Of a stretch of DNA of 64,000 nucleotides, positions 1 through 64,000 are shown one piece after another (the first letter of the stretch is position 1; each line of letters starts with the position of its first letter). Under the pieces are notes generated by a model. It ran no database searches. It was not told the DNA's origin and saw nothing but the letters and a program-made list of their open reading frames with translations. The DNA is taken from positions 620,001 to 684,000 of the forward strand of contig NZ_AP013042.1 of NCBI RefSeq assembly GCF_001547755.1, in the 5' to 3' direction. Source of the DNA: an endosymbiont of Bathymodiolus septemdierum str. Myojin knoll. GTDB taxonomy: Bacteria > Pseudomonadota > Gammaproteobacteria > PS1 > Pseudothioglobaceae. Position numbers and translations under genes: made by a program.

Positions 1-2
1 TA

Positions 3-323
3 ACCAGTATAGACAGCGTCTCAAACAGCGTTGTACAAATGAACCTCTCAGTTGCCAATATGCGTAACGACATTCACAGCATGAGTAAAAACATGGAAAA
101 CATAGCGCATAAACTTAATCGTTTGGATGATATTTCTAGCGATATGTCGCAAATTAATGGCAAGATGAGTACACTAAAACCAATGCTTGCTAATATGCAA
201 GAAATGAACGGCAATATGATTGGTATGCAAAAATCAATGCTGTGGATGCAAAAAGATATTTCTCAATTAAGGTCTTCTTTTTCCAAGCCGATGCGTGTAT
301 TTAACTCTGTGCCATTTCTATAA
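3..323 (+). CDS. Hypothetical coiled-coil-like protein, 5' end outside the window
   Basis: The reading frame is open to the left edge of the window, so the true start may lie upstream; the first ATG in view is at 39. The visible part is rich in Met, Asn, Ser and Lys, with a repeated hydrophobic-Xn-hydrophobic pattern (NMRNDIHSMSKNMENI, then QMNG/NM-type repeats) that suggests a long amphipathic helix or coiled coil. No enzymatic motif or membrane segment is seen. It ends 5 bases before gatC and may be co-transcribed with it. I do not recognise the family; the function is unknown. Confidence 0.5.
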   Translation, partial: TSIDSVSNSVVQMNLSVANMRNDIHSMSKNMENIAHKLNRLDDISSDMSQINGKMSTLKPMLANMQEMNGNMIGMQKSMLWMQKDISQLRSSFSKPMRVFNSVPFL

Positions 324-328
324 GTGCG

Positions 329-613
329 ATGATTGACAGTACTCAAGTTAAACAAATTGCCTATTTAGCCAAGCTTGGCATTGAAGGCAATGAGCTAGAC
401 AAAACCACACAAGAGTTAAATAACATCTTGGTACTTGCTGAGCAACTATCTGAAATTGACACTGATGGCATTACCCCTATGTCACATCCTCTGCATATGA
501 CTCAGCGCCTTCGAGAAGACGAAGTCACAGAGGTGGATAACGCGACGGCTTTTCAAGCAATTGCCCCGAAAACTGACAATAGACATTATCTCGTCCCAAC
601 CGTGATTGAATAA
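329..613 (+). CDS. gatC: Asp-tRNA(Asn)/Glu-tRNA(Gln) amidotransferase subunit C
   Basis: A 94-residue protein of normal GatC length. GatC is the small scaffold subunit of the GatCAB complex, which converts Glu-tRNA(Gln) or Asp-tRNA(Asn) to the amidated form in the cytoplasm. The N-terminal helices ([12 protein letters not shown]...[20 protein letters not shown]) and the PMSHPL...LREDEV segment are typical of the family. It lies 1 base upstream of gatA. The third subunit, gatB, is about 6.1 kb away because a restriction-type cassette sits between gatA and gatB. Confidence 0.95.
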
Positions 614-614
614 T

Positions 615-2051
615 ATGCACAACAAAACGATTGCACAATTAGCACAAGGTTTAAAAAACAAAGATTTTTCATCTGTTGAATTAACGCAACATTATTTAAA
701 GCGTATTAATCAATCAAAACTCAATGCTTTCATTACTGTTACCGATGAATTGGCAATGCGTCAGGCACAGGTTGCCGATGAAAAAATTACCAAAGGTGAA
801 GCAGGTATATTGACTGGTATTCCTTATGCACATAAAGATATTTTTTGCACCAATGGCGTGAAAACTTCCGCAGGCTCTAAAATGTTAGACAATTTTATTG
901 CGCCGTATGATGCCACCGTTAGCCACAAACTCAATCAAGCTGATATGGTGATGTTGGGCAAAACCAATATGGACGAATTTGCCATGGGTTCAAGCACTGA
1001 AAATTCTTATTATGGCGCAACAATCAACCCATGGGGCGACAACAAAATGCCAGGCGGTTCATCAGGTGGCTCAGCTGCTGCGGTGGCAGATCGGCTGGTG
1101 CCTTTTGCCACAGGTACCGACACTGGTGGCTCTATCCGTCAACCTTCAAGCGTGTGTGGTATCACAGGCTTAAAGCCGACTTATGGGCGTATTTCTCGTT
1201 ACGGTATGATTGCTTACGCATCTAGCCTTGATCAGGCGGGTCCAATGACACAAACTGCCGAAGATGCAGCCTTAACTCTGAATGTTATGGCAGGCTTTGA
1301 TGAAAAAGATTCCACCAGTGCGCAACGCGATGTTGAGGATTATACTGCCAGTCTAAATGATTCAATTAAAGGCTTAACTATCGGCTTACCTAAAGAATTT
1401 TTTTCCGAAGGTTTAGATAATGGTGTGGCTACTAAAGTCATGGCAGCCGTTAAAGAATTCGAAGCATTAGGTGCAACCGTCAAAGAAATCTCCCTGCCGA
1501 ATTCAGCTTACGCAATCCCCACTTATTATATCGTTGCCCCCTGTGAATGTTCCTCTAATTTATCTAGAATGGACGGCGTTCGTTTTGGTCATCGTTGTGA
1601 CAATCCAAAGGATTTGGAGGACTTATATGTGCGTTCTCGCACCGAAGGTTTTGGTGAAGAAGTCAAACGCCGCATTATGATTGGTGCCTACGCACTATCC
1701 GCAGGTTACTATGATGCTTATTATCTAAAAGCACAAAAAGTCAGACACCTAATTAGCGAAGATTTTAAAAAAGCCTTTAAGGAAGTCGATGTCATTATGG
1801 GCCCCGTCTCCCCAACCACCGCATGGGATTTAGGCGCAATCAAAGACCCAGTCGCCATGTATTTAGCCGACATCTACACACTCAGTGCGAACCTTGCAGG
1901 TCTACCAGGTATGAGCATACCCGCAGGCTTTTCAGACAAAATGCCTGTCGGCTTGCAGCTTATTGGTAATTACTGGTCAGAATCCAAATTGCTTAATATA
2001 GCACATCAGTTTCAACAGGCAACTGATTACCATGCAAAAATGCCTGTATAA
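615..2051 (+). CDS. gatA: Asp-tRNA(Asn)/Glu-tRNA(Gln) amidotransferase subunit A
   Basis: A 478-residue amidase-family glutaminase subunit that releases ammonia from glutamine for transfer to the misacylated tRNA. The Ser-cisSer-Lys catalytic triad is visible: K74 in AHKDIF, the GGSSGGS loop (S149/S150), and S173 in [11 protein letters not shown] chose the ATG at 615, one base after the gatC stop; an in-frame TTG at 606 would overlap gatC and add three residues. The gene is full length. It is followed not by gatB, as in a compact gatCAB operon, but by an AT-rich restriction-type cassette. Confidence 0.97.
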
Positions 2052-2139
2052 CTAATAAGATGAACAATAATATTGGCATTAATATATGTATCGATTGCCT
2101 TTTTTTTGTAAAATAACTGTAGAAAAATATAGGTAAAAA

Positions 2140-4314
2140 ATGAATACAGAAGCATTAATACAAAAAGCCATTAATAAAAAAATTATTAGTTTTAACAAAG
2201 ATAGAACGCGTATTACTTATTTACTGCAAAATAAAACTAAAAGTTATAAAACCGAAGAGATTGTTCAAGTTGATGCATATTTAAAGCTAATATTTGATTA
2301 CAATTATCCAAAAGAAAATATCAAGTTATTTGTGCCAGTCAAAATGGGCTCAGACAATCGTGAAGCTGATATTGTTGTTTATAGTGATAAAACTCACACC
2401 AAGCCTTTAATTGTTATTGAGTGTAAAAAATCTGATGTTAGCGAAGCAGAATATAAACAGTCAGTAGCACAAGGTTTTAGTTATGCTGTTAGTATTGGTG
2501 CTGATTTTGTTTGGGCAACTTCAAATATTAAAAACGAATATTATCAGGTTTCTAAAAAATACCCACAAAAACACGAAGAAATAGCCAATATCCCAAAATT
2601 GGGCGGCAAAGTTGCGGCATATAAATATGCAAAAAATGGTAATAGCGATTATTTTGATTTATCAATAGTGAGTGAAGACGAACTCACTGCTAGATTTAAA
2701 CAAGCCCATAATGCTTTATGGGGCGGTGGCGAGCTTAATCCATCAGAAGCATTTGATGAGTTAGATAAACTTATTTTTTGCAAAATATGGGATGAAAGAG
2801 CATTAAGGAGAACGGGCGAAGCGTATGATTTTCAAATCATTACTGAAAGTAATAATGGCGAGATTGATAATCAGGCAACACTAGATAATTTAGCAGAGCG
2901 CATTCACAAACTTTATGACAAAGGTAAAGAAAAAGACCCAGAAGTTTTTAAAGAAAATATTCGCCTGTCGCCTAGTCGTATTAAAACTGTCGTTGAATAT
3001 TTGCAACATATCAATTTAAGTGCAACAGATTTAGACAGCAAAGGTCGTGCATTTGAAACCTTTATGGGTTCATTTTTTCGTGGAGATTTTGGGCAATATT
3101 TTACCCCGCGCCCAATTGTGCAATTTATTGTAGATGCTCTGCCAATCACTCACGAATCAATGGTTTTAGATACCTCTTGTGGTAGTGGTGGTTTTTTGTT
3201 GCATGCACTTGATAAAGTTCGCAAAGAGGCGGATGAATATTATCCAGATGGCATTGCAATAGATGGCAAAAAAGAAAGTGCAGAACACCATAACCATTGG
3301 CATGACTTTGCAGAAAAAAAATTATGTGGAATAGAAATAAACGAACAAATTGCCCGCACTGCAAAAATGAATATGATTATTCATGATGATGGGCATACCA
3401 ATGTAATTGCCGCTGATGGATTGCTGCCGATTGATGATATTGTAGTTAAAAATCAAAATAACGAAGATGTTATTATTCAACAAGGCATTACATCACTGAC
3501 GCAAAATACTAACTTTGAAAATAATAATTTTGATTTTATTATTACCAACCCACCTTTTGGTTCAAGTATTCGTCAAACCGAACAAGCCTATATGCATCAA
3601 TATAGCATGGCAAAAAAAGATCTAGATTGGCTCAAACCAAATGATAAAACAAAAAATAGAGACAACCAAAGTACCGAGGTTTTATTTATTGAAAAATGCC
3701 ATAAATATCTAAAAGAAGGTGGCTATTTGGCAATTGTTGTACCTGATGGGATTTTAACCAATTCATCCTTGCAATATGTTCGTGATAATATTGAAGCTGA
3801 TTACCGCATTGTTGCGATTGTTTCCATGCCACAAACAGCATTTAGTGCCACAGGTGCTGGGGTTAAAAGCTCGGTAATGTTCTTGCGTAAGCACACAGCC
3901 CAAACCACAGAAACTATTAAGGCTCAAAAACAATCAATCAAAGATGATATTTTAGGAAATACTCAATTTTTTAAACAATTAAGTGATATAAATACCAATA
4001 AAAAAACAGACATTAAAAACTCAATAGGTTTTGAAAATACAGACAATTTAGAGCCCGAAGAATTAAATAAAACCGAGGCTTATAAAAATTGGAAAAAGTC
4101 TGTTAATGAAGCATATAAATCAAAAATTGATAATATAAAAGAAAAACTAAACGATAAATATTTAGCAGATAAAAAATCACAATTACAAGACTATGATATT
4201 TTTATGGCAATTGCAGAAAATATCGGTTATGACGCAACAGGAAAGCCAACCAATAACAATGAATTAGACTTTATTGGTCAAGAGCTGCAAAGATTTATTG
4301 AAAGTTTGGGTTAA
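2140..4314 (+). CDS. Restriction-modification methyltransferase with fused nuclease-like N-terminus (HsdM/BcgI-A-like)
   Basis: A 724-residue protein. Residues about 40-130 look like an HsdR N-terminal (PD-(D/E)xK) domain: D77 in READIVVY, followed by E94-x-K96 in VIECKK. Residues about 280-590 form an N6-adenine methyltransferase: GQYFTPRPIV leads into the SAM motif DTSCGSGGF (344-352) and the catalytic NPPF (470-473). The C-terminal 130 residues are Lys-rich and helical. It heads a four-gene cassette with dinD-like, hsdS and a DGQHR-like gene. No HsdR translocase is present, so it may act as a nuclease-methylase with the S subunit, as in type IIG/BcgI systems, or only methylate. Methylation of DNA is the secure part; cleavage is inferred from the motif. 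Confidence 0.85.
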   Translation: MNTEALIQKAINKKIISFNKDRTRITYLLQNKTKSYKTEEIVQVDAYLKLIFDYNYPKENIKLFVPVKMGSDNREADIVVYSDKTHTKPLIVIECKKSDVSEAEYKQSVAQGFSYAVSIGADFVWATSNIKNEYYQVSKKYPQKHEEIANIPKLGGKVAAYKYAKNGNSDYFDLSIVSEDELTARFKQAHNALWGGGELNPSEAFDELDKLIFCKIWDERALRRTGEAYDFQIITESNNGEIDNQATLDNLAERIHKLYDKGKEKDPEVFKENIRLSPSRIKTVVEYLQHINLSATDLDSKGRAFETFMGSFFRGDFGQYFTPRPIVQFIVDALPITHESMVLDTSCGSGGFLLHALDKVRKEADEYYPDGIAIDGKKESAEHHNHWHDFAEKKLCGIEINEQIARTAKMNMIIHDDGHTNVIAADGLLPIDDIVVKNQNNEDVIIQQGITSLTQNTNFENNNFDFIITNPPFGSSIRQTEQAYMHQYSMAKKDLDWLKPNDKTKNRDNQSTEVLFIEKCHKYLKEGGYLAIVVPDGILTNSSLQYVRDNIEADYRIVAIVSMPQTAFSATGAGVKSSVMFLRKHTAQTTETIKAQKQSIKDDILGNTQFFKQLSDINTNKKTDIKNSIGFENTDNLEPEELNKTEAYKNWKKSVNEAYKSKIDNIKEKLNDKYLADKKSQLQDYDIFMAIAENIGYDATGKPTNNNELDFIGQELQRFIESLG

Positions 4315-4317
4315 ATT

Positions 4318-5172
4318 ATGAAAAACGAAATCATTGAGTCGTTTGCAGGTAGTTTTGATACGCATTCACAAACGACTGATAGCGGTATAGAATTTTGGTT
4401 TGCAAGAGACCTGCAACATTTACTGGAATATAGTAAATGGGAAAATTTTCAAAATGTTGTATTTAAGGCAAAAACTGCGTGTGAAGTCGCTGGACATGAT
4501 ATATCTGACCATTTTCCTGAGGTCAGGAAAATGGTCAATATTGGTTCTGGTACAAAAAAAGAAATTGTTGATTTTATGCTCACCAGATACGCTTGCTATC
4601 TCATTGCTCAAAACGGCGACCCAAGAAAAGAAGCTATCGCATTTTCTCAAACCTATTTTGCCATGCAAACGCGTAAATTAGAGTTAATACAAGAGCAAAT
4701 ACACGGTTTAGAAAGACTGCAAGCCAGACAAAAACTCACTCATTCAGAAAAAGAACTCTCAGGCTTGATTTATAAACATACCCAAAATGATAGAAATTTT
4801 GGGGCTATTAGGTCAAAAGGCGATACAGCGCTTTTTGGTGGCAAAACCACCAAAGAGATGAAACAAAAAATGCAAATGCCAGATAATAGAGCGCTGGCTG
4901 ATTTTTTGCCTGCTATTACTATTAAAGCCAAAGATTTTGCCACAGAGATTACCGTTTTTAACACCAAAGAGCATAATTTAATAACTGAAAATTCCATAAC
5001 TTCTGAGCATATTAAAAACAATCAAGGCGTGCGAGATATTTTATTAAAACGCGGCATTAAACCTGAAGATTTACCAGCCGAGGAAGACATTAAAAAACTA
5101 GAACGCAAACTAAAGTCAATGGACAAGAAAATTTCCAAAAATCCTGATAGATTAGGTGTTGATGATGAGTAA
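4318..5172 (+). CDS. dinD: DinD-like DNA-damage-inducible protein
   Basis: A 284-residue protein close in length to E. coli DinD (about 274), with its characteristic segments: FWFARDLQHLLEY near the N-terminus, a central SRYACYLIAQNGDPRK-like block (here TRYACYLIAQNGDPRKEAI) and FAMQTRKLEL. In E. coli, DinD is an SOS-induced inhibitor of RecA filament function. It starts 3 bases after the methyltransferase stop and overlaps the start of hsdS, so it is translated as part of the restriction cassette. DinD relatives are known inside type I operons. Whether it here couples restriction to DNA damage is inference. No LexA box was recognised upstream of the cassette. Confidence 0.85.
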   Translation: MKNEIIESFAGSFDTHSQTTDSGIEFWFARDLQHLLEYSKWENFQNVVFKAKTACEVAGHDISDHFPEVRKMVNIGSGTKKEIVDFMLTRYACYLIAQNGDPRKEAIAFSQTYFAMQTRKLELIQEQIHGLERLQARQKLTHSEKELSGLIYKHTQNDRNFGAIRSKGDTALFGGKTTKEMKQKMQMPDNRALADFLPAITIKAKDFATEITVFNTKEHNLITENSITSEHIKNNQGVRDILLKRGIKPEDLPAEEDIKKLERKLKSMDKKISKNPDRLGVDDE

Positions 5173-6586
5173 TTTTCAACTTTCAAAACAAGTCAACCGC
5201 AATAAAATATTCTTAATTAAGTTTAGTGAATTAGGAAGTCGTTTTGAGCCAAAATTTTATACAAATATTTATACAAATAATGAAAAAAAACTTAATAATT
5301 CAAAATATGAAATAAGCAGTATTTATGAATCAACAAAATTAGTTAGTGATGGGACACATTTCACTCCAATATATAAGAATAGCGGGGTTAAATTTATTAG
5401 CGTTAAAAATGTTAGAACGTCTAAGATAAATTTTTCAAATGTTAAATATATTTCGAAGAAAGAGGCTGATAAATTAGATAGAAGATGTAAACCTATATAT
5501 GGGGATATTCTTTTAACAAAAGTAGGGAGCATTGGAAGAGCGTCAATGGTTTGTACCAATGAAAGGTTCCAAATTTTTGTGAGTGTTGCATTGTTAAGAC
5601 CAAACAATAAAGTTTCTTCAAAATACCTAGAAACTGCTTTAAATTTAAATTGTTCTTATTTGCAATATGACAGAGTTGTTAAAGGCTCTGGCGTTCCAGA
5701 TTTGCATTTAGAAGATATTAGAAAAATAAAAATACCAATCCCACCAAAAAAAATCCAAGCCGAGATTGTGGCAAAAATGGATACTGCTTATAAAAACAAA
5801 CAAGACAAAGAACAACAAGCACAAGATTTACTAAATAGTATTGACACTTATCTTTTGGGTGAGTTGGGCATTGATTTACCCAAACAAATTGATAACAGTT
5901 TAAAAGCAAGAATATTTACCAAAAAAATAAGTGATATTACGGGTGGGCGGTTTGATGCAATAAGCTCACATATGCAAATATATGAAAAATTTTTATTAGA
6001 AGGGAAAACAAAAGTCATTAAATTAAAAGCCGTTGTATCAAGTATTAAAACAGGTTCAACACCACATAATAAACTTGAGCCATATGTAGATAAAGGTATT
6101 CCATTTTTAAGAAATACAAATATTAGTAATGGTTGTATAAACTTATCTAAAGTTAAATTTATAAAAAATGAATTAAAAAATGAATTAACTTATTCAAGTA
6201 AAAATGATGTAATAATTTGTATTGCTGGAACGGTTGGAAATTCTGCCGTAAATACTTATGATAATTTATCAATAAATCAAAATATAACATCTTTGACATT
6301 GAATAAAAATAAGATAAATCCATATTTTTTAAATTATTATTTTAATAGTGACTTAAGTATAAAACTTGTAAAAAGACAGTGTTCGATAGCAACAATTTTA
6401 TATATAAATAATGATAATTTATTAAATTTATACATCCCACTACCACCATTAGTAAAACAAAATCAAATCGCAGAGCGTATTAACAAAATACGAGACCAAG
6501 CAAAACAATTACAAATTGAAGCAAAAGACGAATTAGAACAAGCAAAAAAAGAAATTGAAACGATGATTTTAGGCGGTGAACAATGA
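5165..6586 (+). CDS. hsdS: Type I-like specificity subunit S
   Basis: A 473-residue HsdS with two target-recognition domains (about 25-175 and 240-420), each followed by a helical spacer (EIVAKMDTAYKNKQDKEQ and QIAERINKIRDQAKQL). Motifs such as GDILLTKVGSIGRA and the PIPPKKIQ and PLPPLVKQ junctions are typical. It should set the DNA sequence recognised by the methyltransferase at 2140. I chose the ATG at 5165 because an AGGTG stretch lies 6 bases upstream; ATG 5162 and GTG 5156 are in-frame alternatives. The start overlaps dinD, and the stop overlaps the next gene as ATGA. Confidence 0.88.
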   Translation: MSNFQLSKQVNRNKIFLIKFSELGSRFEPKFYTNIYTNNEKKLNNSKYEISSIYESTKLVSDGTHFTPIYKNSGVKFISVKNVRTSKINFSNVKYISKKEADKLDRRCKPIYGDILLTKVGSIGRASMVCTNERFQIFVSVALLRPNNKVSSKYLETALNLNCSYLQYDRVVKGSGVPDLHLEDIRKIKIPIPPKKIQAEIVAKMDTAYKNKQDKEQQAQDLLNSIDTYLLGELGIDLPKQIDNSLKARIFTKKISDITGGRFDAISSHMQIYEKFLLEGKTKVIKLKAVVSSIKTGSTPHNKLEPYVDKGIPFLRNTNISNGCINLSKVKFIKNELKNELTYSSKNDVIICIAGTVGNSAVNTYDNLSINQNITSLTLNKNKINPYFLNYYFNSDLSIKLVKRQCSIATILYINNDNLLNLYIPLPPLVKQNQIAERINKIRDQAKQLQIEAKDELEQAKKEIETMILGGEQ

Positions 6587-8151
6587 TTTTACGCGGCTTG
6601 CTTGATCGTTCATTGGGTAATATGGTTTGTATTCGTGGTTTTGCTAAGTTAGGAGATTTGGCAAATATTTCAATAGCAGATGAAAGTTATCAGCGTGATT
6701 TAATTACAGAGCATAAACAAGAAGTTTTAGACTTTTTGCGTGAACAAGAAACGCTATTTTTTCCTGAAATAATTTTAAGTTATAGTGTTGATGAGTTGGT
6801 GCTAGATTTGCATCAATTTAAGTATAATGATAAACACTTAAAAATAACAACCAAAACAAATAAGTATAAAAATAAACAAGATGCAAGGGGCAAAGATAGT
6901 ATGCAAATTGCTACTATCAACATTACAGAGAATATTTATTTTGGGTTTAAAGGTCAAAACAACGTCAAAGGTTTTGGTCAAGCGCCTTTTCGCAGAAAAG
7001 ATGACAAATCAGTTAATGAAATATTTAAACGCATTGATGGCAATCATCGATTAAGTGCTGCTGATGAGGAGATAAAGGATAACAATATTCAAGATTTAAT
7101 TACGCCGTTTTGTTTGTTATTATTGCCTAAACAGTTTGAAACAAACGCTAATACATTTGAAGAACTTACCACAGATAAATTGGAAAAGACTATTTTTCAC
7201 AATATTAACTATAAACACATTCCACTGAAAAAAGAGCATCATTACAAAATGATGATTGGCGATGAAACGGTTTTTACCGATACTAATTTAACGAAAAATT
7301 TTGGCGAAGAATATTCTTCTGCAAGATGTTATTTAAACGAATTTAATTATGGTGAATTTGGCAATTTAAAATCAGCATTAGTTGATAATAAATATACTTT
7401 TACGCATGATTTACAAAAGTTATTATTAGATAAAGATGGGCAGCAAAGAAAGGGCAGTAAGGATATTAACCAAACATTGAAGTTAATAAACACAATTTAT
7501 GGCAATCATCCAATATTATCAAAACATAAGCATTATGGTTTGTTAATTGCCTTTGTATATTTTGCAGTGCGCGCCAATAAATCATTATCAGAAAAAGAAC
7601 TCAATGCTTTTGCCACTTGGGTGGTTGATAATTTTGTGTATAAAATTTCCCAAAAAGATGCAAATAGCATTATTGCAATGTATGAAAATATTATTGAAAA
7701 ACGCTATAAAGAAATTTTTATTTCAATGGATTTTTCTACAAAATATCAAGCCACTTATCAAGCAATAAAGGGTGTTATCAACGAAATAAACACTGATTTA
7801 CAAGAAAATATTAAATTATATCCAATGCGTATTGATCAATTTCAAACAGGATATTCTTATAAATTAGATAATGAAATTTTCAAACAAATTGAACAATGCG
7901 GTTTGATGATTGCAGATTTATCAAATAATAATGTTAATGTATATCAAGAAGTTGGTTTTGCAATGGGGCTTAATTGTAATTCTGATAATGAAAACATACT
8001 ATTATTAAAACAAGACAGCAAACAAGATGAATCAGTTGATAGCGAGGTAGGCTTTAATTTACGCTCAACTAAACAATTAAGATTTAAAGATACAGAAGAT
8101 TTAAGACAATCTTTAGAATCAGAGCTTTTAAAATATTATGAATTGAAATAA
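6583..8151 (+). CDS. DGQHR/ParB-like protein with C-terminal TIR/deoxyribosyltransferase-like domain
   Basis: A 522-residue protein with two recognisable parts. The N-terminal half has the layout of DGQHR (DndB-like) proteins: SYQRDLI, then FFPEIILS, and RIDGNHRLSAA at 150-160, the variant of the DGQHR signature. Residues about 375-465 resemble the TIR-like/nucleoside 2-deoxyribosyltransferase-like fold: EIFISMDFS, a Rossmann-like alternation, then ADLSNNNVNVYQEVGFAMG with a candidate catalytic Glu at 456. The start codon overlaps the hsdS stop (ATGA), so it belongs to the restriction cassette. DndB-like proteins act in DNA-modification systems, and TIR-like domains often degrade NAD or nucleotides. 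An abortive or regulatory role here is inference. The assignment of each half rests on motifs only. Confidence 0.65.
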   Translation: MILRGLLDRSLGNMVCIRGFAKLGDLANISIADESYQRDLITEHKQEVLDFLREQETLFFPEIILSYSVDELVLDLHQFKYNDKHLKITTKTNKYKNKQDARGKDSMQIATINITENIYFGFKGQNNVKGFGQAPFRRKDDKSVNEIFKRIDGNHRLSAADEEIKDNNIQDLITPFCLLLLPKQFETNANTFEELTTDKLEKTIFHNINYKHIPLKKEHHYKMMIGDETVFTDTNLTKNFGEEYSSARCYLNEFNYGEFGNLKSALVDNKYTFTHDLQKLLLDKDGQQRKGSKDINQTLKLINTIYGNHPILSKHKHYGLLIAFVYFAVRANKSLSEKELNAFATWVVDNFVYKISQKDANSIIAMYENIIEKRYKEIFISMDFSTKYQATYQAIKGVINEINTDLQENIKLYPMRIDQFQTGYSYKLDNEIFKQIEQCGLMIADLSNNNVNVYQEVGFAMGLNCNSDNENILLLKQDSKQDESVDSEVGFNLRSTKQLRFKDTEDLRQSLESELLKYYELK

Positions 8152-8179
8152 TACATAGATCATTAATTAGGAATTAAAT

Positions 8180-9610
8180 ATGGAATGGGAAACAGTTATT
8201 GGGCTTGAAATTCACGCGCAATTAAATACAAAATCTAAGATATTTTCATCAGCTTCTACGCAATTTGGTGCGCAGCCGAATTCACAGGCTTGTGCGGTTG
8301 ACCTTGGCTTGCCGGGTGTGTTGCCAGTATTGAATAAAGAAGCGGTGAATAAAGGTATTAAATTTGGTTTATCGGTGGGTGCGCATATTAATCAACGCAA
8401 TGTTTTTGATAGAAAAAATTACTTTTATCCTGACCTGCCAAAAGGCTATCAAACCTCGCAACTAGATTGGCCGATTGTGGGTGAAGGGCAGATTGATATT
8501 ACCATCGGCAATACCGTTAAAACGGTTGGTATCACTCGTGCACACTTGGAAGAGGATGCGGGCAAATCAGTCCATGATATGTTTGATGATTACACTGCGG
8601 TGGACCTAAATCGTGCGGGCACACCGCTGCTGGAAATCGTTTCTGAGCCGGATATGCGTAGCGCTAAAGAAGCCGTCGCTTATGCGAAGAAAATTCACGC
8701 TTTGGTACAATATATTGATATTTGTGATGGCAATATGCAAGAGGGGTCTTTTCGCTGTGATGCCAATGTTTCTATCCGTCCGATGGGGCAGGAAAAACTC
8801 GGCACCCGTGCAGAACTTAAAAATATTAATTCGTTTAAATTCTTAGAAAAAGCCATCAATCTTGAAGTGCAAAGACAGCAAGATATTTTAGAGGACGGTG
8901 GTGAAGTAGCGCAAGAAACACGCCTGTATGACTCGATAAAGAACGAAACCCGTTCAATGCGTTCAAAAGAAGAGGCGAATGATTATCGCTATTTCCCCGA
9001 CCCAGATTTATTACCGATTGAGATTCCAGATGAATTATTGGTTGAAATTAAGTCCCAACTGCCAGAGTTGCCGCCTGAAAAGAAAGCTCGTTTCGTTAAA
9101 GATTTTGGTTTGAGCGATTATGATGCCGATGTATTAACGACGCAAAAACCCTTGGCAGATTATTTCGAGGCAATGTTAAAAGGCAACGAGCCTAACGCCA
9201 AACTTTGTGCAAATTGGGTAATGGGAGAACTTAGTGCTGCGCTCAACAAAGAGCAAATAGATATCCAAGCATCGCCTGTTTCGGCGCAAGATTTATCACA
9301 GCTCATTACTCGCATCGGTGATGATACTATTTCTGGTAAGATTGCTAAAGATGTTTTTAAAGCAATGTGGGATGGCGAAGGCAATGTTGATGAAATCATT
9401 AATGCAAAAGGTTTAAAACAAATGAGTGATACCGGTGAAATTGAATCTATTGTTGATGAAATTATTGCCAACAATGCCCCGCAAGTTGAGCAATTCAAAT
9501 CTGGTAATGAAAAAATATTAGGTTTCTTCGTTGGACAGGCGATGAAAGCAACGGGTGGCAAAGCTAATCCTAAAATGCTCAATGAAATGCTCAGGTTAAA
9601 ACTTGGCTAA
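8180..9610 (+). CDS. gatB: Asp-tRNA(Asn)/Glu-tRNA(Gln) amidotransferase subunit B
   Basis: A 476-residue GatB, the subunit that binds and activates misacylated tRNA. It begins with the family hallmark [13 protein letters not shown], carries the [11 protein letters not shown] and HLEEDAGKS motifs of the catalytic cradle, and ends with the helical YqeY-like tail domain. The ATG at 8180 is preceded by TTAGGAA at suitable spacing. It is the missing partner of gatC-gatA and resumes directly after the restriction-type cassette, so it may now depend on read-through from the cassette or a local promoter. The gene appears intact. Confidence 0.97.
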
Positions 9611-10988
9611 AACGACTTTGGATTTTGCATCTTTGGGCGAGGATTTTTTTAAACCCGTTGAAACGCAACCGTTAAAAAATAGCTTTATAATCCATAAAAA
9701 TCAAACGCTTTACAATAAGATTGGTTTGGATTTAGACGATGCCACTTTACTCAAAGTTGCCGCAGGTGAGCAAACCTTTCAAGATACGCAGCCTGTTGCC
9801 AGTATTTATGCAGGACATCAGTTTGGACATTTTGTGGCGCAATTGGGCGATGGTCGTAGTTGCCTAATTGGGCAAACAAACGGATATGAATTATCACTCA
9901 AAGGTGCGGGGAAAACGCCGTATTCTCGTGGCGGGGATGGTCGCGCTGTCTTGCGTTCTTCTATTCGTGAATACCTCTGCTCTGCTGCCATGCAAGGATT
10001 GGGTATTGCCACCACTGAAGCTTTGACTTTAGTCAGTAGCGAGACCGAAGTCTATCGAGAAAATATTGAACCAGGTGCAATTGTGATGCGCACCGCGCCC
10101 AGTCATATTCGCTTTGGTCATTTTGAATTATTCGCTTCCCGTGGGCAAAAAACAGAAGTTAAAAGACTTGCTGATTTTGTCATTGAACGCCATTATCCCG
10201 AATGCCAAGGTGATAATAAGTATGTAGATTTTTTTGCAGAAGTGGTTAAACGCACCGCAAAAATGATTGCCGGTTGGCAAGCACAGGGTTTTGAGCATGG
10301 TGTTATGAATACCGATAATATGTCTATTCTTGGATTGACCATTGACTACGGTCCGTTCGGATTTTTAGAAATTTATGACCCACATTTTATTTGCAATCAC
10401 TCTGATCACGAAGGACGCTATGCATTTGACCAACAGCCGGGTATTGGACTATGGAATGTATCGCGCTTGGCTGATGCATTACACAGTCTCATTGACGATA
10501 AACAGGTCAAAGCTGTATTAGCAACTTATCAACAACATTTAGTGCGTTATTATTCATCATTGATGCGTCAAAAATTCGGTTTGTTTGAAAAGGATGATAA
10601 TGATAATCAACTGATTGGTAATTTTCTCTCTATCCTTTATCAACACAAAAAAGATTATACCAATAGCCTTCGCAACCTGTCCAGTTTGGAAAGTTTATCT
10701 AATGATAAACATTATGAAGCCTGGTTAACAATCTACCAATCTCGCATTGAACAGGACAAAAATATGAAGCGTATTGCGTTAATGAACGCAGTAAATCCTA
10801 AATTCATTTTGCGTAATTATCTGGCGGAAGTTGCTATTCGCAGTGCCCAAGATGACAAAACATACAAAGAAATAGACACCTTATTTAATCTGCTTTCTAA
10901 CCCTTTTGATAATCATTTAGGTTTCGAATCTTATACCAACGAAGCCCCTGCTTGGGCGCAAAATTTAGAAATCAGTTGCTCTTCTTAA
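9603..10988 (+). CDS. selO: SelO family protein adenylyltransferase (YdiU)
   Basis: A 461-residue pseudokinase-fold protein; the family transfers AMP to Ser/Thr/Tyr of target proteins in redox stress responses. Hallmarks visible are [36 protein letters not shown] (nucleotide binding), and [20 protein letters not shown] (metal-binding Asn/Asp). The C-terminus ends in CSS, the position where selenocysteine occurs in vertebrate SelO. The likely start is TTG at 9603, overlapping gatB by 8 bases. It converges with the M50 protease gene, overlapping it by 4 bases. Length is slightly shorter than E. coli YdiU (about 478). Confidence 0.92.
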
Positions 10989-11632
10989 AGTAAGCCGCTT
11001 GCTTCAAGCATAAAGGTCTGTAATATTTGGACAATGGGCAAGATGACTTTTTCGAAAATACCCAAGAATAATAAACCCAATAGAATGTATAAACCATAAG
11101 CCTCTAACTTGTTATATTCATACGCTAATTTATTGGGCAACAAAGAGGCAACTACGCGAGAGCCGTCGAGTGGCGGTAAAGGTAGCAGGTTGAACACACC
11201 TAAAACAAGGTTGATACTAATACCAAAACCTGCCATTTTAAGTAAAAATTCGCTGTGCATATCTAATGTAGCCATAACAAGTAAGAGCCATAATAGTGCC
11301 ATAATGAAATTAGACATAGGTCCAGCAAGCGCAACTAAAATCATATCTTGCTTAGGGGATTTAAGTGCGTTGAAGTTAATTGGTACAGGCTTTGCCCAGC
11401 CAAATAGAAATGGAGAGCCGGTAAAATATAAAATTGCAGGCACTAAAATTGTACCAATTGGATCGATGTGTTTAGCAGGATTAAGGGTTAGTCTGCCGAG
11501 CATTTTGGCAGTTGAATCACCGCATTTATTAGCGACCCAGCCATGTGCAACTTCGTGGACGGTGATTGCAAAAAGTACGGGAATAACAGCAATTAAAATC
11601 ATTTGAAAATCAGTCATAGTAAAATCAGTCAT
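10985..11632 (-). CDS. Site-2-protease-family (M50) membrane metalloprotease
   Basis: A 215-residue polytopic membrane protein of the short S2P/YwhC-like group. The zinc-binding HEVAH lies at residues 26-30 in the first transmembrane helix, and the third metal ligand is D156 in NLLPLPPLDG. About five hydrophobic helices are seen. Family members cut substrates within the membrane; the substrate here is unknown. The N-terminus contains a tandem 15-base duplication that gives MTDFTMTDF, so the second ATG (at 11617) could be the start. It is divergent from proS and convergent with selO. Confidence 0.88.
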   Translation of the reverse strand: MTDFTMTDFQMILIAVIPVLFAITVHEVAHGWVANKCGDSTAKMLGRLTLNPAKHIDPIGTILVPAILYFTGSPFLFGWAKPVPINFNALKSPKQDMILVALAGPMSNFIMALLWLLLVMATLDMHSEFLLKMAGFGISINLVLGVFNLLPLPPLDGSRVVASLLPNKLAYEYNKLEAYGLYILLGLLFLGIFEKVILPIVQILQTFMLEASGLL

Positions 11633-11670
11633 AGGTAAAATTAAGGTTTTTTAGATATGACCTATTATAA

Positions 11671-13356
11671 ATGAAAAGCAGTCAAATTCTTATTCCAATG
11701 ACCAAAGAAGTGCCAAATGATGCACAGATTATTTCGCATCAACTTATGATTCGTGCGGGTTTAATTTCTAAACTGGCATCGGGTTTGTATTCTTACTTGC
11801 CGATGGGACTTAAAGTCCTAAAAAAGGTCGAACAAATCATTCGTGAAGAAATGAACATCTCAAATGCACAAGAAGTGCTGATGCCAGTGGCACAGCCTGC
11901 AGAGTTGTGGCAGGAGTCAGGGCGTTGGGAGCAATATGGAGCAGAGTTATTGCGCTTTAATGACCGTCACGGTAGAGCGTTTTGTTTGGGTCCAACGCAT
12001 GAAGAGGTGATTACCAATTTAGCAGGGCAGTATCTTAATAGTTATAAACAATTGCCAGTGAATTTTTATCAAATTCAAACCAAATTCCGTGACGAGATTC
12101 GTCCGCGTTTTGGGGTGATGCGTTCGCGTGAATTTATTATGAAAGATGCCTATTCTTTCCATTTGAATGCGGAAAGTATGCAAGCAGAATTTGAAAAAAT
12201 GCACGCTACTTACTGCCGTATTTTTGAACGCCTTGGTCTGGATTATCGTCCTGTGTTGGCGGATAGTGGCAGTATTGGCGGTGAAAATTCTATTGAGTTT
12301 CATGTCTTGGCAGAGTCGGGCGAAGATGAGATTTGTTTTTCTAATGAGTCTGAATATGCGGCGAATATCGAAAAAGTGGCGTTTTCTGAGCAGACTGCAA
12401 CTTGTTTGCCAAGTGCAACGGAAGAAGAGGTACTAACTAAGAAAAAAACCAGCATTGAAGCCGTGGCTGAATTTTTAAATGTCAAAAAATCGGATTGCGT
12501 TAAAACTTTAATCATTAAAACCAAAGAGGGTTTTAAGGCTTTAGCCTTGCGTGGCGACCACGAATTAAATGAAATTAAAGTACAGAATTTGTACGGTGAA
12601 TTTGAATTGGCAAGCGATGAAGAGATTAAATCTTTGAATTTAAAAAAAGGCTTTATCGGCGTGAAAGGTTTAAACATTGATTTGATTGTGGATTATTCAG
12701 CGGCAGTGATGTGTGATTTTGTATGTGGTGCCAATGAATGGGATAAGCATTTAACGGGTGCCAATTGGACAGACATTAAATTTAAAACAGCCGATTTACG
12801 CAACGCTGTTGCTGGTGACGATTCTCCAGATGGTAAAGGACAATTAGTCATTAAACGCGGTATTGAAGTTGGGCACATTTTTCAACTCGGCGATAAGTAT
12901 GCCAAAGCCATGAACGCCAATGTCGTCGGCGAATCGGGAAAATCAGAAACAATGCTGATGGGTTGTTATGGTATTGGTGTTACTCGTGTGATTGCCGCTG
13001 CTATTGAGCAAAACTACGATGACAGGGGTATTATTTTCCCAGCCAGTATTGCGCCATTTCAAGTGGTGATTGTGCCCATTAATTACACCAAATCTACCCG
13101 CGTTAAGAAACTGACTGATGACTTGTATCAGCAGTGTTTAGATGCCGGTATTGAAGTGTTGCTGAATGACAAGAAAGAACGCGCAGGCATTATGTTTGCC
13201 GAAAGTGAATTATTAGGCATTCCGCATCGGTTGGTGTTGAGTGACACGCATGCTGATAACGGCAACATCGAATACAAAGCCCGAAACAATCCCAATAAAG
13301 TAGAAGTGCCATTTTCAGAAGTATTGTCCTACATTCAAGCTCAGTTAAGCGAATGA
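11671..13356 (+). CDS. proS: Prolyl-tRNA synthetase
   Basis: A 561-residue class II synthetase of the bacterial type. It begins [15 protein letters not shown], has motif 2 ([26 protein letters not shown]), an inserted editing domain (about 225-385) and motif 3 ([17 protein letters not shown]), then the anticodon-binding domain. It charges tRNA-Pro with proline in the cytoplasm. The start at 11671 is the ATG after a short intergenic gap opposite the M50 gene. Its stop overlaps psd as ATGA, indicating translational coupling. Confidence 0.97.
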
Positions 13357-14129
13357 TTTTCCTACAATATCTTATCCCGCAACATGCTCTTTCGGGATTG
13401 ATGTTTCGTTTTGCTCGCATTGAGAATCGATGGATTAAAAACAAATTCACCCATTGGTTTGTTAAATCTTATCAAGTAGATTTATCTCAAGCCAATCGTG
13501 AAAAAGTAGAAGATTATAAAACTTTCAACGACTTTTTTACGCGTTCTTTAAAGCCCGATATGCGCCCAATTGGCAAAGGTTTGATTAGTCCTGTGGATGG
13601 CGTGGTATCGCAAGCAGGCAGTATTACTAATGGCGATTTGGTGCAAGCGAAAGATAAAAAATTTACCTTAAAGGCTTTATTGGGTAACAAGCAATCCTTT
13701 AAAGATTTCACCACTATTTACCTATCTCCAAGTGATTATCACCGCATCCATGCACCGCTTGATGGAAAGTTATTAAAAATGGATTATATTGGCGGAGATT
13801 TATTTTCTGTCAATAATCAAACCACCAATTCTGTCAATAATATTTTCGCTAGAAATGAACGAGTGGTGTGTTATTTTGATACTTATACCATTGTCTTAGT
13901 TGGTGCAATTTTTGTCGGCAGCATGGACACTGTTTGGCATGGGCAAATAATAACACCGCCTTATGGTAAACAATTCAGTGTAGATTATAGTGACAAGGAT
14001 ATTAGCCTTAAAAAGGGTGAAGAATTAGGGCGTTTTAATATGGGCTCAACGGTCATTTTGTTAAGCAACACCCACCAGTTTGATTTAAAAGTTGGGCAAG
14101 CGGTTAAGATGGGTCAATCTTTGGATTAG
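13353..14129 (+). CDS. psd: Phosphatidylserine decarboxylase proenzyme
   Basis: A 258-residue protein that makes phosphatidylethanolamine from phosphatidylserine at the inner membrane. The protease-like triad residues D82 (SPVDG) and H130/H133 (YHRIHAP) are present. The self-cleavage site is MGST at 230-233, a Met-for-Leu variant of the usual LGST; cleavage between G231 and S232 gives the pyruvoyl prosthetic group. It is translationally coupled to proS by an ATGA overlap and converges on the next gene with a 4-base overlap. Length is somewhat shorter than E. coli Psd (322), within the range of the family. Confidence 0.95.
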
Positions 14130-15370
14130 GGCTTTGTTAGTTTAACCAATTTAATGGTTCTGTCGGAGATTTGCACAATGTCTAGTAAAACATTATCAAT
14201 CTTAATGCTAACATCTCGTTTTGGAATGCTCTGTAATTCTTCCAAAATAAGCCCATTCAAGGTTTTGGCTTTATCAGCACTAAGATTGATACTTAATAAA
14301 GCATTTAGTTCGCGGATACTGACTCTTGGGTCAACCAAGTAACTGCCATCTTTTTGTTTGATGATTTCTTCAATGCTTTCATTTTGATTAGAGGTAAATT
14401 GACCAACAATTTCTTCTAAAATATCCTCTAAAACAATCAAACCACGCACCTCACCATACTCATCCACGACTAAGCCTAAGCGTCTTTTTTGTGCTTGAAA
14501 ATGGGCTAATTGATGCGCCAACGAGGTGCCTTCTGGCACAAAATATGGCTCTTGCACTAATGCCAAAACATTCTCAATACTAAACGCATTCTTGGCATAC
14601 AAGTTGACCACATTACGCATATGCAATACGCCAGTAATATTGTCACTTGATGTATCATAAGTCAATATACGAGTGTGTTGTGTGCGTTGTAATTGTTTGA
14701 TGATTTCACTGGGTTTGTTAATATCAATACTAATCAATTCGTGCTTTGGAATCATAATATCTTCAACTTTAACTTTCTCTAGGTCAATGATATTCAGTAA
14801 CATTTTTTGATAGTTTGAGGCAATAATCGGTTTGGCATTGTCCACCACCATTTTTAATTCTTCTGAACTAATTTCATCTCTTGTGTCTTTGTCTTTAACG
14901 CCAAAGGTTATAAGAATTAATTTACTAAATTGTGCAATTAACCAAACAAAAGGTTTGAAAATTTTAATGAAGATTTCAATAATAATGGAGGCGGGTAGGG
15001 CAACTTTTTCAGGGTATTTGGCAGCAAATGTTTTCGGCGTGGTCTCTGCAAAGACCAAAATCACAAAGGTCAGTGCTAACGATGCTAATACAATTGAATC
15101 TTCCCCCCAAAGTTTAATTGCCAAAATCGTTGCAACGCTGGAAGCAAAAATATTAACCAGATTATTACCCAATAAAATTGTACCAATTAGATAATCTAAA
15201 TTACCCAGTAAGTGCTGAGTGCGTTTGGCTTTTTTGTTGGTTTTGGCAAGGGCTTTTAAACGATAGCGATTAATTGCCATCATTGAAGTTTCAGCAGATG
15301 AAAAGAAAGCAGAGGCTAAGATTAGCCCTATTAAAGTGACGAATAACCAAGAAGTTGAAAGTGATTCCAA
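14126..15370 (-). CDS. CNNM/CorC-HlyC family transporter with CBS domains
   Basis: A 414-residue protein related to YfjD. An N-terminal DUF21/CNNM membrane domain (about 1-180, with SAFFSSAETSMMAI and LLGNNLVNI) is followed by paired CBS domains (about 195-320, VEDIMIPKHELI) and a C-terminal CorC_HlyC transporter-associated domain. Relatives take part in Mg2+/Co2+ handling. The only start giving the whole membrane domain is TTG at 15370, preceded by AAGGTAGGT. It is the last gene of the minus-strand dnaK-dnaJ-eno cluster, 17 bases after eno. Confidence 0.88.
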   Translation of the reverse strand: MESLSTSWLFVTLIGLILASAFFSSAETSMMAINRYRLKALAKTNKKAKRTQHLLGNLDYLIGTILLGNNLVNIFASSVATILAIKLWGEDSIVLASLALTFVILVFAETTPKTFAAKYPEKVALPASIIIEIFIKIFKPFVWLIAQFSKLILITFGVKDKDTRDEISSEELKMVVDNAKPIIASNYQKMLLNIIDLEKVKVEDIMIPKHELISIDINKPSEIIKQLQRTQHTRILTYDTSSDNITGVLHMRNVVNLYAKNAFSIENVLALVQEPYFVPEGTSLAHQLAHFQAQKRRLGLVVDEYGEVRGLIVLEDILEEIVGQFTSNQNESIEEIIKQKDGSYLVDPRVSIRELNALLSINLSADKAKTLNGLILEELQSIPKRDVSIKIDNVLLDIVQISDRTIKLVKLTKP

Positions 15371-15387
15371 GCGATCAGCTACCTACC

Positions 15388-17800
<2,413 letters not shown>

Positions 17801-17820
17801 TATATTTCCTTCAATATAAG

Positions 17821-17846
17821 TAAAAAACCCTCTGAAAACAGAAGGT
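17821..17846 (-). terminator. Hairpin terminator between dnaK and dnaJ
   Basis: On the minus strand, ACCTTCTG-TTTT-CAGAGGGT forms an 8-bp stem (one G-T wobble) with a 4-base loop, followed at once by TTTTTTA. It lies just after dnaK and before dnaJ. It is probably an attenuating rather than absolute terminator, because dnaJ has no other obvious promoter. Confidence 0.65.
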
Positions 17847-17873
17847 TAATTACCGATGATTTTAAAAATTTAT

Positions 17874-19802
17874 TTATTTTTTGTCGTCACTAACTTCTTC
17901 AAAGTCGGCATCAACAACACCATCATCTTTGGTTGCACCCGCATTTGCAGCGTCAGTAAAACCGTCAGATTCTCCCGCACCTGCTTTCGCTTGTGCTTTT
18001 TCAGCTAAGGGTTGTGCCACTTCGGTCAAAGATTGAACTTTGGTGTCAATCTCCTCTTTATCTTCGCCTTTGATTGCAGTTTCCACTGCATCAATTGCCG
18101 CATCAATTGCAGTTTTTTCATCGTCCGAAACTTCTTCTTTCAACTCGTCCATCATCTGCTTAGTTGAATGCACTAACGAATCTGCCATATTGCGAGAAGT
18201 GACTAATTCTTGGAATTTCTTGTCTTCTTCTGCATTTTCTTCTGCATCTTTAATCATCTTTTCGACTTCTTCATCACTCAAGCCACTCGATGCTTTAATA
18301 GTGATGCTTTGTTCTTTACCCGTATTTTTATCCTTTGCAGAAACATTTAAAATACCGTCAGAGTCAATGTCCAAAGTTACTTCAATTTGTGGTTGACCCT
18401 TTGGCGCATTAGGGATGTCTTCAAGGTTAAACTGACCAAGCGATTTATTTGCACTGGCAATTTCTCGTTCACCCTGTAACACATGAATTGTCACTGCCGA
18501 CTGATTGTCCGCTGCCGTTGAGAAGGTCTGATTTGCATTGGTTGGAATTGTGGTATTTTTCTCAATTAACTTGGTCATCACGCCCCCCATTGTCTCAATA
18601 CCTAACGATAAAGGCGTAACATCTAACAATAAGACATCGTTAACATCGCCACTTAAAACACCTGCTTGAATTGCCGCACCCATTGCTACCGCTTCGTCAG
18701 GATTTACATCTTTTTTAGGCTCTTTGCCAAAGAATTTCTGTACTTCTTGCTGCACTTTCGGCATACGCGTAGAGCCACCGACAAGAATCACCTCATCAAT
18801 ATCACTGGCCGATAAATTCGCATCCTTCAAAGCAATTTTACAAGGGTCAATTGAGCGTTTAATTAAATCTTCAACCAGCGATTCTAACTTAGCGCGCGTT
18901 AATTTAATATTAAGGTGCTTAGGACCCGATGCATCTGCCGTTACATAGGGGAGATTAACATCCGTCTGTTCAGAAGAAGACAATTCAATTTTTGCCTTTT
19001 CTGCCGCTTCCTTCAAACGCTGTAAAGCCATCGGGTCATTTTTCAAATCAACGCCTTGCTCTTTTTTAAATTCTGTAACTAAATAATCCATAATACGCTG
19101 GTCAAAATCTTCACCACCCAAGAAAGTATCGCCATTCGTTGACAACACTTCAAAGTGCTTTTCACCATCAATATCTTCCATCTCAATGATAGAGACATCA
19201 AAAGTACCACCGCCTAAATCATACACAACAACGGTTTTATCACCCGTAGATTTGTCCACGCCATAAGCCAACGCTGCGGCAGTTGGTTCATTAATAATGC
19301 GTTTAACATCCAAACCTGCAATCTTGCCTGCATCTTTAGTTGCTTGGCGTTGTGAGTCGTTAAAGTAAGCAGGAACGGTAATTACCGCCTCAGTTACTTT
19401 TTCACCGAGATAATCTTCTGCTGTTTTCTTCATTTTGCCAATCACTTTTGCAGAAATCTCAGGGGCAGCCATTTTCTTGCCGTTTACCTCAACCCATGCA
19501 TCGCCATTGTCTGCCTTTACAATTTTATAAGGCACAAGGTCAATATCTTTTTGCACCGCTTTTTCATCAAATCGACGGCCAATTAATCGTTTAATCGCAT
19601 ATAAAGTGTTTTCAGGATTGGTAACTGCTTGTCGTTTTGCAGACTGACCAACCAACACTTCGTCAGAATCTTTTGGAAACGCAATAATAGATGGGGTGGT
19701 GCGATCACCCTCAGAATTTTCAATAATTTTGACATTACCACCTTCCATAATGGCAACACATGAATTTGTAGTTCCTAAATCAATACCGATAATTTTTGAC
19801 AT
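17874..19802 (-). CDS. dnaK: Chaperone protein DnaK (Hsp70)
   Basis: A 642-residue Hsp70. It starts [21 protein letters not shown] and has the signatures [16 protein letters not shown] and [14 protein letters not shown], the interdomain linker [19 protein letters not shown] and the C-terminal EEVSDDKK tail. It binds unfolded proteins in an ATP-dependent cycle with DnaJ and GrpE (grpE is not in the window). A good Shine-Dalgarno (AAGGAG) and a sigma32-like promoter lie upstream. It heads the dnaK-dnaJ-eno cluster. Confidence 0.98.
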
Positions 19803-19834
19803 TTTTTTCTCCTTTTTAATTAGTTATGACCCAT

Positions 19835-19862
19835 ATATAAGGACAGTAAAAATATTTTCAAG
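19835..19862 (-). promoter_or_regulatory. Sigma32-like heat-shock promoter of dnaK
   Basis: On the minus strand CTTGAAA (19856-19862), a perfect -35, is followed after 13 bases by CCTTATAT (19835-19842), which matches the sigma32 -10 consensus CCCCATnT at C, C, A, T and the last T. Distance to the dnaK ATG is about 33 bases. Position upstream of dnaK supports the call; the promoter has not been tested. Confidence 0.65.
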
Positions 19863-19967
19863 GAAAAAAAATAAAAAATATAATTTATGATTTTCACACT
19901 TAAAAAAAATAGCATTTATAATAAGTCCTTTGCATTTCGCAATCAAATAATTAAAGGCAAACAACCA

Positions 19968-20303
19968 ATGAATCAAGATTCTTACAAAGAAATGTTGGCA
20001 GGCATACAGGCTTTCCATGATAAGCATGACTTTAAAAATAATGGCGGTGAAGATTTAGTCTATCGCATAGCACTAATGACGGAAGAGTTAGGTGAGATAT
20101 CCAGTTGCGTGACAAAAGGCAAATCCAAGGAAGACTTAGCGGAAGAATCTGCGGATTTATTAATTTTATTAATGGGCACAGCGATTAGTGCAGACTTTGA
20201 TTTAAAGGATGCTTTTTGGAAAAAATTAGATAAGATTATGCAGCGTGAATCTAGGATGGTTAATGGCAAAATTCGTGTGTCGGAATTTAAAGGGGTTAAA
20301 TAA
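19968..20303 (+). CDS. MazG-like nucleotide pyrophosphohydrolase
   Basis: A 111-residue all-helical protein. The MazG-type metal site is visible as MTEELGEISS (EExxE) followed by ESADLLILL (ExxD). Relatives hydrolyse NTPs or dNTPs to monophosphates. The frame is open up to 19887, but the ATG at 19968 has AAAGG upstream and gives the normal domain length, so I chose it. Its stop shares a base with the cmk start (TAATG). It is divergent from dnaK. The substrate is not predictable from sequence. Confidence 0.82.
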   Translation: MNQDSYKEMLAGIQAFHDKHDFKNNGGEDLVYRIALMTEELGEISSCVTKGKSKEDLAEESADLLILLMGTAISADFDLKDAFWKKLDKIMQRESRMVNGKIRVSEFKGVK

Positions 20304-20968
20304 TGAATAACATTTTAGCAATCGACGGACCAAGTGGCGTTGGCAAAGGCACCATCGCTCGTATAATGGCACAGAAACTTGGGTGGCATTTATTAGATTC
20401 AGGGGCAATTTATCGTGCGTTTGCGTTGGCAGTAGATGCCAGAAGGGTAGATATTACAGATGAAGTGGCACTGGAAGCGGTGGCAATTAATTTAGATTTA
20501 ACCTTTAAAACCGAAGCGGAAAGTGAGTTAGTAAGCGTGTTTTTAGATGGTAAGGATGTCTCTAAAGTATTACGCACAGAACAAACGGGTGAAATGGCAT
20601 CTAAAATTGCCTCTATTGGTGTGGTTAGAGCTGCGCTGTTAAAGCGACAAAAAGATTTTGCGCAGGCGCCAGGATTGGTGGCAGATGGACGAGATATGGG
20701 GACAGTAGTTTTTGCCAATGCACCTTTTAAAGTGTTTTTGACAGCAAGCGCACAAGAGCGTGCAAAAAGGCGTCTAAAACAATTGCAAGCACAGGGCACA
20801 ATGGGTATAATGTCGCACATCTTGGCAGAGGTAGTGGCAAGGGATGAGCGAGATTCTTCTCGCAAAAACGCACCACTAAAACCTGCTGATGATGCATTAA
20901 TCATTGATACCACCGAGTTATCGATTGATGAAGTGCTCAATCAAGTAAGCGAATTAGTAACAAAATAA
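20303..20968 (+). CDS. cmk: Cytidylate kinase
   Basis: A 221-residue CMP/dCMP kinase of normal length. The P-loop is GPSGVGKGTI near residue 10; LLDSGAIYRA and DGRDMGTVVF are the CMP-binding and lid signatures, and RDERDSSR is the conserved catalytic segment. It phosphorylates CMP and dCMP in the cytoplasm. It is coupled to the MazG-like gene and precedes rpsA, the common gammaproteobacterial order cmk-rpsA-ihfB. Confidence 0.97.
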   Translation: MNNILAIDGPSGVGKGTIARIMAQKLGWHLLDSGAIYRAFALAVDARRVDITDEVALEAVAINLDLTFKTEAESELVSVFLDGKDVSKVLRTEQTGEMASKIASIGVVRAALLKRQKDFAQAPGLVADGRDMGTVVFANAPFKVFLTASAQERAKRRLKQLQAQGTMGIMSHILAEVVARDERDSSRKNAPLKPADDALIIDTTELSIDEVLNQVSELVTK

Positions 20969-20971
20969 ACC

Positions 20972-20993
20972 AAAGTCTAAGCGGTTAGACTTT
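20972..20993 (+). other. Hairpin between cmk and rpsA
   Basis: AAAGTCTAA-GCGG-TTAGACTTT is a perfect 9-bp inverted repeat with a 4-base loop, three bases after the cmk stop, followed by TAAAAT rather than a long T run. It could be a weak terminator, an RNA-processing site, or part of the rpsA leader. Confidence 0.5.
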
Positions 20994-21068
20994 TAAAATA
21001 AATTAACCCGATAAATACCAACTTATACCGTTGTTGGATTTTTTACCGGTCAACATCAAGAGAACAAT

Positions 21069-22742
21069 ATGTCAGAATCATTTGCAGAACTATTTGAAAA
21101 TAGTGTAGAACAACAAAATACCAAAATAGGTGCCTTATTAATGGGTACAGTCGTCGATATTAATCGTGAAAAAGCGATTATTAATGTTGGTTTGAAATCA
21201 GAGGGCTTTGTTTCTCTGGACCAATTTAAAGACGCGAAGGGTGAACTAGAAATTGCCGAAGGCGATATCGTAGAAGTTGCCTTGGAGTCTATTGACGACG
21301 GTTTGGGTCATACTTTATTATCACGCGAAAAAGCGAAACGCATTAAGTTATGGCAGACGCTTGAAATTGCAATGAATCAAAAAGAAGTGGTTACTGGTAT
21401 TGTTACCGGTGCCGTTAAAGGCGGACTTACTGTTGATATTGGTGTTGTTAAAGCATTTTTACCAGGTTCATTGGTAGACACTCACCCAGTTAAAGATTTT
21501 TCATACCTTACCGGTCAAGAAATTGAAGCAATTGTTATTAAGATGGACGAAGTTAGAAACAACATCGTTATTTCTAGAAAAGCGGTTATGCAAGAAGCCA
21601 ATTCTGCTGACAGAGAAGCGTTACTTGAAGGTCTTGAACAAGGTCAAGAAATTGAAGGTATCGTTAAAAACCTTGCTGACTACGGTGCATTCGTTGACCT
21701 TGGCGGTGTTGATGGTTTATTGCATATTACTGACATCTCATGGCAGCGCGTTAACCATCCGTCTGAGAAGTTGACGATTGGCGATAAAATTATCGTTAAA
21801 ATCCTTAATTACGATAAAGAGAAAATGCGTGTTTCATTAGGACTTAAGCAATTGACTGCAAGTCCTTGGGATAACATCTCCGACCGTCTACCGTTAGGTA
21901 AGAAAGTCTTGGGTACGGTTTCTAATTTGACAGATTACGGAGCGTTTGTTCGCATTGAAGAGGGTGTTGAAGGTTTGGTGCATGTATCAGAAATGGACTG
22001 GACTAACGCCAATGCTCGCCCTTCTAAGATTGTTAAACTTGGTCAAGAGGTTGATGTGGTTGTTTTGGATGTTCAAGAATCTAAGCACCGTATTTCATTG
22101 TCAATGAAACAAGCGCAAGAAAACCCTTGGGAAGCCTTCGAAGCGAGCCATAATAAGGGTGACAAGATTGGTGTAACTGTTAAATCAATCACAGACTTCG
22201 GTTTGTTCGTTGGTCTTCCAGGTGGTATTGATGGTCTAATTCACTTAGCCGATCTTGCTTGGGAAAAATTACCAGCAGACGAGTTAGTTTCTAATTATTC
22301 TAAAGGTCAAGAGCTTGAAGTGGTTATCTTAAATATCGATGCAGAAAAAGAACGAATTTCATTAGGTATCAAGCAATTACAAGAGGACGATTTCTCATCT
22401 TATGCAACCTCTAACAAGAAGGGTTCAGTGGTTAAAGTAACAATTACTGAGGTTACACCTCGTGGTGCAGTTGTTGCCTTGGCAGACGATGTTACAGGTT
22501 ACTTGAAAGCTGGTGAAATCTCAGAAGAGCGTGTTGAAGATGCGTCAACCATGTTGAAAGTGGGTGATGAAATCGAAGTAGCGATTATTAATATTGACAG
22601 AAAGACGCGCAATGTTTCAGTCAGTATTAAGGCGAAAAATTCAGTAGAAGAAAAAGCGGCAATGGCAGACTACAATAAGCAATCTTCTAGTGAAATAGAA
22701 GGGGCAACGCTAGGTGATTTGTTAAAGAAAGCTAAGAAGTAA
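21069..22742 (+). CDS. rpsA: 30S ribosomal protein S1
   Basis: A 557-residue S1, the same length as the E. coli protein. Six S1 (OB-fold) repeats are recognisable from their recurring GxVxxxxxxGAFVxL...GLxHxSD pattern, for example GIVKNLADYGAFVDLGG and GTVSNLTDYGAFVRIEEG. It binds mRNA leaders and helps 30S subunits load. About 100 bases separate it from cmk, including a hairpin, room for a regulated leader. ihfB follows after 2 bases. Confidence 0.98.
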   Translation: MSESFAELFENSVEQQNTKIGALLMGTVVDINREKAIINVGLKSEGFVSLDQFKDAKGELEIAEGDIVEVALESIDDGLGHTLLSREKAKRIKLWQTLEIAMNQKEVVTGIVTGAVKGGLTVDIGVVKAFLPGSLVDTHPVKDFSYLTGQEIEAIVIKMDEVRNNIVISRKAVMQEANSADREALLEGLEQGQEIEGIVKNLADYGAFVDLGGVDGLLHITDISWQRVNHPSEKLTIGDKIIVKILNYDKEKMRVSLGLKQLTASPWDNISDRLPLGKKVLGTVSNLTDYGAFVRIEEGVEGLVHVSEMDWTNANARPSKIVKLGQEVDVVVLDVQESKHRISLSMKQAQENPWEAFEASHNKGDKIGVTVKSITDFGLFVGLPGGIDGLIHLADLAWEKLPADELVSNYSKGQELEVVILNIDAEKERISLGIKQLQEDDFSSYATSNKKGSVVKVTITEVTPRGAVVALADDVTGYLKAGEISEERVEDASTMLKVGDEIEVAIINIDRKTRNVSVSIKAKNSVEEKAAMADYNKQSSSEIEGATLGDLLKKAKK

Positions 22743-22744
22743 CC

Positions 22745-23020
22745 GTGAAAAAAACAGAGTTAATTCTCAACCTGTCTGAGGAATCTACACTAACTAAAGC
22801 GGAAGTGAAGAGTTGTGTGGATGCTATTATAGGGGCATTAACGGACGCTATTGTTTCTGGGGAAGGTGTTGAAGTGAGAGGCTTTGGTAGCTTTTATAGG
22901 AAGCACAAAAAAGCACGATTAGGCATCAATCCAAAGACTGGAGAAAAGACTCAGGTAAGTGCAAAATACTTGCCTTTCTTTAAGCCGGGAAAATCACTTA
23001 AAGAAGTTGTAAATAATTAA
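22745..23020 (+). CDS. ihfB: Integration host factor beta subunit
   Basis: A 91-residue DNA-bending protein of the HU/IHF family. It uses a GTG start 2 bases after rpsA. VRGFGSFYRKHKKARLGINPKTGEK is the DNA-intercalating arm, with the proline of NPKTG; YLPFFKPGKSLKEVV is the C-terminal signature. The order cmk-rpsA-ihfB supports beta rather than HU. The alpha partner is not in the window. Confidence 0.93.
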   Translation: MKKTELILNLSEESTLTKAEVKSCVDAIIGALTDAIVSGEGVEVRGFGSFYRKHKKARLGINPKTGEKTQVSAKYLPFFKPGKSLKEVVNN

Positions 23021-23042
23021 AAAAATGGGATTTACATTACTG

Positions 23043-23048
23043 TATAAT
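23043..23048 (+). promoter_or_regulatory. -10 element of tRNA-Lys
   Basis: TATAAT, preceded by TG, lies 14 bases before the tRNA-Lys gene. No convincing -35 at 16-18 bases was seen, so this may be an extended -10 type or part of read-through from ihfB. Confidence 0.45.
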
Positions 23049-23062
23049 TTCACTTTTTTATG

Positions 23063-23138
23063 GGGGCGTTAGCTCAGTTGGTAGAGCATCGGACTTTTAA
23101 TCCGCTGGTCGAGCGTTCAAATCGCTCACGCCCCACCA
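23063..23138 (+). tRNA. tRNA-Lys (anticodon TTT)
   Basis: A 76-base cloverleaf. The acceptor strands GGGGCGT/ACGCCCC pair fully, the D arm is AGCTCAGTTGGTAGAGC, the anticodon loop CTTTTAA has anticodon TTT, the T loop is TTCAAAT, and an encoded CCA follows discriminator A. It is followed closely by a strong terminator. Confidence 0.97.
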
Positions 23139-23146
23139 TATTTTAA

Positions 23147-23177
23147 AAAAGGCTTACAGAAATGTAAGCCTTTTTTT
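23147..23177 (+). terminator. Rho-independent terminator after tRNA-Lys
   Basis: AAAAGGCTTACA-GAAA-TGTAAGCCTTTT is a perfect stem with a GNRA-type loop followed by further T residues. The A tract on the left also makes it usable in the reverse direction. Confidence 0.9.
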
Positions 23178-23339
23178 CGCCCTTAAAAAATAAGGTTCTA
23201 GCGACTTTTTAATGGAAGCCACAACCGTTTAAAAAAAGATGATATGTTATGGTAACTGCCACTCTAATTTAAGGTGAAAGTTTAACGGGAATAACTCGAT
23301 GAAACTGGACAACTAAATAATTTAAAAAATACTTGATTT

Positions 23340-23375
23340 TTGATACTATTATAATTTAGTGTGTATAATTACACA
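23340..23375 (+). promoter_or_regulatory. hicAB promoter with overlapping palindromic operator
   Basis: -35 TTGATA (23340-23345) and -10 TATAAT (23364-23369) are 18 bases apart. The -10 is embedded in TGTGTA-TAAT-TACACA (23360-23375), a perfect 6-bp inverted repeat. The hicA ATG follows only 8 bases after the -10, so the mRNA would be almost leaderless. HicB carries a ribbon-helix-helix domain and could bind this site to repress the pair. Confidence 0.7.
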
Positions 23376-23377
23376 TT

Positions 23378-23563
23378 ATGACAAGCAAAGAAATTATTAA
23401 AAAACTTAGGAAAGATGGGTGGATTAAAGTTGGCGGCAGGGGTGACCATGAAAAATTTAAACATCCGACTAAGTTAGGTCATGTAATTGTGCCGCACCCA
23501 CGCAAAGATTTACGCCCTGGTACATTAAATAGTATTTTTAAACAAGCAGGATGGAGGAAGTGA
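23378..23563 (+). CDS. hicA: HicA toxin (mRNA interferase)
   Basis: A 61-residue dsRBD-like toxin. The catalytic histidine is H24 in GRGDHEKF, and the VIVPHPRKDLRPGTLNSIFKQAG C-terminal half is typical. HicA cleaves mRNA and tmRNA unless neutralised by HicB. It is followed by hicB with a TGATG overlap. The pair lies between tRNA-Lys and the surface-glycan genes. Confidence 0.93.
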   Translation: MTSKEIIKKLRKDGWIKVGGRGDHEKFKHPTKLGHVIVPHPRKDLRPGTLNSIFKQAGWRK

Positions 23564-23946
23564 TGAGATATTTAGGTTATGTCGAAGCAGGGAGTGATGC
23601 ATATGCAACTAGTGTTGTATTACCTGATTTCCCTGGGTGTTTTAGTGCAGTAGATAATGAGCAAGATTTAAATGCTGCTGTGCAAGAGGCAGTTGAGCTA
23701 CATTTTGAGGGTGAAGATTTTGACTTGCCAACACCGATGACACTGAGTGAGGCACAAAATTCATCAAATTTTGATTATCAGGGTGTTTGGATGTGGTTTG
23801 AAATTGATACAGATAAAATTTCAACTAAGTTGCAACGAGTGAATATCACTATACCAACAAACATTTTAACCAAGTTAGATGCATTGGCTGGAAGTCAGCA
23901 TACTTCACGCTCTGGTATGGTTCGTCAATTGGTTGAAAAATTCTAA
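23563..23946 (+). CDS. hicB: HicB antitoxin
   Basis: A 127-residue antitoxin. The N-terminal RNase-H-like HicB domain has LPDFPGCFSAVD (20-31), and the C-terminal 40 residues (VNITIPTNILTKLDALA...GMVRQLVEKF) are a ribbon-helix-helix DNA-binding motif. I chose the ATG at 23563 because GGAGG lies 5 bases upstream inside hicA; an ATG at 23551 would add four residues. It binds HicA and probably the operator at 23360-23375. Confidence 0.92.
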   Translation: MRYLGYVEAGSDAYATSVVLPDFPGCFSAVDNEQDLNAAVQEAVELHFEGEDFDLPTPMTLSEAQNSSNFDYQGVWMWFEIDTDKISTKLQRVNITIPTNILTKLDALAGSQHTSRSGMVRQLVEKF

Positions 23947-23957
23947 TAACCATATTT

Positions 23958-24722
23958 TTATTTAATACTTCTTATTTTTGTTTTTACCTTTTCCTCTATC
24001 AGTTTTGGTAATAATGACGCAAGATAATAAAGGTTAAATTTGATGTGCAAGCCAGGATAGCTGTTAATCACTTGAAAATTTTGCTTTCTCGCCCCACCAG
24101 GGGTATTGGATACACCGCCGTGTAGGAATATGGCAATAATTGTATCAGAATATTCAAATATTGCGTTATGATAAAAGTAGGCACTATAGAAAAAATCAAA
24201 ATCAGCTGCAATTGAAAATTGCAAGTTAAATTTATGCTGTTTGAAGTATTGAGTGCTTATAAACGCACTTTGAGAGCAAAAGGCTACTTTTTTCCACAAG
24301 ATATCAAGATTATGCGCTTTTTTAGTCTGCAAAACCCCTTCACGGTCAAGTTGCATATCGCCATATATAATGTCTGAATTATGAAGCTGTCCATCAAATA
24401 TCTCACTAATAGTCTTATTAGAATAAAACTTATCCCCCGCGTTCATAATATTAATCCAATCAGCTGAAGCCAAATCAATGCCTTTATTCATCGCATCATA
24501 CAATCCTTCATCAGGTTCACTTATCCATTGTGCAACCAGGCTTTCGTATTTTTTGATAACATCTAATGTGCCATCCGTTGAGCCACCATCAATAATAATA
24601 TATTCAATATTTTCATAAGTTTGATTGGCGATATTTTGAATGGTTTCTTCTAAAAAATCAACCCCATTAAGGACAACAGTGAGAACTGTGATTAGTGGTT
24701 TATCTGAGGTATTGTTTTTCAT
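23958..24722 (-). CDS. Family 2 glycosyltransferase
   Basis: A 254-residue GT-A transferase. It has the nucleotide-sugar motif IIDGGSTDGTLDVIKKY, then SEPDEGLYDAMNKGI and NAGDKF, the layout of WcaE/AmsE-like enzymes that add sugars to lipid-linked oligosaccharides at the cytoplasmic membrane. The protein at 44465 has nearly the same motif set, so the two are paralogues within one locus. It is on the opposite strand to most glycan genes and ends 12 bases from hicB. Confidence 0.85.
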   Translation of the reverse strand: MKNNTSDKPLITVLTVVLNGVDFLEETIQNIANQTYENIEYIIIDGGSTDGTLDVIKKYESLVAQWISEPDEGLYDAMNKGIDLASADWINIMNAGDKFYSNKTISEIFDGQLHNSDIIYGDMQLDREGVLQTKKAHNLDILWKKVAFCSQSAFISTQYFKQHKFNLQFSIAADFDFFYSAYFYHNAIFEYSDTIIAIFLHGGVSNTPGGARKQNFQVINSYPGLHIKFNLYYLASLLPKLIEEKVKTKIRSIK

Positions 24723-24794
24723 ATTTAGTTATTTTACAAGTTTCAGGCATTATTTGAATTAATTTAATTTTATAACAAGTAAAGACTTTTATAA

Positions 24795-26133
24795 CACCCC
24801 AACAAATTAAGACAACAATTTAAGGTTTCTTATTTCGAACGAGTTAAACTTAACCCAACAATTCGGAGTAAAAAATATGAGTAAAAAACGCACAACCTAC
24901 AGCTCAGCATTTAAAACAAAACTAGTGCTCGAGCTACTACAAAATGAAAGCACTCTGGCAGAAATTGCCAGCAAGCATAACATTCTTCCACAGAATCTAG
25001 TGAACTGGAAGAAGACCTTCCTTGCTAACGCAGAGATTGCTATGGAGCCATCTAAAGCAGTTAAAGAGTACAAGGAAGAGCTTATTAAATCACAAGAACA
25101 GAACGAGCGCTTAACGGCGCTGGTAGGTAAAGTAACCGTAGAGAAGGAGTGGTTAGCACTCTGTTCAGTACCACCTTGAGGGGTGAAAAAGCTAAAAAGC
25201 TTGGGCTCATCTAAACTAAAACAATTAGTTGATCTCAAGCCGTCACCAGCTTCTACATCATCTCTATCTATTAATCACCAGTGTCAATTGCTAGGTATTA
25301 ACCGAAGTGGCTTGTACTACAAGCCACGAGTTAATCATGCCAAACAAACAATCAAGAGTCATATCACCAAGGTGTTTGAGCAGATACCCATTTACGGCGA
25401 AAAGAAGGTGCATCAACAACTACTTGAGGATGGTGTCAAGGTCAGCTTAAATACGGTAGCTCGTTATCGCCAAGAGCTAGACTTAAAAGCTGTATTGACT
25501 GTTAAACAAGTCAACACCACTATACCAATCAAAGAACATAAGAAGTACACCTATAAGCTCAGAGGGCTTAATATTAGCCATGCTAACCATGTCTGGAGTA
25601 CCGATATCACCTACATCAAGATTGCTGGTGGTATGGTTTACATGGCAGTCGTCATTGATTGACATAGCAAAGCCGTGCTATCAAACAGAATATCTAATAC
25701 CATGGATGTTCAGCTGGTGATGAGTGTACTCAATGATGCACTAGCTAAGTATCCACATCCAGAGATCTTTAACACCGATCAAGGTAGTCAGTACACCAGT
25801 GAGATGCACACTCAGAGACTTAAAAATCTTGGTATGACTATATCCATGGATGGCAGAGGCAGGGCCACAGATAACATCTGCATTGAGCGCTTCTGGCGAA
25901 GTGCCAAAGTTGAGAGAATCTATTTAAATGAATATCAAAATATCAGTGAGTTAACCACTGATGTGGATGACTATATTGATTTTTATAACCATCGTAGATT
26001 CCATCAAACGCTAGACTATAAAAAACCAATGGATATGTATCAAGAAAGTATAAAATTGAACCAGAATAAGAAGAAGGCTTCTTAAGATGTTCTATATAAG
26101 AAATTTTAAAAAGTTGTCAGAGGTTTTGGGGTG
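24795..26133 (+). mobile_element. IS3-family insertion sequence, inactivated copy
   Basis: The element is bounded by CACCCCAACAAATTAAGACAAC on the left and, inverted, CACCCCAAAACCTCTGACAAC on the right, imperfect terminal repeats. ATAA flanks both ends (24791-24794 and 26134-26137) and is a candidate target duplication. It carries a full transposase reading frame broken by two in-frame stops. A shorter derivative of the same family lies at 53764-54053. Confidence 0.8.
24877..26085 (+). pseudogene. IS3-family transposase, broken by two in-frame stops
   Basis: The N-terminal part (24877-25179) is the OrfA helix-turn-helix and coiled coil, YSSAFKTKLVLELLQNE to VEKEWLA. The rest is the OrfB integrase with DDE residues: D in WSTDITY, D in NTDQGSQYTS and E in CIERFWRS. 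All parts are in one frame. The first stop (25177-25179) sits in a 9-codon stretch (25156-25182) that separates EWLA from KKLKSLGSS, which read as contiguous in relatives, so it looks like a 27-base insertion. The second stop, TGA at 25660-25662 in VVID*HSKA, replaces the conserved Trp (TGG). An active transposase is unlikely. Confidence 0.85.
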
Positions 26134-26174
26134 ATAAATTTATAATTTCTACTATATAAATAAGGATAATAAAT

Positions 26175-26305
26175 ATGAAGTTGCATTTAGGCTGTGGAAA
26201 AAAACGGAACATGCAGACAGAGATGATTTTTCACAAGCTTACCTTCCTCATATGGATAAAGATAATGGACTGCTAATGAGTTTAAACTTAGAAGCGATTA
26301 AATAA
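26175..26305 (+). pseudogene. Remnant of a small SAM-methyltransferase-like gene
   Basis: The start reads MKLHLGCGKKR, the first residues of a class I SAM-methyltransferase group common in O-antigen loci. In another frame the end reads FSQAYLPHMDKDNGLLMSLNLEAIK before a stop, which resembles the end of the same group. The middle, over 150 codons including the rest of the SAM fold, is missing. It lies 42 bases after the IS, so a deletion associated with the insertion is plausible. The family match is from memory of motifs. Confidence 0.55.
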
Positions 26306-26318
26306 GGGTTAAATATCA

Positions 26319-27056
26319 ATGAAAAGGGATAAAGGCATATTTCTAAAATGGTTCTCATTATCACGCCACCAGAGGCGTGTTGGTGCAAGGCAATTGTCTG
26401 AACAAATCAATACCGATTTTGAATCTCAAAAAGATAATATTTTATCGGGCGATAAAATTATTTACACCCACGGCAGTGCAAATGACACAAAAACGCATTT
26501 CAACGCTTTAAAACAAGAGTTTGCTGGACAAAGTGAATTGCTACTTACTCACGCTAAAATAATTGTCTTAATCAGACGAGAGTTTGAAGTTAAAAACCAC
26601 TTCAAACTTTTTGAGAAACTTTGGCAACAAGAAAAAGACTTTCTTTTAAGAAATCTTAATACCCGCTGGCTAATAGCTGCCACCGATACCTTTGCTGATT
26701 ATTCAGATGATGACGCGGTAAAGGGCTTATCTATCGCCTGTGTTTGTTTACTAAATACGGTAAAAATGCAGGAATCAGAGCGATTTATCACCAATGCGAA
26801 AAACAACCAAGACGATAAAGACAAACAAATTCGTCTTGATAACGAGGAACGATTCTCTTTATTTGATGGCACTTCGGTTTTCAAATTTGGCACGGATGAC
26901 ACGCTAAGGAACATGCGTTGGAGACTTGATAAAGTGGCAAAGATGAATATTGCAGGTGAGATACTATTGGAAATTTTTAAGCGTTTGCAAAAATTTGATA
27001 CAATATATAATCGTGCTAAGAATAGGCATACTCGTGATAAAACAGGGTGGTGGTAA
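26319..27056 (+). CDS. Hypothetical protein in glycan locus
   Basis: A 245-residue soluble protein, rich in charged residues, predicted largely helical. No signal peptide, membrane segment or catalytic motif is recognised. HGSANDTKTHFNALKQEFAG and the C-terminal KNRHTRDKTGWW are its most distinctive parts. It stops directly before the GT25 gene start (TAAATG), so the two are probably co-translated. A role linked to the neighbouring glycosyltransferase is inferred from position only. Confidence 0.6.
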   Translation: MKRDKGIFLKWFSLSRHQRRVGARQLSEQINTDFESQKDNILSGDKIIYTHGSANDTKTHFNALKQEFAGQSELLLTHAKIIVLIRREFEVKNHFKLFEKLWQQEKDFLLRNLNTRWLIAATDTFADYSDDDAVKGLSIACVCLLNTVKMQESERFITNAKNNQDDKDKQIRLDNEERFSLFDGTSVFKFGTDDTLRNMRWRLDKVAKMNIAGEILLEIFKRLQKFDTIYNRAKNRHTRDKTGWW

Positions 27057-27836
27057 ATGAATATTTTTATCATTAATTTGCCTGATGCCACTGAACGCAG
27101 AGAGTTTCAACAAAAACAACTGACTGAATTAGGTTTGAATTTTGAGATAATCAACGCCACTTCTATTAATGATATTAGCGAAGACACCTACAAAAAACAT
27201 TATTACGACTGGCAACGCCCTTTGCAAAAAACTGAAGTGGCTTGTTATTTTTCACATCAAAAACTATGGACAAAAATTGCCGAAGGCAATCAACCTGCAT
27301 TGATTTTAGAAGACGATGTGGCGCTATCAAAATATACTCCCAACATACTAAAAGAATTAGAAAAACGCACCAATTTAGAAATGGTGAATTTAGAAGTGTT
27401 TGAGAAAAAGAAAACTATCGCAAAAATCAGTCAAACAATTGGTAACCACCAGTTATTCTGCTTATATCAAGATAAAGCAGGGGCTGCCGCTTATGTGCTA
27501 TACCCAAAGGGTGCAAAGAAATTATTGCAACATCAGCAAAAACACGGTATTGCCTTAGCAGATGCACATTTACACAATTGCCCATCGTTACAATCTTACC
27601 AAATAGAACCAGCCTGTGCAGTGCAATCAATGTTTTGTCAAAAATACGGCATTGAGCAATATGATATAGTCAATACCTCCTGTATCGAGTATAAAAAAAG
27701 TAAAGAAAAACGCTCATTTATTTTTAGAGTCAAGCGAATTGTTGGACAGGTAAAACTGGGGTTTCGTCAGTTAAGTTTTGTTGCAAAATCAGATAAGCGC
27801 TATATTGAAGTGAGAATTGATGACTTTAAGAGATGA
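27057..27836 (+). CDS. Family 25 glycosyltransferase (LPS galactosyltransferase-like)
   Basis: A 259-residue GT25 protein. It begins MNIFIINLPDATERREF, has ATSIND, then EVACYFSHQKLW and the metal-binding ALILEDDVAL (EDDV 85-88). Family members such as LgtB-type enzymes add galactose or related sugars to LPS. The C-terminal 60 residues are basic and amphipathic, suited to membrane attachment. It is followed by a second GT25 gene with a near overlap. Confidence 0.88.
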   Translation: MNIFIINLPDATERREFQQKQLTELGLNFEIINATSINDISEDTYKKHYYDWQRPLQKTEVACYFSHQKLWTKIAEGNQPALILEDDVALSKYTPNILKELEKRTNLEMVNLEVFEKKKTIAKISQTIGNHQLFCLYQDKAGAAAYVLYPKGAKKLLQHQQKHGIALADAHLHNCPSLQSYQIEPACAVQSMFCQKYGIEQYDIVNTSCIEYKKSKEKRSFIFRVKRIVGQVKLGFRQLSFVAKSDKRYIEVRIDDFKR

Positions 27837-27843
27837 GGGGAAT

Positions 27844-28614
27844 ATGAAAAAAATTAAAATATTCATAATGAATCCTGAAAAATTTCAAGATAGAAGAAAG
27901 TCTTTAAAAAACAGGCTTGATAAAACTAAATTTGAGTATGAATTTATGTCTATCAATGATGAAGTAGACTTGACACCTGACGCTATTGTGAAAAATCATA
28001 ATTCTAAAAAAACAATAGATTCTTTTGGCAGAGATTTTACTCGTGGAGAGTTGGCAAGCACATTGAACCATTTGCTTGCCTACGAGAAATTTATACAGTC
28101 AGGAAATGAAATTGCAGTTATTTTAGAAGATGATGTTGCATTTGACAGCAAAGAGTTTGAGGTTATTGTTAATTCAATAATAAAAATAATTAACACATCA
28201 AAACCACAAATATGCCAACTAACACCTGTTACCTCGTATCTAAAGAATAATGCTATTGAAATAGGCGATAAACATAAAATTGCAAGCGTAATACAATCTT
28301 GGGGTTCCCAAGCATATATTATTAACCGACCTGCAGCAATTAACATTATAAAGGTAAACAAAAAATCTTGGATTATTGCTGATGATTGGGAGAGATATAA
28401 TAGATATGCGGGCATAAGTTTGTTTGGCGTGATACCTCCAATCGCTATAGCAAGCGGAGTCTTTGACTCTAACTTAGAAAAGGATAGGAGTCAATCTCTC
28501 AGGAATCATAAAACTTTGAAATATGTGTTATCAAGATGGAAGCATAAAATAAATGCCGATATGAAAAAATATTTTTACTACATTCCTTTTCGTGGCTATA
28601 TTAGAAACCGATAA
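27844..28614 (+). CDS. Family 25 glycosyltransferase
   Basis: A 256-residue GT25 paralogue of the preceding gene. It starts MKKIKIFIMNPEKFQDRR, has TRGELASTLNHLLAYEKF and AVILEDDVAF (EDDV 95-98), and a later SWGSQAYIINRPAA. The ATG at 27844 was chosen because GAGGGG lies 3 bases upstream; the frame is open a further 9 codons. The donor sugar is unknown; galactose is typical for the family. Confidence 0.85.
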   Translation: MKKIKIFIMNPEKFQDRRKSLKNRLDKTKFEYEFMSINDEVDLTPDAIVKNHNSKKTIDSFGRDFTRGELASTLNHLLAYEKFIQSGNEIAVILEDDVAFDSKEFEVIVNSIIKIINTSKPQICQLTPVTSYLKNNAIEIGDKHKIASVIQSWGSQAYIINRPAAINIIKVNKKSWIIADDWERYNRYAGISLFGVIPPIAIASGVFDSNLEKDRSQSLRNHKTLKYVLSRWKHKINADMKKYFYYIPFRGYIRNR

Positions 28615-28704
28615 GTAGCAAAGAAGTTGAACGCATCAATTGTATAATTTAATAGTTCGGCGTTAATGAAAAAATTATTAAATAAATAAGAGTAGGGAGT
28701 TGCA

Positions 28705-29667
28705 ATGAGCAATAGAATATTAAAACATTATCGATTTGGCAAAATATTTGCATGGATTAATAGGCACCTTAGGTCTCGCAGAAAAGCCATTGAGAAAATT
28801 AGGAATTTATATAAAAAACTTGGTTTAGTGTCTAATGGCTGTAGTTTGTGTGGGGGGGTAGACTTTACATTAATTGCTGAGGGTGATCGCTATGGATTTG
28901 ACCTTAACAAACAATTTTGCAATCAATGCGGGTTGGTGCAAACTTATCCAGCGCTTTCTGCTGAGTTTCATCAAGCCTTTTATAGTTATCATTATCGTCC
29001 TTTATATTTAAAAAGTAAAAAAGTTAACTATCAATCTGTTATCAAAGAGCAAACTGATAAAGGCAAAAAATATCTAAACTACTTTAGAGAAAATGGTTTA
29101 AAAGATGAAGTTCTTAATAAGATTTCAATTGTTGAAATTGGCTGTAGTTCTGGTGGTACGCTCAACACTTTAAAACCTTTTGTTAAATCAGTTTATGGGT
29201 GTGATTTAGATATTGAGGCGATTAAGTTCGCCAAACAAGAATTCAATCTTAATGTTGAAGTTAGTATGTATCCAACAGATTTACCAAAAGGTAAAAAACT
29301 TTTTATTATGTCTCATGTTTTAGAGCATGTTTTTAGCCCGCTAGAAACATTGACAAAAGTGAGAAAATTATTAAAAAAGGGTGATTATTTATTTGTGGCA
29401 GTACCTGGAATAAATCAAGTTGCAAAAGGCGATTATAAAAATGATTTAAGAAGGTATTTTCATATTGCGCATGTGACAGATTTCACAGGAAGTACTTTAG
29501 CTAATGTTGCCCATTATTCAGGTTTTAAAATATTAAATATAGATGAAGAAATCAATGGATTATTTGTAGCTGATAGGGTAACAGATTGGAAAAAAAATGA
29601 ATATGATGCAGTTGATAATATTCAACGCGTTGAAGAGACTTATTCTGGTTTAGCGCCTCACTTATAA
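28705..29667 (+). CDS. Class I SAM-dependent methyltransferase with N-terminal zinc motif
   Basis: A 320-residue protein. An N-terminal Cys4 site (CSLCGG ... FCNQCG) is followed by a Methyltransf_23-type fold: VEIGCSSGGTLNTL is the SAM loop and SHVLEHVFSPLETL the post-motif. Such proteins often C- or O-methylate nucleotide-activated sugars in O-antigen loci. The ATG is preceded by GAGTAGGGAG. It converges on the ligase-like gene with a 6-base overlap. Confidence 0.82.
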   Translation: MSNRILKHYRFGKIFAWINRHLRSRRKAIEKIRNLYKKLGLVSNGCSLCGGVDFTLIAEGDRYGFDLNKQFCNQCGLVQTYPALSAEFHQAFYSYHYRPLYLKSKKVNYQSVIKEQTDKGKKYLNYFRENGLKDEVLNKISIVEIGCSSGGTLNTLKPFVKSVYGCDLDIEAIKFAKQEFNLNVEVSMYPTDLPKGKKLFIMSHVLEHVFSPLETLTKVRKLLKKGDYLFVAVPGINQVAKGDYKNDLRRYFHIAHVTDFTGSTLANVAHYSGFKILNIDEEINGLFVADRVTDWKKNEYDAVDNIQRVEETYSGLAPHL

Positions 29668-30885
29668 CGAATGTTTTGTATAATTAGCACGAGTAGTATG
29701 TAAAATTCTAGGCAACAAAAACCCTATAAACAACACATAAAAAGCATTAATATGTTCCTCACCAAAAGCAATATGGGTAAAACCAAAGGTTACATACCCA
29801 ACACATAACAAAACCCCCATTGAAGCATAATGATAAACATCTTTATTTTTTAGTTGCTTGTAAAAAATAATCATTGGTGTAAATAACAAGATTAATAGTG
29901 ACAATAATCCAACAATGCCAGCAGAGACTAAGTTGGTAAGGTATTCATTGTGCAAATGGGTTTTATTGCTGATGACCCTTTTATTTTTTGGCGCATATTC
30001 TGACGCTACCTTGTTTGCATTTCTGTAGCCGTAGCCAATCCAGGGTGATTGTGCCGCCGCTTGTAGTCCTGCTTGATACATTTGCATTCTCAACCCAATG
30101 GAGTTATTTGTATTGTACCCAGAATTCCAGTTTTGAATTTCACTAACTGCTAACTTAACCCTACTTTCTACTTTGTCATTGGCACCCACAAATCCAAGTA
30201 AACCCATAAATAACACCACTAAAAACAACTTCGCTTTATTATTACTTTGAAAAAATGGCTTGTAAGTCAATCCAATAAAAACCATAGATAAAATAAGGAA
30301 CGACACCCAGGAACCGCGAGTACCTGTTAAAAATATTGCATAACTTCCCGCCAATACTGCAATAAAAGTGATGATTCGTTCTTTTGGTGTTTCGCTAAAT
30401 ATTTGAACCATTGATAAAAATATCATTGCAACTGCAATATCACTAAATATATTAGCGTTAATTATATTACCCAATAAAGGCCCGTTAATAACCGTGAGGC
30501 AGATAGCAATCAAGCCTATTTTAATACTAAGTAATAGTTTTTTAAGCGGTAAATCTACCTGCAAGAGCGTGAGTGCAATAAAAGGCGCTAATAAGAAATG
30601 TAGTTTCCTGCCAAGGTGATGAAACTCAGCATTCAATCCATCTGCAACGAGCATGGATAACAACATAATGCCAAAATAACTCACAGTCAGAAAAGAAAAG
30701 AGTTTTAATTCGGGTATTTGAAAAGGATTTCTCTTTTCAGAAATTGCAATGTAGATACCCAATATAACAAAAATTAACACAATCAAATTACCAAATACTT
30801 TGATTGTGTTAATCAACACAGGAAAAGCCAGCAACAGAGCAATCACAAAACTAGCGTATTTTTTTTCTGAAAGTGTGCTGCCCAT
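29662..30885 (-). CDS. O-antigen ligase / polymerase-like membrane protein
   Basis: A 407-residue protein with about 10-12 transmembrane helices. The long periplasmic loop holds SPWIGYGYRNANKVASEYAP and KTHLHNEYLTNLVSAGIVGLLS, a Wzy_C/WaaL-type signature with the conserved His. It probably joins or polymerises lipid-linked glycan on the periplasmic face. It is the only glycan gene on the minus strand in this stretch and is transcribed away from manC. Ligase and polymerase cannot be told apart by sequence. Confidence 0.82.
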   Translation of the reverse strand: MGSTLSEKKYASFVIALLLAFPVLINTIKVFGNLIVLIFVILGIYIAISEKRNPFQIPELKLFSFLTVSYFGIMLLSMLVADGLNAEFHHLGRKLHFLLAPFIALTLLQVDLPLKKLLLSIKIGLIAICLTVINGPLLGNIINANIFSDIAVAMIFLSMVQIFSETPKERIITFIAVLAGSYAIFLTGTRGSWVSFLILSMVFIGLTYKPFFQSNNKAKLFLVVLFMGLLGFVGANDKVESRVKLAVSEIQNWNSGYNTNNSIGLRMQMYQAGLQAAAQSPWIGYGYRNANKVASEYAPKNKRVISNKTHLHNEYLTNLVSAGIVGLLSLLILLFTPMIIFYKQLKNKDVYHYASMGVLLCVGYVTFGFTHIAFGEEHINAFYVLFIGFLLPRILHTTRANYTKHSL

Positions 30886-31043
30886 AAAGTCGTATAACGA
30901 TATAATAAAAACTTGATTTTATAGTAGGGGTGAAAATAATGGCACAAAATGTCAATAAAAAGACTATTTACCAGATGAGGCAAAGCAAAAATCATTAATA
31001 TATCCTCAAGACAAGACAAAACTTTGCATAAAGGAATAATGTA

Positions 31044-31274
31044 ATGGCATACCAGGCAATACAACTCAGTATTAAGCAATTAGATTTAATCATCAACAAT
31101 GACCATGATTTAAATTTAAGAGAGAGCGAGGATTATTATGCGTTATCTTTTACCTTGATTTATCCAAGACCAGGTAAGGCAAGTATTAACACGATTAAAA
31201 CTCTGCCTTTGCAAAGTAATACTACTTTTGAAACTTGTGGCGAGTCAATGATTTTTAAAGTGGAGGCGTTGTAA
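31044..31274 (+). CDS. Small hypothetical protein upstream of manC
   Basis: A 76-residue acidic protein with no signal peptide or membrane segment. AAGGAATAATG gives a Shine-Dalgarno about 8 bases upstream of the ATG, and the gene ends 4 bases before manC, arguing that it is real and co-transcribed. The sequence YYALSFTLIYPRPGK and LPLQSNTTFETCGESMIF is not one I recognise. A role with manC is inferred from position. Confidence 0.55.
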   Translation: MAYQAIQLSIKQLDLIINNDHDLNLRESEDYYALSFTLIYPRPGKASINTIKTLPLQSNTTFETCGESMIFKVEAL

Positions 31275-31278
31275 GCTA

Positions 31279-32679
31279 ATGCAATCTAGAATAATCCCTG
31301 TAATTCTCGCAGGTGGATCAGGCACACGCCTTTGGCCGTTGTCGCGTAAACAGTATCCTAAGCAGTATCTGCCACTTGCGGGCGAGTATACAATGTTGCA
31401 AGAAACCATTTTGCGATTGAATGGACTGAATAACCTTGCAGAGCCTATCATTATTTGCAATGCTGAGCATCGCTTCCTTGTGGCAGAGCAATGCCAACAA
31501 ATTGACATCGATAGTCCGATGATATTGTTAGAACCAGTGGGTAGAAATACAGCACCAGCAATTGCGGCAGCGGCGTTGCAGTCAATAGAAGGGGCGAACG
31601 ATGTATTATTGGTATTATCAGCTGACCATGTGATACAGAATGTTGAGGTCTTTCATCAGGCGATTGACCTAGCGTTGACGCAGGCGAATGAAGGTAAATT
31701 GGTGACTTTTGGTATTGTGCCGACGGAGGTGAACACGGGGTATGGGTATATCAAATCAACGATTGATAGACGCGTTGAGGCATTTGTTGAAAAACCAGAT
31801 TTGGCAACGGCACAGTTGTATTTAGAGCAGGGTAATTATTTGTGGAATTCTGGAATGTTCATGTTTCAAGCAGGGGTATTGATTGATGAATTAACAACGC
31901 ATTCACCTGAAATTATAAGTGCGGTGAGTTGTGCTGTAGAGAGTGCTACAAAAGACTTGGATTTTATCCGCTTAGAACGACGCGCTTTTGAATCTTCGCC
32001 TTCTGATTCTATTGATTATGCGTTAATGGAGAAATCTGATAATGTGGTAGTGATACCATTAGATGCAGGGTGGAATGACATTGGCTCTTGGTCCGCACTA
32101 TATGATATTGGTGTCAAAGACGAGAATGGCAATGTTATTAAAGGTGATGTTAGCACCATAGACACGACCAATACTTACATCAATGCCCATCATCACATCG
32201 TGGCAACAATTGGTGTGGATAATTTGATTATCGTTGATACGCCAGATGCTACACTGATTGCCTCAAAAGATAAAGCGCAAAAGGTTAAGGAAATTGTTGA
32301 ATCCTTGCATCAAAAAGGACGAGAGGAAGGTGGCGAGCATCGTAAAGTACATCGCCCTTGGGGTTGGTATGATTGCATCGAATCAGGCGAACATTTTCAA
32401 GTTAAGCGATTGCATGTTAAATCCGGTGCAAAATTATCCTTGCAAAGACACCAAAAACGCGCAGAGCATTGGGTGGTGGTTAGTGGCGTTGCAACGGTCA
32501 TAAATGGCGACAAAATACTGACCTTGCAAAAGGGAGAGTCTACCTATATTCCAATTGGTATAATTCACGCCTTAGAAAATAAAACAAATGAGCCGTTGGA
32601 AATTATTGAGGTGCAAAGTGGCATTTATTTGGGTGAAGATGATATTGAGCGATTGGAAGATATATATGGTAGAGAATAA
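31279..32679 (+). CDS. manC: Mannose-1-phosphate guanylyltransferase / mannose-6-phosphate isomerase
   Basis: A 466-residue bifunctional enzyme. The pyrophosphorylase half starts PVILAGGSGTRLWPLSRKQYPKQ and has FVEKPDLATA (the mannose-1-P site). The C-terminal cupin half (RPWGWYDCIESGEHFQVKR ... LSLQRHQKRAEHWVVVSG) is the phosphomannose isomerase. It makes GDP-mannose, the substrate for gmd and fcl downstream. Phosphomannomutase (manB) is not in the window and must be encoded elsewhere. Confidence 0.95.
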   Translation: MQSRIIPVILAGGSGTRLWPLSRKQYPKQYLPLAGEYTMLQETILRLNGLNNLAEPIIICNAEHRFLVAEQCQQIDIDSPMILLEPVGRNTAPAIAAAALQSIEGANDVLLVLSADHVIQNVEVFHQAIDLALTQANEGKLVTFGIVPTEVNTGYGYIKSTIDRRVEAFVEKPDLATAQLYLEQGNYLWNSGMFMFQAGVLIDELTTHSPEIISAVSCAVESATKDLDFIRLERRAFESSPSDSIDYALMEKSDNVVVIPLDAGWNDIGSWSALYDIGVKDENGNVIKGDVSTIDTTNTYINAHHHIVATIGVDNLIIVDTPDATLIASKDKAQKVKEIVESLHQKGREEGGEHRKVHRPWGWYDCIESGEHFQVKRLHVKSGAKLSLQRHQKRAEHWVVVSGVATVINGDKILTLQKGESTYIPIGIIHALENKTNEPLEIIEVQSGIYLGEDDIERLEDIYGRE

Positions 32680-32691
32680 ATTTTAATTTTA

Positions 32692-32725
32692 TGATATAAT
32701 ACTATTAATATCATTATTAATAGTA
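32692..32725 (+). promoter_or_regulatory. Extended -10 promoter and 11-bp palindromic operator of the Phd/RelE pair
   Basis: TGATATAAT (32692-32700) is an extended -10. The sequence TACTATTAATA-TCAT-TATTAATAGTA (32700-32725) is a perfect inverted repeat with 11-bp arms directly at the expected transcription start, 3 bases before the antitoxin ATG. Binding of the Phd-type antitoxin, alone or with toxin, is the natural explanation. Confidence 0.75.
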
Positions 32726-32728
32726 CTT

Positions 32729-32989
32729 ATGAATATAACTGCAAATGAAGTGAAAACAAAAGGCGTGTCGGTTTTTGATACGATGTTTGAAAAATTTAAC
32801 GAAGTCCTTATTAATGTTAGAGGTAAAAATAAATACTGTGTAATACCTTTTGAGGAGTATGAAGAGTATAGGGCATACCAACTGGATAAAGCACACAAAG
32901 AAGTGATGCAAGATTTAAAAGAAGGAAAATACCACACCAGTGTAGGGCAACATATTGATAGTATAAAACTGGCTATTAAAAATGATTGA
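32729..32989 (+). CDS. Phd/YefM-type antitoxin
   Basis: An 86-residue protein. The N-terminal half (MNITANEVKTKGVSVFDTMFEK ... YCVIPFEEYEEYR) has the Phd/YefM DNA-binding layout and the C-terminal half is a charged, probably flexible, toxin-binding tail (EVMQDLKEGKYHT). It overlaps the toxin gene by 8 bases. It sits between manC and gmd in the GDP-fucose pathway genes. Confidence 0.85.
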   Translation: MNITANEVKTKGVSVFDTMFEKFNEVLINVRGKNKYCVIPFEEYEEYRAYQLDKAHKEVMQDLKEGKYHTSVGQHIDSIKLAIKND

Positions 32990-33257
32990 GATAAAATTTT
33001 CTGATAACTATGAAAAGAAAGCGATTAAATTTTTAAAGAAACATAAAGAGATAGTTCTACAATACATGAAGATAATAGATCTTTTAGAAAATAACCCTTA
33101 TCACCCGTCTTTAAAACTGCATAAACTTCAAGGAAAATTGTCAAAATTTTCATCTGTTTCTATCAATATGAAATACAGAATAGTGATAGATTTTATTATA
33201 TTTGATGATGAAATTATCTTGGTTGATATTGGAAGTCATGACAATGCCTATAAGTGA
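32982..33257 (+). CDS. RelE/YafQ-type toxin
   Basis: A 91-residue basic protein with the RelE/ParE fold pattern: KKAIKFLKKHKEIVLQYM, then LKLHKLQGKLSKFSSVSINMKYRIVIDF and the C-terminal ILVDIGSHDNAYK. The basic residues, the conserved Arg in KYRIV and the late His agree with the mRNA-interferase branch acting on the ribosome; a ParE-type gyrase target cannot be excluded. It is partnered with the overlapping Phd-type gene. Confidence 0.85.
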   Translation: MIEIKFSDNYEKKAIKFLKKHKEIVLQYMKIIDLLENNPYHPSLKLHKLQGKLSKFSSVSINMKYRIVIDFIIFDDEIILVDIGSHDNAYK

Positions 33258-33302
33258 CTTACATCACGCGCATAAAATTAACACAAAACAAGGAAGAGAG
33301 AG

Positions 33303-34334
33303 ATGAAAAAAGCATTTATAACAGGCATCACAGGGCAAGACGGCTCATATCTTGCAGAATTATTATTAGACAAAGGTTATGAGGTGCATGCAATTATTCG
33401 CCGTGCTTCAGTTTTTACCACGCAACGAATTGAACACATATTCAATCATGAAAATATGCACACTTATCACGGTGATTTAACCGATTCAAGTAACTTACAT
33501 AGATTACTAATGAAGATTAAACCTGACGAAGTCTATAATTTAGGTGCGCAATCCCATGTTGCCGTGAGTTTTGAAGTGCCTGAATACACTGCTGATGTGG
33601 TAGGCTTGGGTGCGATTAGATTATTAGACGCAGTGCGTGATTTGGGCGATGGTTGCAAATATTATCAAGCATCAACTTCTGAGTTATTTGGCGGTATTCC
33701 TGGCACAGAGCCACAAAGTGAAACCACCCCTTTTTATCCAAAATCTCCCTATGGTGCCGCCAAACTCTACGCCTATTGGGTAACGGTTAATTATCGAGAG
33801 TCTTATGATTTATTTGCTTGTAATGGCATTTTGTTCAATCATGAAAGCCCAAGACGGGGCGAGACTTTTGTGACCAAAAAAATCACCCAAGCCGTTGCCA
33901 AAATCCATCAAGGTAAGCAAGATGTTTTAAAACTTGGCAATTTGGACGCCAAACGTGACTGGGGGCATGCCAAAGATTTTGTTTATGCACAATGGCTGAT
34001 GTTGCAACAAGATAAACCACAGGATTATGTTATAGCCACAGGTGAAACTCATACTGTTAGAGAGTTCGTTGAAGTCGCTTTTAAAGAAATTGGCGTTAAT
34101 ATCCAATGGCAAGGCACTGGTGTTGGCGAGCATGGTATTGATAGTAATACAGGCAAAATATTAGTGGAAGTCGATGAAAAATATTTCCGCCCTGCTGAGG
34201 TTGAACTATTACTAGGCGACCCATCAAAAGCCGAAAAAGAACTCGGTTGGGAAAGGCAGGTATCTTTTCAAGAGTTGGTCTCAGGTATGGTGAAGTATGA
34301 CTTGGAAAATGATAATTTTGGCGGCAAAGAGTAA
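33303..34334 (+). CDS. gmd: GDP-mannose 4,6-dehydratase
   Basis: A 343-residue short-chain dehydrogenase of the extended type. The NAD(P) site is [15 protein letters not shown], the catalytic Thr/Glu are in STSELFGG, and the YxxxK pair is in [28 protein letters not shown] is diagnostic of GMD. It makes GDP-4-keto-6-deoxymannose from GDP-mannose. fcl follows after 2 bases. Confidence 0.97.
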
Positions 34335-34336
34335 TT

Positions 34337-35287
34337 GTGGATAAAGACTCAAGAATTTATATCGCAGGCCATAGAGGATTGGTTGGCTCAGCGATTGTTC
34401 GTGCGTTAAAAAAACAAGGGTTTACTAATCTAATCACTCGTACTCACAAAGAACTAGATTTAGTCAATCAGCAAGCTGTCGGTGATTTTTTCAAACAGGA
34501 AAAACCTGATTTTGTGATACTTGCTGCTGCTAAAGTCGGTGGTATTTATGCAAATAATGTCTATCCAGCTGATTTCATTTATCAAAATATAATGATAGAA
34601 GCTAATGTTATTCACTCATCATACAAGCATAAGGTCAAACGCCTATTATTCTTGGGCAGCACCTGCATCTACCCTAAGGCAGTCAAGCAGCCAATGCGTG
34701 AAGATGCACTGCTCACCGATGTATTAGAACCAACCAATGAACCTTATGCACTAGCAAAAATAGCAGGCATTAAACTTTGTGAGTCTTACAATAGACAATA
34801 TGGCACAGATTTTCGCTCAGTGATGCCAACGAATTTATACGGCATTAATGATAACTTTCACCCAGAAAATTCCCATGTGATACCAGCCCTAATGCGTCGT
34901 TTTCACGAGGCAAGAATCAACAACGATGCCGAAGTAGTGGTATGGGGTAGCGGCAAGGCGATGCGTGAGTTTTTGTATGTTGATGATATGGCACAAGCCT
35001 CGCTATTTGTCCTCACCCTCGATGAGAAAACCTACCAAGCCAACACTAAACCCATGCTCTCGCACATTAATGTCGGCACAGGCGTGGATATAACCATCCG
35101 TGAAATGGCACAGACAATGAAACAAGTGGTTGGCTTTAAAGGCAAACTTGTTTTTGACACCACAAAGCCTGATGGGGCGCCAAGAAAACTGATTGATGTT
35201 GCTCGTTTGTCTAAAATGGGCTGGCAATATAGTGTGGCTTTAGAAGAGGGTCTTGCGCAAACTTATCAATGGTATTTAGAACAATGA
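34337..35287 (+). CDS. fcl: GDP-L-fucose synthase
   Basis: A 316-residue epimerase-reductase that finishes GDP-L-fucose synthesis from the gmd product. It has the dinucleotide site [10 protein letters not shown], the S-x-C-I-Y block GSTCIYPK and the YALAK catalytic pair. It starts with GTG at 34337, 2 bases after gmd. The likely consumer of the product within the locus is the GT10 fucosyltransferase at 38415. Confidence 0.96.
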
Positions 35288-35359
35288 AATATATTTTTAA
35301 AGCAGTTTAATGGATAATACCCGTAATTTTTTACATGAGCGAAATAGGCACAAAGAATA

Positions 35360-36190
35360 ATGAGTAACAAAGATTTTGACATAATCATAGAATCAGGAAA
35401 AACTGAACGCCATTATTGGGCAAATTTATGGCATTATCGAGAATTGTTTTATATTCTTGCTTGGCGAGATATTGCCGTGCAATACAAACAAACGGTTATT
35501 GGCATTTTGTGGGCGGTGTTACGACCAGTTCTTACCATGGTTATTTTTACCGTTGTTTTTAGTAAAATAGCCAATTTACCGAGTGAAGGCGTGCCTTATC
35601 CAGTGTTTGTTTTTGCGGCAATGCTACCTTGGACATTTTTTTCGACTGCTTTTTCAAGTTCTAGTAACAGCTTGGTCAGCAATGCTAATTTGATTGGCAA
35701 AATTTATTTTCCAAGGTTAATTATTCCAGCAGCCTCTATTATCGTTGCTGTAGTAGATTTTCTCATTTCATTTGTGATTTTAATTGCACTTATGTTTTGG
35801 TATGACTTTTTTCCAACTTGGCATATGTTGACATTGCCCTTCTTTTTGTTGCTTGGCTTTTTTGCTGCTTTTGGAGCAGGTCTTTTTATTACCTCACTTA
35901 ATGTTAAATATAGAGATTTTAGAATTGTCATTCCTTTTATTGTGCAATTGGGTTTATATATCTCACCAGTGGCATTTAGCACAACTTTAATTCCAGAAAA
36001 ATATCAAATATTTTATTATTTAAACCCCATGGTTGCGGTAATTGATGGTTTTCGTTGGGCGGTTAGTGGGGGTAAGACAGTATTAAATATGACAGAGATT
36101 TATGTGAGTATTTCTGTGGTTATTATTTTATGTATTCTGGGTGTTGTCTATTTTAGAAAAACTGAAAAAGTTTTTGCAGATGTTATTTAA
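35360..36190 (+). CDS. wzm: Polysaccharide ABC transporter permease (Wzm type)
   Basis: A 276-residue ABC-2 permease with about six transmembrane helices. The N-terminal amphipathic part (YHYR-like WHYRELFYILAWRDIAVQYKQTVIG) and the LRPVLTMVIFTVVFSKIA segment are typical of KpsM/Wzm. It would move a completed lipid-linked glycan across the inner membrane with the ATPase encoded next. The gap from fcl is 72 bases and shows no gene. Confidence 0.92.
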   Translation: MSNKDFDIIIESGKTERHYWANLWHYRELFYILAWRDIAVQYKQTVIGILWAVLRPVLTMVIFTVVFSKIANLPSEGVPYPVFVFAAMLPWTFFSTAFSSSSNSLVSNANLIGKIYFPRLIIPAASIIVAVVDFLISFVILIALMFWYDFFPTWHMLTLPFFLLLGFFAAFGAGLFITSLNVKYRDFRIVIPFIVQLGLYISPVAFSTTLIPEKYQIFYYLNPMVAVIDGFRWAVSGGKTVLNMTEIYVSISVVIILCILGVVYFRKTEKVFADVI

Positions 36191-36203
36191 AGTGGAAAAA
36201 TAA

Positions 36204-37508
36204 ATGAGCAATATAGCCATGAAAACCGAAAATCTCGGTAAAAAATATGCCATCAGGCATGAAAGTCAGGAAAGCTATAACACCTTTCAAGGTGTTTTGG
36301 TTCGGGGTACTCAAAAAATTATCACCACACTTAATCCATTTCAAAAATCACCGCCAAGCAACCATACGACCGAAGATTTTTGGGCATTAAAGGACATTAA
36401 TTTTGAAATTAATCAAGGTGATAGGGTCGGTATTATCGGGCCCAATGGTGCAGGTAAATCAACCTTATTAAAAGTCTTGTCTCGTATTACTGAACCCACT
36501 GTAGGAAAAATAAGCATTAAAGGCAAAATCGCCAGTTTATTGGAAGTTGGTACAGGCTTTCATCCTGAATTAACAGGACGGGAAAACATATTCTTAAACG
36601 GTGCAATCTTAGGCATGAGCCGACAAGAAATTAAATTAAAATTTGATGAGATTGTAGATTTTTCAGGGGTTGAGAAATTTTTAGATACCCCAGTCAAAAG
36701 ATATTCTAGCGGTATGTATGTCCGCCTTGCTTTTGCAGTGGCTGCCCATTTAGAGCCGGAAATACTGATTATTGATGAAGTGCTGGCTGTTGGTGATGTA
36801 GAGTTTCAAGAGAAGTGCTTGGGTAAAATGAAAGATGTTAGCAAAGAGGGGCGAACCATCCTTTTTGTGAGTCACAATATGAATGCAATAGAAGAATTAT
36901 GCAATCATGCGATTTTAATAGACAAAGGCAAACTGGTTGAAAAAAATAAAAATGTTCGCCAAATTATTAATGAATATCTTTCAGGTGGCGAATATGATAT
37001 GCAAAGCGAATGGATTAATCAACATGACGAATATAAAAACGACTATTTTCAAACTGTTCGTTTTGCTATAGAAGATCAACAAGGCAAAGTTTTAACCCAA
37101 GCAATGAGAAACGATGAAGATGTTAATATTGTTATTGAAGGTCAGGTTCAGCGGTTGCATACAGCCTTGTGCGTGGGGTATGCTTTGTTTAATGAAAATA
37201 ATATACCTTTGTACCGGAGTTCGTTCACTGACAAACCCCCAGGCGAATGGTTAAAAATCCATAAAGGCAAAAATATATTAACCTCAAAAATTCCCAAAAG
37301 ATTGCTAAACGAAGGCAGATATAGAATGGAACTTTTTATTTCATTGTATTGTATAAGTTGGATTAATAAACCACAAGAAAATACCCCAGCACTATTTTTT
37401 GAGATTCAAGGAAGGTTGAGCGATTCTCCGTATTTGACGAGTAAACGCGACGGTGAGGTTTTGTCTCCTATTTTGGACTGGAAAATTAAAGGGCACCCTA
37501 AAGCATAA
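36204..37508 (+). CDS. wzt: Polysaccharide ABC transporter ATPase (Wzt type) with C-terminal glycan-recognition domain
   Basis: A 434-residue protein. Walker A is GPNGAGKST (79-87), the signature is [12 protein letters not shown], Walker B is [12 protein letters not shown] and the switch His is in FVSHN. Residues from about 255 on form a Wzt C-terminal beta domain, which in other species reads the glycan's terminal modification before export. It pairs with wzm. The C-terminal domain suggests that export is gated by end-capping, perhaps by one of the methyltransferases nearby (inference). Confidence 0.93.
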
Positions 37509-37524
37509 TACAACTTTGTGACAG

Positions 37525-37611
37525 ATGAATAAATCTAAAAAAATATTAGTAATAGGCGGCGCAGGCTTTGTCGGAAGACATCTTTGCCAACGATTAGCAC
37601 AAGACAAATAA
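37525..37611 (+). pseudogene. 28-codon stub of an NAD-dependent epimerase gene
   Basis: The frame reads MNKSKKILVIGGAGFVGRHL and ends in a TAA after 28 codons. IGGAGFVGRH is the Rossmann dinucleotide loop of extended SDR epimerases. Everything after the first helix is missing; the FkbM gene starts one base after the stop. It resembles the start of galE-type genes but is a remnant of a separate gene. It is too short to fold. Confidence 0.7.
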
Positions 37612-37612
37612 A

Positions 37613-38401
37613 ATGATTTTTATGTTAAAAAAAATAGCGAAAAAAATAACGCCAAAACTTTATGCTAGATTAGCAGAAATTAAAAGTGAAAGAAAATTGG
37701 AATCGTTTAAAAAGAAGTACCCCGAGGTAAAGATATTTCAAAACGAAGGTAAAGGCAATAGAAAACTACATTCCCAATCAAACCAAGATTATATAGTGTA
37801 TGAAAACTTTTTTAAAAATAATAGAGAGGGCTTTTTTTGCGATATTGGTGGCAACCATCCTTTAAAAATAAACAATACACTGTATTTTGAAAATCTTGGC
37901 TGGAGAGGGGTGGCATTTGAACCGTTGCCCTATATGGGCGAGTTATGGGCTAAGCACAGAAAGGCTAAATTATTTCCTTTTGCACTCTCCGACAGAGAAG
38001 GCGAGGTTGAATTTACGGTGGTTAAAGATGCAACAGGATGGGAAGACATGCTTTCTTTTGTGACAGAAACAAGGAATGCAGAGTTTGACTATGAAACAGA
38101 AAAAATAACTATCCAAGCAAAAATTTTTAAAGTGATTATGGCGAAAGAAGGCATTAGCCATATAGATTATTTATCTTTAGATATTGAAGGTCACGAAATG
38201 AATGTTTTAAAAGGTATCGATTTTAGTAAAGTCAGGATTAATGTATTAACCATAGAAAATAATTCAATAGATACACTATGGGGAGATGAAAATATAAGGG
38301 AAATAATGTTTGAAAATAATTTTATATTATGGGGTAGAATAATGGGGCTGGATGATATTTATGTACATAAAGATTTTATTAAAAATTTAAAAAACAATTA
38401 A
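37613..38401 (+). CDS. FkbM-family methyltransferase
   Basis: A 262-residue SAM methyltransferase. FFCDIGGNHPLKINNTLYFE is the SAM-binding start, VAFEPLPY the acidic loop, and YLSLDIEGHEMNVLKGIDF the FkbM signature. In glycan loci such enzymes O-methylate sugars. The first 60 residues are basic and helical. A second FkbM-type gene lies at 41779, but the two differ much in sequence. Confidence 0.85.
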   Translation: MIFMLKKIAKKITPKLYARLAEIKSERKLESFKKKYPEVKIFQNEGKGNRKLHSQSNQDYIVYENFFKNNREGFFCDIGGNHPLKINNTLYFENLGWRGVAFEPLPYMGELWAKHRKAKLFPFALSDREGEVEFTVVKDATGWEDMLSFVTETRNAEFDYETEKITIQAKIFKVIMAKEGISHIDYLSLDIEGHEMNVLKGIDFSKVRINVLTIENNSIDTLWGDENIREIMFENNFILWGRIMGLDDIYVHKDFIKNLKNN

Positions 38402-38414
38402 ATTAGCTATTTAA

Positions 38415-39461
38415 ATGAACTCAAAGAAAAACATAAAATATATTTCATTGGTAGTAGATAAAGTCTATCAAAACAATAAAATTTTTAGCTCACACGAGGC
38501 TACAAGAATAAAATATTGCACTTTAAAAGAGGAGTTTTTAAAATTGGGTTATGAAATAAATACTCATGATCTTAATGAAAATAGAGATGTAGAAATTGCT
38601 ATTTATTTAGATATTCCCAATAATTTTTTAAATGTTTTTAACGCCAATATTAGAAATTACGCATTACTTATAGAAAGCCCTTTATCAAATAATAGTAATT
38701 TCAATCATACCTTGTATCAATATTTTGATAAGATTTTTACTTGGAGTAATGATTTAATTAAAATCTATCAAGAACAAAAAAAGTTCGTTAAAATAAATTA
38801 CAGTTTTGATTTTGGAGTTTATCAACCTGTAAATATTAAACAAAAAGAAAAGTTATGTGCATTAATTAACGGTAACCGCGCATCAAATGCTAAAGATGAA
38901 TTATATTCAAAGCGAGTGGAAATAATAAGATGGTTTGAGGAATATCACCCAAATGATTTTGATCTTTATGGTAGAAGTTGGAACGACACTAATTCTAGAT
39001 ACGGATGGCTTAATAAATTAACTTCGTATAGAATGGTTGCAAAAATTTATTTAAAAATGAGGGGTAGACATTTCCATCCTGCGTATTGCGGGACTGTTAA
39101 AAATAAAATATCTGTACTATCTAAATATAAATTTTCAGTCGCCTTTGAAAATGTTCAAAATGCTTCGGGATATATAACTGAAAAAATATTCGATGTTTTT
39201 TTCTCCAATTGTGTTCCTATCTATTTAGGTGCAAATGATATTTGTGAGGTTATTCCTAAAAATTGTTTTATAGATATGCGTGATTTTAATGATTATGAGA
39301 GTCTGTATTTTTATATAAAAAATATGACGGATGATGATTATATTCAATATTTAAACCATATTCAAAATTTTCTTTTTAGTGCTGCAAGTGATAAATTCAA
39401 AATAGAAACTTTCGTAGATACTGTCATTAATGGAGTGCTAGATGATAAAAAATATAAGTGA
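38415..39461 (+). CDS. Family 10 glycosyltransferase (alpha-fucosyltransferase)
   Basis: A 348-residue protein with the GT10 C-terminal motif FSVAFENVQNASGYITEKIFD followed by VPIYLGANDICEVIPKNCFIDMRDF, which binds GDP-fucose. Bacterial members build Lewis-type alpha-1,3/1,4-fucosyl linkages. gmd and fcl supply the donor. The N-terminal half is divergent. It overlaps the next gene by 20 bases. Confidence 0.87.
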   Translation: MNSKKNIKYISLVVDKVYQNNKIFSSHEATRIKYCTLKEEFLKLGYEINTHDLNENRDVEIAIYLDIPNNFLNVFNANIRNYALLIESPLSNNSNFNHTLYQYFDKIFTWSNDLIKIYQEQKKFVKINYSFDFGVYQPVNIKQKEKLCALINGNRASNAKDELYSKRVEIIRWFEEYHPNDFDLYGRSWNDTNSRYGWLNKLTSYRMVAKIYLKMRGRHFHPAYCGTVKNKISVLSKYKFSVAFENVQNASGYITEKIFDVFFSNCVPIYLGANDICEVIPKNCFIDMRDFNDYESLYFYIKNMTDDDYIQYLNHIQNFLFSAASDKFKIETFVDTVINGVLDDKKYK

Positions 39462-40923
39462 AATAAAAAAAAGAATTGAGCTGCATTTTCACGATAATTT
39501 GCATAATGAAGAATATAAGATAAAAAACATACCAGCAATAAGATTGCTAACTTGGAATAGGTTCGACTTGGCTTTCAAGTTGTTATATTTAGAGATGTTG
39601 GATTGTGATTTGGTGTTTTCAAGAAAGATATACGCTGAGCACATAAGAGCACTCAGTCTAGGAAAATTTACAGAACCTGGTAATGACAGTAAAAATAGTA
39701 TAGGAAAATTTATAGATGAATTTGACGCTATTTTTAAATCTATTAAAAACAGTGGTTTCGATGCAGGCAAAACTGTAATACCACTTTCGCACAATAACAC
39801 AATCGCAAATGGTGCACACAGGGTCGCCAGTGTTATTTTTTTAAATAAATCTATCGATTGTGTGCAAATAAATACAAATAATCACAGATACGATTATCGT
39901 TTTTTTTACGATAGAAATATGTCTAATGAGGTGTTGGATATAGGCGCTACTAAATTTATAGAGTATGCTGATAATGTGTTTATCGCTTTTATTTGGCCTA
40001 CAGCACAAAAGCATGACCAAGAAATAGAAAGTGTTATTCCTAATATAGTGTATAGGAAAGAGATAAAGTTAAACCCAAATGGTGCACATAATTTATTATC
40101 TCAAATATATTATGGTGAAGAGTGGGTTGGAAATGTGGAGAATGATTTCAAAGGCGTCAAAGCAAAACTTTTAGAGTGCTTCAAGACTTTTGAGCCAATA
40201 AGGGTGGTGGCTTTTCAGGCTGAAGATTTAAATGAAGTTGTCAAGATAAAAGATAAAGTCCGTGATATTTTTAATGTAGGCAAACATTCAATTCACATAA
40301 CAGATACAAAGGAAGAGGCTATCAGAGTTGCAAGACTAGTCTTCAATGACAATAGTATTCATTTTCTAAACCATGCCAAACCAAATAAATATCTTTCCAC
40401 ATATGAGAAAATAAATCAATTTAAAAAATTTCTTAAAAACAACAGTTTAGACGCATCAAATGTTCTATTAGACTCAAGCTTTATCCTTTCTTTGTATGGG
40501 TTGAGAGAGGCCAATGATATAGATTTTTTTGTAGAAGGCGAAGTGCAATATAATGATAACGAAATAAATACCCACGACGAAGAATTAAAACACCATAGAG
40601 AATCTAAAATAGAAATGATACGCAATCCAAAATTTTATTTTTATTTTGATGATTTAAAGTTCATTTCATTCTCTCAACTTTATACGATGAAAAAAAATAG
40701 AGCTGAAGAAAAAGATATCAATGATTGCAATATGATGAAAGCGTTGATAGAAGGAAATAAACTCAAAGAAAATTTGATTAGATTTAAGCAAAAGCTATAT
40801 TATAAAAAAATTCAGATTCGAAACATTCGAAACATTTGTAGCAGTGGAATTATGACTTCTTTAAAGTTTGTTGGGTTGTTTAATGTTGTTCGAAAGTTTT
40901 ATCGTTTAATAGTGAAAAAATGA
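39442..40923 (+). CDS. ParB-like/nucleotidyltransferase-like fusion protein, function unknown
   Basis: A 493-residue soluble protein. In the N-terminal half, NGAHRVAS (123-130) resembles the ParB/DGQHR-type D/NGxHR turn. In the C-terminal half, SLYGLREANDIDFF (about 350-363) has the Asp-x-Asp pattern of nucleotidyltransferase folds, followed by FDDLKFISFSQLYTMKKNR, typical of small-nucleotidyltransferase-like proteins in glycan loci. The last 40 residues are basic and hydrophobic. It is coupled to GT10 upstream and GT25 downstream by overlaps. A role in sugar or phospho-substituent transfer is a guess from context. Confidence 0.55.
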   Translation: MIKNISEIKKRIELHFHDNLHNEEYKIKNIPAIRLLTWNRFDLAFKLLYLEMLDCDLVFSRKIYAEHIRALSLGKFTEPGNDSKNSIGKFIDEFDAIFKSIKNSGFDAGKTVIPLSHNNTIANGAHRVASVIFLNKSIDCVQINTNNHRYDYRFFYDRNMSNEVLDIGATKFIEYADNVFIAFIWPTAQKHDQEIESVIPNIVYRKEIKLNPNGAHNLLSQIYYGEEWVGNVENDFKGVKAKLLECFKTFEPIRVVAFQAEDLNEVVKIKDKVRDIFNVGKHSIHITDTKEEAIRVARLVFNDNSIHFLNHAKPNKYLSTYEKINQFKKFLKNNSLDASNVLLDSSFILSLYGLREANDIDFFVEGEVQYNDNEINTHDEELKHHRESKIEMIRNPKFYFYFDDLKFISFSQLYTMKKNRAEEKDINDCNMMKALIEGNKLKENLIRFKQKLYYKKIQIRNIRNICSSGIMTSLKFVGLFNVVRKFYRLIVKK

Positions 40924-41762
40924 ATAACTCAATACCCCCTGTCTTTATTGTCAATCTTAAAAAAGATATAGAAAAACACACACATATGCAGGCACTCTGC
41001 CAACGGTTTAATTTACAAGCCGAGTTTGTTGATGCCGTGGATGGAAGGCAACTTAAAGAATCCGAGATTAACAGTGTTTTCTCTCAAGAAAATGCGATAC
41101 AAAATATTAATAGAGAGCTTACAAAAGGTGAAATTGGTTGCGCCTTGAGCCATAAAAATATTTATCAAAAAATGATAGATAACAATATAGAAAATGCTTT
41201 AATTTTAGAAGATGATGTTGATTTTGACGATACATTATTGGATTTACTGTCAAGAATTGATGATTTCCCTAAGGATTGGGAATTGATGCTTTTGGGGCAT
41301 TTCGGATGCATTCGTATAGATAAAGCAACAGAATATAGTTTTTGGTATAAGAAAAAATTACATAAAAAATATATTATTAGAAGACCATCTGAAGAGGGGC
41401 ATGGAACTCATGGGTATTTGTTAAACAACAAGGGAGCAAAAAAATTCATTAACATTTTAAGTGAAATAGCCTTACCCATAGATCATTATACGGGTGATGA
41501 TAAATGTACTAATTTATATATTATTCAACAACCCGTTATCACTCTGAATAAAAAATTAGCTAGCAATAGTAATCTACAAGCGGATAGAGAGAAAATGGAA
41601 ACAAGGCATAAGTCAAACTCGCAAGGAAGATTTAAGGGAAAGTTATTGAATCTCGTTAAAAGGTATTTGATTTTGTTAAAACTTAAAAATAAAGTAGATG
41701 CACTTCGATTAGATACTAAAATTTTTCTTGCTAAAATAAAGTTTTTGAGATGGTATTTTTAA
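40920..41762 (+). CDS. Family 25 glycosyltransferase
   Basis: A 280-residue GT25 protein, the third in the locus. It starts PPVFIVNLKKDIEKH, has ELTKGEIGCALSHKNIYQ, the metal site ALILEDDVDF (EDDV 97-100) and GHGTHGYLLNNKGAKKFI. The C-terminal 60 residues are basic and helical, likely membrane-associated. Overlap with the previous gene (ATGA) indicates coupling. Acceptor and donor are unknown. Confidence 0.88.
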   Translation: MNNSIPPVFIVNLKKDIEKHTHMQALCQRFNLQAEFVDAVDGRQLKESEINSVFSQENAIQNINRELTKGEIGCALSHKNIYQKMIDNNIENALILEDDVDFDDTLLDLLSRIDDFPKDWELMLLGHFGCIRIDKATEYSFWYKKKLHKKYIIRRPSEEGHGTHGYLLNNKGAKKFINILSEIALPIDHYTGDDKCTNLYIIQQPVITLNKKLASNSNLQADREKMETRHKSNSQGRFKGKLLNLVKRYLILLKLKNKVDALRLDTKIFLAKIKFLRWYF

Positions 41763-41778
41763 AGAAAAAAAAGTTTTT

Positions 41779-42462
41779 ATGCAATTCAACAGAATTAAAA
41801 AAATAGCGCATATTGTCAGAATGTTTTTTACCAAAAAGCAAGGTATTCTAGTATATGTCGGTGCACATTCTGGAAACAACCTCTCGTCTATTTTTCGAAA
41901 ATATGAAAAATGTTACGCTTTTGAAGCAAATCCAGAGCTATACACTTTATTGAAAATAAAATTTAATAAATACCCTAGGGTTTGTATTTTTAATTTTGCC
42001 GTGGCTGATTATGATGGAGAGATAGATTTTAATATCAGTAATAATGGTGGCGCAAGTTCATCTATTGGCAATTTTTCTAAAGACTATAATGCCAGTATAA
42101 AAATGGTTAAAACCATCAAAGTGAAGTGTATAATTTTATGTAGCTTTTTGCAAAAACACAAGGTAGACTTTATAGAGGATTATATTAGCGATATTCAAGG
42201 CTATGATTTAGAGGTATTAAAAACATTAAAGCCTTATATTAATGAAAAGAAAATAAAAAATATTACATGTGAAGTTGGCAAGAGTAAAGACAGGCAAGTA
42301 TATAGCGACCTCCCAGAAAACAATAAAAATGCTTTTGATCTTTTTTTAAATGATAATTATGAATTTGTTGCACAAGGGTGGGGAATTCTTACTGATGGAA
42401 AATTTCATCAGGTTCCAGAAACATGGTGGGATATGGATTGCAAGTGGAAGATAAAAGGATAG
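41779..42462 (+). CDS. FkbM-family methyltransferase
   Basis: A 227-residue protein. ILVYVGAHSGNNLS replaces the usual DIGAxxGxxS as SAM loop, YAFEANPELYTLLK is the acidic loop, and DYISDIQGYDLEVLKTLKPYI corresponds to the LDIEG motif, with D-I-Q-G in place of D-I-E-G. The ending, QVPETWWDMDCKW, is seen in other FkbM relatives of glycan loci. The Gln at the usual Glu position is worth noting; activity is probable but not certain. Confidence 0.8.
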   Translation: MQFNRIKKIAHIVRMFFTKKQGILVYVGAHSGNNLSSIFRKYEKCYAFEANPELYTLLKIKFNKYPRVCIFNFAVADYDGEIDFNISNNGGASSSIGNFSKDYNASIKMVKTIKVKCIILCSFLQKHKVDFIEDYISDIQGYDLEVLKTLKPYINEKKIKNITCEVGKSKDRQVYSDLPENNKNAFDLFLNDNYEFVAQGWGILTDGKFHQVPETWWDMDCKWKIKG

Positions 42463-42500
42463 TGTCACTTATAAAATCCAGTTTTTAAGGTAAATTTAAT

Positions 42501-43238
42501 TTGAAAAATATTATTTCTTATTCGCTGTATGGCGATGATTCTATGTACATATACGGAGCCATCCAAAACTCTTTATCGGTAAAATATTTTTACCCTGAGT
42601 GGGTTGGTAGGTTTTATGTAAGTTCAAATGTTGCTAAAGATGTGGTTGAAGAGTTGATTAAAAATGGCTCTGAAGTAGTTATAGTGAATGAGTGTGAAAA
42701 TAATTTATCAATGTTGTGGCGTTTTCGTGTTTTTTCAGATGAAGATGTTGAGTGTGCAATGATTAGAGATGCGGACTCAAGGTTGTCTAAAAGAGAAGTA
42801 GGCGCGGTAAATGAATGGCTTGATAGTGGAAAAGACTTCCATATCATGAGAGATCACCCCAATCATCAGGCTCGTATTATGGGTGGTATGTGGGGAGCTA
42901 AAGTTAATGCCCTTAGAAATATAGATGAATTATTGATTTTGGCCAAAGATTATTTAAAGGATGAATATGGCGGGGATCAATATTTTCTAGCAAAATATGT
43001 ATATCCGTTAACTATCGATAACGCCTGCATTCATGTTAGTTCTAATAAATTTGAAAGAAAAGGAAAACACTTTCCAACAACAAGAAAAGATAATTTATTT
43101 GTTGGCTTAGTATTTGATGAGTTTAACAACCCTAAAAAGGAACAAATAGAGATGTTAATCAAATATGAACAGGATCATTTTTTTAGAATGGTATTTAATT
43201 TGAAGCTTTTTATTAAAATAAAGTTAAAAATGATATAA
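42501..43238 (+). CDS. Putative glycosyltransferase-like protein with DAD motif
   Basis: A 245-residue protein that probably starts with TTG at 42501 (AAGG 10 bases upstream). It begins MKNIISYSLYGDD and has AMIRDADSRLSKRE, an Asp-Ala-Asp metal motif as in GT-A glycosyltransferases, and later DHPNHQARIMGGMWGAK and EYGGDQYFLAKYVYP. This layout is found in uncharacterised proteins of surface-glycan loci. The donor and family number cannot be assigned. Confidence 0.65.
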   Translation: MKNIISYSLYGDDSMYIYGAIQNSLSVKYFYPEWVGRFYVSSNVAKDVVEELIKNGSEVVIVNECENNLSMLWRFRVFSDEDVECAMIRDADSRLSKREVGAVNEWLDSGKDFHIMRDHPNHQARIMGGMWGAKVNALRNIDELLILAKDYLKDEYGGDQYFLAKYVYPLTIDNACIHVSSNKFERKGKHFPTTRKDNLFVGLVFDEFNNPKKEQIEMLIKYEQDHFFRMVFNLKLFIKIKLKMI

Positions 43239-43242
43239 ACAT

Positions 43243-44472
43243 ATGAATGTATTAATGGTGACGAACACATATTGTGAATCGACGGCTGCTTATAGATTGC
43301 ATAAGGAGTTACATAATCAAGGTGTTAATGTTAAACTGTTAACTCTAAAGAAGTCAAACGATGACTGGACAGTTATATCTCCTTCTTCTAGAATAGAAAA
43401 GTTTATTAACATTCTAAGGTCTTACGCAGATCAAATACCCGTTAAATTGTATAAGTACAAAAGCCAAACTTTATTTAGCCCGTCTTGGTTTGGTTTTAGC
43501 AATATAGTTCACAAAATCAATAAGATAAATCCTGATATTGTCCATCTTCATTGGATAAATGGTGGAATGATGCGTATTGAAGATATTGCCAAAATAAAAG
43601 CCCCAATTGTTTGGAGTTTGCATGATAATTGGGCTTTTACAGGTGGATGCCACATTATGTGGGAGTGCGAACGGTATAAGAATAATTGCGGATCTTGCCC
43701 AAGATTGGGCAGCAATAAAGACAATGATTTAAGCAGAAAAGTGTTTAACCGTAAACAAAAAGTATTCAGTCAAAAAAAAGACATTACCATTGTTGGTTTA
43801 AGCCATTGGCTGAATGAATGCTCGAAAAATAGTGCGCTTTTAAAAGATAAACCTCACATAAATCTACCCAATCCTATAGATATCAATGTATTTAAGCCTT
43901 TTGATACAAATACATCTAGGGAACTTTGGAATTTACCCAAAGATAAAAAGTTGGTGTTATTCGGTGCTAATAGTGCTACAAGCGATATCAATAAAGGCTT
44001 TAAAGAATTAAGCGAAGCATTACGCCAATTGCAAGGTAAAAATATAGAATTTGTGGTATTTGGCAGTAGCGAGCCAAAAAACCCTCAGGATTTTGGCTTT
44101 AAAACCCATTATTTAGGGTATTTACACGACAGTGTAAGTTTAACAACGCTTTATAGTGCCGCAGATGTGATGGTGGTACCCAGTTTGCAAGAAGCGTTTG
44201 GACAAACGGCATTTGAGGCAATGGCTTGTGGAACACCTGTTGTGTGTTTTAACGCAACAGGACTTAAAGATATTGTTGACCATAAAAAAAACGGCTATTT
44301 AGCAAAAACATTTGATACAACAGATTTAAAAAATGGCATAGAATGGGTTTTAAATCATGATAATTACGATGAACTTTGCAAAAATGCAAGAGAAAAAATA
44401 GTAAAGAAATTTGATAGCAAAATAGTGGCAGAAAAGTATATTGAGCTTTATAAAGAACTTTTAAATGACTAG
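43243..44472 (+). CDS. GT-B glycosyltransferase (family 4-like)
   Basis: A 409-residue GT-B enzyme. The N-terminal half has HLHWINGGMMRIEDI and WSLHDNWAFTGGCHI (a WcaC/AmsD-like pattern) and a Cys cluster (CERYKNNCGSCP). The C-terminal donor site has VVPSLQEAFGQTAFEAMACGTPVVCF with the E-x7-E motif. It adds a sugar from a nucleotide donor at the cytoplasmic face. It overlaps the next gene by 8 bases. Confidence 0.9.
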   Translation: MNVLMVTNTYCESTAAYRLHKELHNQGVNVKLLTLKKSNDDWTVISPSSRIEKFINILRSYADQIPVKLYKYKSQTLFSPSWFGFSNIVHKINKINPDIVHLHWINGGMMRIEDIAKIKAPIVWSLHDNWAFTGGCHIMWECERYKNNCGSCPRLGSNKDNDLSRKVFNRKQKVFSQKKDITIVGLSHWLNECSKNSALLKDKPHINLPNPIDINVFKPFDTNTSRELWNLPKDKKLVLFGANSATSDINKGFKELSEALRQLQGKNIEFVVFGSSEPKNPQDFGFKTHYLGYLHDSVSLTTLYSAADVMVVPSLQEAFGQTAFEAMACGTPVVCFNATGLKDIVDHKKNGYLAKTFDTTDLKNGIEWVLNHDNYDELCKNAREKIVKKFDSKIVAEKYIELYKELLND

Positions 44473-45289
44473 TCAATCAAAAATTTCAATAATTACTGTT
44501 GTTTTTAATGATGCTGATGGCTTGTTAAAAACAATTAAAAGTGTAGTTAATCAAACTTATAGTAATATTGAATATATCATTATTGATGGGGGGTCAACGG
44601 ATGGCACAGTGGACATCATTAAGAAATATGAAGATAAAATTACCCATTGGGTGAGTGAGCCTGATGCGGGTATTTATGATGCGATGAACAAGGGTATTGA
44701 TTTGGTGAGCGGGCAGTGGATTAATTTTATAAATGCAGGAGACAATTTTTTTGATACAAGTATCGTAGGAAAGGTGGTGCCTTTACTGGATAATGATATG
44801 TGGGTAGTATATGGAGATACTGTTCTTGATTATGGGGCTTACACATCTTTAAGGATAAATTTGGATTTATCCAATATGTATTATGGGCAGGTATTGGGGC
44901 ATCAAAGTTCTTTTACTAATGCCATTTATCAGAAAAAAAATCCATTTAGTTTGGAATATAAAATTGCAGGTGACTATGATTTTTTCTTAAAGGCTTATAT
45001 TGAGAATAAGAATAAATTTAAGCGTATTTCGCTAATTATTAGTATTTTTTCAATGAATGGGGTGTCTAGTAATAATGAAGTAAGTTCGACATTGGAAAGA
45101 ATAAAAATTCTAAAAAAAATTAAACAATTTAAAATGAAGGTTCGACTTTCTTATTACCTGACTCTGCTAAAAATTATAATAAAGAAAAATTTACCGTTAA
45201 AAATAGTAAAAAGACTCAACACCAGGAGTAAGAGTAAAGAATCTATCAAAAATTTTAATACGGTAAAAAATAAATCAGGAATTGAATGA
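44465..45289 (+). CDS. Family 2 glycosyltransferase (WcaE-like)
   Basis: A 274-residue GT-A enzyme. IISIIT-like start (KISIITVVFNDADG), YIIIDGGSTDGTVDIIKKY, SEPDAGIYDAMNKGI and NAGDNFF are the family motifs. It is a paralogue of the minus-strand gene at 23958-24722, with the same block order. The C-terminal 70 residues are very basic, probably membrane-facing. Coupled to the EpsG-like gene by ATGA. Confidence 0.88.
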   Translation: MTSQSKISIITVVFNDADGLLKTIKSVVNQTYSNIEYIIIDGGSTDGTVDIIKKYEDKITHWVSEPDAGIYDAMNKGIDLVSGQWINFINAGDNFFDTSIVGKVVPLLDNDMWVVYGDTVLDYGAYTSLRINLDLSNMYYGQVLGHQSSFTNAIYQKKNPFSLEYKIAGDYDFFLKAYIENKNKFKRISLIISIFSMNGVSSNNEVSSTLERIKILKKIKQFKMKVRLSYYLTLLKIIIKKNLPLKIVKRLNTRSKSKESIKNFNTVKNKSGIE

Positions 45290-46329
45290 TGGTACCCTAT
45301 ATATTTTTTTATTTATTTATTCTATCTATTGGATTGTGGAACACTAAAAAAACAAATTTTAAATATAGTATATTGTTTTTTTCTGTATTTATTTTTTCTG
45401 CTTTTAGGTTTGATGTTGGTTATGATTATGAAAATTATTACAGAATAATATTGGATTTAACGTCTGTAAGTTATACACAATTTGAGTCTATACCCAGGTA
45501 TGCCGCAGAATTTTCCAACTATAGTGGCTTTACTCAGTTATTCTTTATTTTTACTTCATATGTTATTGTTTATAGTGTTCACTATATCTTAAAAAACTAT
45601 AGTAAAGATTATTTTTTATCACTACTGATTTTTATCTCCATTCCTTATTTTTATTTAATGTCTTTTAGTGTTATAAGGCAATATTGTGCAGTAGCAATAG
45701 TTTTTTATGGAATCAAGTATATTTTTCAAAGAAATTTTTTCCTCTATGTTGTTACAGTGATATTGGCATCAATGTTTCATTACAGTGCAATTATTACTAT
45801 CGTAATTTATTTTTTAAATAGAATCAACTTAAGTAGATTTACCTCCATTGTTTTAGTCGTCACCTCATTTTTTGTCACCCCTATTTTATTTTATGTTATG
45901 ACACAGATACCTAGGTATGCCGTGTATGCTAGTTACAACAGTGGGGCAGGAGTTGGTATGCAATTATTTTTATTATTAATGTCTGTTGTTTTTATATTTT
46001 TCTGTAATTCTTTTAAAACTATAGAGTCAAGGTTTTACTACAATGTATTTATTGTAGGTGTTTGTACATATAATGCATTTATTTTTGTAGGAGATGTGGC
46101 TGCAAGAATATCTTATTATTTTATTATTTATTTAATTTTATTAATTCCAGAATTGCAATATAGATTTAAAAAGAAACAATTTTACTTTGTGGTAATCTTA
46201 TTTTCAATTTTTATGTATTCTATTAGCTTCTACCTCTCATTTAAAGAGCCCACTAAGAATTTTCTTGTACCATACCAGTTATTTTTATTCAAAGATGCTG
46301 GTGATTTGAAACAAGTTACGATACTATAG
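45286..46329 (+). CDS. EpsG-family membrane protein (putative Wzy-type polymerase)
   Basis: A 347-residue protein with about ten transmembrane helices. FSAFRFDVGYDYENYYRI near residue 45 and the following periplasmic loop are the EpsG signature, and FSVIRQYCAVAIVFYGIKYI is the conserved R-Q-x-x-A helix. EpsG-like proteins are thought to polymerise lipid-linked repeat units. It carries extreme Phe/Ile/Tyr content, and its codons are AT-rich like the neighbours. Confidence 0.83.
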   Translation: MMVPYIFFYLFILSIGLWNTKKTNFKYSILFFSVFIFSAFRFDVGYDYENYYRIILDLTSVSYTQFESIPRYAAEFSNYSGFTQLFFIFTSYVIVYSVHYILKNYSKDYFLSLLIFISIPYFYLMSFSVIRQYCAVAIVFYGIKYIFQRNFFLYVVTVILASMFHYSAIITIVIYFLNRINLSRFTSIVLVVTSFFVTPILFYVMTQIPRYAVYASYNSGAGVGMQLFLLLMSVVFIFFCNSFKTIESRFYYNVFIVGVCTYNAFIFVGDVAARISYYFIIYLILLIPELQYRFKKKQFYFVVILFSIFMYSISFYLSFKEPTKNFLVPYQLFLFKDAGDLKQVTIL

Positions 46330-46371
46330 ATTTTAACTTTATCACAATAAAATATACCAGATATTAAAATT

Positions 46372-47172
46372 ATGAACAAAAAAATCGCAATTATTATCCC
46401 TACTCATAAACCACAAACATACCTGAAGAGGTGTTTGGACTCCCTTGAAATGCAGACTTTGCCTAAGGAAAAATTTTGTGTTTACATTGCTTTGAATGGA
46501 GACAGATACCCCTATGAAAATGAAATATTGCCCTCGCTAAAGCTATATAGTTTTAATTCTAAATACATCTATATCAAAGAGTCGGGCGTATCTAATGCTA
46601 GAAATAAATTAATTAATTACTCTAAAGAAGAATTTATTACTTTTATTGATGATGATGACTTGGTATCGCCTAATTATCTGAGTAACTTATTAGAGGTTTC
46701 CACGCAAGAATATGTAGGAATCGCTAAGGTTTATAATTTTAGGAAAAGTATTAATATCTTAACAAGTCATTCTATAGGGCGATTGTATGAAAAACTTTCT
46801 CCATCAGAAACATCCAAGCTTAACACTCGTAAATATTATTCTCCTATATGTGCAAAATTAATTCACAGGAACATAATAGGTGACACTCGATTTGATACGC
46901 ATTTAAAAAATGGTGAAGACAGTTTATTTATGGCTACTATTTCTAAAAATATAAAAAAACTTTGTAAGCCTTGTAACGAAGCTTGTTACTATGTTTATGA
47001 ACGCCCTAACTCGGCAAGTAGAAGAAAAACCTTATTTAGCTACCGGCTTAAAAATTCTGCGTATGTAATTAGAGAATGTTTTAAATTATTAATGTTACCA
47101 GGTTATAATAAATTATTTATTTTAACCAGAATCCTTGCCACACTTAAAAAACTCATGATGGGGCTGAATTAA
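46372..47172 (+). CDS. Family 2 glycosyltransferase
   Basis: A 266-residue GT-A enzyme. KIAIIIPTHKPQTYLKRCLDSLEMQT is the start, SGVSNARNKLINYSKEEFITFIDDDD carries the D-x-D-type metal site, and HLKNGEDSLFMATIS the acceptor-side E-D motif. The C-terminal region is basic. It follows the EpsG-like gene after 42 bases and precedes another GT2 after 2 bases. Confidence 0.87.
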   Translation: MNKKIAIIIPTHKPQTYLKRCLDSLEMQTLPKEKFCVYIALNGDRYPYENEILPSLKLYSFNSKYIYIKESGVSNARNKLINYSKEEFITFIDDDDLVSPNYLSNLLEVSTQEYVGIAKVYNFRKSINILTSHSIGRLYEKLSPSETSKLNTRKYYSPICAKLIHRNIIGDTRFDTHLKNGEDSLFMATISKNIKKLCKPCNEACYYVYERPNSASRRKTLFSYRLKNSAYVIRECFKLLMLPGYNKLFILTRILATLKKLMMGLN

Positions 47173-47174
47173 AT

Positions 47175-47936
47175 ATGTGCAATAAAAACATTGAGAATTT
47201 GGTGTCAATCATCACTCCATCATATAACTCGGAAGATTTTATTTCCTTTACAATAAAATCAGTTTTAGATCAAACTTATCAAAACTGGGAAATGATTATT
47301 ATTGATGATTGTTCTGCTGATAATTCGACTGAGATTATTCAGGGCTACATTCAAAAAGATAGTCGAATTAAATTGATTTATACAAAGAAAAATAGCGGTC
47401 CTTCGGCTGCTAGAAATCTAGCCATTGAAATATCTAAGGGCAGGTATATTGCCTTCCTTGATGCGGATGATATATGGTTGCCCCATAAGTTAAAAACTCA
47501 AATTCAATTTATGAATGATAACAATCTATCTTTTACTTATAGTTCTTATTATTTAATTGACGAAAAAGGCAAGGATTTAGGGGTTTTTAATACCAAGAGT
47601 AATATTAGTTATACAGGCATGCTTAGAACTTGCAGTGTAGGCTGTTTGACCGCTATTTATGATACGCAAAAAATAGGTAAACTTTATATGGAGGGTGTTT
47701 TTGGTCATGAGGATTATACCTTGTGGCTGAAAATATTAAAAAAAGTTGATTATGCTTATGGAATACAAGAGCCATTGGCGAAATATAGAATATTGAATAA
47801 CTCTCTTTCTAGGGATAAAATACAGGCAGCTAAATACCAGTGGCAAGTCTATAGAAAAATAGAGAAGTTAAGTTTAGCAAAAAGTTTGTATTATTTTGTG
47901 CAATATGCTTATCATGGAGTTAAAAAATACAACTAA
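47175..47936 (+). CDS. Family 2 glycosyltransferase
   Basis: A 253-residue GT-A enzyme. VSIITPSYNSEDFISFTIKSVLDQTYQNWE, IIIDDCSADNST, GPSAARNLAI and AFLDADDIWLPHKL are textbook GT2 blocks (WcaA/EpsE-like), and GHEDYTLWLKILKK is the acceptor-side motif. It ends 39 bases before the WecA-like gene. Confidence 0.92.
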   Translation: MCNKNIENLVSIITPSYNSEDFISFTIKSVLDQTYQNWEMIIIDDCSADNSTEIIQGYIQKDSRIKLIYTKKNSGPSAARNLAIEISKGRYIAFLDADDIWLPHKLKTQIQFMNDNNLSFTYSSYYLIDEKGKDLGVFNTKSNISYTGMLRTCSVGCLTAIYDTQKIGKLYMEGVFGHEDYTLWLKILKKVDYAYGIQEPLAKYRILNNSLSRDKIQAAKYQWQVYRKIEKLSLAKSLYYFVQYAYHGVKKYN

Positions 47937-47975
47937 CAAGGGTAAAATTTAATTTTTTTTCATCACTCTAAAATC

Positions 47976-49013
47976 TTGCAAGAACCTTTAATTACTTTGT
48001 TGTTTTCTTTGTCTTTATCGGCTTTGATAGTTGTTTTGGCGTATAAGAAAAATTGGTTTTTAAATCATCATGATTTAGAAGGCGTGCAGAAATTTCATCA
48101 TCATCCAACGCCACATGTGGGTGGTCTGGCAGTTTTCTTTGGAATTTTCTTGGGGTCTTTTTTGTTGGACTCTGATACCCGGGAAGTTTTTCAGCCTATA
48201 TTATTGGCATCGTTGCCGCTATTTATTACTGGCGTAATTGAGGATTTTAGTGCAAAAATATCGCCTTTATGGCGTTTGATGGCTATCTTTATTTCTATTG
48301 CTGTCAGTTTCTTTTATCTAAATATCGGGGTTTATTCTTTGGGTTTTGCATGGATGGATAGTCTGTTGTCTTATCCATTTATTAGTTTGCTGTTTACACT
48401 GTTAGTGGTGGGAGGGGCAGTGAATGCTTTTAATGTGATTGATGGTTATAATGGGTTGATGTCAGGCTATGTGCTACTTGCATTAGCGGCAATGGCGTTT
48501 GTTGCTTATATTGTAGGCGATGTGTTGATATTGCAATTGTGTTTGCTTTTGGGTGCGTCTATTCTAGGATTTTTCTTGTTGAATTTTCCACTGGGTAAAA
48601 TATTTATGGGGGACGGCGGGGCGTATTTTATTGGATTTATATTTTCAATGGTTGGGCTGTTGTTTGCTAGTCGTCATGCAGAAATATCGAATTGGTTCGT
48701 GCTTTCGTTGTTGATGTATCCGATGTATGAATTACTGTTTAGTATTTACCGTAGAAAATTTATTCAAGGCACTCTTGCTAGTCAGCCTGATGCTTATCAT
48801 TTACATACACTTATCTATAACATCATTGTAGTCCGCAATCCCGACGGTGATAAAGTCTTGAATAATAGCAAAACCTCGCCATATTTATGGTTATTATCTT
48901 TGACAAGTATCATTCCAGCAATGTTTTGGTACGACAACAAGATTGCACTAATTGCATTGGTGTGTGGATTTATGTTGGTTTATACGCTTATATATCGCTT
49001 TATTAAATTATGA
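47976..49013 (+). CDS. WecA/MraY-family polyprenyl-phosphate sugar-1-phosphate transferase
   Basis: A 345-residue protein with about 10-11 transmembrane helices. Motifs are HHHPTPHVGGLAVFFG, GVIEDFSAKISPLWRL, NVIDGYNGLMSG (catalytic Asp) and FMGDGGAYFIGF. It starts lipid-linked glycan assembly by moving a sugar-1-phosphate to undecaprenyl phosphate. No ATG exists near the N-terminus; TTG at 47976 is the best start, but its Shine-Dalgarno is weak. It is coupled to galE by ATGA. Confidence 0.88.
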   Translation: MQEPLITLLFSLSLSALIVVLAYKKNWFLNHHDLEGVQKFHHHPTPHVGGLAVFFGIFLGSFLLDSDTREVFQPILLASLPLFITGVIEDFSAKISPLWRLMAIFISIAVSFFYLNIGVYSLGFAWMDSLLSYPFISLLFTLLVVGGAVNAFNVIDGYNGLMSGYVLLALAAMAFVAYIVGDVLILQLCLLLGASILGFFLLNFPLGKIFMGDGGAYFIGFIFSMVGLLFASRHAEISNWFVLSLLMYPMYELLFSIYRRKFIQGTLASQPDAYHLHTLIYNIIVVRNPDGDKVLNNSKTSPYLWLLSLTSIIPAMFWYDNKIALIALVCGFMLVYTLIYRFIKL

Positions 49014-50032
49014 AAAAAATATTAGTAACAGGTGGCGCAGGCTATATTGGCACACATACTTGCATTGAGTTGATTGAGGCGGGGTATGAAGTTGTGGTGG
49101 TGGATAATTTGTGCAATGCCTCAAAGGAAGGGTTGAAGCGTGTTGAAGAGATTGTAAATGTGGAGATTCCCTTTTATCGAGTGGATGTGCGGGATAAAAC
49201 TGGGTTGATAGAGGTTTTTAAACAACATAAATTTGATGCTGTGATTCATTTTGCTGGGCTAAAAGCCGTCGGTGAATCGGTGGAAAAACCGATTGAATAT
49301 TACGATACCAATGTAGGTGGTTCGTTTATCTTGGCTGAAGTGATGCGGGATTTTAACTGCAAGACTTTTGTGTTTAGCTCTTCGGCGACAGTGTATGGAA
49401 ATCCAAAGACAGTGCCTATTAAAGAAGATTCCCCATTATCGGTAACCAATCCTTATGGTAGGTCAAAACTGATGATTGAGGAATTTTTACAAGATGTATT
49501 TGTCGCAGATGAAACTTGGCATATTGCACTACTTAGATACTTTAACCCAATAGGTGCACACAAAAGTGGATTGATAGGCGAAGACCCAAACGGCACACCT
49601 AACAATTTAATTCCCTATATTTCACAAGTAGCCATTGGGAAATTAGACAAACTCAGTATATTTGGTGGTGATTACAACACACCTGATGGGACGGGGGTGC
49701 GTGATTATATTCATGTTATGGATTTAGCCAAAGGGCATGTTCGGGCATTGCAAGCATTAGAAAATAAACCACAGGTATTGATTGTGAATCTAGGCACGGG
49801 CAATGGTTATTCCGTATTGGATATGGTAAAAGCTTTTGAAAAAGCATCAGAAAAAACGGTGGCTTACAAGATTACCAAGAGAAGGGCGGGTGATATTGCC
49901 GCTTGTTACGCCGACCCGACTTATGCTATTGAAATTTTAGACTGGAAAGCCGAGCGTGAATTGGATAAGATGTGCCAAGACACTTGGCGTTGGCAAAGTG
50001 CTAATCCGAACGGCTACCCAAGGCACAAGTAA
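49010..50032 (+). CDS. galE: UDP-glucose 4-epimerase
   Basis: A 340-residue extended SDR enzyme. It has VTGGAGYIGTHTCIELI, FAGLKAVGESVEKPIEYY, SSSATVYG, and YGRSKLMIE (catalytic Tyr-Lys), with RYFNPIGAHKSGLIGEDP and PDGTGVRDYIHVMDLA diagnostic of GalE. It interconverts UDP-glucose and UDP-galactose, giving donor for the GT25-type enzymes. Overlaps the phosphatase start by 1 base. Confidence 0.96.
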   Translation: MKKILVTGGAGYIGTHTCIELIEAGYEVVVVDNLCNASKEGLKRVEEIVNVEIPFYRVDVRDKTGLIEVFKQHKFDAVIHFAGLKAVGESVEKPIEYYDTNVGGSFILAEVMRDFNCKTFVFSSSATVYGNPKTVPIKEDSPLSVTNPYGRSKLMIEEFLQDVFVADETWHIALLRYFNPIGAHKSGLIGEDPNGTPNNLIPYISQVAIGKLDKLSIFGGDYNTPDGTGVRDYIHVMDLAKGHVRALQALENKPQVLIVNLGTGNGYSVLDMVKAFEKASEKTVAYKITKRRAGDIAACYADPTYAIEILDWKAERELDKMCQDTWRWQSANPNGYPRHK

Positions 50033-50466
50033 TGTTTAATAATATTTTAATGGTATGCGTAGGTAATATTTGTCGTAGTCCGATGGCTGAGGCATTGTTG
50101 CGGAATAAATTAATTCAACGAAAAAGTTTAAAAATAGCTTCTGCAGGAGTTGGGGCTTTGGTTGGGCACAGTGCCGATACCATTGCACAAGCCTTAATGC
50201 TGGAAAAAAATATTGACATTTCCACGCATAAAGCACGCCAATTGGACGGCGAATTATTAAGTGAATATGATTTAGTATTAGTAATGGAAAAAGGGCATAT
50301 TGACGCGGTTCATCATATTGCCCCATTATCAAGAGGTAGGGTGCATTTACTAGGAAAATGGAGTGATTTTGAGATTTCTGATCCTTATAAACAACCAAGA
50401 CATGAGTTTGAAGTAGCACTTGAATTGATTGAACGCGGTGTGGATGAATGGGTAAATAAAATTTAA
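50032..50466 (+). CDS. wzb: Low-molecular-weight protein tyrosine phosphatase (Wzb type)
   Basis: A 144-residue phosphatase. The P-loop CVGNICRSP (C9 to R15, CX5R) and the general acid in ISDPYKQP are present. In capsule loci it dephosphorylates the tyrosine kinase Wzc, which is two genes downstream, allowing cycles of polymerisation and export. The order wzb-wza-wzc differs from the common wza-wzb-wzc. Confidence 0.94.
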   Translation: MFNNILMVCVGNICRSPMAEALLRNKLIQRKSLKIASAGVGALVGHSADTIAQALMLEKNIDISTHKARQLDGELLSEYDLVLVMEKGHIDAVHHIAPLSRGRVHLLGKWSDFEISDPYKQPRHEFEVALELIERGVDEWVNKI

Positions 50467-50524
50467 AGTAGTCTTGACATATTCGGTAAAATAACACCTT
50501 TTTAAAAGATAGAAAAACGAGATA

Positions 50525-51286
50525 ATGCATTATTTAAAACTTACAATATTGTTCGCTGCCACCTTAATATTAACTGCCTGTTCTCCAGGTATGAAAATGG
50601 ATAAAAATATCTATGATGGCGATATGTCTGATACTATTTTAATCACGCCAGATTTGGTTAAAAAATTAAATGTTAATCATAAAAACAACCCTATTTATAA
50701 AGTTGGCAGGCAGGATGTATTGTCGGTCAAAGTTTGGGGCGATGAAGGTCTAAGCGCTGTTAATGATAATAAAAATGCCAATCAAAAAGTTGATGACTTA
50801 ATTGTGCAAAATAGCGGGGAAATTTTCTACCCCTATATCGGCAATATTAAAGTTATCGGTAAATCCATTGAGCAAATCCGTATCCTACTTACCCAAAAAC
50901 TTAGTAAATACATTACTAATCCTCAAATTAGTGTGAGTGTTAGTCAATACCATTCAAAGCGTGTGCATATTATGGGTGAGGTGCGAAGACCCAAAACTTA
51001 TGTAATTACTAATGTACCAATGAGCCTTCTAGATGCAACGCTGTTGGGTGGTATTGATAATGCTACAGCCGATACCCAGCAAATATATGTAATTCGTCGC
51101 TTTAAGAAGGATAAGCCAAAAATTTATCAATTTAATGGCGAATTCGCTGATACCATGCTCTTGGCAGGGCAATTTTATCTAAAACCTAACGATGTGGTAT
51201 TTATTGCCCCTGCTGGCGTCGCATCATGGAATCGTGTTATTAGTAATATTCTTCCGTCAGCCAATTTAAAGGCAGCAACTAACTAA
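50525..51286 (+). CDS. wza: Polysaccharide export lipoprotein (Wza type)
   Basis: A 253-residue protein. A signal peptide ends in the lipobox LTAC (Cys about 19), so it is an outer-membrane lipoprotein. YKVGRQDVLSVKVWGDEGL starts the Poly_export domain, followed by an SLBB domain (VHIMGEVRRPKTYVI). It forms the outer-membrane channel for glycan. It is shorter than E. coli Wza (379), lacking much of the later SLBB and helix region. A perfect TTGACA at 50473 lies upstream but no good -10 follows. Confidence 0.9.
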   Translation: MHYLKLTILFAATLILTACSPGMKMDKNIYDGDMSDTILITPDLVKKLNVNHKNNPIYKVGRQDVLSVKVWGDEGLSAVNDNKNANQKVDDLIVQNSGEIFYPYIGNIKVIGKSIEQIRILLTQKLSKYITNPQISVSVSQYHSKRVHIMGEVRRPKTYVITNVPMSLLDATLLGGIDNATADTQQIYVIRRFKKDKPKIYQFNGEFADTMLLAGQFYLKPNDVVFIAPAGVASWNRVISNILPSANLKAATN

Positions 51287-51290
51287 TCAT

Positions 51291-53483
51291 ATGGATACTC
51301 CAACACATACAAACCAAAATCTATCACTTGAGGGCGAAAATGAGATTGATTTACAGGAATTATTTGGCACACTGGTAGAAGAAAAATGGCTCATTGCTAT
51401 TGTTACTGCTGTTGCTTTTGCTGTTAGTTTATTTTATGTCTTGGTCGCTACTCCAATTTATCGGTCTGACACAATTTTACAGATTGAAGGTAAACCTAAC
51501 AATACATTGGGTTTAGGTGGTTTGAATGGCTTTTCTGCCAGTTCACCTACTTTGGCAGAAATTGAAATCATAAAATCGCGCAATATTATTGGCAAAACAA
51601 TTGACGAACTTAATTTAGACATTCTGGTTAAGCCTGATTATTTTCCCATTATCGGTGCAGCAATTGCGCGTAGAAATAATGACAAGAATATTACCCAAGA
51701 TAGTAGTTACACTGGTTACGCTTGGGGTGGTGAACGCATTAAGATTGAGCAACTTACTCTGTCTCGACTTTTACAAGAAGATGGTGTTACTTTAGTTGCA
51801 CAAAAGAATCAAACATACGACATTCTTAATACACAGGGAGAAGTTTTATTAACAGGAACAGTAGGAGAATTAGCACAAAATCAAGACATTGCTGTGTTCA
51901 TTTCAGAGTTGATTGCTCGAATAGGGACTGAGTTTAGTCTATCAAAAGGTAATCGGATTCAAATTGTTAATAACTTGAAAAACATCATTAATGTAATTGA
52001 GTTGGGTAAAAAAACAGGTATTTTAAGTATCAGTTTAGAAGGGGAAGATTCGGCATTAATTAGTCGTATTATTGACAGTATTGCAAATTTTTATTTAAGG
52101 CAAAATGTTGAACGCACCTCGGTAGAAGCCGAACGCAGTTTGATTTTTTTGCAAAAGCAAATTCCTTTGATTAAAGATGAAATGGAAGCGGCTGAAGTTG
52201 AACTTAATAATTATCGCGGTAACAAAAGATCGGTCAACTTAACTTTAGAAACACAATCTTTGCTTAATCGAATTATTACTATTGAAACGCAGATTGCTGA
52301 GTTAGAAGTAAAGCGTTCGGATTTGTCCAAAAAATACACCGATATCCATCCGATTATGGTAACACTAACAAACCAAGAGGTCAAACTTAAAGAGCAATTA
52401 GAGCAAATTAATGCCAAAGCACATAGTTTGCCAAAAACACAGCAAGAAATATTACGCCTGTCTCGTGATGTAGAAGTGGCAACAACAATTTATACGCAAT
52501 TATTGAATAAAACTCAAGAGTTAAAGGTTGTCAAAGCAGGCACGGTGGGCAATGTGCGTATTATTGATAGTGCATTCACTGCTGAGCATCCTATCAAGCC
52601 TAAAAAATTACTGATTGTATTTATTAGTACGCTATTGAGTTTGCTTGTAGTTATCGTATGGGTACTTGTGCGTCGTTTTATGAATAAAGGTGTGGAAGAT
52701 TCTGATTTAATTGAACAAAATATCGGTATTCCTGTGTATGCCAATGTGCCACTCAGCCCATCACAAACATTGCTCAGTAAAGATAGAAATACAGGCAAAG
52801 TCAAGCATGCTATTTTATGCGAACAAGACCCTAAAGATATTTCCCTTGAAGGTTTGAGAAGCTTACGCACTAATTTACATTTTGCCTTGCTTGAAGCCAA
52901 GAATAACATTGTGATGATAACGGGTCCAGCCCCAAGTATTGGTAAAAGTTTTGTTACAATCAATTTCGCCCATGTAGTCGCCCAATCTAACCAAAAAGTG
53001 CTAATTATTGACGCAGATATGCGTAAAGGACATATTCATGAAGAATACAATATATCGCGTAGCCCTGGTTTAAGCGAGTTAATTGCTCAAAAAGTTGATA
53101 CAAAAAAAGCTATTCGCAACAGTGGTTTCAAAAATGTTGATATTATTACTACGGGTAATCTGCCGCCAAACCCTTCTGAATTATTGATGCACGAAAACTT
53201 TGCGAAAACTTTGGAGCGCCTATCTAAAGAATATGATTTAATTTTAATTGATACGCCCCCATTACTTGCCGTGACTGATGCTGCTATTATTGGTAATCTA
53301 TGTGGAACAACCTTTGTTTTGTTGCGTTATAGCGCACATTCAATGTCAGAAATTCAAGCCACTATTAAACGACTTCGGCAAAATAATATTGAGCCACGGG
53401 GCTTTATCTTTAATGCCTTGCAGCCACGCGTAGGTTATGGAAAATACGCACATTATCATTATGAATACAAATCTAAGGATTAA
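51291..53483 (+). CDS. wzc: Tyrosine-protein kinase / polysaccharide co-polymerase (Wzc type)
   Basis: A 730-residue inner-membrane protein. Wzz domain at the N-terminus (EIDLQELFGTLVEEKW then a transmembrane helix), a long coiled-coil periplasmic GNVR region, a second helix (about 445-465) and the cytoplasmic BY-kinase: Walker A SIGKSF (about 545-552), Walker A' VLIIDADMRKG, and Walker B ILIDTPP. The tail GYGKYAHYHYEYKSKD holds a cluster of five tyrosines for autophosphorylation. It controls chain length and opens the Wza channel; Wzb reverses it. Confidence 0.94.
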   Translation: MDTPTHTNQNLSLEGENEIDLQELFGTLVEEKWLIAIVTAVAFAVSLFYVLVATPIYRSDTILQIEGKPNNTLGLGGLNGFSASSPTLAEIEIIKSRNIIGKTIDELNLDILVKPDYFPIIGAAIARRNNDKNITQDSSYTGYAWGGERIKIEQLTLSRLLQEDGVTLVAQKNQTYDILNTQGEVLLTGTVGELAQNQDIAVFISELIARIGTEFSLSKGNRIQIVNNLKNIINVIELGKKTGILSISLEGEDSALISRIIDSIANFYLRQNVERTSVEAERSLIFLQKQIPLIKDEMEAAEVELNNYRGNKRSVNLTLETQSLLNRIITIETQIAELEVKRSDLSKKYTDIHPIMVTLTNQEVKLKEQLEQINAKAHSLPKTQQEILRLSRDVEVATTIYTQLLNKTQELKVVKAGTVGNVRIIDSAFTAEHPIKPKKLLIVFISTLLSLLVVIVWVLVRRFMNKGVEDSDLIEQNIGIPVYANVPLSPSQTLLSKDRNTGKVKHAILCEQDPKDISLEGLRSLRTNLHFALLEAKNNIVMITGPAPSIGKSFVTINFAHVVAQSNQKVLIIDADMRKGHIHEEYNISRSPGLSELIAQKVDTKKAIRNSGFKNVDIITTGNLPPNPSELLMHENFAKTLERLSKEYDLILIDTPPLLAVTDAAIIGNLCGTTFVLLRYSAHSMSEIQATIKRLRQNNIEPRGFIFNALQPRVGYGKYAHYHYEYKSKD

Positions 53484-53763
53484 ATAAAAGCAATATTTTG
53501 CCTGATAATTGTTAAGTAGCAATATATAGAAATGTTAAGTATTTTTTTTGAAAAAATAAAAAAGTGCTTGTCTTTAAAGGCCTTACTCGATTATAATGTT
53601 ATGTAATAAATATAATAATGTTAAGTAATGTAAACTAAAATTACAATACTAGAGCCTCAGTGGGCAGGCTCATTGACCAGCCTAATTTTGGAATTAGAAA
53701 AAATTAGAACCAAGCAGTTGCTTTCAACTGTGCCGCCCAGTATCTTTATTCAATTAAATACAT
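53484..53763 (+). other. Gene-poor AT-rich stretch before the IS derivative
   Basis: No gene is seen. GTTAAGTA/GTTAAGTAATG recurs three times (near 53512, 53534 and 53620). There is a sigma70-like promoter at 53568-53597, and the hairpin GAGCCT-CAGTGGGC-AGGCTC at about 53652-53671. The promoter may have driven the truncated gene now cut off at 54058, or a small RNA. Confidence 0.4.
53568..53597 (+). promoter_or_regulatory. Sigma70-like promoter with no clear gene
   Basis: TTGTCT (53568-53573) and TATAAT (53592-53597) are separated by 18 bases. No coding sequence follows before the IS derivative at 53764. It could be the stranded promoter of the 5'-truncated gene at 54058-54462 or serve an unannotated small RNA. 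Confidence 0.45.
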
Positions 53764-54053
53764 CACCCCAAAACCTCAAACAACTTTCTAAATTTTCTCA
53801 TATAGCAAACCCTAAGAAGCCCTCTTCTTTTTCTGATTCAATTTTATACTTTCTTGATACACATCCATTGGTTTTTTATATTTCAATGTTTCATGGAATC
53901 TTCGGTGGTTATAAAACTCAATATAATCATCTACATCCGTGGTTAAGTGTATTTGGTTCGTTTTTTACTCATTTTTTTACTCCGATTTTTTTTATTTAGT
54001 TTAACGGGTTTGAAATAAGAAAGTTTAGGTTGTTGTTTGAAATTGTTGGGGTG
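53764..54053 (-). mobile_element. 290-bp internally deleted derivative of the IS3-family element (MITE-like)
   Basis: Read on the minus strand, it opens with ATCACCCCAACAATTT, continues with a leader matching that of the IS at 24795 and the first codons of its transposase (ATGAGTAAAAAACGA), then jumps near 53946 to the last part of OrfB (FITTE-like codons: YNHRRFHETL...KKPMDVYQESIKL), and ends GTTTTGGGGTGAT. Thus both ends are kept and about 1.05 kb of the middle is missing. It can move only with transposase from elsewhere. Confidence 0.8.
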
Positions 54054-54057
54054 ATAA

Positions 54058-54462
54058 ATCTTAAATTGGGTTGAATATTTTTTAAGCGGGTTAAAGAATG
54101 AAATTGAAAAAATTGACATCTTGTTAAATGTAGATTATGTGAGAGATAAGTTGTTACTGCCAGCATTAAAGTTTGCATTAGATAGGCAGATAATTAATGA
54201 ATTAGAAAATGATATTTTGCAATACTTAGTACGACAAAATGATATGAGTATTCGTGCTACGGAACTTGATAGGTTTGGCATTAGTCGTTCGATCCAAAAG
54301 TCTAGAATGATTAAAAAACTTAAAAAAGAAAAGTTAATAACGGCCACTAAAGAAGGGGGAAGAATCTATACAATTAACTTTTATAAAAGTCCAATTCTTA
54401 GAGGGGTTGTTAAAGCGTTGAGCAATAATGGCTTTGTTGCTGATTTTTTGAATAACAACTAA
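54058..54462 (+). pseudogene. 5'-truncated gene; C-terminal winged-helix domain, possibly Fic family
   Basis: The frame is open from just inside the IS-derivative border to the stop at 54462 but has no ATG until residue 62; a TTG at 54121 is the nearest start. The product NEIEKIDILLNVDYVRDKLLLPALKFALDRQ (split for length) is helical, followed by a winged-helix pattern (RFGISRSIQKSRMIKKLKKEKLITATKEGGRIYTI) and LRGVVKALSNNGFV. The last part recalls the C-terminus of some Fic proteins, from memory only. The N-terminal (catalytic) part is absent, cut where the element ends. Confidence 0.5.
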
Positions 54463-55634
54463 ATCTTACTGAGTTTCTCTATAGCCAGTTTGATATTATC
54501 CATACTGGTGGCAAAGGATAAGCGCACATAACCTGCAGCACCAAAAGCAGAGCCTGGAACCAGGGCGATATTAAGTTTTTCCAGGCAATAAGTGGATAAT
54601 TCCACATCATCTTTTAAGCCTAAGCGCTCAATTAGACCTTCTACGCGTGGGAACGAATAAAATGCACCTTGTGATTTAGGGCACTCAACACCATCAATTG
54701 CATTGAGTGCATCAACAATAAAATCATGGCGCTGTTTGAATGCCGCCACCATAGTATTAATAATTTCTTGTTCACCCGTTAAGGCTTCTAATGCCGCTGC
54801 TTGAGCGATAGAACAAGGATTTGAAGTGGATTGACCTTGGATTTTTTTCATGGCTTTAATGATGGTTTCTGGACCTGCACCATAGCCGATGCGCCAGCCA
54901 GTCATGGCATAACTTTTAGAAACGCCATTTAGGATAATTGTACGGTCTTTTAAATCATTGTCTGCCATGACGATATTAACAAAATCGTCGTCACCCCAGC
55001 GAATATGCTCATAGATATCGTCAGTGATAATAAGCACTTGCGGGTGTTTTTGCAACACGGTTGCTAAGGCTTGTAATTCCGCTTTGTTATAGACTGCACC
55101 TGTTGGATTAGAAGGGCTGTTAAGGACAAATAATTTGGTTTTGTCGGTGATACTAGAGGCTAATTGTTCAGGGGTAATTTTAAAGTCTTGCTCTAAGCCT
55201 GTTTCTACAATGACGGGTGTAGCATCTGCCAAAATTACCATGTCAGGGTAACTAACCCAGTACGGTGATGGGATGATGACTTCGTCATCTTTATCAAGCA
55301 CCGCTTGGCAGAGGTTGTAAAACACTTGTTTGCCACCTGATGAGACTATAACTTCGTTCATATTGTAGTCTAAACCGTTGTCGCGTTTGAATTTGGCAAT
55401 GATGGCTTTTTTTAAATCTGGGGTGCCGTCAACGGCTGTATAGCGAGTTTGACCGTTTTTGATGGCAGCAATGCCTGCGTCCTGGATGTTTTGTGGGGTG
55501 TCAAAATCGGGTTCGCCCGAACCCATGGGGACGATTTGAACACCTTGCGCTTTGAGTTCGTTGGCTTTGGCAGTAACGGCTAATGTGGCAGAAGGTTTAA
55601 CTTTAGCAACTCTGCCGGAAAGGATGTTGTTCAT
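54459..55634 (-). CDS. Class I aminotransferase (aspartate aminotransferase)
   Basis: A 391-residue PLP enzyme. VPMGSGEPDFDTP, the NSPSNPTG loop, DDIYEHI and K240 in NGVSKSYAMTGWRIGY (Schiff-base lysine) are present, along with a C-terminal Arg (VRLSFATS). It belongs to the I-gamma branch (thermophile-type AspC), which uses aspartate or similar amino acids. It is divergent from uvrB and overlaps the truncated gene at its 3' end by 4 bases. Confidence 0.92.
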   Translation of the reverse strand: MNNILSGRVAKVKPSATLAVTAKANELKAQGVQIVPMGSGEPDFDTPQNIQDAGIAAIKNGQTRYTAVDGTPDLKKAIIAKFKRDNGLDYNMNEVIVSSGGKQVFYNLCQAVLDKDDEVIIPSPYWVSYPDMVILADATPVIVETGLEQDFKITPEQLASSITDKTKLFVLNSPSNPTGAVYNKAELQALATVLQKHPQVLIITDDIYEHIRWGDDDFVNIVMADNDLKDRTIILNGVSKSYAMTGWRIGYGAGPETIIKAMKKIQGQSTSNPCSIAQAAALEALTGEQEIINTMVAAFKQRHDFIVDALNAIDGVECPKSQGAFYSFPRVEGLIERLGLKDDVELSTYCLEKLNIALVPGSAFGAAGYVRLSFATSMDNIKLAIEKLSKI

Positions 55635-55686
55635 ATGCTTTAAATTGTTTAAAATTGATGGGTTATGATAATCAAAAAATCGTTGA

Positions 55687-57684
55687 ATGGGTAAGAAATT
55701 TCAATTAGAATCGCAATTTTCTCCAATGGGAGACCAGCCAAAGGCTATTAAGGCGTTGGTAGAAGGGATTAATGCGGGTGAAAAATTTCAAACATTGCTT
55801 GGCGTTACAGGGTCTGGTAAGACTTTTACCTTGGCAAATGTTATTCAACAGACTAAGCGTGCAAGTTTAATTATAGCGCCAAATAAAACGCTGGCGGCAC
55901 AGTTATACAGTGAAATGAAAGCATTTTTCCCCAATAATGCGGTGGAATATTTTGTTTCTTATTATGATTATTACCAGCCAGAAGCGTATGTGCCAGCCAG
56001 TGATACTTATATTGAAAAAGATTCGTCGATTAACGAGCAGATTGAGCAGATGCGTTTGAGTGCAACCAAAGCATTATTGGAGCGAGATGATGTGATTATT
56101 ATTGCCAGTGTGTCGGCAATTTATGGCTTGGGAGACCCTGATAGCTATATGCAAATGTTATTGCATTTGAGTGTTGGTGAAATTATTAATCAACGAGAAA
56201 TCTTATCTCGTTTGTCGCAGATGCAATACAGCCGCAATGATGTAAGTTTAATGCGTGGTAGTTTTCGCGTAAAAGGTGAGGTGATTGATATTTTCCCCGC
56301 AGATTCGGAAGAGCAGGCATTACGCATTGAATTGTTTGATGAAGAGGTTGAGGCAATTTATTGGTTTGACCCGTTAACAGGCGAGAAATATAAACGCTTA
56401 CAGCGTGTTAGTATTTACCCAAAAACGCATTATGTTACGCCAAAATCCAAGATTTTGAATATGTTAGAAGACATTAAGGCCGAGTTAAAAATTAGACAAA
56501 AAGAACTGCTATCGGCAAACAAATTGGTGGAGGAGCAACGCTTAACACAAAGGGTACGGATGGATATTGAGATGATGAGCGAATTAGGATATTGCAATGG
56601 CATTGAAAATTATTCGCGTTATTTATCCAATAGAAAAGCCGGGCAACCGCCACCGACATTGTTGGATTATTTACCTGAGGATGCCCTGGTGATTTTGGAC
56701 GAGTCGCATGTGACAGCGAGTCAGATTGGCGCAATGTATAAGGGTGATAGGGCGCGTAAAACCACCTTGGTAGAGTTTGGTTTTCGCCTACCATCGGCAC
56801 TTGATAATCGCCCATTGAGGTTTGAAGAATTTGAGGGAAAAATTCATCAATGTCTATTGGTATCTGCTACGCCAGCACAGTATGAATTGGATATTTCCAG
56901 TAGGATTGTTGAGCAAGTGGTACGCCCGACGGGTTTGTTAGACCCTGAAATTGAAGTGCGCCCCGTGGAAACGCAAGTCGATGATTTATTGAGTGAAATA
57001 CACAAACGAGTTGAGATGGGGGATAGGGTGTTGGTTACTACTTTAACCAAGCGAATGAGCGAACAATTAAGTGATTATTTAAGTGAGCATAATGTTAAAG
57101 TTCGTTATTTACACTCTGATATTGATACGGTTGAGCGAGTAGAGATTATTCGCGATTTGCGTTTGGGTATTTTTGATGTTTTAGTGGGTATTAATTTACT
57201 TAGAGAGGGCTTAGACATTCCAGAAGTCTCGCTTGTTGCTATTTTAGATGCTGATAAAGAAGGTTTTTTGCGATCCGAACGCGCTTTAATTCAAACCATG
57301 GGTAGGGCGGCTAGAAATATCAATGGGCATGTGATTTTATACGCCGATAAAATTACCAAATCCATGCAAAAAGCAATGGATGTTACTACTGATCGCCGTG
57401 AAAAACAGCGAGCGCACAATAAAGCTAACGGCATCACCCCAAAAAGTGTATCCCGCCCAATCGTCAATATTTTAGACACCGATGATGCTATGGTTGCCGA
57501 TCCAGAGGGTGAATACGATACCCAGGTCATACAGCAACTATCCCCTGTGCAACTTGCTAAAGCGTTAAAGGCATTAGAAAAAGAGATGATTGGTTTTGCA
57601 GAGGAGTTAAAATTTGAACAGGCAGCTGACATTCGTAATAAAATTAAAAAATTAAAAGAGACGCAATTCAAATCAGGACTATGA
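55687..57684 (+). CDS. uvrB: Excinuclease ABC subunit B
   Basis: A 665-residue UvrB. Walker A is [10 protein letters not shown], the beta-hairpin lies in [16 protein letters not shown], helicase motif II is LDESHV, motif VI is QTMGRAARN, and the C-terminal UvrC-binding UVR domain ([12 protein letters not shown]...[14 protein letters not shown]-like) is present. It verifies lesions in nucleotide-excision repair. It starts at ATG 55687, overlaps queE by ATGA, and is divergent from the aminotransferase. Confidence 0.98.
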
Positions 57685-58319
57685 AAACAGAACTTAACAT
57701 CAATGAAATATTTTACTCCCTGCAAGGGGAGGCTCGCGAAGTGGGGTTACCGACGGTATTCGTGAGGTTGACAGGCTGCCCGTTGCGTTGCAGTTATTGT
57801 GATACCGAGTATGCGTTTAAGGGCAGTAATTTGTTGAGTATTGATGATATTGTTACGGAAATACAGCGTTATAAAACTAAGTTAGTTTGTGTGACTGGAG
57901 GCGAGCCGTTGGCACAGATTAATTGCCATATTTTGTTAGATAGACTTGTCAAAGAGGGTTGTCAAATTTCATTAGAAACCAGTGGAAGTATTGATATTCA
58001 GGGTGTCAATCCGGCTGTGTCGATTGTGATGGATGTAAAAACGCCGAGTTCTGGGGAAGTTGGCAAAAATTTATACAGTAATATTAAAAAACTAGAAATT
58101 AAAGATCAGTTGAAGTTTGTTATTGGTTCAAAATCTGATTTTGATTGGAGTGTTAATATTCTTAGTCGATATCCAACACAGGCAGGCGTGTTGTTTTCGC
58201 CAGTATTTGAAGCGCTTAAACCTGTCGATTTGGCAGATTGGATTTTAGAGAAGCAACTCAATGTGCGTTTACAAGTGCAAATGCATAAGCTTTTGTGGGG
58301 CGATCAAAAAGGCAAATAA
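57681..58319 (+). CDS. queE: 7-carboxy-7-deazaguanine synthase
   Basis: A 212-residue radical-SAM enzyme. The start [16 protein letters not shown] and the cluster CPLRCSYC (CxxxCxxC form, [16 protein letters not shown]) bind the 4Fe-4[10 protein letters not shown] is the GGEP SAM motif. It makes 7-carboxy-7-deazaguanine for queuosine. It overlaps uvrB by 4 bases. The other que genes are not in the window. Confidence 0.93.
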
Positions 58320-58336
58320 ATTTGGTTTCTTGTTGA

Positions 58337-58843
58337 TTATTGAATCGTAATCTTTTTAATTTGTGAGATGGTTTTTTTAAGTTTTGGAATTGATATTTTT
58401 AATATACCATCTTTAAACTTAGCGGAAATATTCGCTATATCGCCATCTGCAGGAATGGAAACCATTTGAAAAAAACTGCTTGATGATTTTTTATTATCAT
58501 CACTTGCGTTTTGTTTGGCTTTGATAATCAGCCTATTTTCATCGCTTGAAATCTCAAAGTTTTTTTTATCAATGCCCGAAGTCTTAATCTCCATTATATA
58601 ACTGTTTTTGTCTTTATCAAAATACTGCTTTGAAGAGGTGTCCAGAGTAGGCATATTGCGCTGTAGCCTGTTAATTTGGTAGTCAAACTGTTGAAATTGA
58701 CGGTCAAAATCACGCCAAAAATTATCGTTAAACAAAGAATAATTAGATAGATTTGGATGATAATATTCATCTCCATGTTTGTAGCCATGTGCATTAAGCA
58801 AGGTTGAAGTTAATAATGCGATAGTTAGTATCATTTTTTTCAT
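58337..58843 (-). CDS. Exported Hsp20/alpha-crystallin-type small heat-shock protein
   Basis: A 168-residue protein. An N-terminal signal peptide (MKKMILTIALLTSTLLNAHG) precedes an acidic Tyr/Asn/Phe-rich segment and an alpha-crystallin domain (about 80-165) with DKDKNSYIMEIKTSGIDKKNFEIS and KFKDGILKISIPK. I chose the ATG at 58843, which has GGAGAG 5 bases upstream; ATG 58855 would add four residues. Small heat-shock proteins are usually cytoplasmic, so a periplasmic location, inferred from the signal peptide, is unusual. A His-Gly-rich stretch follows the signal. Confidence 0.8.
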   Translation of the reverse strand: MKKMILTIALLTSTLLNAHGYKHGDEYYHPNLSNYSLFNDNFWRDFDRQFQQFDYQINRLQRNMPTLDTSSKQYFDKDKNSYIMEIKTSGIDKKNFEISSDENRLIIKAKQNASDDNKKSSSSFFQMVSIPADGDIANISAKFKDGILKISIPKLKKTISQIKKITIQ

Positions 58844-58925
58844 ATTTCTCTCCATATTTTAAGTTTATATTAAAGGTTATAAGGGTGTTTAAGAAAAAAT
58901 CAAGCCCTAAATTGTGATGGATTAA

Positions 58926-59041
58926 TTCTTTAAGAGACCTTTGCATAAATAGGGGTGATTGGCAAAATTCACAATTGTCCAATTGGTGGTTTTCTTAAAC
59001 CCAGTCCTAGCAGGGCTAAGGCAGGGTTTAAGTCTCTTTAA
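58926..59041. repeat. Small inverted-repeat element with internal hairpin at the 3' end of the sulP gene
   Basis: CTTAAACCC (58994-59002) and GGGTTTAAG (59024-59032) form a perfect 9-bp inverted repeat enclosing a second imperfect stem (CCTAGC/GCTAAGG). The block is framed by TTTAAGAGACC (58929 on) and GTCTCTTTAA (to 59041), which are inverted relatives with an indel. The right end overlaps the sulP stop codon. There is no T run, so it is not a plain terminator. It may be a MITE-like or REP-like remnant. Confidence 0.45.
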
Positions 59042-60561
59042 GCTAATTTATCATCTGCCACATGATAGGTAGGGTCTTCTAAAACATTAACTTCCACCAA
59101 ATTTTTAGCTGTTTTTAATAGCAGGCGACATTCGGCGCTCAAATGTTGGATATGTAGCGTTTTACCGATGCGTTTGTAGCGTTCTGCGAGTTTATCAATA
59201 GCTTGAATAGCAGAGTGGTCTAAGGCTCTGGCATTCGCAAAGTCAATATAGACATTATCCGTGTCTTCTTTGGGATTAAATAATTCTTGAAAGTGTTCTT
59301 TTGAAGCAAAAAATAGCGTGCCATAGATTTTGTAAACATTATCAGCATTTTCATTTTGCTCTTTTTCATAGTGAATCTTACTGGCAGACTCCCAGGCAAA
59401 TGAAAGAGCCGATAAAATAACGCCAATGATAACAGCCAAAGCCAAATTATCAGTTAAGATGGTGATAGCAGCAACTGAAATACCAGTGATAATATCCAAA
59501 GTTGGGACTTTGCCAAACAAACGGATAGTACACCATTCAAAAGTACCAATGACGACCATCATCATTACGCCAATGAGGACGGCAATGGGAATCATTTCAA
59601 TATATTCGGATAGATAGAGAATGAATAACAATAGGGCGACTGAAGCGACGATGCCGGATAAGCGACCGCGACCGCCAGATTTAACATTGATAATACTTTG
59701 ACCGACCATTGCACAACCACCCATGCCACCAAATAAACCAGTAACTAAGTTTGCAGCGCCTTGACCGATGCTTTCACGGTTGGGCTGACCAGTAGTTTCT
59801 GTTAAATCATCTATCAAATTTAAGGTTAATAGACTTTCAATTAAGCCGACTAATGCCATGGTTAACGCGTAAGGAAAAATGATTTTTAGGGTGTCTAAAT
59901 TGAAGGCAACATCAGGGATGTGAAAAGCAGGAAAACCACCTTTGATAGAAGCGATATCACCGACAGTACGAGTGTCGAGACCCAGCCAAATCACAGCCAA
60001 ACTGCCAACAATCACGGCGACTAGAATCTCAGGAATGGCTTTAGTAAATCTCGGTAAAAACTGGATAATTGCCATTGTAGCAACAATAATTGCCAACATA
60101 ATCATCAATGGTTCACCTGTAATCCATGTGCCATCTACTTTAAATTGTTTCACTTGACCGATGAAAATCACCATGGCAATGCCGTTGACAAAGCCCAAGA
60201 AAACTGGGTGAGGCACAAGACGAATAAATTTACCGAGTTTTAGCACACCGAAAATAATCTGAAAAACACCGGTTAACACAACAGCGGCAAATAAATATTC
60301 CACACCATGCACTGCCACGAGTGTACCAATGACCACGGCAATCGCACCAGTCGCACCCGAAATCATACCTGGACGACCGCCGATAATAGAGGTTACCAAA
60401 CCGATGGTGAAAGCGGCATATAAACCGACTAAGGGTGATACGCCAGCGAGTAGGGCAAAGGCAACGGCTTCCGGCACTAGAGCTAATGCGACGGTTAAAC
60501 CCGATAAAATGTCGTTTTTTGGATTGATTGAGATGTACTTATTGATAAGCGAGAAAAGCAT
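59038..60561 (-). CDS. SulP-family anion transporter with STAS domain
   Basis: A 507-residue inner-membrane protein with 12 or more hydrophobic helices (AFALLAGVSPLVGLYAAF, ISGATGAIAVVIGTLV, GGMGGCAMVGQSIINVKSGG) and a C-terminal STAS domain (about 400-490; YGTLFFASKEHFQELF ... DFANARALDHSAIQAID). Relatives carry sulfate or bicarbonate. In a sulfur-oxidising autotroph either would make sense; the substrate is not set by the sequence. It is 32 bases downstream of aroC on the same strand. Confidence 0.9.
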   Translation of the reverse strand: MLFSLINKYISINPKNDILSGLTVALALVPEAVAFALLAGVSPLVGLYAAFTIGLVTSIIGGRPGMISGATGAIAVVIGTLVAVHGVEYLFAAVVLTGVFQIIFGVLKLGKFIRLVPHPVFLGFVNGIAMVIFIGQVKQFKVDGTWITGEPLMIMLAIIVATMAIIQFLPRFTKAIPEILVAVIVGSLAVIWLGLDTRTVGDIASIKGGFPAFHIPDVAFNLDTLKIIFPYALTMALVGLIESLLTLNLIDDLTETTGQPNRESIGQGAANLVTGLFGGMGGCAMVGQSIINVKSGGRGRLSGIVASVALLLFILYLSEYIEMIPIAVLIGVMMMVVIGTFEWCTIRLFGKVPTLDIITGISVAAITILTDNLALAVIIGVILSALSFAWESASKIHYEKEQNENADNVYKIYGTLFFASKEHFQELFNPKEDTDNVYIDFANARALDHSAIQAIDKLAERYKRIGKTLHIQHLSAECRLLLKTAKNLVEVNVLEDPTYHVADDKLA

Positions 60562-60593
60562 GGTTTCCTTGGGTTAGTGTAATGAATTAAAGG

Positions 60594-61691
60594 TTATTTT
60601 TTAGCTGGAACAATCGGTGTCGGTGATTTAACATTTGCATTTTGTCCACGATGACGCAATACATGGTCCATCAGCGTAATTGCCAGCATCGCTTCTGCGA
60701 TTGGGGTGGCACGAATACCCACGCACGGGTCGTGGCGACCAGTGGTGATGACTTCCGCGGTCTTGCCGTCTTTATTGATACTGTCAATTGGCAGACGCAG
60801 GCTTGAAGTTGGTTTGAGTGCGATAGAAATGAGCAAATCTTGTCCAGAGCTGATGCCACCAAGCGTACCACCTGCATTATTCGATTCAAAACCGTCTGCA
60901 CTGATTTTGTCACGATGTTCACTGCCTTTTTGCGTGATAGAATCAAAGCCTGCACCGATTTCCACACCTTTAACAGCATTAATGCTCATCATTGAATGTG
61001 CAATATCGGCTTCTAGGCGGTCAAAAATTGGCTCGCCAAGTCCTACAGGCATATTGGTGGCAACAATGTTTATGCGTGCACCAATAGAATTGCCCGCTTT
61101 TCTAAGGTTGTCCATATAGTTTTCTAATTCAGTGATTTTACTGGCGTCTGGGCAAAAGAATGGGTTATTGTGTACTTCATTCCAGTCTAAAGTTTCTACT
61201 TTAATCGGACCTAGTTGTGCAAGATAACCCTTGATTTCAATGTCAAATTCTTGCTTTAAATACTTTTTAGCAATACCACCACAGGCGACGCGCATTGCCG
61301 TTTCACGCGCCGAAGAGCGACCCCCACCACGATAATCACGCACACCGTATTTCTGCTGATAAGTGTAATCGGCATGACCTGGGCGGAATGTGTTGGCAAT
61401 ATCGCTATAATCTTTTGAGCGTTGGTCGGTATTTTGGATGATGAGTGCAATTGGTGTGCCCATCGTTTGACCTTCAAAGGTACCTGATAAAATTTTCACC
61501 AAATCGGCTTCACGGCGTTGCGTGGTGTGGCGTGAAGTGCCAGGCTTTCTTAAGTCTAAATCCCCTTGCAAATCTGCCTCACAAAGTTCTAATCCAGCAG
61601 GACAGCCATCAATAATACCCACTAATGCCTCACCATGCGACTCGCCAGCTGTGGTTACTGTGAACAATTTTCCGATGCTATTACCACTCAT
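60594..61691 (-). CDS. aroC: Chorismate synthase
   Basis: A 365-residue enzyme with the family signatures [40 protein letters not shown] and GGISSGQDL, and [20 protein letters not shown]. It forms chorismate, the last shikimate-pathway step, with reduced FMN. The start [18 protein letters not shown] is typical. It directly abuts the GFA-like gene upstream (stop at 61692). Confidence 0.97.
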
Positions 61692-62084
61692 TTACCACTC
61701 CTTATGTTGCGTGATATTATCGCAAATAGTATCCCAGTTTGCCTTTGATGCAGTAAAAATGTGTTTTTCAATCATTTCATCAATATCGGTTGTAATTGTT
61801 CCTAATCTAACCCTTGTGTAATCGGGGTTATTTTTAAGTTTTGCCATAATTGGTGCACCACAAGAGCAACAAAAGAAACGACTTTTATTGTTATTTTCCT
61901 TAAATTCGGTTAGATTATTTTCGCCACTTAAAAACTTAAAGTTTTTGCTTTCTACATTGCCATTAGTAGCAAAAGCCGAGCCTTGTACGCGTCTACATTC
62001 GCTACAATGACACATTATAATGTCTGTAATTTTTTGCGTGATTTGAAACTTAACCTTACCACATAGGCATTCACCTTGATGCAT
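61692..62084 (-). CDS. GFA-family zinc protein
   Basis: A 130-residue protein with the GFA/CENP-V fold. Zinc ligands are ECLCGKVKF, CHCSECRR and FCCSCGAPI. Family members are named after glutathione-dependent formaldehyde-activating enzyme, but most have no proven activity. It ends immediately before the aroC start and lies close to tRNA-Arg. Confidence 0.85.
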   Translation of the reverse strand: MHQGECLCGKVKFQITQKITDIIMCHCSECRRVQGSAFATNGNVESKNFKFLSGENNLTEFKENNNKSRFFCCSCGAPIMAKLKNNPDYTRVRLGTITTDIDEMIEKHIFTASKANWDTICDNITQHKEW

Positions 62085-62100
62085 TTTAACCCCTTTGAAT

Positions 62101-62177
62101 TGGTGTCCTTGAGTGGATTCGAACCACTGACCTGCCGCTTAGGAGGCGGCTGCTCTATCCAGCTGAGCCACAAAGAC
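62101..62177 (-). tRNA. tRNA-Arg (anticodon CCT)
   Basis: On the minus strand a 77-base cloverleaf. Acceptor GTCTTTG pairs with CAAGGAC (one G-T), D arm GGCTCAGCTGGATAGAGC, anticodon stem GCCGC/GCGGC with loop CTCCTAA, T loop TTCGAAT, discriminator A and encoded CCA. It lies 16 bases beyond the start of the GFA gene and may be its upstream transcript partner. Confidence 0.96.
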
Positions 62178-62219
62178 AAATTATGTAAAATCATGTATTT
62201 TACAATATAATATAGGGTA

Positions 62220-62501
62220 ATGAAAAATTGTCAACAAATAATACAACTCGCCAAGCAAGGTGATGCCCAAAGTCAATACGAATTAGGGTTAATGTATGAA
62301 CTGGGCGCGGGTGTGGATAAAGATTTATCACAAGCCTTTGAATGGTATCAAAAATCTGCACAGCAGGAGCAGGCAAAAGCACAGTATAATTTAGGCATTT
62401 TTTTTGCACTGGGTAAAGGTACAAAAAAGGACATAATAAAATCAAAACAGTGGATACGACGCGCGAACGAGAACGGCTATTCGGGTGCGAGTATTTTTTA
62501 A
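62220..62501 (+). CDS. Sel1-repeat protein
   Basis: A 93-residue protein made of two Sel1-like repeats: AKQGDAQSQYELGLMYELGAGVDKDLSQAFEWYQKSA and a second beginning QAKAQYNLGIFFALGKG (each split by its loop). Such proteins bind partners, not substrates. No signal peptide is obvious. It ends 17 bases before pyrF and may be co-transcribed. It is short, so it may be a stand-alone adaptor. Confidence 0.8.
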   Translation: MKNCQQIIQLAKQGDAQSQYELGLMYELGAGVDKDLSQAFEWYQKSAQQEQAKAQYNLGIFFALGKGTKKDIIKSKQWIRRANENGYSGASIF

Positions 62502-62518
62502 CTAAAAAGGAAGACGAG

Positions 62519-63226
62519 ATGAAAACAAAGGACATTGACTTAAAAGACAGGCTGATTTTTGCATTGGATGTTCCAGAAGTGGCGCAAGCAAAAGATTTGG
62601 TAATACAATTAGATGACAGCGTGAGTTTTTACAAAATCGGCATGGAGATGCTGATGACAGGTCAATTCTTCCCATTAATGGACTGGTTGATTGCACAGGA
62701 TAAGAAGGTTTTTGTGGACTTAAAGTTTTTTGATGTGCCTGAGACCGTTGGTAGAACGATTAATCGTTTGAGTCAGTACGGTGCAACTTTTGCTACTATT
62801 CACGGCAATCAGGCATTAATGGAAAAAGCTGCTGAAAACAAAGGCAACCTTAAAATATTAGCAGTGACCGCATTAACCAGTCTTGATAGGGGGGATTTGG
62901 ATGATTTAGGTTTTAAATGCAATGTGCAAGATTTGGTAATTTCTCGTGCTAAGCGCGCCTTTGAGGCAGGTTGCGATGGCGTGGTTTCATCGGGTTTAGA
63001 GGTGCCATTCTTGCGCGAATTTGTAGACAATAAATTGATTGCAGTCACGCCAGGTATTCGCCCTGTTAATAATACAGTAGAAGACGATCAAAAGCGGGTA
63101 ATAGATGTGGCTACCGCTTTTAAATCGGGGTCAGATTATATCGTAGTAGGGCGCCCAATTAAAAATGCAGCGGATCCTTATCAAGCAGCAAGCAATATTC
63201 AAGATATTATTAAAACTTGCTTTTAA
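62519..63226 (+). CDS. pyrF: Orotidine 5'-phosphate decarboxylase
   Basis: A 235-residue TIM-barrel enzyme that makes UMP. LIFALDVPEVAQAK is the first strand, and KVFVDLKFFDVPETV carries the catalytic D-x-K-x-x-D array; RPVNNTVEDDQKRV and DYIVVGRPI close the phosphate site. I chose ATG 62519, with AAAAGGAAGACGAG upstream; the frame is open from 62450 but would run into the Sel1 gene. Confidence 0.96.
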   Translation: MKTKDIDLKDRLIFALDVPEVAQAKDLVIQLDDSVSFYKIGMEMLMTGQFFPLMDWLIAQDKKVFVDLKFFDVPETVGRTINRLSQYGATFATIHGNQALMEKAAENKGNLKILAVTALTSLDRGDLDDLGFKCNVQDLVISRAKRAFEAGCDGVVSSGLEVPFLREFVDNKLIAVTPGIRPVNNTVEDDQKRVIDVATAFKSGSDYIVVGRPIKNAADPYQAASNIQDIIKTCF

Positions 63227-63250
63227 AACCCTTTATAATAACCGTCTTTT

Positions 63251-63327
63251 AGTCGCGTAGCTCAGTTGGTTAGAGCACTACCTTGACATGGTAGGGGTCG
63301 GTGATTCGAATTCACTCGCGACTACCA
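63251..63327 (+). tRNA. tRNA-Val (anticodon GAC)
   Basis: A 77-base cloverleaf. The acceptor AGTCGCG pairs with CGCGACT, the anticodon stem CTACC/GGTAG holds the loop TTGACAT, the T loop is TTCGAAT, and CCA is encoded. Its last 34 bases are repeated four more times downstream. Confidence 0.95.
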
Positions 63328-63715
63328 ATTTCCAAGCCTATTTATTAGTATATGTAGGTTTGCTCATGTCCCTGACGGATATAGTGATGAGGGGTCGGTG
63401 ATTCGAATTCACTCGCGACTACCAATTTCCAAGCCTATTTATTAGTATATGTAGGTTTGCTCATGTCCCTGACGGATATAGTGATGAGGGGTCGGTGATT
63501 CGAATTCACTCGCGACTACCAATTTCCAAGCCTATTTATTAGTATATGTAGGTTTGCTCATGTCCCTGACGGATATAGTGATGAGGGGTCGGTGATTCGA
63601 ATTCACTCGCGACTACCAATTTCCAAGCCTATTTATTAGTATATGTAGGTTTGCTCATGTCCCTGACGGATATAGTGATGAGGGGTCGGTGATTCGAATT
63701 CACTCGCGACTATCA
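63294..63715 (+). repeat. 97-bp tandem array built on the 3' part of tRNA-Val
   Basis: Four full 97-base units start at 63294, 63391, 63488 and 63585; a partial fifth runs from 63682 to about 63715. Each unit is 34 bases of tRNA-Val (end of variable loop, whole T arm, 3' acceptor strand, discriminator and CCA) plus a 63-base spacer that begins ATTTCCAAGCC. All full units are identical by eye. The last tRNA part ends TATCA instead of TACCA. The spacers carry AAGCCTA/TAGGTTT, a near-inverted repeat. Confidence 0.95.
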
Positions 63716-63725
63716 TTTTTTAAAC

Positions 63726-63757
63726 AAAAAAAATCTGTGAAAGCAGGTTTTTTTGTT
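63726..63757 (+). terminator. Rho-independent terminator after the tRNA-Val array
   Basis: AAAAAATCTG-TGAAAG-CAGGTTTTTT gives a stem with one T-G pair, preceded by A and followed by T runs. It lies just after the array and probably ends tRNA-Val transcription, so the whole array may be transcribed. Confidence 0.75.
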
Positions 63758-63806
63758 GCCTTTTCAAAGGGTCTCAAGGTTTTTATATGGTATTGTTAAC
63801 TTATGT

Positions 63807-63822
63807 TACACATATTTGTGTA
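63807..63822 (+). promoter_or_regulatory. Inverted repeat upstream of the sulfur-globule-like gene
   Basis: TACACA-TATT-TGTGTA is a perfect 6-bp inverted repeat about 80 bases before the start codon, in a TTGTTAACTTATGTT... region. It is a plausible binding site for a regulator. No confident -35/-10 pair was assigned. Bases 63716-63904 contain no gene. Confidence 0.4.
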
Positions 63823-63904
63823 CAATTACCTTGTGTTAGGAGAGATACCTAATACAAACAAGATGTATCAATAACGATATATTAAATTTATTTGGGAGAA
63901 TACA

Positions 63905-64000
63905 ATGAAAAAAATTATTGCAATCACTGCTTTGGTAGCGGCTACTTCAGCTTCTGCTTTCTTTAATAACGGCTATAACGGTAACAACTGGGGTCCAATG
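63905..64000 (+). CDS. Secreted sulfur-globule-protein-like protein, 3' end outside the window
   Basis: The first 32 residues are visible: a signal peptide (MKKIIAITALVAATSASA, cut after ASA) and then FFNNGYNGNNWGPM, a Gly/Asn/aromatic-rich start. Such low-complexity, Gly/Asn/Tyr-rich secreted proteins coat sulfur globules in sulfur-oxidising bacteria. GGGAGA lies 6-10 bases upstream. With only 32 residues seen, the family is a guess. Confidence 0.5.
   Translation, partial: MKKIIAITALVAATSASAFFNNGYNGNNWGPM

Follow-up and report, generated by a model that had tools for sequence, protein, structure and literature searches.

The DinD protein of Escherichia coli is reported to inhibit RecA (Uranga 2011, as cited in PMC10602874), and genes of its family have also been met in restriction-modification (RM) loci. 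In Btr190I of Bibersteinia trehalosi strain 190, dinD is described as fused to the 5' end of hsdS, and the cloned M and S genes still methylate (PMC4996451). The PADLOC collection contains PDC-S13, a DinD-like candidate for a single-gene defence, for which PADLOC offers no mechanism. The PDC set originates from a guilt-by-embedding approach according to PMC12988326, and the name PDC-S13 was not found in the literature that we searched. The presence of DinD in RM loci is thus already recognised, both by the PDC-S13 model and by the Bibersteinia fusion. The closest described restriction systems to the one considered here are the Type IIB enzymes BsaXI and BcgI, which combine an RM fusion with a separate S subunit; RM.BsaXI is reported to have an (RM)2S composition (PMC11997821).

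Here, we describe a dinD gene of a Bathymodiolus septemdierum endosymbiont that lies inside a restriction operon of the window, the 64,000-nucleotide stretch of DNA that was analysed (Table 1). The encoded protein belongs to the same NCBI family as E. coli DinD (NF008573, 355 bits against a cut-off of 242) and is full-length, since the model is matched up to position 287 of 288. It contains a Bro-N domain and shares 35% identity with E. coli DinD, which differs in belonging to clade A and in occupying the chromosomal yicC-dinD-yicG site. The PDC-S13 model recognises the window protein with 376 bits, and this member of the PDC-S13 family is likewise embedded in a restriction operon. A second PADLOC model, Specificity_I (PDLC03083, 717 positions), matches DinD with 169 bits over positions 10-278. 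As in Btr190I, dinD stands directly 5' of hsdS; the Btr190I genes are fused (PMC4996451), whereas in the window the two remain distinct genes that overlap, and the RM subunit is Type IIB-like.

Table 1. Positions of the operon, its genes and the palindrome in the window
Feature	Position	Strand	Description
dinD	4318-5172	+	284 aa, frame open throughout; Bro-N domain and helical part; predicted DdrC-like fold
Fused RM subunit	2140-4314	+	HSDR_N_2 nuclease at residues 39-152, N6_Mtase at 299-603; Type IIB-like
hsdS-type specificity subunit	5156-6586	+	Two Methylase_S stretches; overlaps the end of dinD
ORF4	6583-8151	+	522 aa; weakly DGQHR-like, C-terminal part weakly TIR-like; also in sister operon L281
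gatA-gatB interval holding the operon	2052-8179		Gap between gatA and gatB usually 13-14 nt in relatives
Palindrome in dinD	4506-4537		Perfect 14-bp arms at 4506-4519 and 4524-4537, 4-nt centre

The restriction operon and its control

A preliminary description of this DNA had dinD translationally meshed with an hsdM gene upstream and an hsdS gene downstream. The meshing is borne out by a gap of only 3 nt between the upstream stop codon and the dinD start and by the overlap with hsdS. The listed hsdS ORF starts with the GTG at 5156, ahead of ATG codons at 5162 and 5165, so the hsdS frame overlaps the dinD stop; hsdS and ORF4 in turn overlap by 4 nt. The upstream gene, however, is not a plain hsdM. 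Its HSDR_N_2 nuclease domain has a D-x16-E-C-K motif and is joined to the N6_Mtase domain, and its best PDB match by sequence is RM.BsaXI. By domain composition, it encodes a fused, Type IIB-like RM subunit, given that nuclease and methyltransferase occupy one chain and that a separate S subunit has two recognition stretches. The window RM subunit is shorter than that of BsaXI (724 vs 916 aa), and the operon differs from those of BsaXI and BcgI in its additional dinD and ORF4 genes. A Type I system would include a separate HsdR, and none is present among the four genes between gatA and gatB. Likewise, matches to the MADS proteins stay below the NCBIfam equivalog cut-offs (MAD2, 307.6 vs 720 bits; MAD5, 114.5 vs 400 bits). 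The host also has a second relative of the RM subunit (L300, G000:C1:745280-746905; 34% identity), which adjoins an S gene and is accompanied by no DinD.

The fourth gene had been taken for a DGQHR gene, a label that the TIGR03187 score does not sustain (18.5 bits, below the cut-off of 58.85), and we describe ORF4 as weakly DGQHR-like. ORF4 may join DGQHR-like and TIR-like parts, both matches being weak. A full-length relative of ORF4 (38% identity) occupies the same place in the sister operon L281, and ORF4 matches occur in two of 398 genomes, the host's own included; no ORF4 relative was confirmed in viral contigs. The suggested survey of DinD together with DGQHR found no ORF4 homologue beside any other DinD of the census, and the pair is therefore not a recurrent unit.

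Of 19 loci in relatives that show both gatA and gatB, 10 have only 13-14 nt between the aligned ends of the two genes, and the four-gene operon is thus an insertion. In some relatives, gatB is preceded by other genes. We considered a defence hotspot between gatA and gatB and set it aside, as BLASTP with the window RM, S, DinD and ORF4 proteins found no relative at this site in the relatives.

E. coli dinD is an SOS gene, whereas the window host has no LexA match above the cut-off: RecA is present, but the best LexA_DNA_bind match reaches 13.5 bits against a cut-off of 23.7, which makes classical SOS control unlikely. An E. coli-type LexA box with one mismatch is located at 2117-2132, and such sites number 18 in the window against 14.7 expected by chance. 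The 3.8-kb recA locus contains no LexA box within one mismatch. A perfect CTGT-N8-ACAG sequence precedes none of 58 RM-adjacent and two of 95 standalone dinD genes. Control of dinD by LexA is improbable, given the lack of a LexA match above the cut-off, of a box in the recA locus and, with few exceptions, of upstream boxes. Within E. coli, two dinD alleles (L272:4950-5774 and L302:2755-3579) are 47% identical over residues 10-82 and 97% identical afterwards, a pattern that suggests exchange of the Bro-N part.

Position of DinD among restriction genes

We surveyed the neighbours of DinD in three sets of loci. The near set comprises the best 80 of at least 579 confirmed DinD loci from a scan of GTDB genomes and, for this reason, leans to close relatives. 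The Pseudomonadota set represents the phylum of the window (20 stretches fetched, 397 genomes drawn) and leaves out weak matches in G065, G364, G076 and G053:C16. The Bacteroidota set represents the phylum of a Chryseobacterium (51 stretches above the cut-off, 345 genomes drawn) and leaves out hits in G659, G675 and G787:C288. One DinD gene shorter than 150 aa was left out of the census. RM genes were labelled with HMMs made for this analysis rather than with Pfam; the label "none" is an upper bound, since these HMMs can miss RM genes, and Type III neighbours were recognised after Pfam had been applied to ten neighbour proteins.

Of the 83 DinD genes in the near set (window included), 28 have a same-strand RM gene no more than 400 bp away, as do 7 of 19 in Pseudomonadota and 23 of 51 in Bacteroidota. 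These counts contain four duplicate loci (L164, L173, L198 and L207), which were omitted from the tree and from the later palindrome tests; their removal changes the fractions to 7/17 in Pseudomonadota and 22/49 in Bacteroidota. Over all DinD loci, 90 of 280 sides have an RM gene that starts no more than 1 kb away (0.321 per kb), compared with 3 of 198 sides at a distance of 6-8 kb (0.0076 per kb). The placement of DinD beside RM genes thus exceeds chance, in agreement with the earlier expectation that DinD is positioned non-randomly in relatives.

The adjoining systems are of Type I, Type III and Type IIB/IIG, and the position of dinD within them is regular. Both genes were identified in 16 Type III loci, and in 15 of these DinD is flanked by Mod and Res, in the order Mod-DinD-Res in seven and Res-DinD-Mod in eight (L211 is the exception). 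The probability of finding at least 15 of 16 in the middle of three random slots is approximately 1e-6, a value that overstates the case because the loci are related. In 22 of 38 Type I/II loci, the first RM gene downstream of DinD is an hsdS no more than 450 bp away; in four of the 38, hsdS lies just upstream. RM genes are the sole recurrent neighbours that we found for DinD. Standalone DinD genes have neighbours of many kinds, mostly housekeeping by name, with no Pfam family in more than three of 53 proteins. Other defence partners of standalone DinD were sought and rejected, as no PADLOC model occurs in more than two of the 53 flanking proteins; the two matched proteins belong to cysteine-desulfurase-type DndA/SspA models.

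Two individual settings were noted during the survey. Among 5426 complete E. coli genomes, two, STEC309 (L303) and STEC639 (L272), have a Type III mod-res pair immediately before chromosomal dinD, and in STEC309 the pair is preceded by a DUF262/DUF1524 gene. In the Streptococcus satellite phage Javan733 (L276), dinD occupies a cargo position, with the integrase gene on one side and putative genes for DNA-binding regulators on the other.

Regular placement does not make DinD an essential part of the restriction system. A search of 378 genomes yielded another 19 relatives of the window RM subunit, including one from the host itself. None has DinD within about 1.5 kb, although some of these flanks are cut short by contig ends. 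The closest operon, L281, has the order RM-S-ORF4 with a 35-nt gap between RM and S and lacks DinD. DinD is thus no essential part of the machinery, and the preliminary proposal that it is a working part is not supported in its strict sense.

A tree of 141 labelled DinD genes (57 RM and 84 none) points to mobility. The RM label changes 38 times on the tree, compared with 44.5 +/- 2.9 times when labels are shuffled, and is thus weakly clustered; Type I and Type III labels interchange at least 11 times. These changes indicate that DinD moves into and out of RM loci often. Moreover, over half of the collected genes (84 of the 141 tips) have no adjacent RM gene, and the partnership is therefore not obligatory. 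The nearest relative of the window DinD on the tree, L030 from a Thioglobus MAG, lies 72 nt after a DNA-ligase gene. DinD genes are also present in satellite phages, a phage and plasmids.

A conserved palindrome in dinD

A scan for terminators first revealed the perfect 14-bp inverted repeat inside dinD (Table 1). Its 30-bp core (4507-4536) encodes DHFPEVRKMV, codons 64-73, and the general form of the palindrome is GACCATTTT-N12-AAAATGGTC. In 144 DinD genes, the corresponding 30-mers form on average 11.22 of 13 possible Watson-Crick pairs, compared with 7.91 when synonymous codons are redrawn, and the largest of 300 draws reached 8.21. The excess amounts to 3.22 pairs at this site, whereas none of the other 189 codon offsets exceeds 0.56. 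The synonymous redraw rules out that the palindrome is a by-product of the protein motif.

Codon choice within the motif departs from that of the surrounding gene. The motif histidine is encoded by CAT 137 times against 4, compared with 430 against 300 elsewhere in the same genes, and the motif lysine by AAA 115 times against 8, compared with 2252 against 1372. Even the genes with a GC content of at least 0.60 (n = 9) all use CAT and TTT in the palindrome (9/9), whereas outside it the same nine genes favour CAC (38 vs 16) and TTC (71 vs 19). The first and last codons covary in 138 genes, with GAC and GTN combined in 79 and GAT and ATH in 32, compared with one case of GAC with ATH and none of GAT with GTN. 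Pairing is also preserved by codon pairs that alter two amino acids (GTT/AAC, CGT/ACG, CCT/AGG, GCT/AGC and GAG/CTC). When arms are shuffled between genes, the mean for 109 distinct 30-mers falls from 11.29 to 9.45 pairs. The palindrome is imperfect in part of these 109 30-mers, with a G-G at pair 10 in 17 and a mismatch at pair 5 in 22. At pair 7, G-T accounts for 12 of 16 non-Watson-Crick cases; in general, G-T pairs are not favoured over other mismatches, and we therefore prefer, short of proof, an element that acts at the DNA level over an RNA hairpin. A search of positions 2000-8300 against Rfam gave no match up to E = 1.

By thresholds of 9 of 13 pairs and at most five mismatches among the 18 arm bases, applied anywhere in the gene, an internal site is present in 130 of 134 intact dinD genes. 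An upstream site, defined more strictly by at most four mismatches and 10 of 13 pairs, lies 52-91 nt before the ORF start in three of the four genes without an internal site and in five of the other 130 (Fisher p = 0.0006); one of the five genes with both sites, L080, matches poorly. The viral DinD gene L331 has no internal site and carries a perfect palindrome just 5' of its likely ATG. Overall, the palindrome occurs within 400 nt upstream of 12 of 153 DinD genes and downstream of one of 150; the upstream hits in L038, L072, L207 and L216 look like the internal motif of dinD genes that are split or truncated. The site is retained alike by RM-embedded (55 of 57) and standalone genes (79 of 84). 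The palindrome is kept in both DinD clades and in bacteria, archaeal MAGs and phages, and the K-12-type allele of E. coli dinD likewise has one with 12 of 13 pairs. The palindrome is therefore kept by selection, far beyond the needs of the protein, and this conserved intragenic element of dinD may be a new result.

The palindrome is also found outside dinD. A degenerate pattern of it occurs in 43 of 56 selected DinD-bearing genomes, usually in one place, and its reversed control in none. In viral contigs, the exact palindrome occurs in at least 120 stretches, compared with 5 and 0 for two invented palindromes, which rules out chance hairpins of viral DNA. Among the matches listed, 80 viral sites comprise 9 in a DinD-like frame and 71 outside such frames (L309, L320, L337, L353, L362 and L381 are examples of the latter), and a simple ORF rule places 37 of these 80 listed sites between genes. 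For sites with a gene identified on each side, the two genes are in tandem (20), convergent (7) or divergent (1). The 39 flanking proteins scanned include terminases, endolysins, transposases and an integrase. Pfam assigned ten viral ORFs that cover the palindrome to Bro-N in one case, to a weak coiled coil in one and to no family in eight.

What is the function of the palindrome in dinD? One reading is that dinD is a self-contained switch, in which a DNA-binding protein with Bro-N and a DdrC-like predicted fold is combined with its own candidate operator in codons 64-73. Bound to this intragenic operator, DinD would set how much transcription continues into the gene downstream (hsdS, res or mod). 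It would leave the operator for DNA breaks and thereby couple restriction to breakage. If so, the palindrome would in part determine the protein motif DHFxxVxKMV, and not the reverse. The many viral sites without a visible tie to DinD speak against an operator that serves DinD only, and we regard such a switch as unlikely.

Predicted fold and proposed role of DinD

The AlphaFold model of the window DinD (71 sequences, pLDDT 88.7, pTM 0.68) begins with an N-terminal part that contains the Bro-N stretch, followed by a 51-residue helix and a helical C-terminal part. The five PDB chains that match this model with E values of at most 0.001 are all DdrC of Deinococcus radiodurans, which has a two-part fold like that predicted for DinD. 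In VIA-align, the model and DdrC align over 202 residues with a Z score of 15.6 (8.5 for the next unrelated row), at approximately 15% identity and an rmsd of 9.6 A; this rmsd suggests that the parts of the predicted DinD structure and of DdrC are turned relative to each other. Viral structure models that match the DinD model include KilA-N, Bro-N and antirepressor proteins. DdrC was not found by the DinD sequence profile, and the literature searched for DinD and DdrC together yielded one paper that names both, a 2013 review. To our knowledge, DdrC is not an RM-linked gene. The DdrC-like fold predicted for DinD may therefore be a new result. DdrC is reported to bind single- and double-stranded DNA, to shield it from nucleases, to anneal strands and to circularise linear plasmids (PMC5436757). 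Given these activities and the predicted likeness in fold, we propose that DinD acts on broken DNA.

The recurrent placement in RM loci, the DdrC-like predicted fold and the palindrome together suggest that DinD may be a break-handling or regulatory add-on. We tentatively favour, at somewhat less than even confidence, the reading that DinD is an exchangeable, co-expressed accessory that was captured between the RM and S genes, handles breaks and has a cis element of its own. The dinD gene would have been captured between the two genes of a Type IIB-like system and be expressed together with it. DinD would then bind the breaks that the restriction enzyme makes, either in phage DNA or through misfire on the host, and would hold or shield the ends and also keep RecA from using them. 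The outcome would be less recombinational rescue of cut invader DNA or less damage to the host. These actions on ends and on RecA are borrowed from the shared predicted fold and from a 35%-identical relative. With lower confidence, the palindrome may serve as a cis element of dinD that tunes the level of DinD and perhaps also how much transcription reads through into the RM gene that follows.

DinD could instead be an independent defence gene that shares the operon, as the PDC-S13 model implies with its high score and as embedding in several RM types would allow. It would then have its own anti-phage activity, perhaps triggered upon inhibition of restriction. PrrC offers a precedent, as it is described at a Type IC locus and is triggered when restriction is inhibited (PMC12707154), and the cargo position of dinD between a repressor module and the integrase of a streptococcal satellite phage fits such a role. 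However, DinD displays no visible toxin, nuclease or NTPase domain, only Bro-N and a predicted DdrC-like fold, and standalone DinD has housekeeping neighbours and no other recurrent defence genes. We consider independent defence doubtful.

A mobile passenger is a rather unlikely explanation. dinD would persist because RM loci recombine and spread, and its position between subunit genes would guard it against deletion, with no role in restriction. The frequent label changes on the tree (RM labels against shuffled ones, Type I against Type III), the majority of tips without an adjacent RM gene and the presence of dinD on satellite phages, a phage and plasmids would all be expected of a passenger. 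Such a gene would not readily account for its place between both Type III genes, for the bias to just 5' of hsdS, for the lack of any other recurrent neighbour or for the functional dinD-hsdS fusion described in PMC4996451.

Finally, the preliminary model of DinD as a working part of the restriction machine through RecA inhibition is improbable: tight spacing and overlap in the operon, recurrence in RM loci, the RecA of the host and the still working dinD-hsdS fusion (PMC4996451) agree with it, but the sister RM-S-ORF4 operon and all 19 RM-subunit relatives lack DinD nearby, and RecA inhibition is known only from the 35%-identical E. coli protein.

Genes embedded in restriction operons have been taken as candidate defences by position alone. 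With the reading of DinD as an exchangeable break-handling accessory, one such candidate gains a testable activity, the binding of breaks suggested by the DdrC-like predicted fold, and a testable cis element, the palindrome. Both bear on what DinD does and on why a supposed modulator of RecA travels with restriction enzymes.

Follow-up and report, generated by a model that had tools for sequence, protein, structure and literature searches.

What does a protein do that joins a DGQHR/ParB-like motif to a TIR-like domain and is encoded within a restriction operon? This question is raised by a locus in a 64,000-nucleotide stretch of the genome of an endosymbiont of Bathymodiolus septemdierum str. 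Myojin knoll (NZ_AP013042.1:620001-684000; hereafter the window), for which an earlier note proposed such a protein as the product of the fourth gene in a restriction operon. The coupling of restriction-modification (R-M) to suicide is already a known idea, and ParB-type proteins have been noted generally in R-M neighbourhoods (PMC3506569; PMC3710099). The consulted sections of the Dnd and BREX surveys likewise discuss ParB proteins in defence and do not mention a DGQHR/TIR fusion (PMC10853773; PMC12839542). The fusion is undescribed in the literature that we searched and, because this literature includes few subscription papers and preprints, its novelty is provisional.

The fusion protein family and its two domains

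Analysed as a single sequence, the window fusion (Table 1) gives no Pfam match, no PDB chain by phmmer, no relative in a first viral scan and none in phages; weak matches are obtained to the NCBIfam DGQHR model (1.4e-3, 18.5 bits) and to the PADLOC TIR effector model (5.9e-6). Relatives were therefore collected stepwise, from a decayed plasmid copy (L002) to two full-length relatives and from these to 144 candidate relatives in genome contigs. Since the scan of about 85,000 species used only two seed peptides (the stretches at residues 150-157 and 205-211), the 144 loci are a lower bound. The 78 aligned relatives are 25-38% identical to the window fusion, share its full-length architecture and were used to build profiles. 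Across the resulting alignment of 79 sequences, R18, G19, S30, Q37, R38, E62, N452 and E456 are invariant (79/79), and the invariance at residues 150-157 and 205-211 is in part a consequence of the scan, for which these stretches were the seeds. At its start, the window fusion follows the consensus of the family, MxLxGILxxSLGGFLCIRG. The DGQHR/TIR fusion is thus a real family, beyond chance, and the whole of it is covered by no single model in PADLOC (2023), NCBIfam or Pfam.

Table 1. Positions of genes, domains, motifs and junctions, counted from the first nucleotide of the window.
Feature	Position	Strand	Basis or remark
gatA	606-2051		upstream flank of operon
Left junction, gatA end to operon start	2052-2139	.	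congener gatA-gatB spacing; GC drop
Fused R-M subunit, 724 aa	2140-4314	+	HSDR_N_2 nuclease domain, then gamma-type N6-adenine methylase
PD-(D/E)xK-type nuclease domain of fused methylase	2254-2595	+	D77, E94, K96; Pfam HSDR_N_2, residues 39-152
DinD (Bro-N), optional accessory	4318-5172	+	NCBIfam PRK11525 2.4e-106; PADLOC PDC-S13 2e-113
HsdS, two target-recognition repeats	5156-6586	+	Pfam Methylase_S 8.9e-24, two stretches
DGQHR/TIR fusion, 522 aa	6583-8151	+	intact ORF
N-terminal ParB/Srx-fold DGQHR-type domain with helical extension, residues 1-375 (predicted)	6583-7707	+	fold model, profiles
QR pair, Q37-R38	6691-6696	+	invariant 79/79
RIDGNHRL, residues 150-157, DGQHR variant	7030-7053	+	alignment; ascertainment-biased (scan seed)
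FHNIN (FxxxN motif), residues 205-209	7195-7209	+	alignment; partly ascertainment-biased
C-terminal TIR/NDT-type domain, residues 374-522 (predicted)	7702-8148	+	VIA-align, profiles
E456, predicted catalytic glutamate	7948-7950	+	invariant 79/79, not a seed
Right junction, operon end to gatB start	8152-8179	.	congener comparison; GC
gatB	8180-9610		downstream flank of operon

With the N-terminal part, 64 of the 79 members match NCBIfam DGQHR at E<=1e-3 (best 2.6e-16), 12 match Pfam DndB and 3 match NCBIfam DpdB. We speak of a DGQHR-type domain and do not file it in TIGR03187, because the score of the window fusion lies below the curated cut-off of 58.85 bits. DGQHR domains have three hallmarks, i.e. 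a QR pair, an FxxxN motif and the DGQHR pentapeptide (PMC4619093). All three are found in 79/79 members, the last two with partial ascertainment bias, and the pentapeptide reads DGNHR rather than DGQHR, with Q replaced by N in all 79.

Residues 1-375 folded alone yield a model with a pLDDT of 86.5 and a pTM of 0.79, and the full-length model reaches 86.5 and 0.77, respectively. According to VIA-align, the 12 best rows for the N-domain are ParB, Noc, PadC or KorB chains with Z 5.9 to 7.7 (ParB-N 5k5d, Z 7.7; ParB-CDP 7bnk, Z 7.2), ParB bound to CDP or a CTP analogue scoring at about 7; the rows thereafter are mainly sulfiredoxins and SspE (Srx-ATP 3cyi, Z 5.4; SspE 6jiv, Z 4.3). Foldseek gives no significant match by E-value for this domain, and in neither list was the absence of other families counted as evidence. 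As the Z-scores are middling (<8), it is fold, profiles and motifs in combination which support the prediction of a ParB/Srx-fold DGQHR-type domain, in line with the DGQHR/ParB-like part of the original reading. When 60 genomes of the same phylum were searched with the N-domain, the known match in G369 was obtained and no other.

The C-terminal domain, within which ADLSNN...YQEVGFAMG occupies residues 444-462, aligns with a SPARTA TIR domain (8i87_G, Z 15.4, rmsd 2.6 over 134 residues), next to DNPH1 (8rpt_B, Z 14.4) and a nucleoside deoxyribosyltransferase-type NDT chain (7o62_B, Z 13.7). The family profile matches a solved NDT at 7e-5 and, weakly, MilB (a CMP N-glycosidase) and Rcl. At the level of single members, 35 of 79 match Pfam Nuc_deoxyrib_tr versus 6 of 79 for CAP12 TIR, and 55 of 79 match the PADLOC TIR effector model. 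Profile and fold therefore support a TIR/NDT-like domain, and the Z-scores do not separate TIR from NDT; the TIR-like part and, with it, the two-domain reading of the earlier note are borne out by the predicted structures. The model shows a Rossmann-like fold with the predicted active-site Glu in the helix that follows the ADL strand. This residue, E456, is aligned to the Glu that is conserved in T. brucei NDT, MilB and Rcl. In solved NDTs as well as in MilB and Rcl this Glu is catalytic, so that E456 is the predicted catalytic glutamate of the superfamily. SPARTA-type TIR domains degrade NAD+; the fold of the modelled domain does not distinguish between NAD+, a dNMP or another compound as its substrate.

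The accompanying restriction-modification genes

ORF calls on the window place four co-directional genes between gatA and gatB, encoding a methylase, DinD, HsdS and the fusion. As had been pointed out before, the start of the fusion overlaps hsdS: the two genes share the 4 bp ATGA, in which the ATG of the fusion overlaps the hsdS stop. The GC content is about 0.28-0.36 in the operon versus 0.37-0.46 in the flanking genes. In the congener G754 (L103) only about 15 bp lie between gatA and gatB; in G750 the gap holds a DUF4007 protein, a PAPS-reductase-domain protein, a helicase and GmrSD_N, and in G325 a DUF4160/DUF2442 pair. The operon is an insertion, and the gatA-gatB gap is a site to which defence-type genes come repeatedly.

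The methylase matches Pfam N6_Mtase (7.4e-33) and HSDR_N_2 (4.2e-17) as well as PADLOC MTase_I (4e-190). Of 77 aligned copies, 74 keep its NPPF motif (residue 470) and three are gapped there, and the nuclease residues D77/E94/K96 are intact in all 68 partner methylases that cover the region. A fusion of nuclease and methylase is the layout of BcgI-like enzymes (PMC3874165), and by sequence the partner described as HsdM is a BcgI-like fused R-M subunit with an intact predicted nuclease domain. No hsdR is present in the operon of the window, where the four genes are flanked by gatA upstream and gatB downstream. A type I operon with a missing hsdR can be rejected, because the nuclease domain is located in the methylase and is intact throughout.

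All locus counts rest on the best 80 of the 144 candidates, which were retrieved by the fusion protein alone, so that linkage to R-M genes is not built in. Among these best 80 of 144 loci, an R-M gene (methylase, HsdS or HsdR) adjoins the fusion in 78 of the 78 that have upstream sequence, which leaves no linkage to dnd or dpd genes in the informative loci and confirms the suspected link of the homologues to restriction genes; in the remaining two (L038 and L079) the fusion starts at the contig edge. The order is methylase-HsdS-fusion in 53 and methylase-fusion-HsdS in 17, together 70, of the best 80 of 144 loci. Where the preceding gene is a labelled HsdS or methylase, the gap amounts to 100 bp or less in 64/64 cases and to exactly -4 in 42 of the 64 (same best 80 of 144). 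A canonical HsdR stands beside the fusion only in L085, L086, L089 and L090 among the best 80 of 144 loci; these form one fully supported clade, with canonical HsdM and HsdS too where the contig reaches.

The expected co-occurrence with HsdM, DinD and HsdS holds for methylase and HsdS. It fails for DinD, which is found only in the window and in L028 among the best 80 of 144 loci and is for this reason rejected as a core part. Other loci carry RhuM, GmrSD, Mrr, AAA, Schlafen-AlbA, HEPN, HD-CE, T5orf172 or helicase genes as accessories. The placement as fourth gene of a type I operon is thus to be revised: HsdR is missing, the partner methylase carries its own nuclease domain, and the conserved core consists of three genes, not four, namely the fused nuclease-methylase, HsdS and the DGQHR/TIR protein.

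To what extent are these genes inherited together? Among 398 sampled genomes of the phylum, this methylase at E<=1e-60 occurs in two, which are the two with the full-length fusion (a small n). Distances between methylases correlate with distances between fusions (r = 0.55; 0 of 2000 permutations as high). In a length-matched comparison the N-domain reaches 0.51-0.58 versus 0.38 for the C-domain; the closer tracking of the methylase by the N-domain is as expected if this domain docks on the R-M complex, and the difference may partly stem from faster change of the C-domain. At L003 (= L071), the intact fusion is accompanied by a sigma-factor/HsdS chimera and an Mrr nuclease, with no methylase near it. 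Conversely, BcgI-like pairs without the fusion exist on a plasmid (L119) and as the second R-M system of the genome to which the window belongs (L117), which ties the fusion to a single subgroup of these enzymes.

Relatives of the fusion are present at no fewer than 144 loci in at least a dozen phyla. The tree contains Pseudomonadota, Bacteroidota, Bacillota, Spirochaetota, Thermotogota, Planctomycetota, Nitrospinota, Thermodesulfobacteriota, Campylobacterota, Lentisphaerota, Kiritimatiellota, Balneolota and Melainabacteria, several members standing on MAG contigs, for which the taxon assignment may be incorrect. The phyla are intermixed, which implies horizontal transfer. A phage-borne origin is not backed, since the single viral contig is apparently the same as the Clostridiales genome contig L071.

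A possible second line of defence

Taking together the gene architecture and its conservation, which are observed, as well as the two predicted folds and the intact predicted active sites, we favour, with some reservation, the view that the core is a BcgI-like R-M system with a built-in second defence line. Hereby, the complex of methylase and HsdS would mark self DNA with N6-methyladenine and cut unmarked DNA. The DGNHR domain would serve as a switch that binds NTP and contacts the R-M complex or its DNA, and could be triggered by foreign or misprocessed DNA, or by a phage that disables the R-M complex. Binding or hydrolysis of NTP would then release the C-terminal TIR/NDT domain, which via E456 may cleave the N-glycosidic bond of NAD+ or nucleotides and thereby halt the infected cell. 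Sensing of the modification state or of a disturbed complex, followed by depletion of NAD or nucleotides, as suggested in the earlier note, appears reasonable by homology. The logic would be the 'recognise, hydrolyse, activate' of SspE, with an effector that destroys a metabolite instead of an HNH nuclease.

Among known systems, multimeric BcgI-like enzymes (type IIB/IIG) share the fused nuclease-methylase, the separate two-repeat HsdS and the lack of HsdR; they differ from the present unit in that the latter has the DGQHR/TIR gene as a third conserved gene, and its R-M subunit is closest to PADLOC MTase_I models with a nuclease domain of the HSDR_N_2 family. SspE and GmrSD (DUF262-HNH) resemble the fusion in combining an N-terminal ParB/Srx NTPase-type sensor, which bears a DGQQR-like motif, with a C-terminal effector, and SspE is part of a DNA-modification system, as is suggested for the fusion by its R-M linkage. 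In SspE, the N-terminal ParB-like DGQQR domain hydrolyses GTP on sensing DNA modification and licenses the C-terminal nuclease, the Arg of DGQQR being essential for GTP hydrolysis and defence (PMC13251355). The C-domain of SspE/GmrSD is HNH, whereas that of the fusion is TIR/NDT, and no fusion member matches PF07510 (GmrSD_C HNH). The partner chemistry also differs, i.e. adenine methylation here compared to phosphorothioation or hypermodified phage DNA there. SPARTA TIR-APAZ shares the C-domain fold, the TIR-type active-site Glu and the coupling of a nucleic-acid sensor to TIR, but its sensor is Argonaute/APAZ with a guide RNA in place of an R-M complex. The methylase and HsdS also match MAD2 and MAD5 of MADS (methylation-associated defense system), both far below the curated cut-offs (307.6 vs 720 bits and 114.5 vs 400 bits); membership in MADS is rejected, and the other proteins of the operon match no MAD family.

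A more specific version of the second-line reading can be put forward only tentatively. Here, the N6-adenine R-M complex would be the recognition module of an alarm, and DGNHR an NTP-gated sensor or clamp on non-methylated foreign DNA that triggers destruction of NAD+ or nucleotides. If so, one methylation mark would decide both DNA cleavage and cell suicide.

Alternatively, the fusion could be a guard of the PrrC type, i.e. a toxin that reads no DNA itself, is held inactive in the methylase/HsdS complex and is freed when an anti-restriction factor disables this complex. PrrI/PrrC (EcoprrI, type Ic) sets the precedent, with a suicide-type gene inside a type I hsd operon that is proposed as second line when restriction fails (PMC3874165; PMC3506569). 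The tight operon coupling, the co-variation of N-domain and methylase, and the retention of the fusion beside both canonical HsdMSR and fused R-M subunits are in line with this model. Nevertheless, we regard it as rather unlikely: L003/L071 keeps an intact fusion without a methylase nearby, where a freely active toxin would not be tolerated, and the fold comparison relates the N-domain to NTPase sensors and not to a passive anchor. PrrC is an ABC-ATPase with a HEPN anticodon nuclease, in contrast to the ParB/Srx and TIR/NDT domains of the fusion, and neither the window fusion nor other members give a Pfam match to ABC-ATPase or HEPN. The PrrI R-M enzyme holds PrrC inactive until an anti-restriction peptide or unmodified DNA sets it free (PMC3506569), and since unmodified DNA can also activate it, the guard and sensor models overlap.

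It appears improbable that the fusion is a modification regulator which controls methylation or operon transcription in the manner of DndB, with the TIR/NDT domain as a nucleotide-binding or oligomerisation module and no killing. For DndB, which is a DGQHR protein, the Dnd survey reports a role as negative regulator that is modulated by ATP (PMC10853773). Other DNA modification systems also have DGQHR proteins at their side, and the DndB and DpdB profiles find matches here, albeit in a minority of members; DndB and DpdB differ from the fusion in partner chemistry and in the fused C-domain, and we know of no TIR/NDT domain in either. The invariance of E456 and N452 in 79/79 sequences argues for catalysis, and the fusion-free BcgI-like pairs (L119, L117) indicate that methylation does not require the fusion.

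Least to be expected is a nucleotide-trimming role, in which the C-domain, as a DNPH1/MilB-like N-glycosidase, would remove modified phage nucleotides that block restriction (e.g. hydroxymethylated dNMPs) and would not kill: the Z-scores of DNPH1 and NDT within 1 to 2 of that of the SPARTA TIR, the weak MilB and Rcl matches and the Pfam preference for Nuc_deoxyrib_tr speak for it, but most members match the TIR effector model, and a constitutive scavenger would need neither the fusion to a DGQHR sensor nor strict operon linkage.

Implications for restriction and cell suicide

The fusion joins two well-understood modules, and the favoured second-line reading predicts that E456, R156 of DGNHR and the DNA methylation state would each control cell survival. 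One public record labels a decayed copy of the fusion only as 'N-6 DNA methylase', and DGQHR/TIR loci are therefore probably often annotated as plain R-M systems. The experimental basis for a coupling of restriction to suicide is mainly one well-studied case, PrrI/PrrC (PMC3506569), compared to which the DGQHR/TIR core is a far more widespread candidate. That the fusion travels with one kind of R-M system across at least a dozen bacterial phyla points to a back-up arm of restriction that is so far uncatalogued and by which the infected cell would shut itself down.

Atypical and decayed copies of the operon

At three of the retrieved loci (L019, L035 and L037), the methylase is encoded by two adjacent or overlapping ORFs and the fusion gene is intact; the split could reflect a sequencing error, phase variation or decay. 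At L003, the methylase is absent from the vicinity of the fusion gene, which is preceded by an ORF joining a sigma-70-like N-terminus to half an HsdS and followed by an Mrr-type nuclease. The plasmid copy of Leisingera thetidis consists of a single ORF, annotated as 'N-6 DNA methylase', in which the methylase part (window residues ~114-498) continues in frame with the fusion protein from residue ~97 onward. The methylase C-terminus, HsdS and the start of the fusion protein were apparently lost by one deletion.

A second BcgI-like pair

The window's own genome encodes a further pair, comprising a subunit with HSDR_N_2 and N6_Mtase and an HsdS, without a DGQHR/TIR gene. One tyrosine integrase-like and one Fic-like gene, both judged by eye, are located nearby.

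Features and their positions
Feature	Position	Remarks
gatA-gatB junction	window 2052-8179	loci L099, L103, L112, L105
sigma-70-like/HsdS-half ORF	L003:8033-9982	L003 and L071 on one contig
second BcgI-like pair	G000:C1 ~743-747 kb = L117:5569-9014	
merged methylase/fusion-protein ORF	L002:10870-13113	Leisingera thetidis plasmid NZ_CP109788.1

Accessory genes and the gatA-gatB junction

The genes adjoining the core operon differ greatly from locus to locus (L012-L091) and include GmrSD, Mrr, McrB-like AAA, Schlafen AlbA, HEPN LA2681, HD-CE, T5orf172, DUF6035/CoiA, RhuM, DinD and Hypoth_Ymh. The core operon appears to act as a platform that has one additional slot whose occupant can be exchanged.

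Among the congeners, G754 carries no insert between gatA and gatB (spacing ~15 bp). The gap holds genes for DUF4007, PAPS reductase, a helicase and GmrSD_N in G750; the first two of these also occur there in G751, and a DUF4160/DUF2442 pair occupies it in G325. In the window's genus, the gatA-gatB junction is a site where defence-type genes insert.
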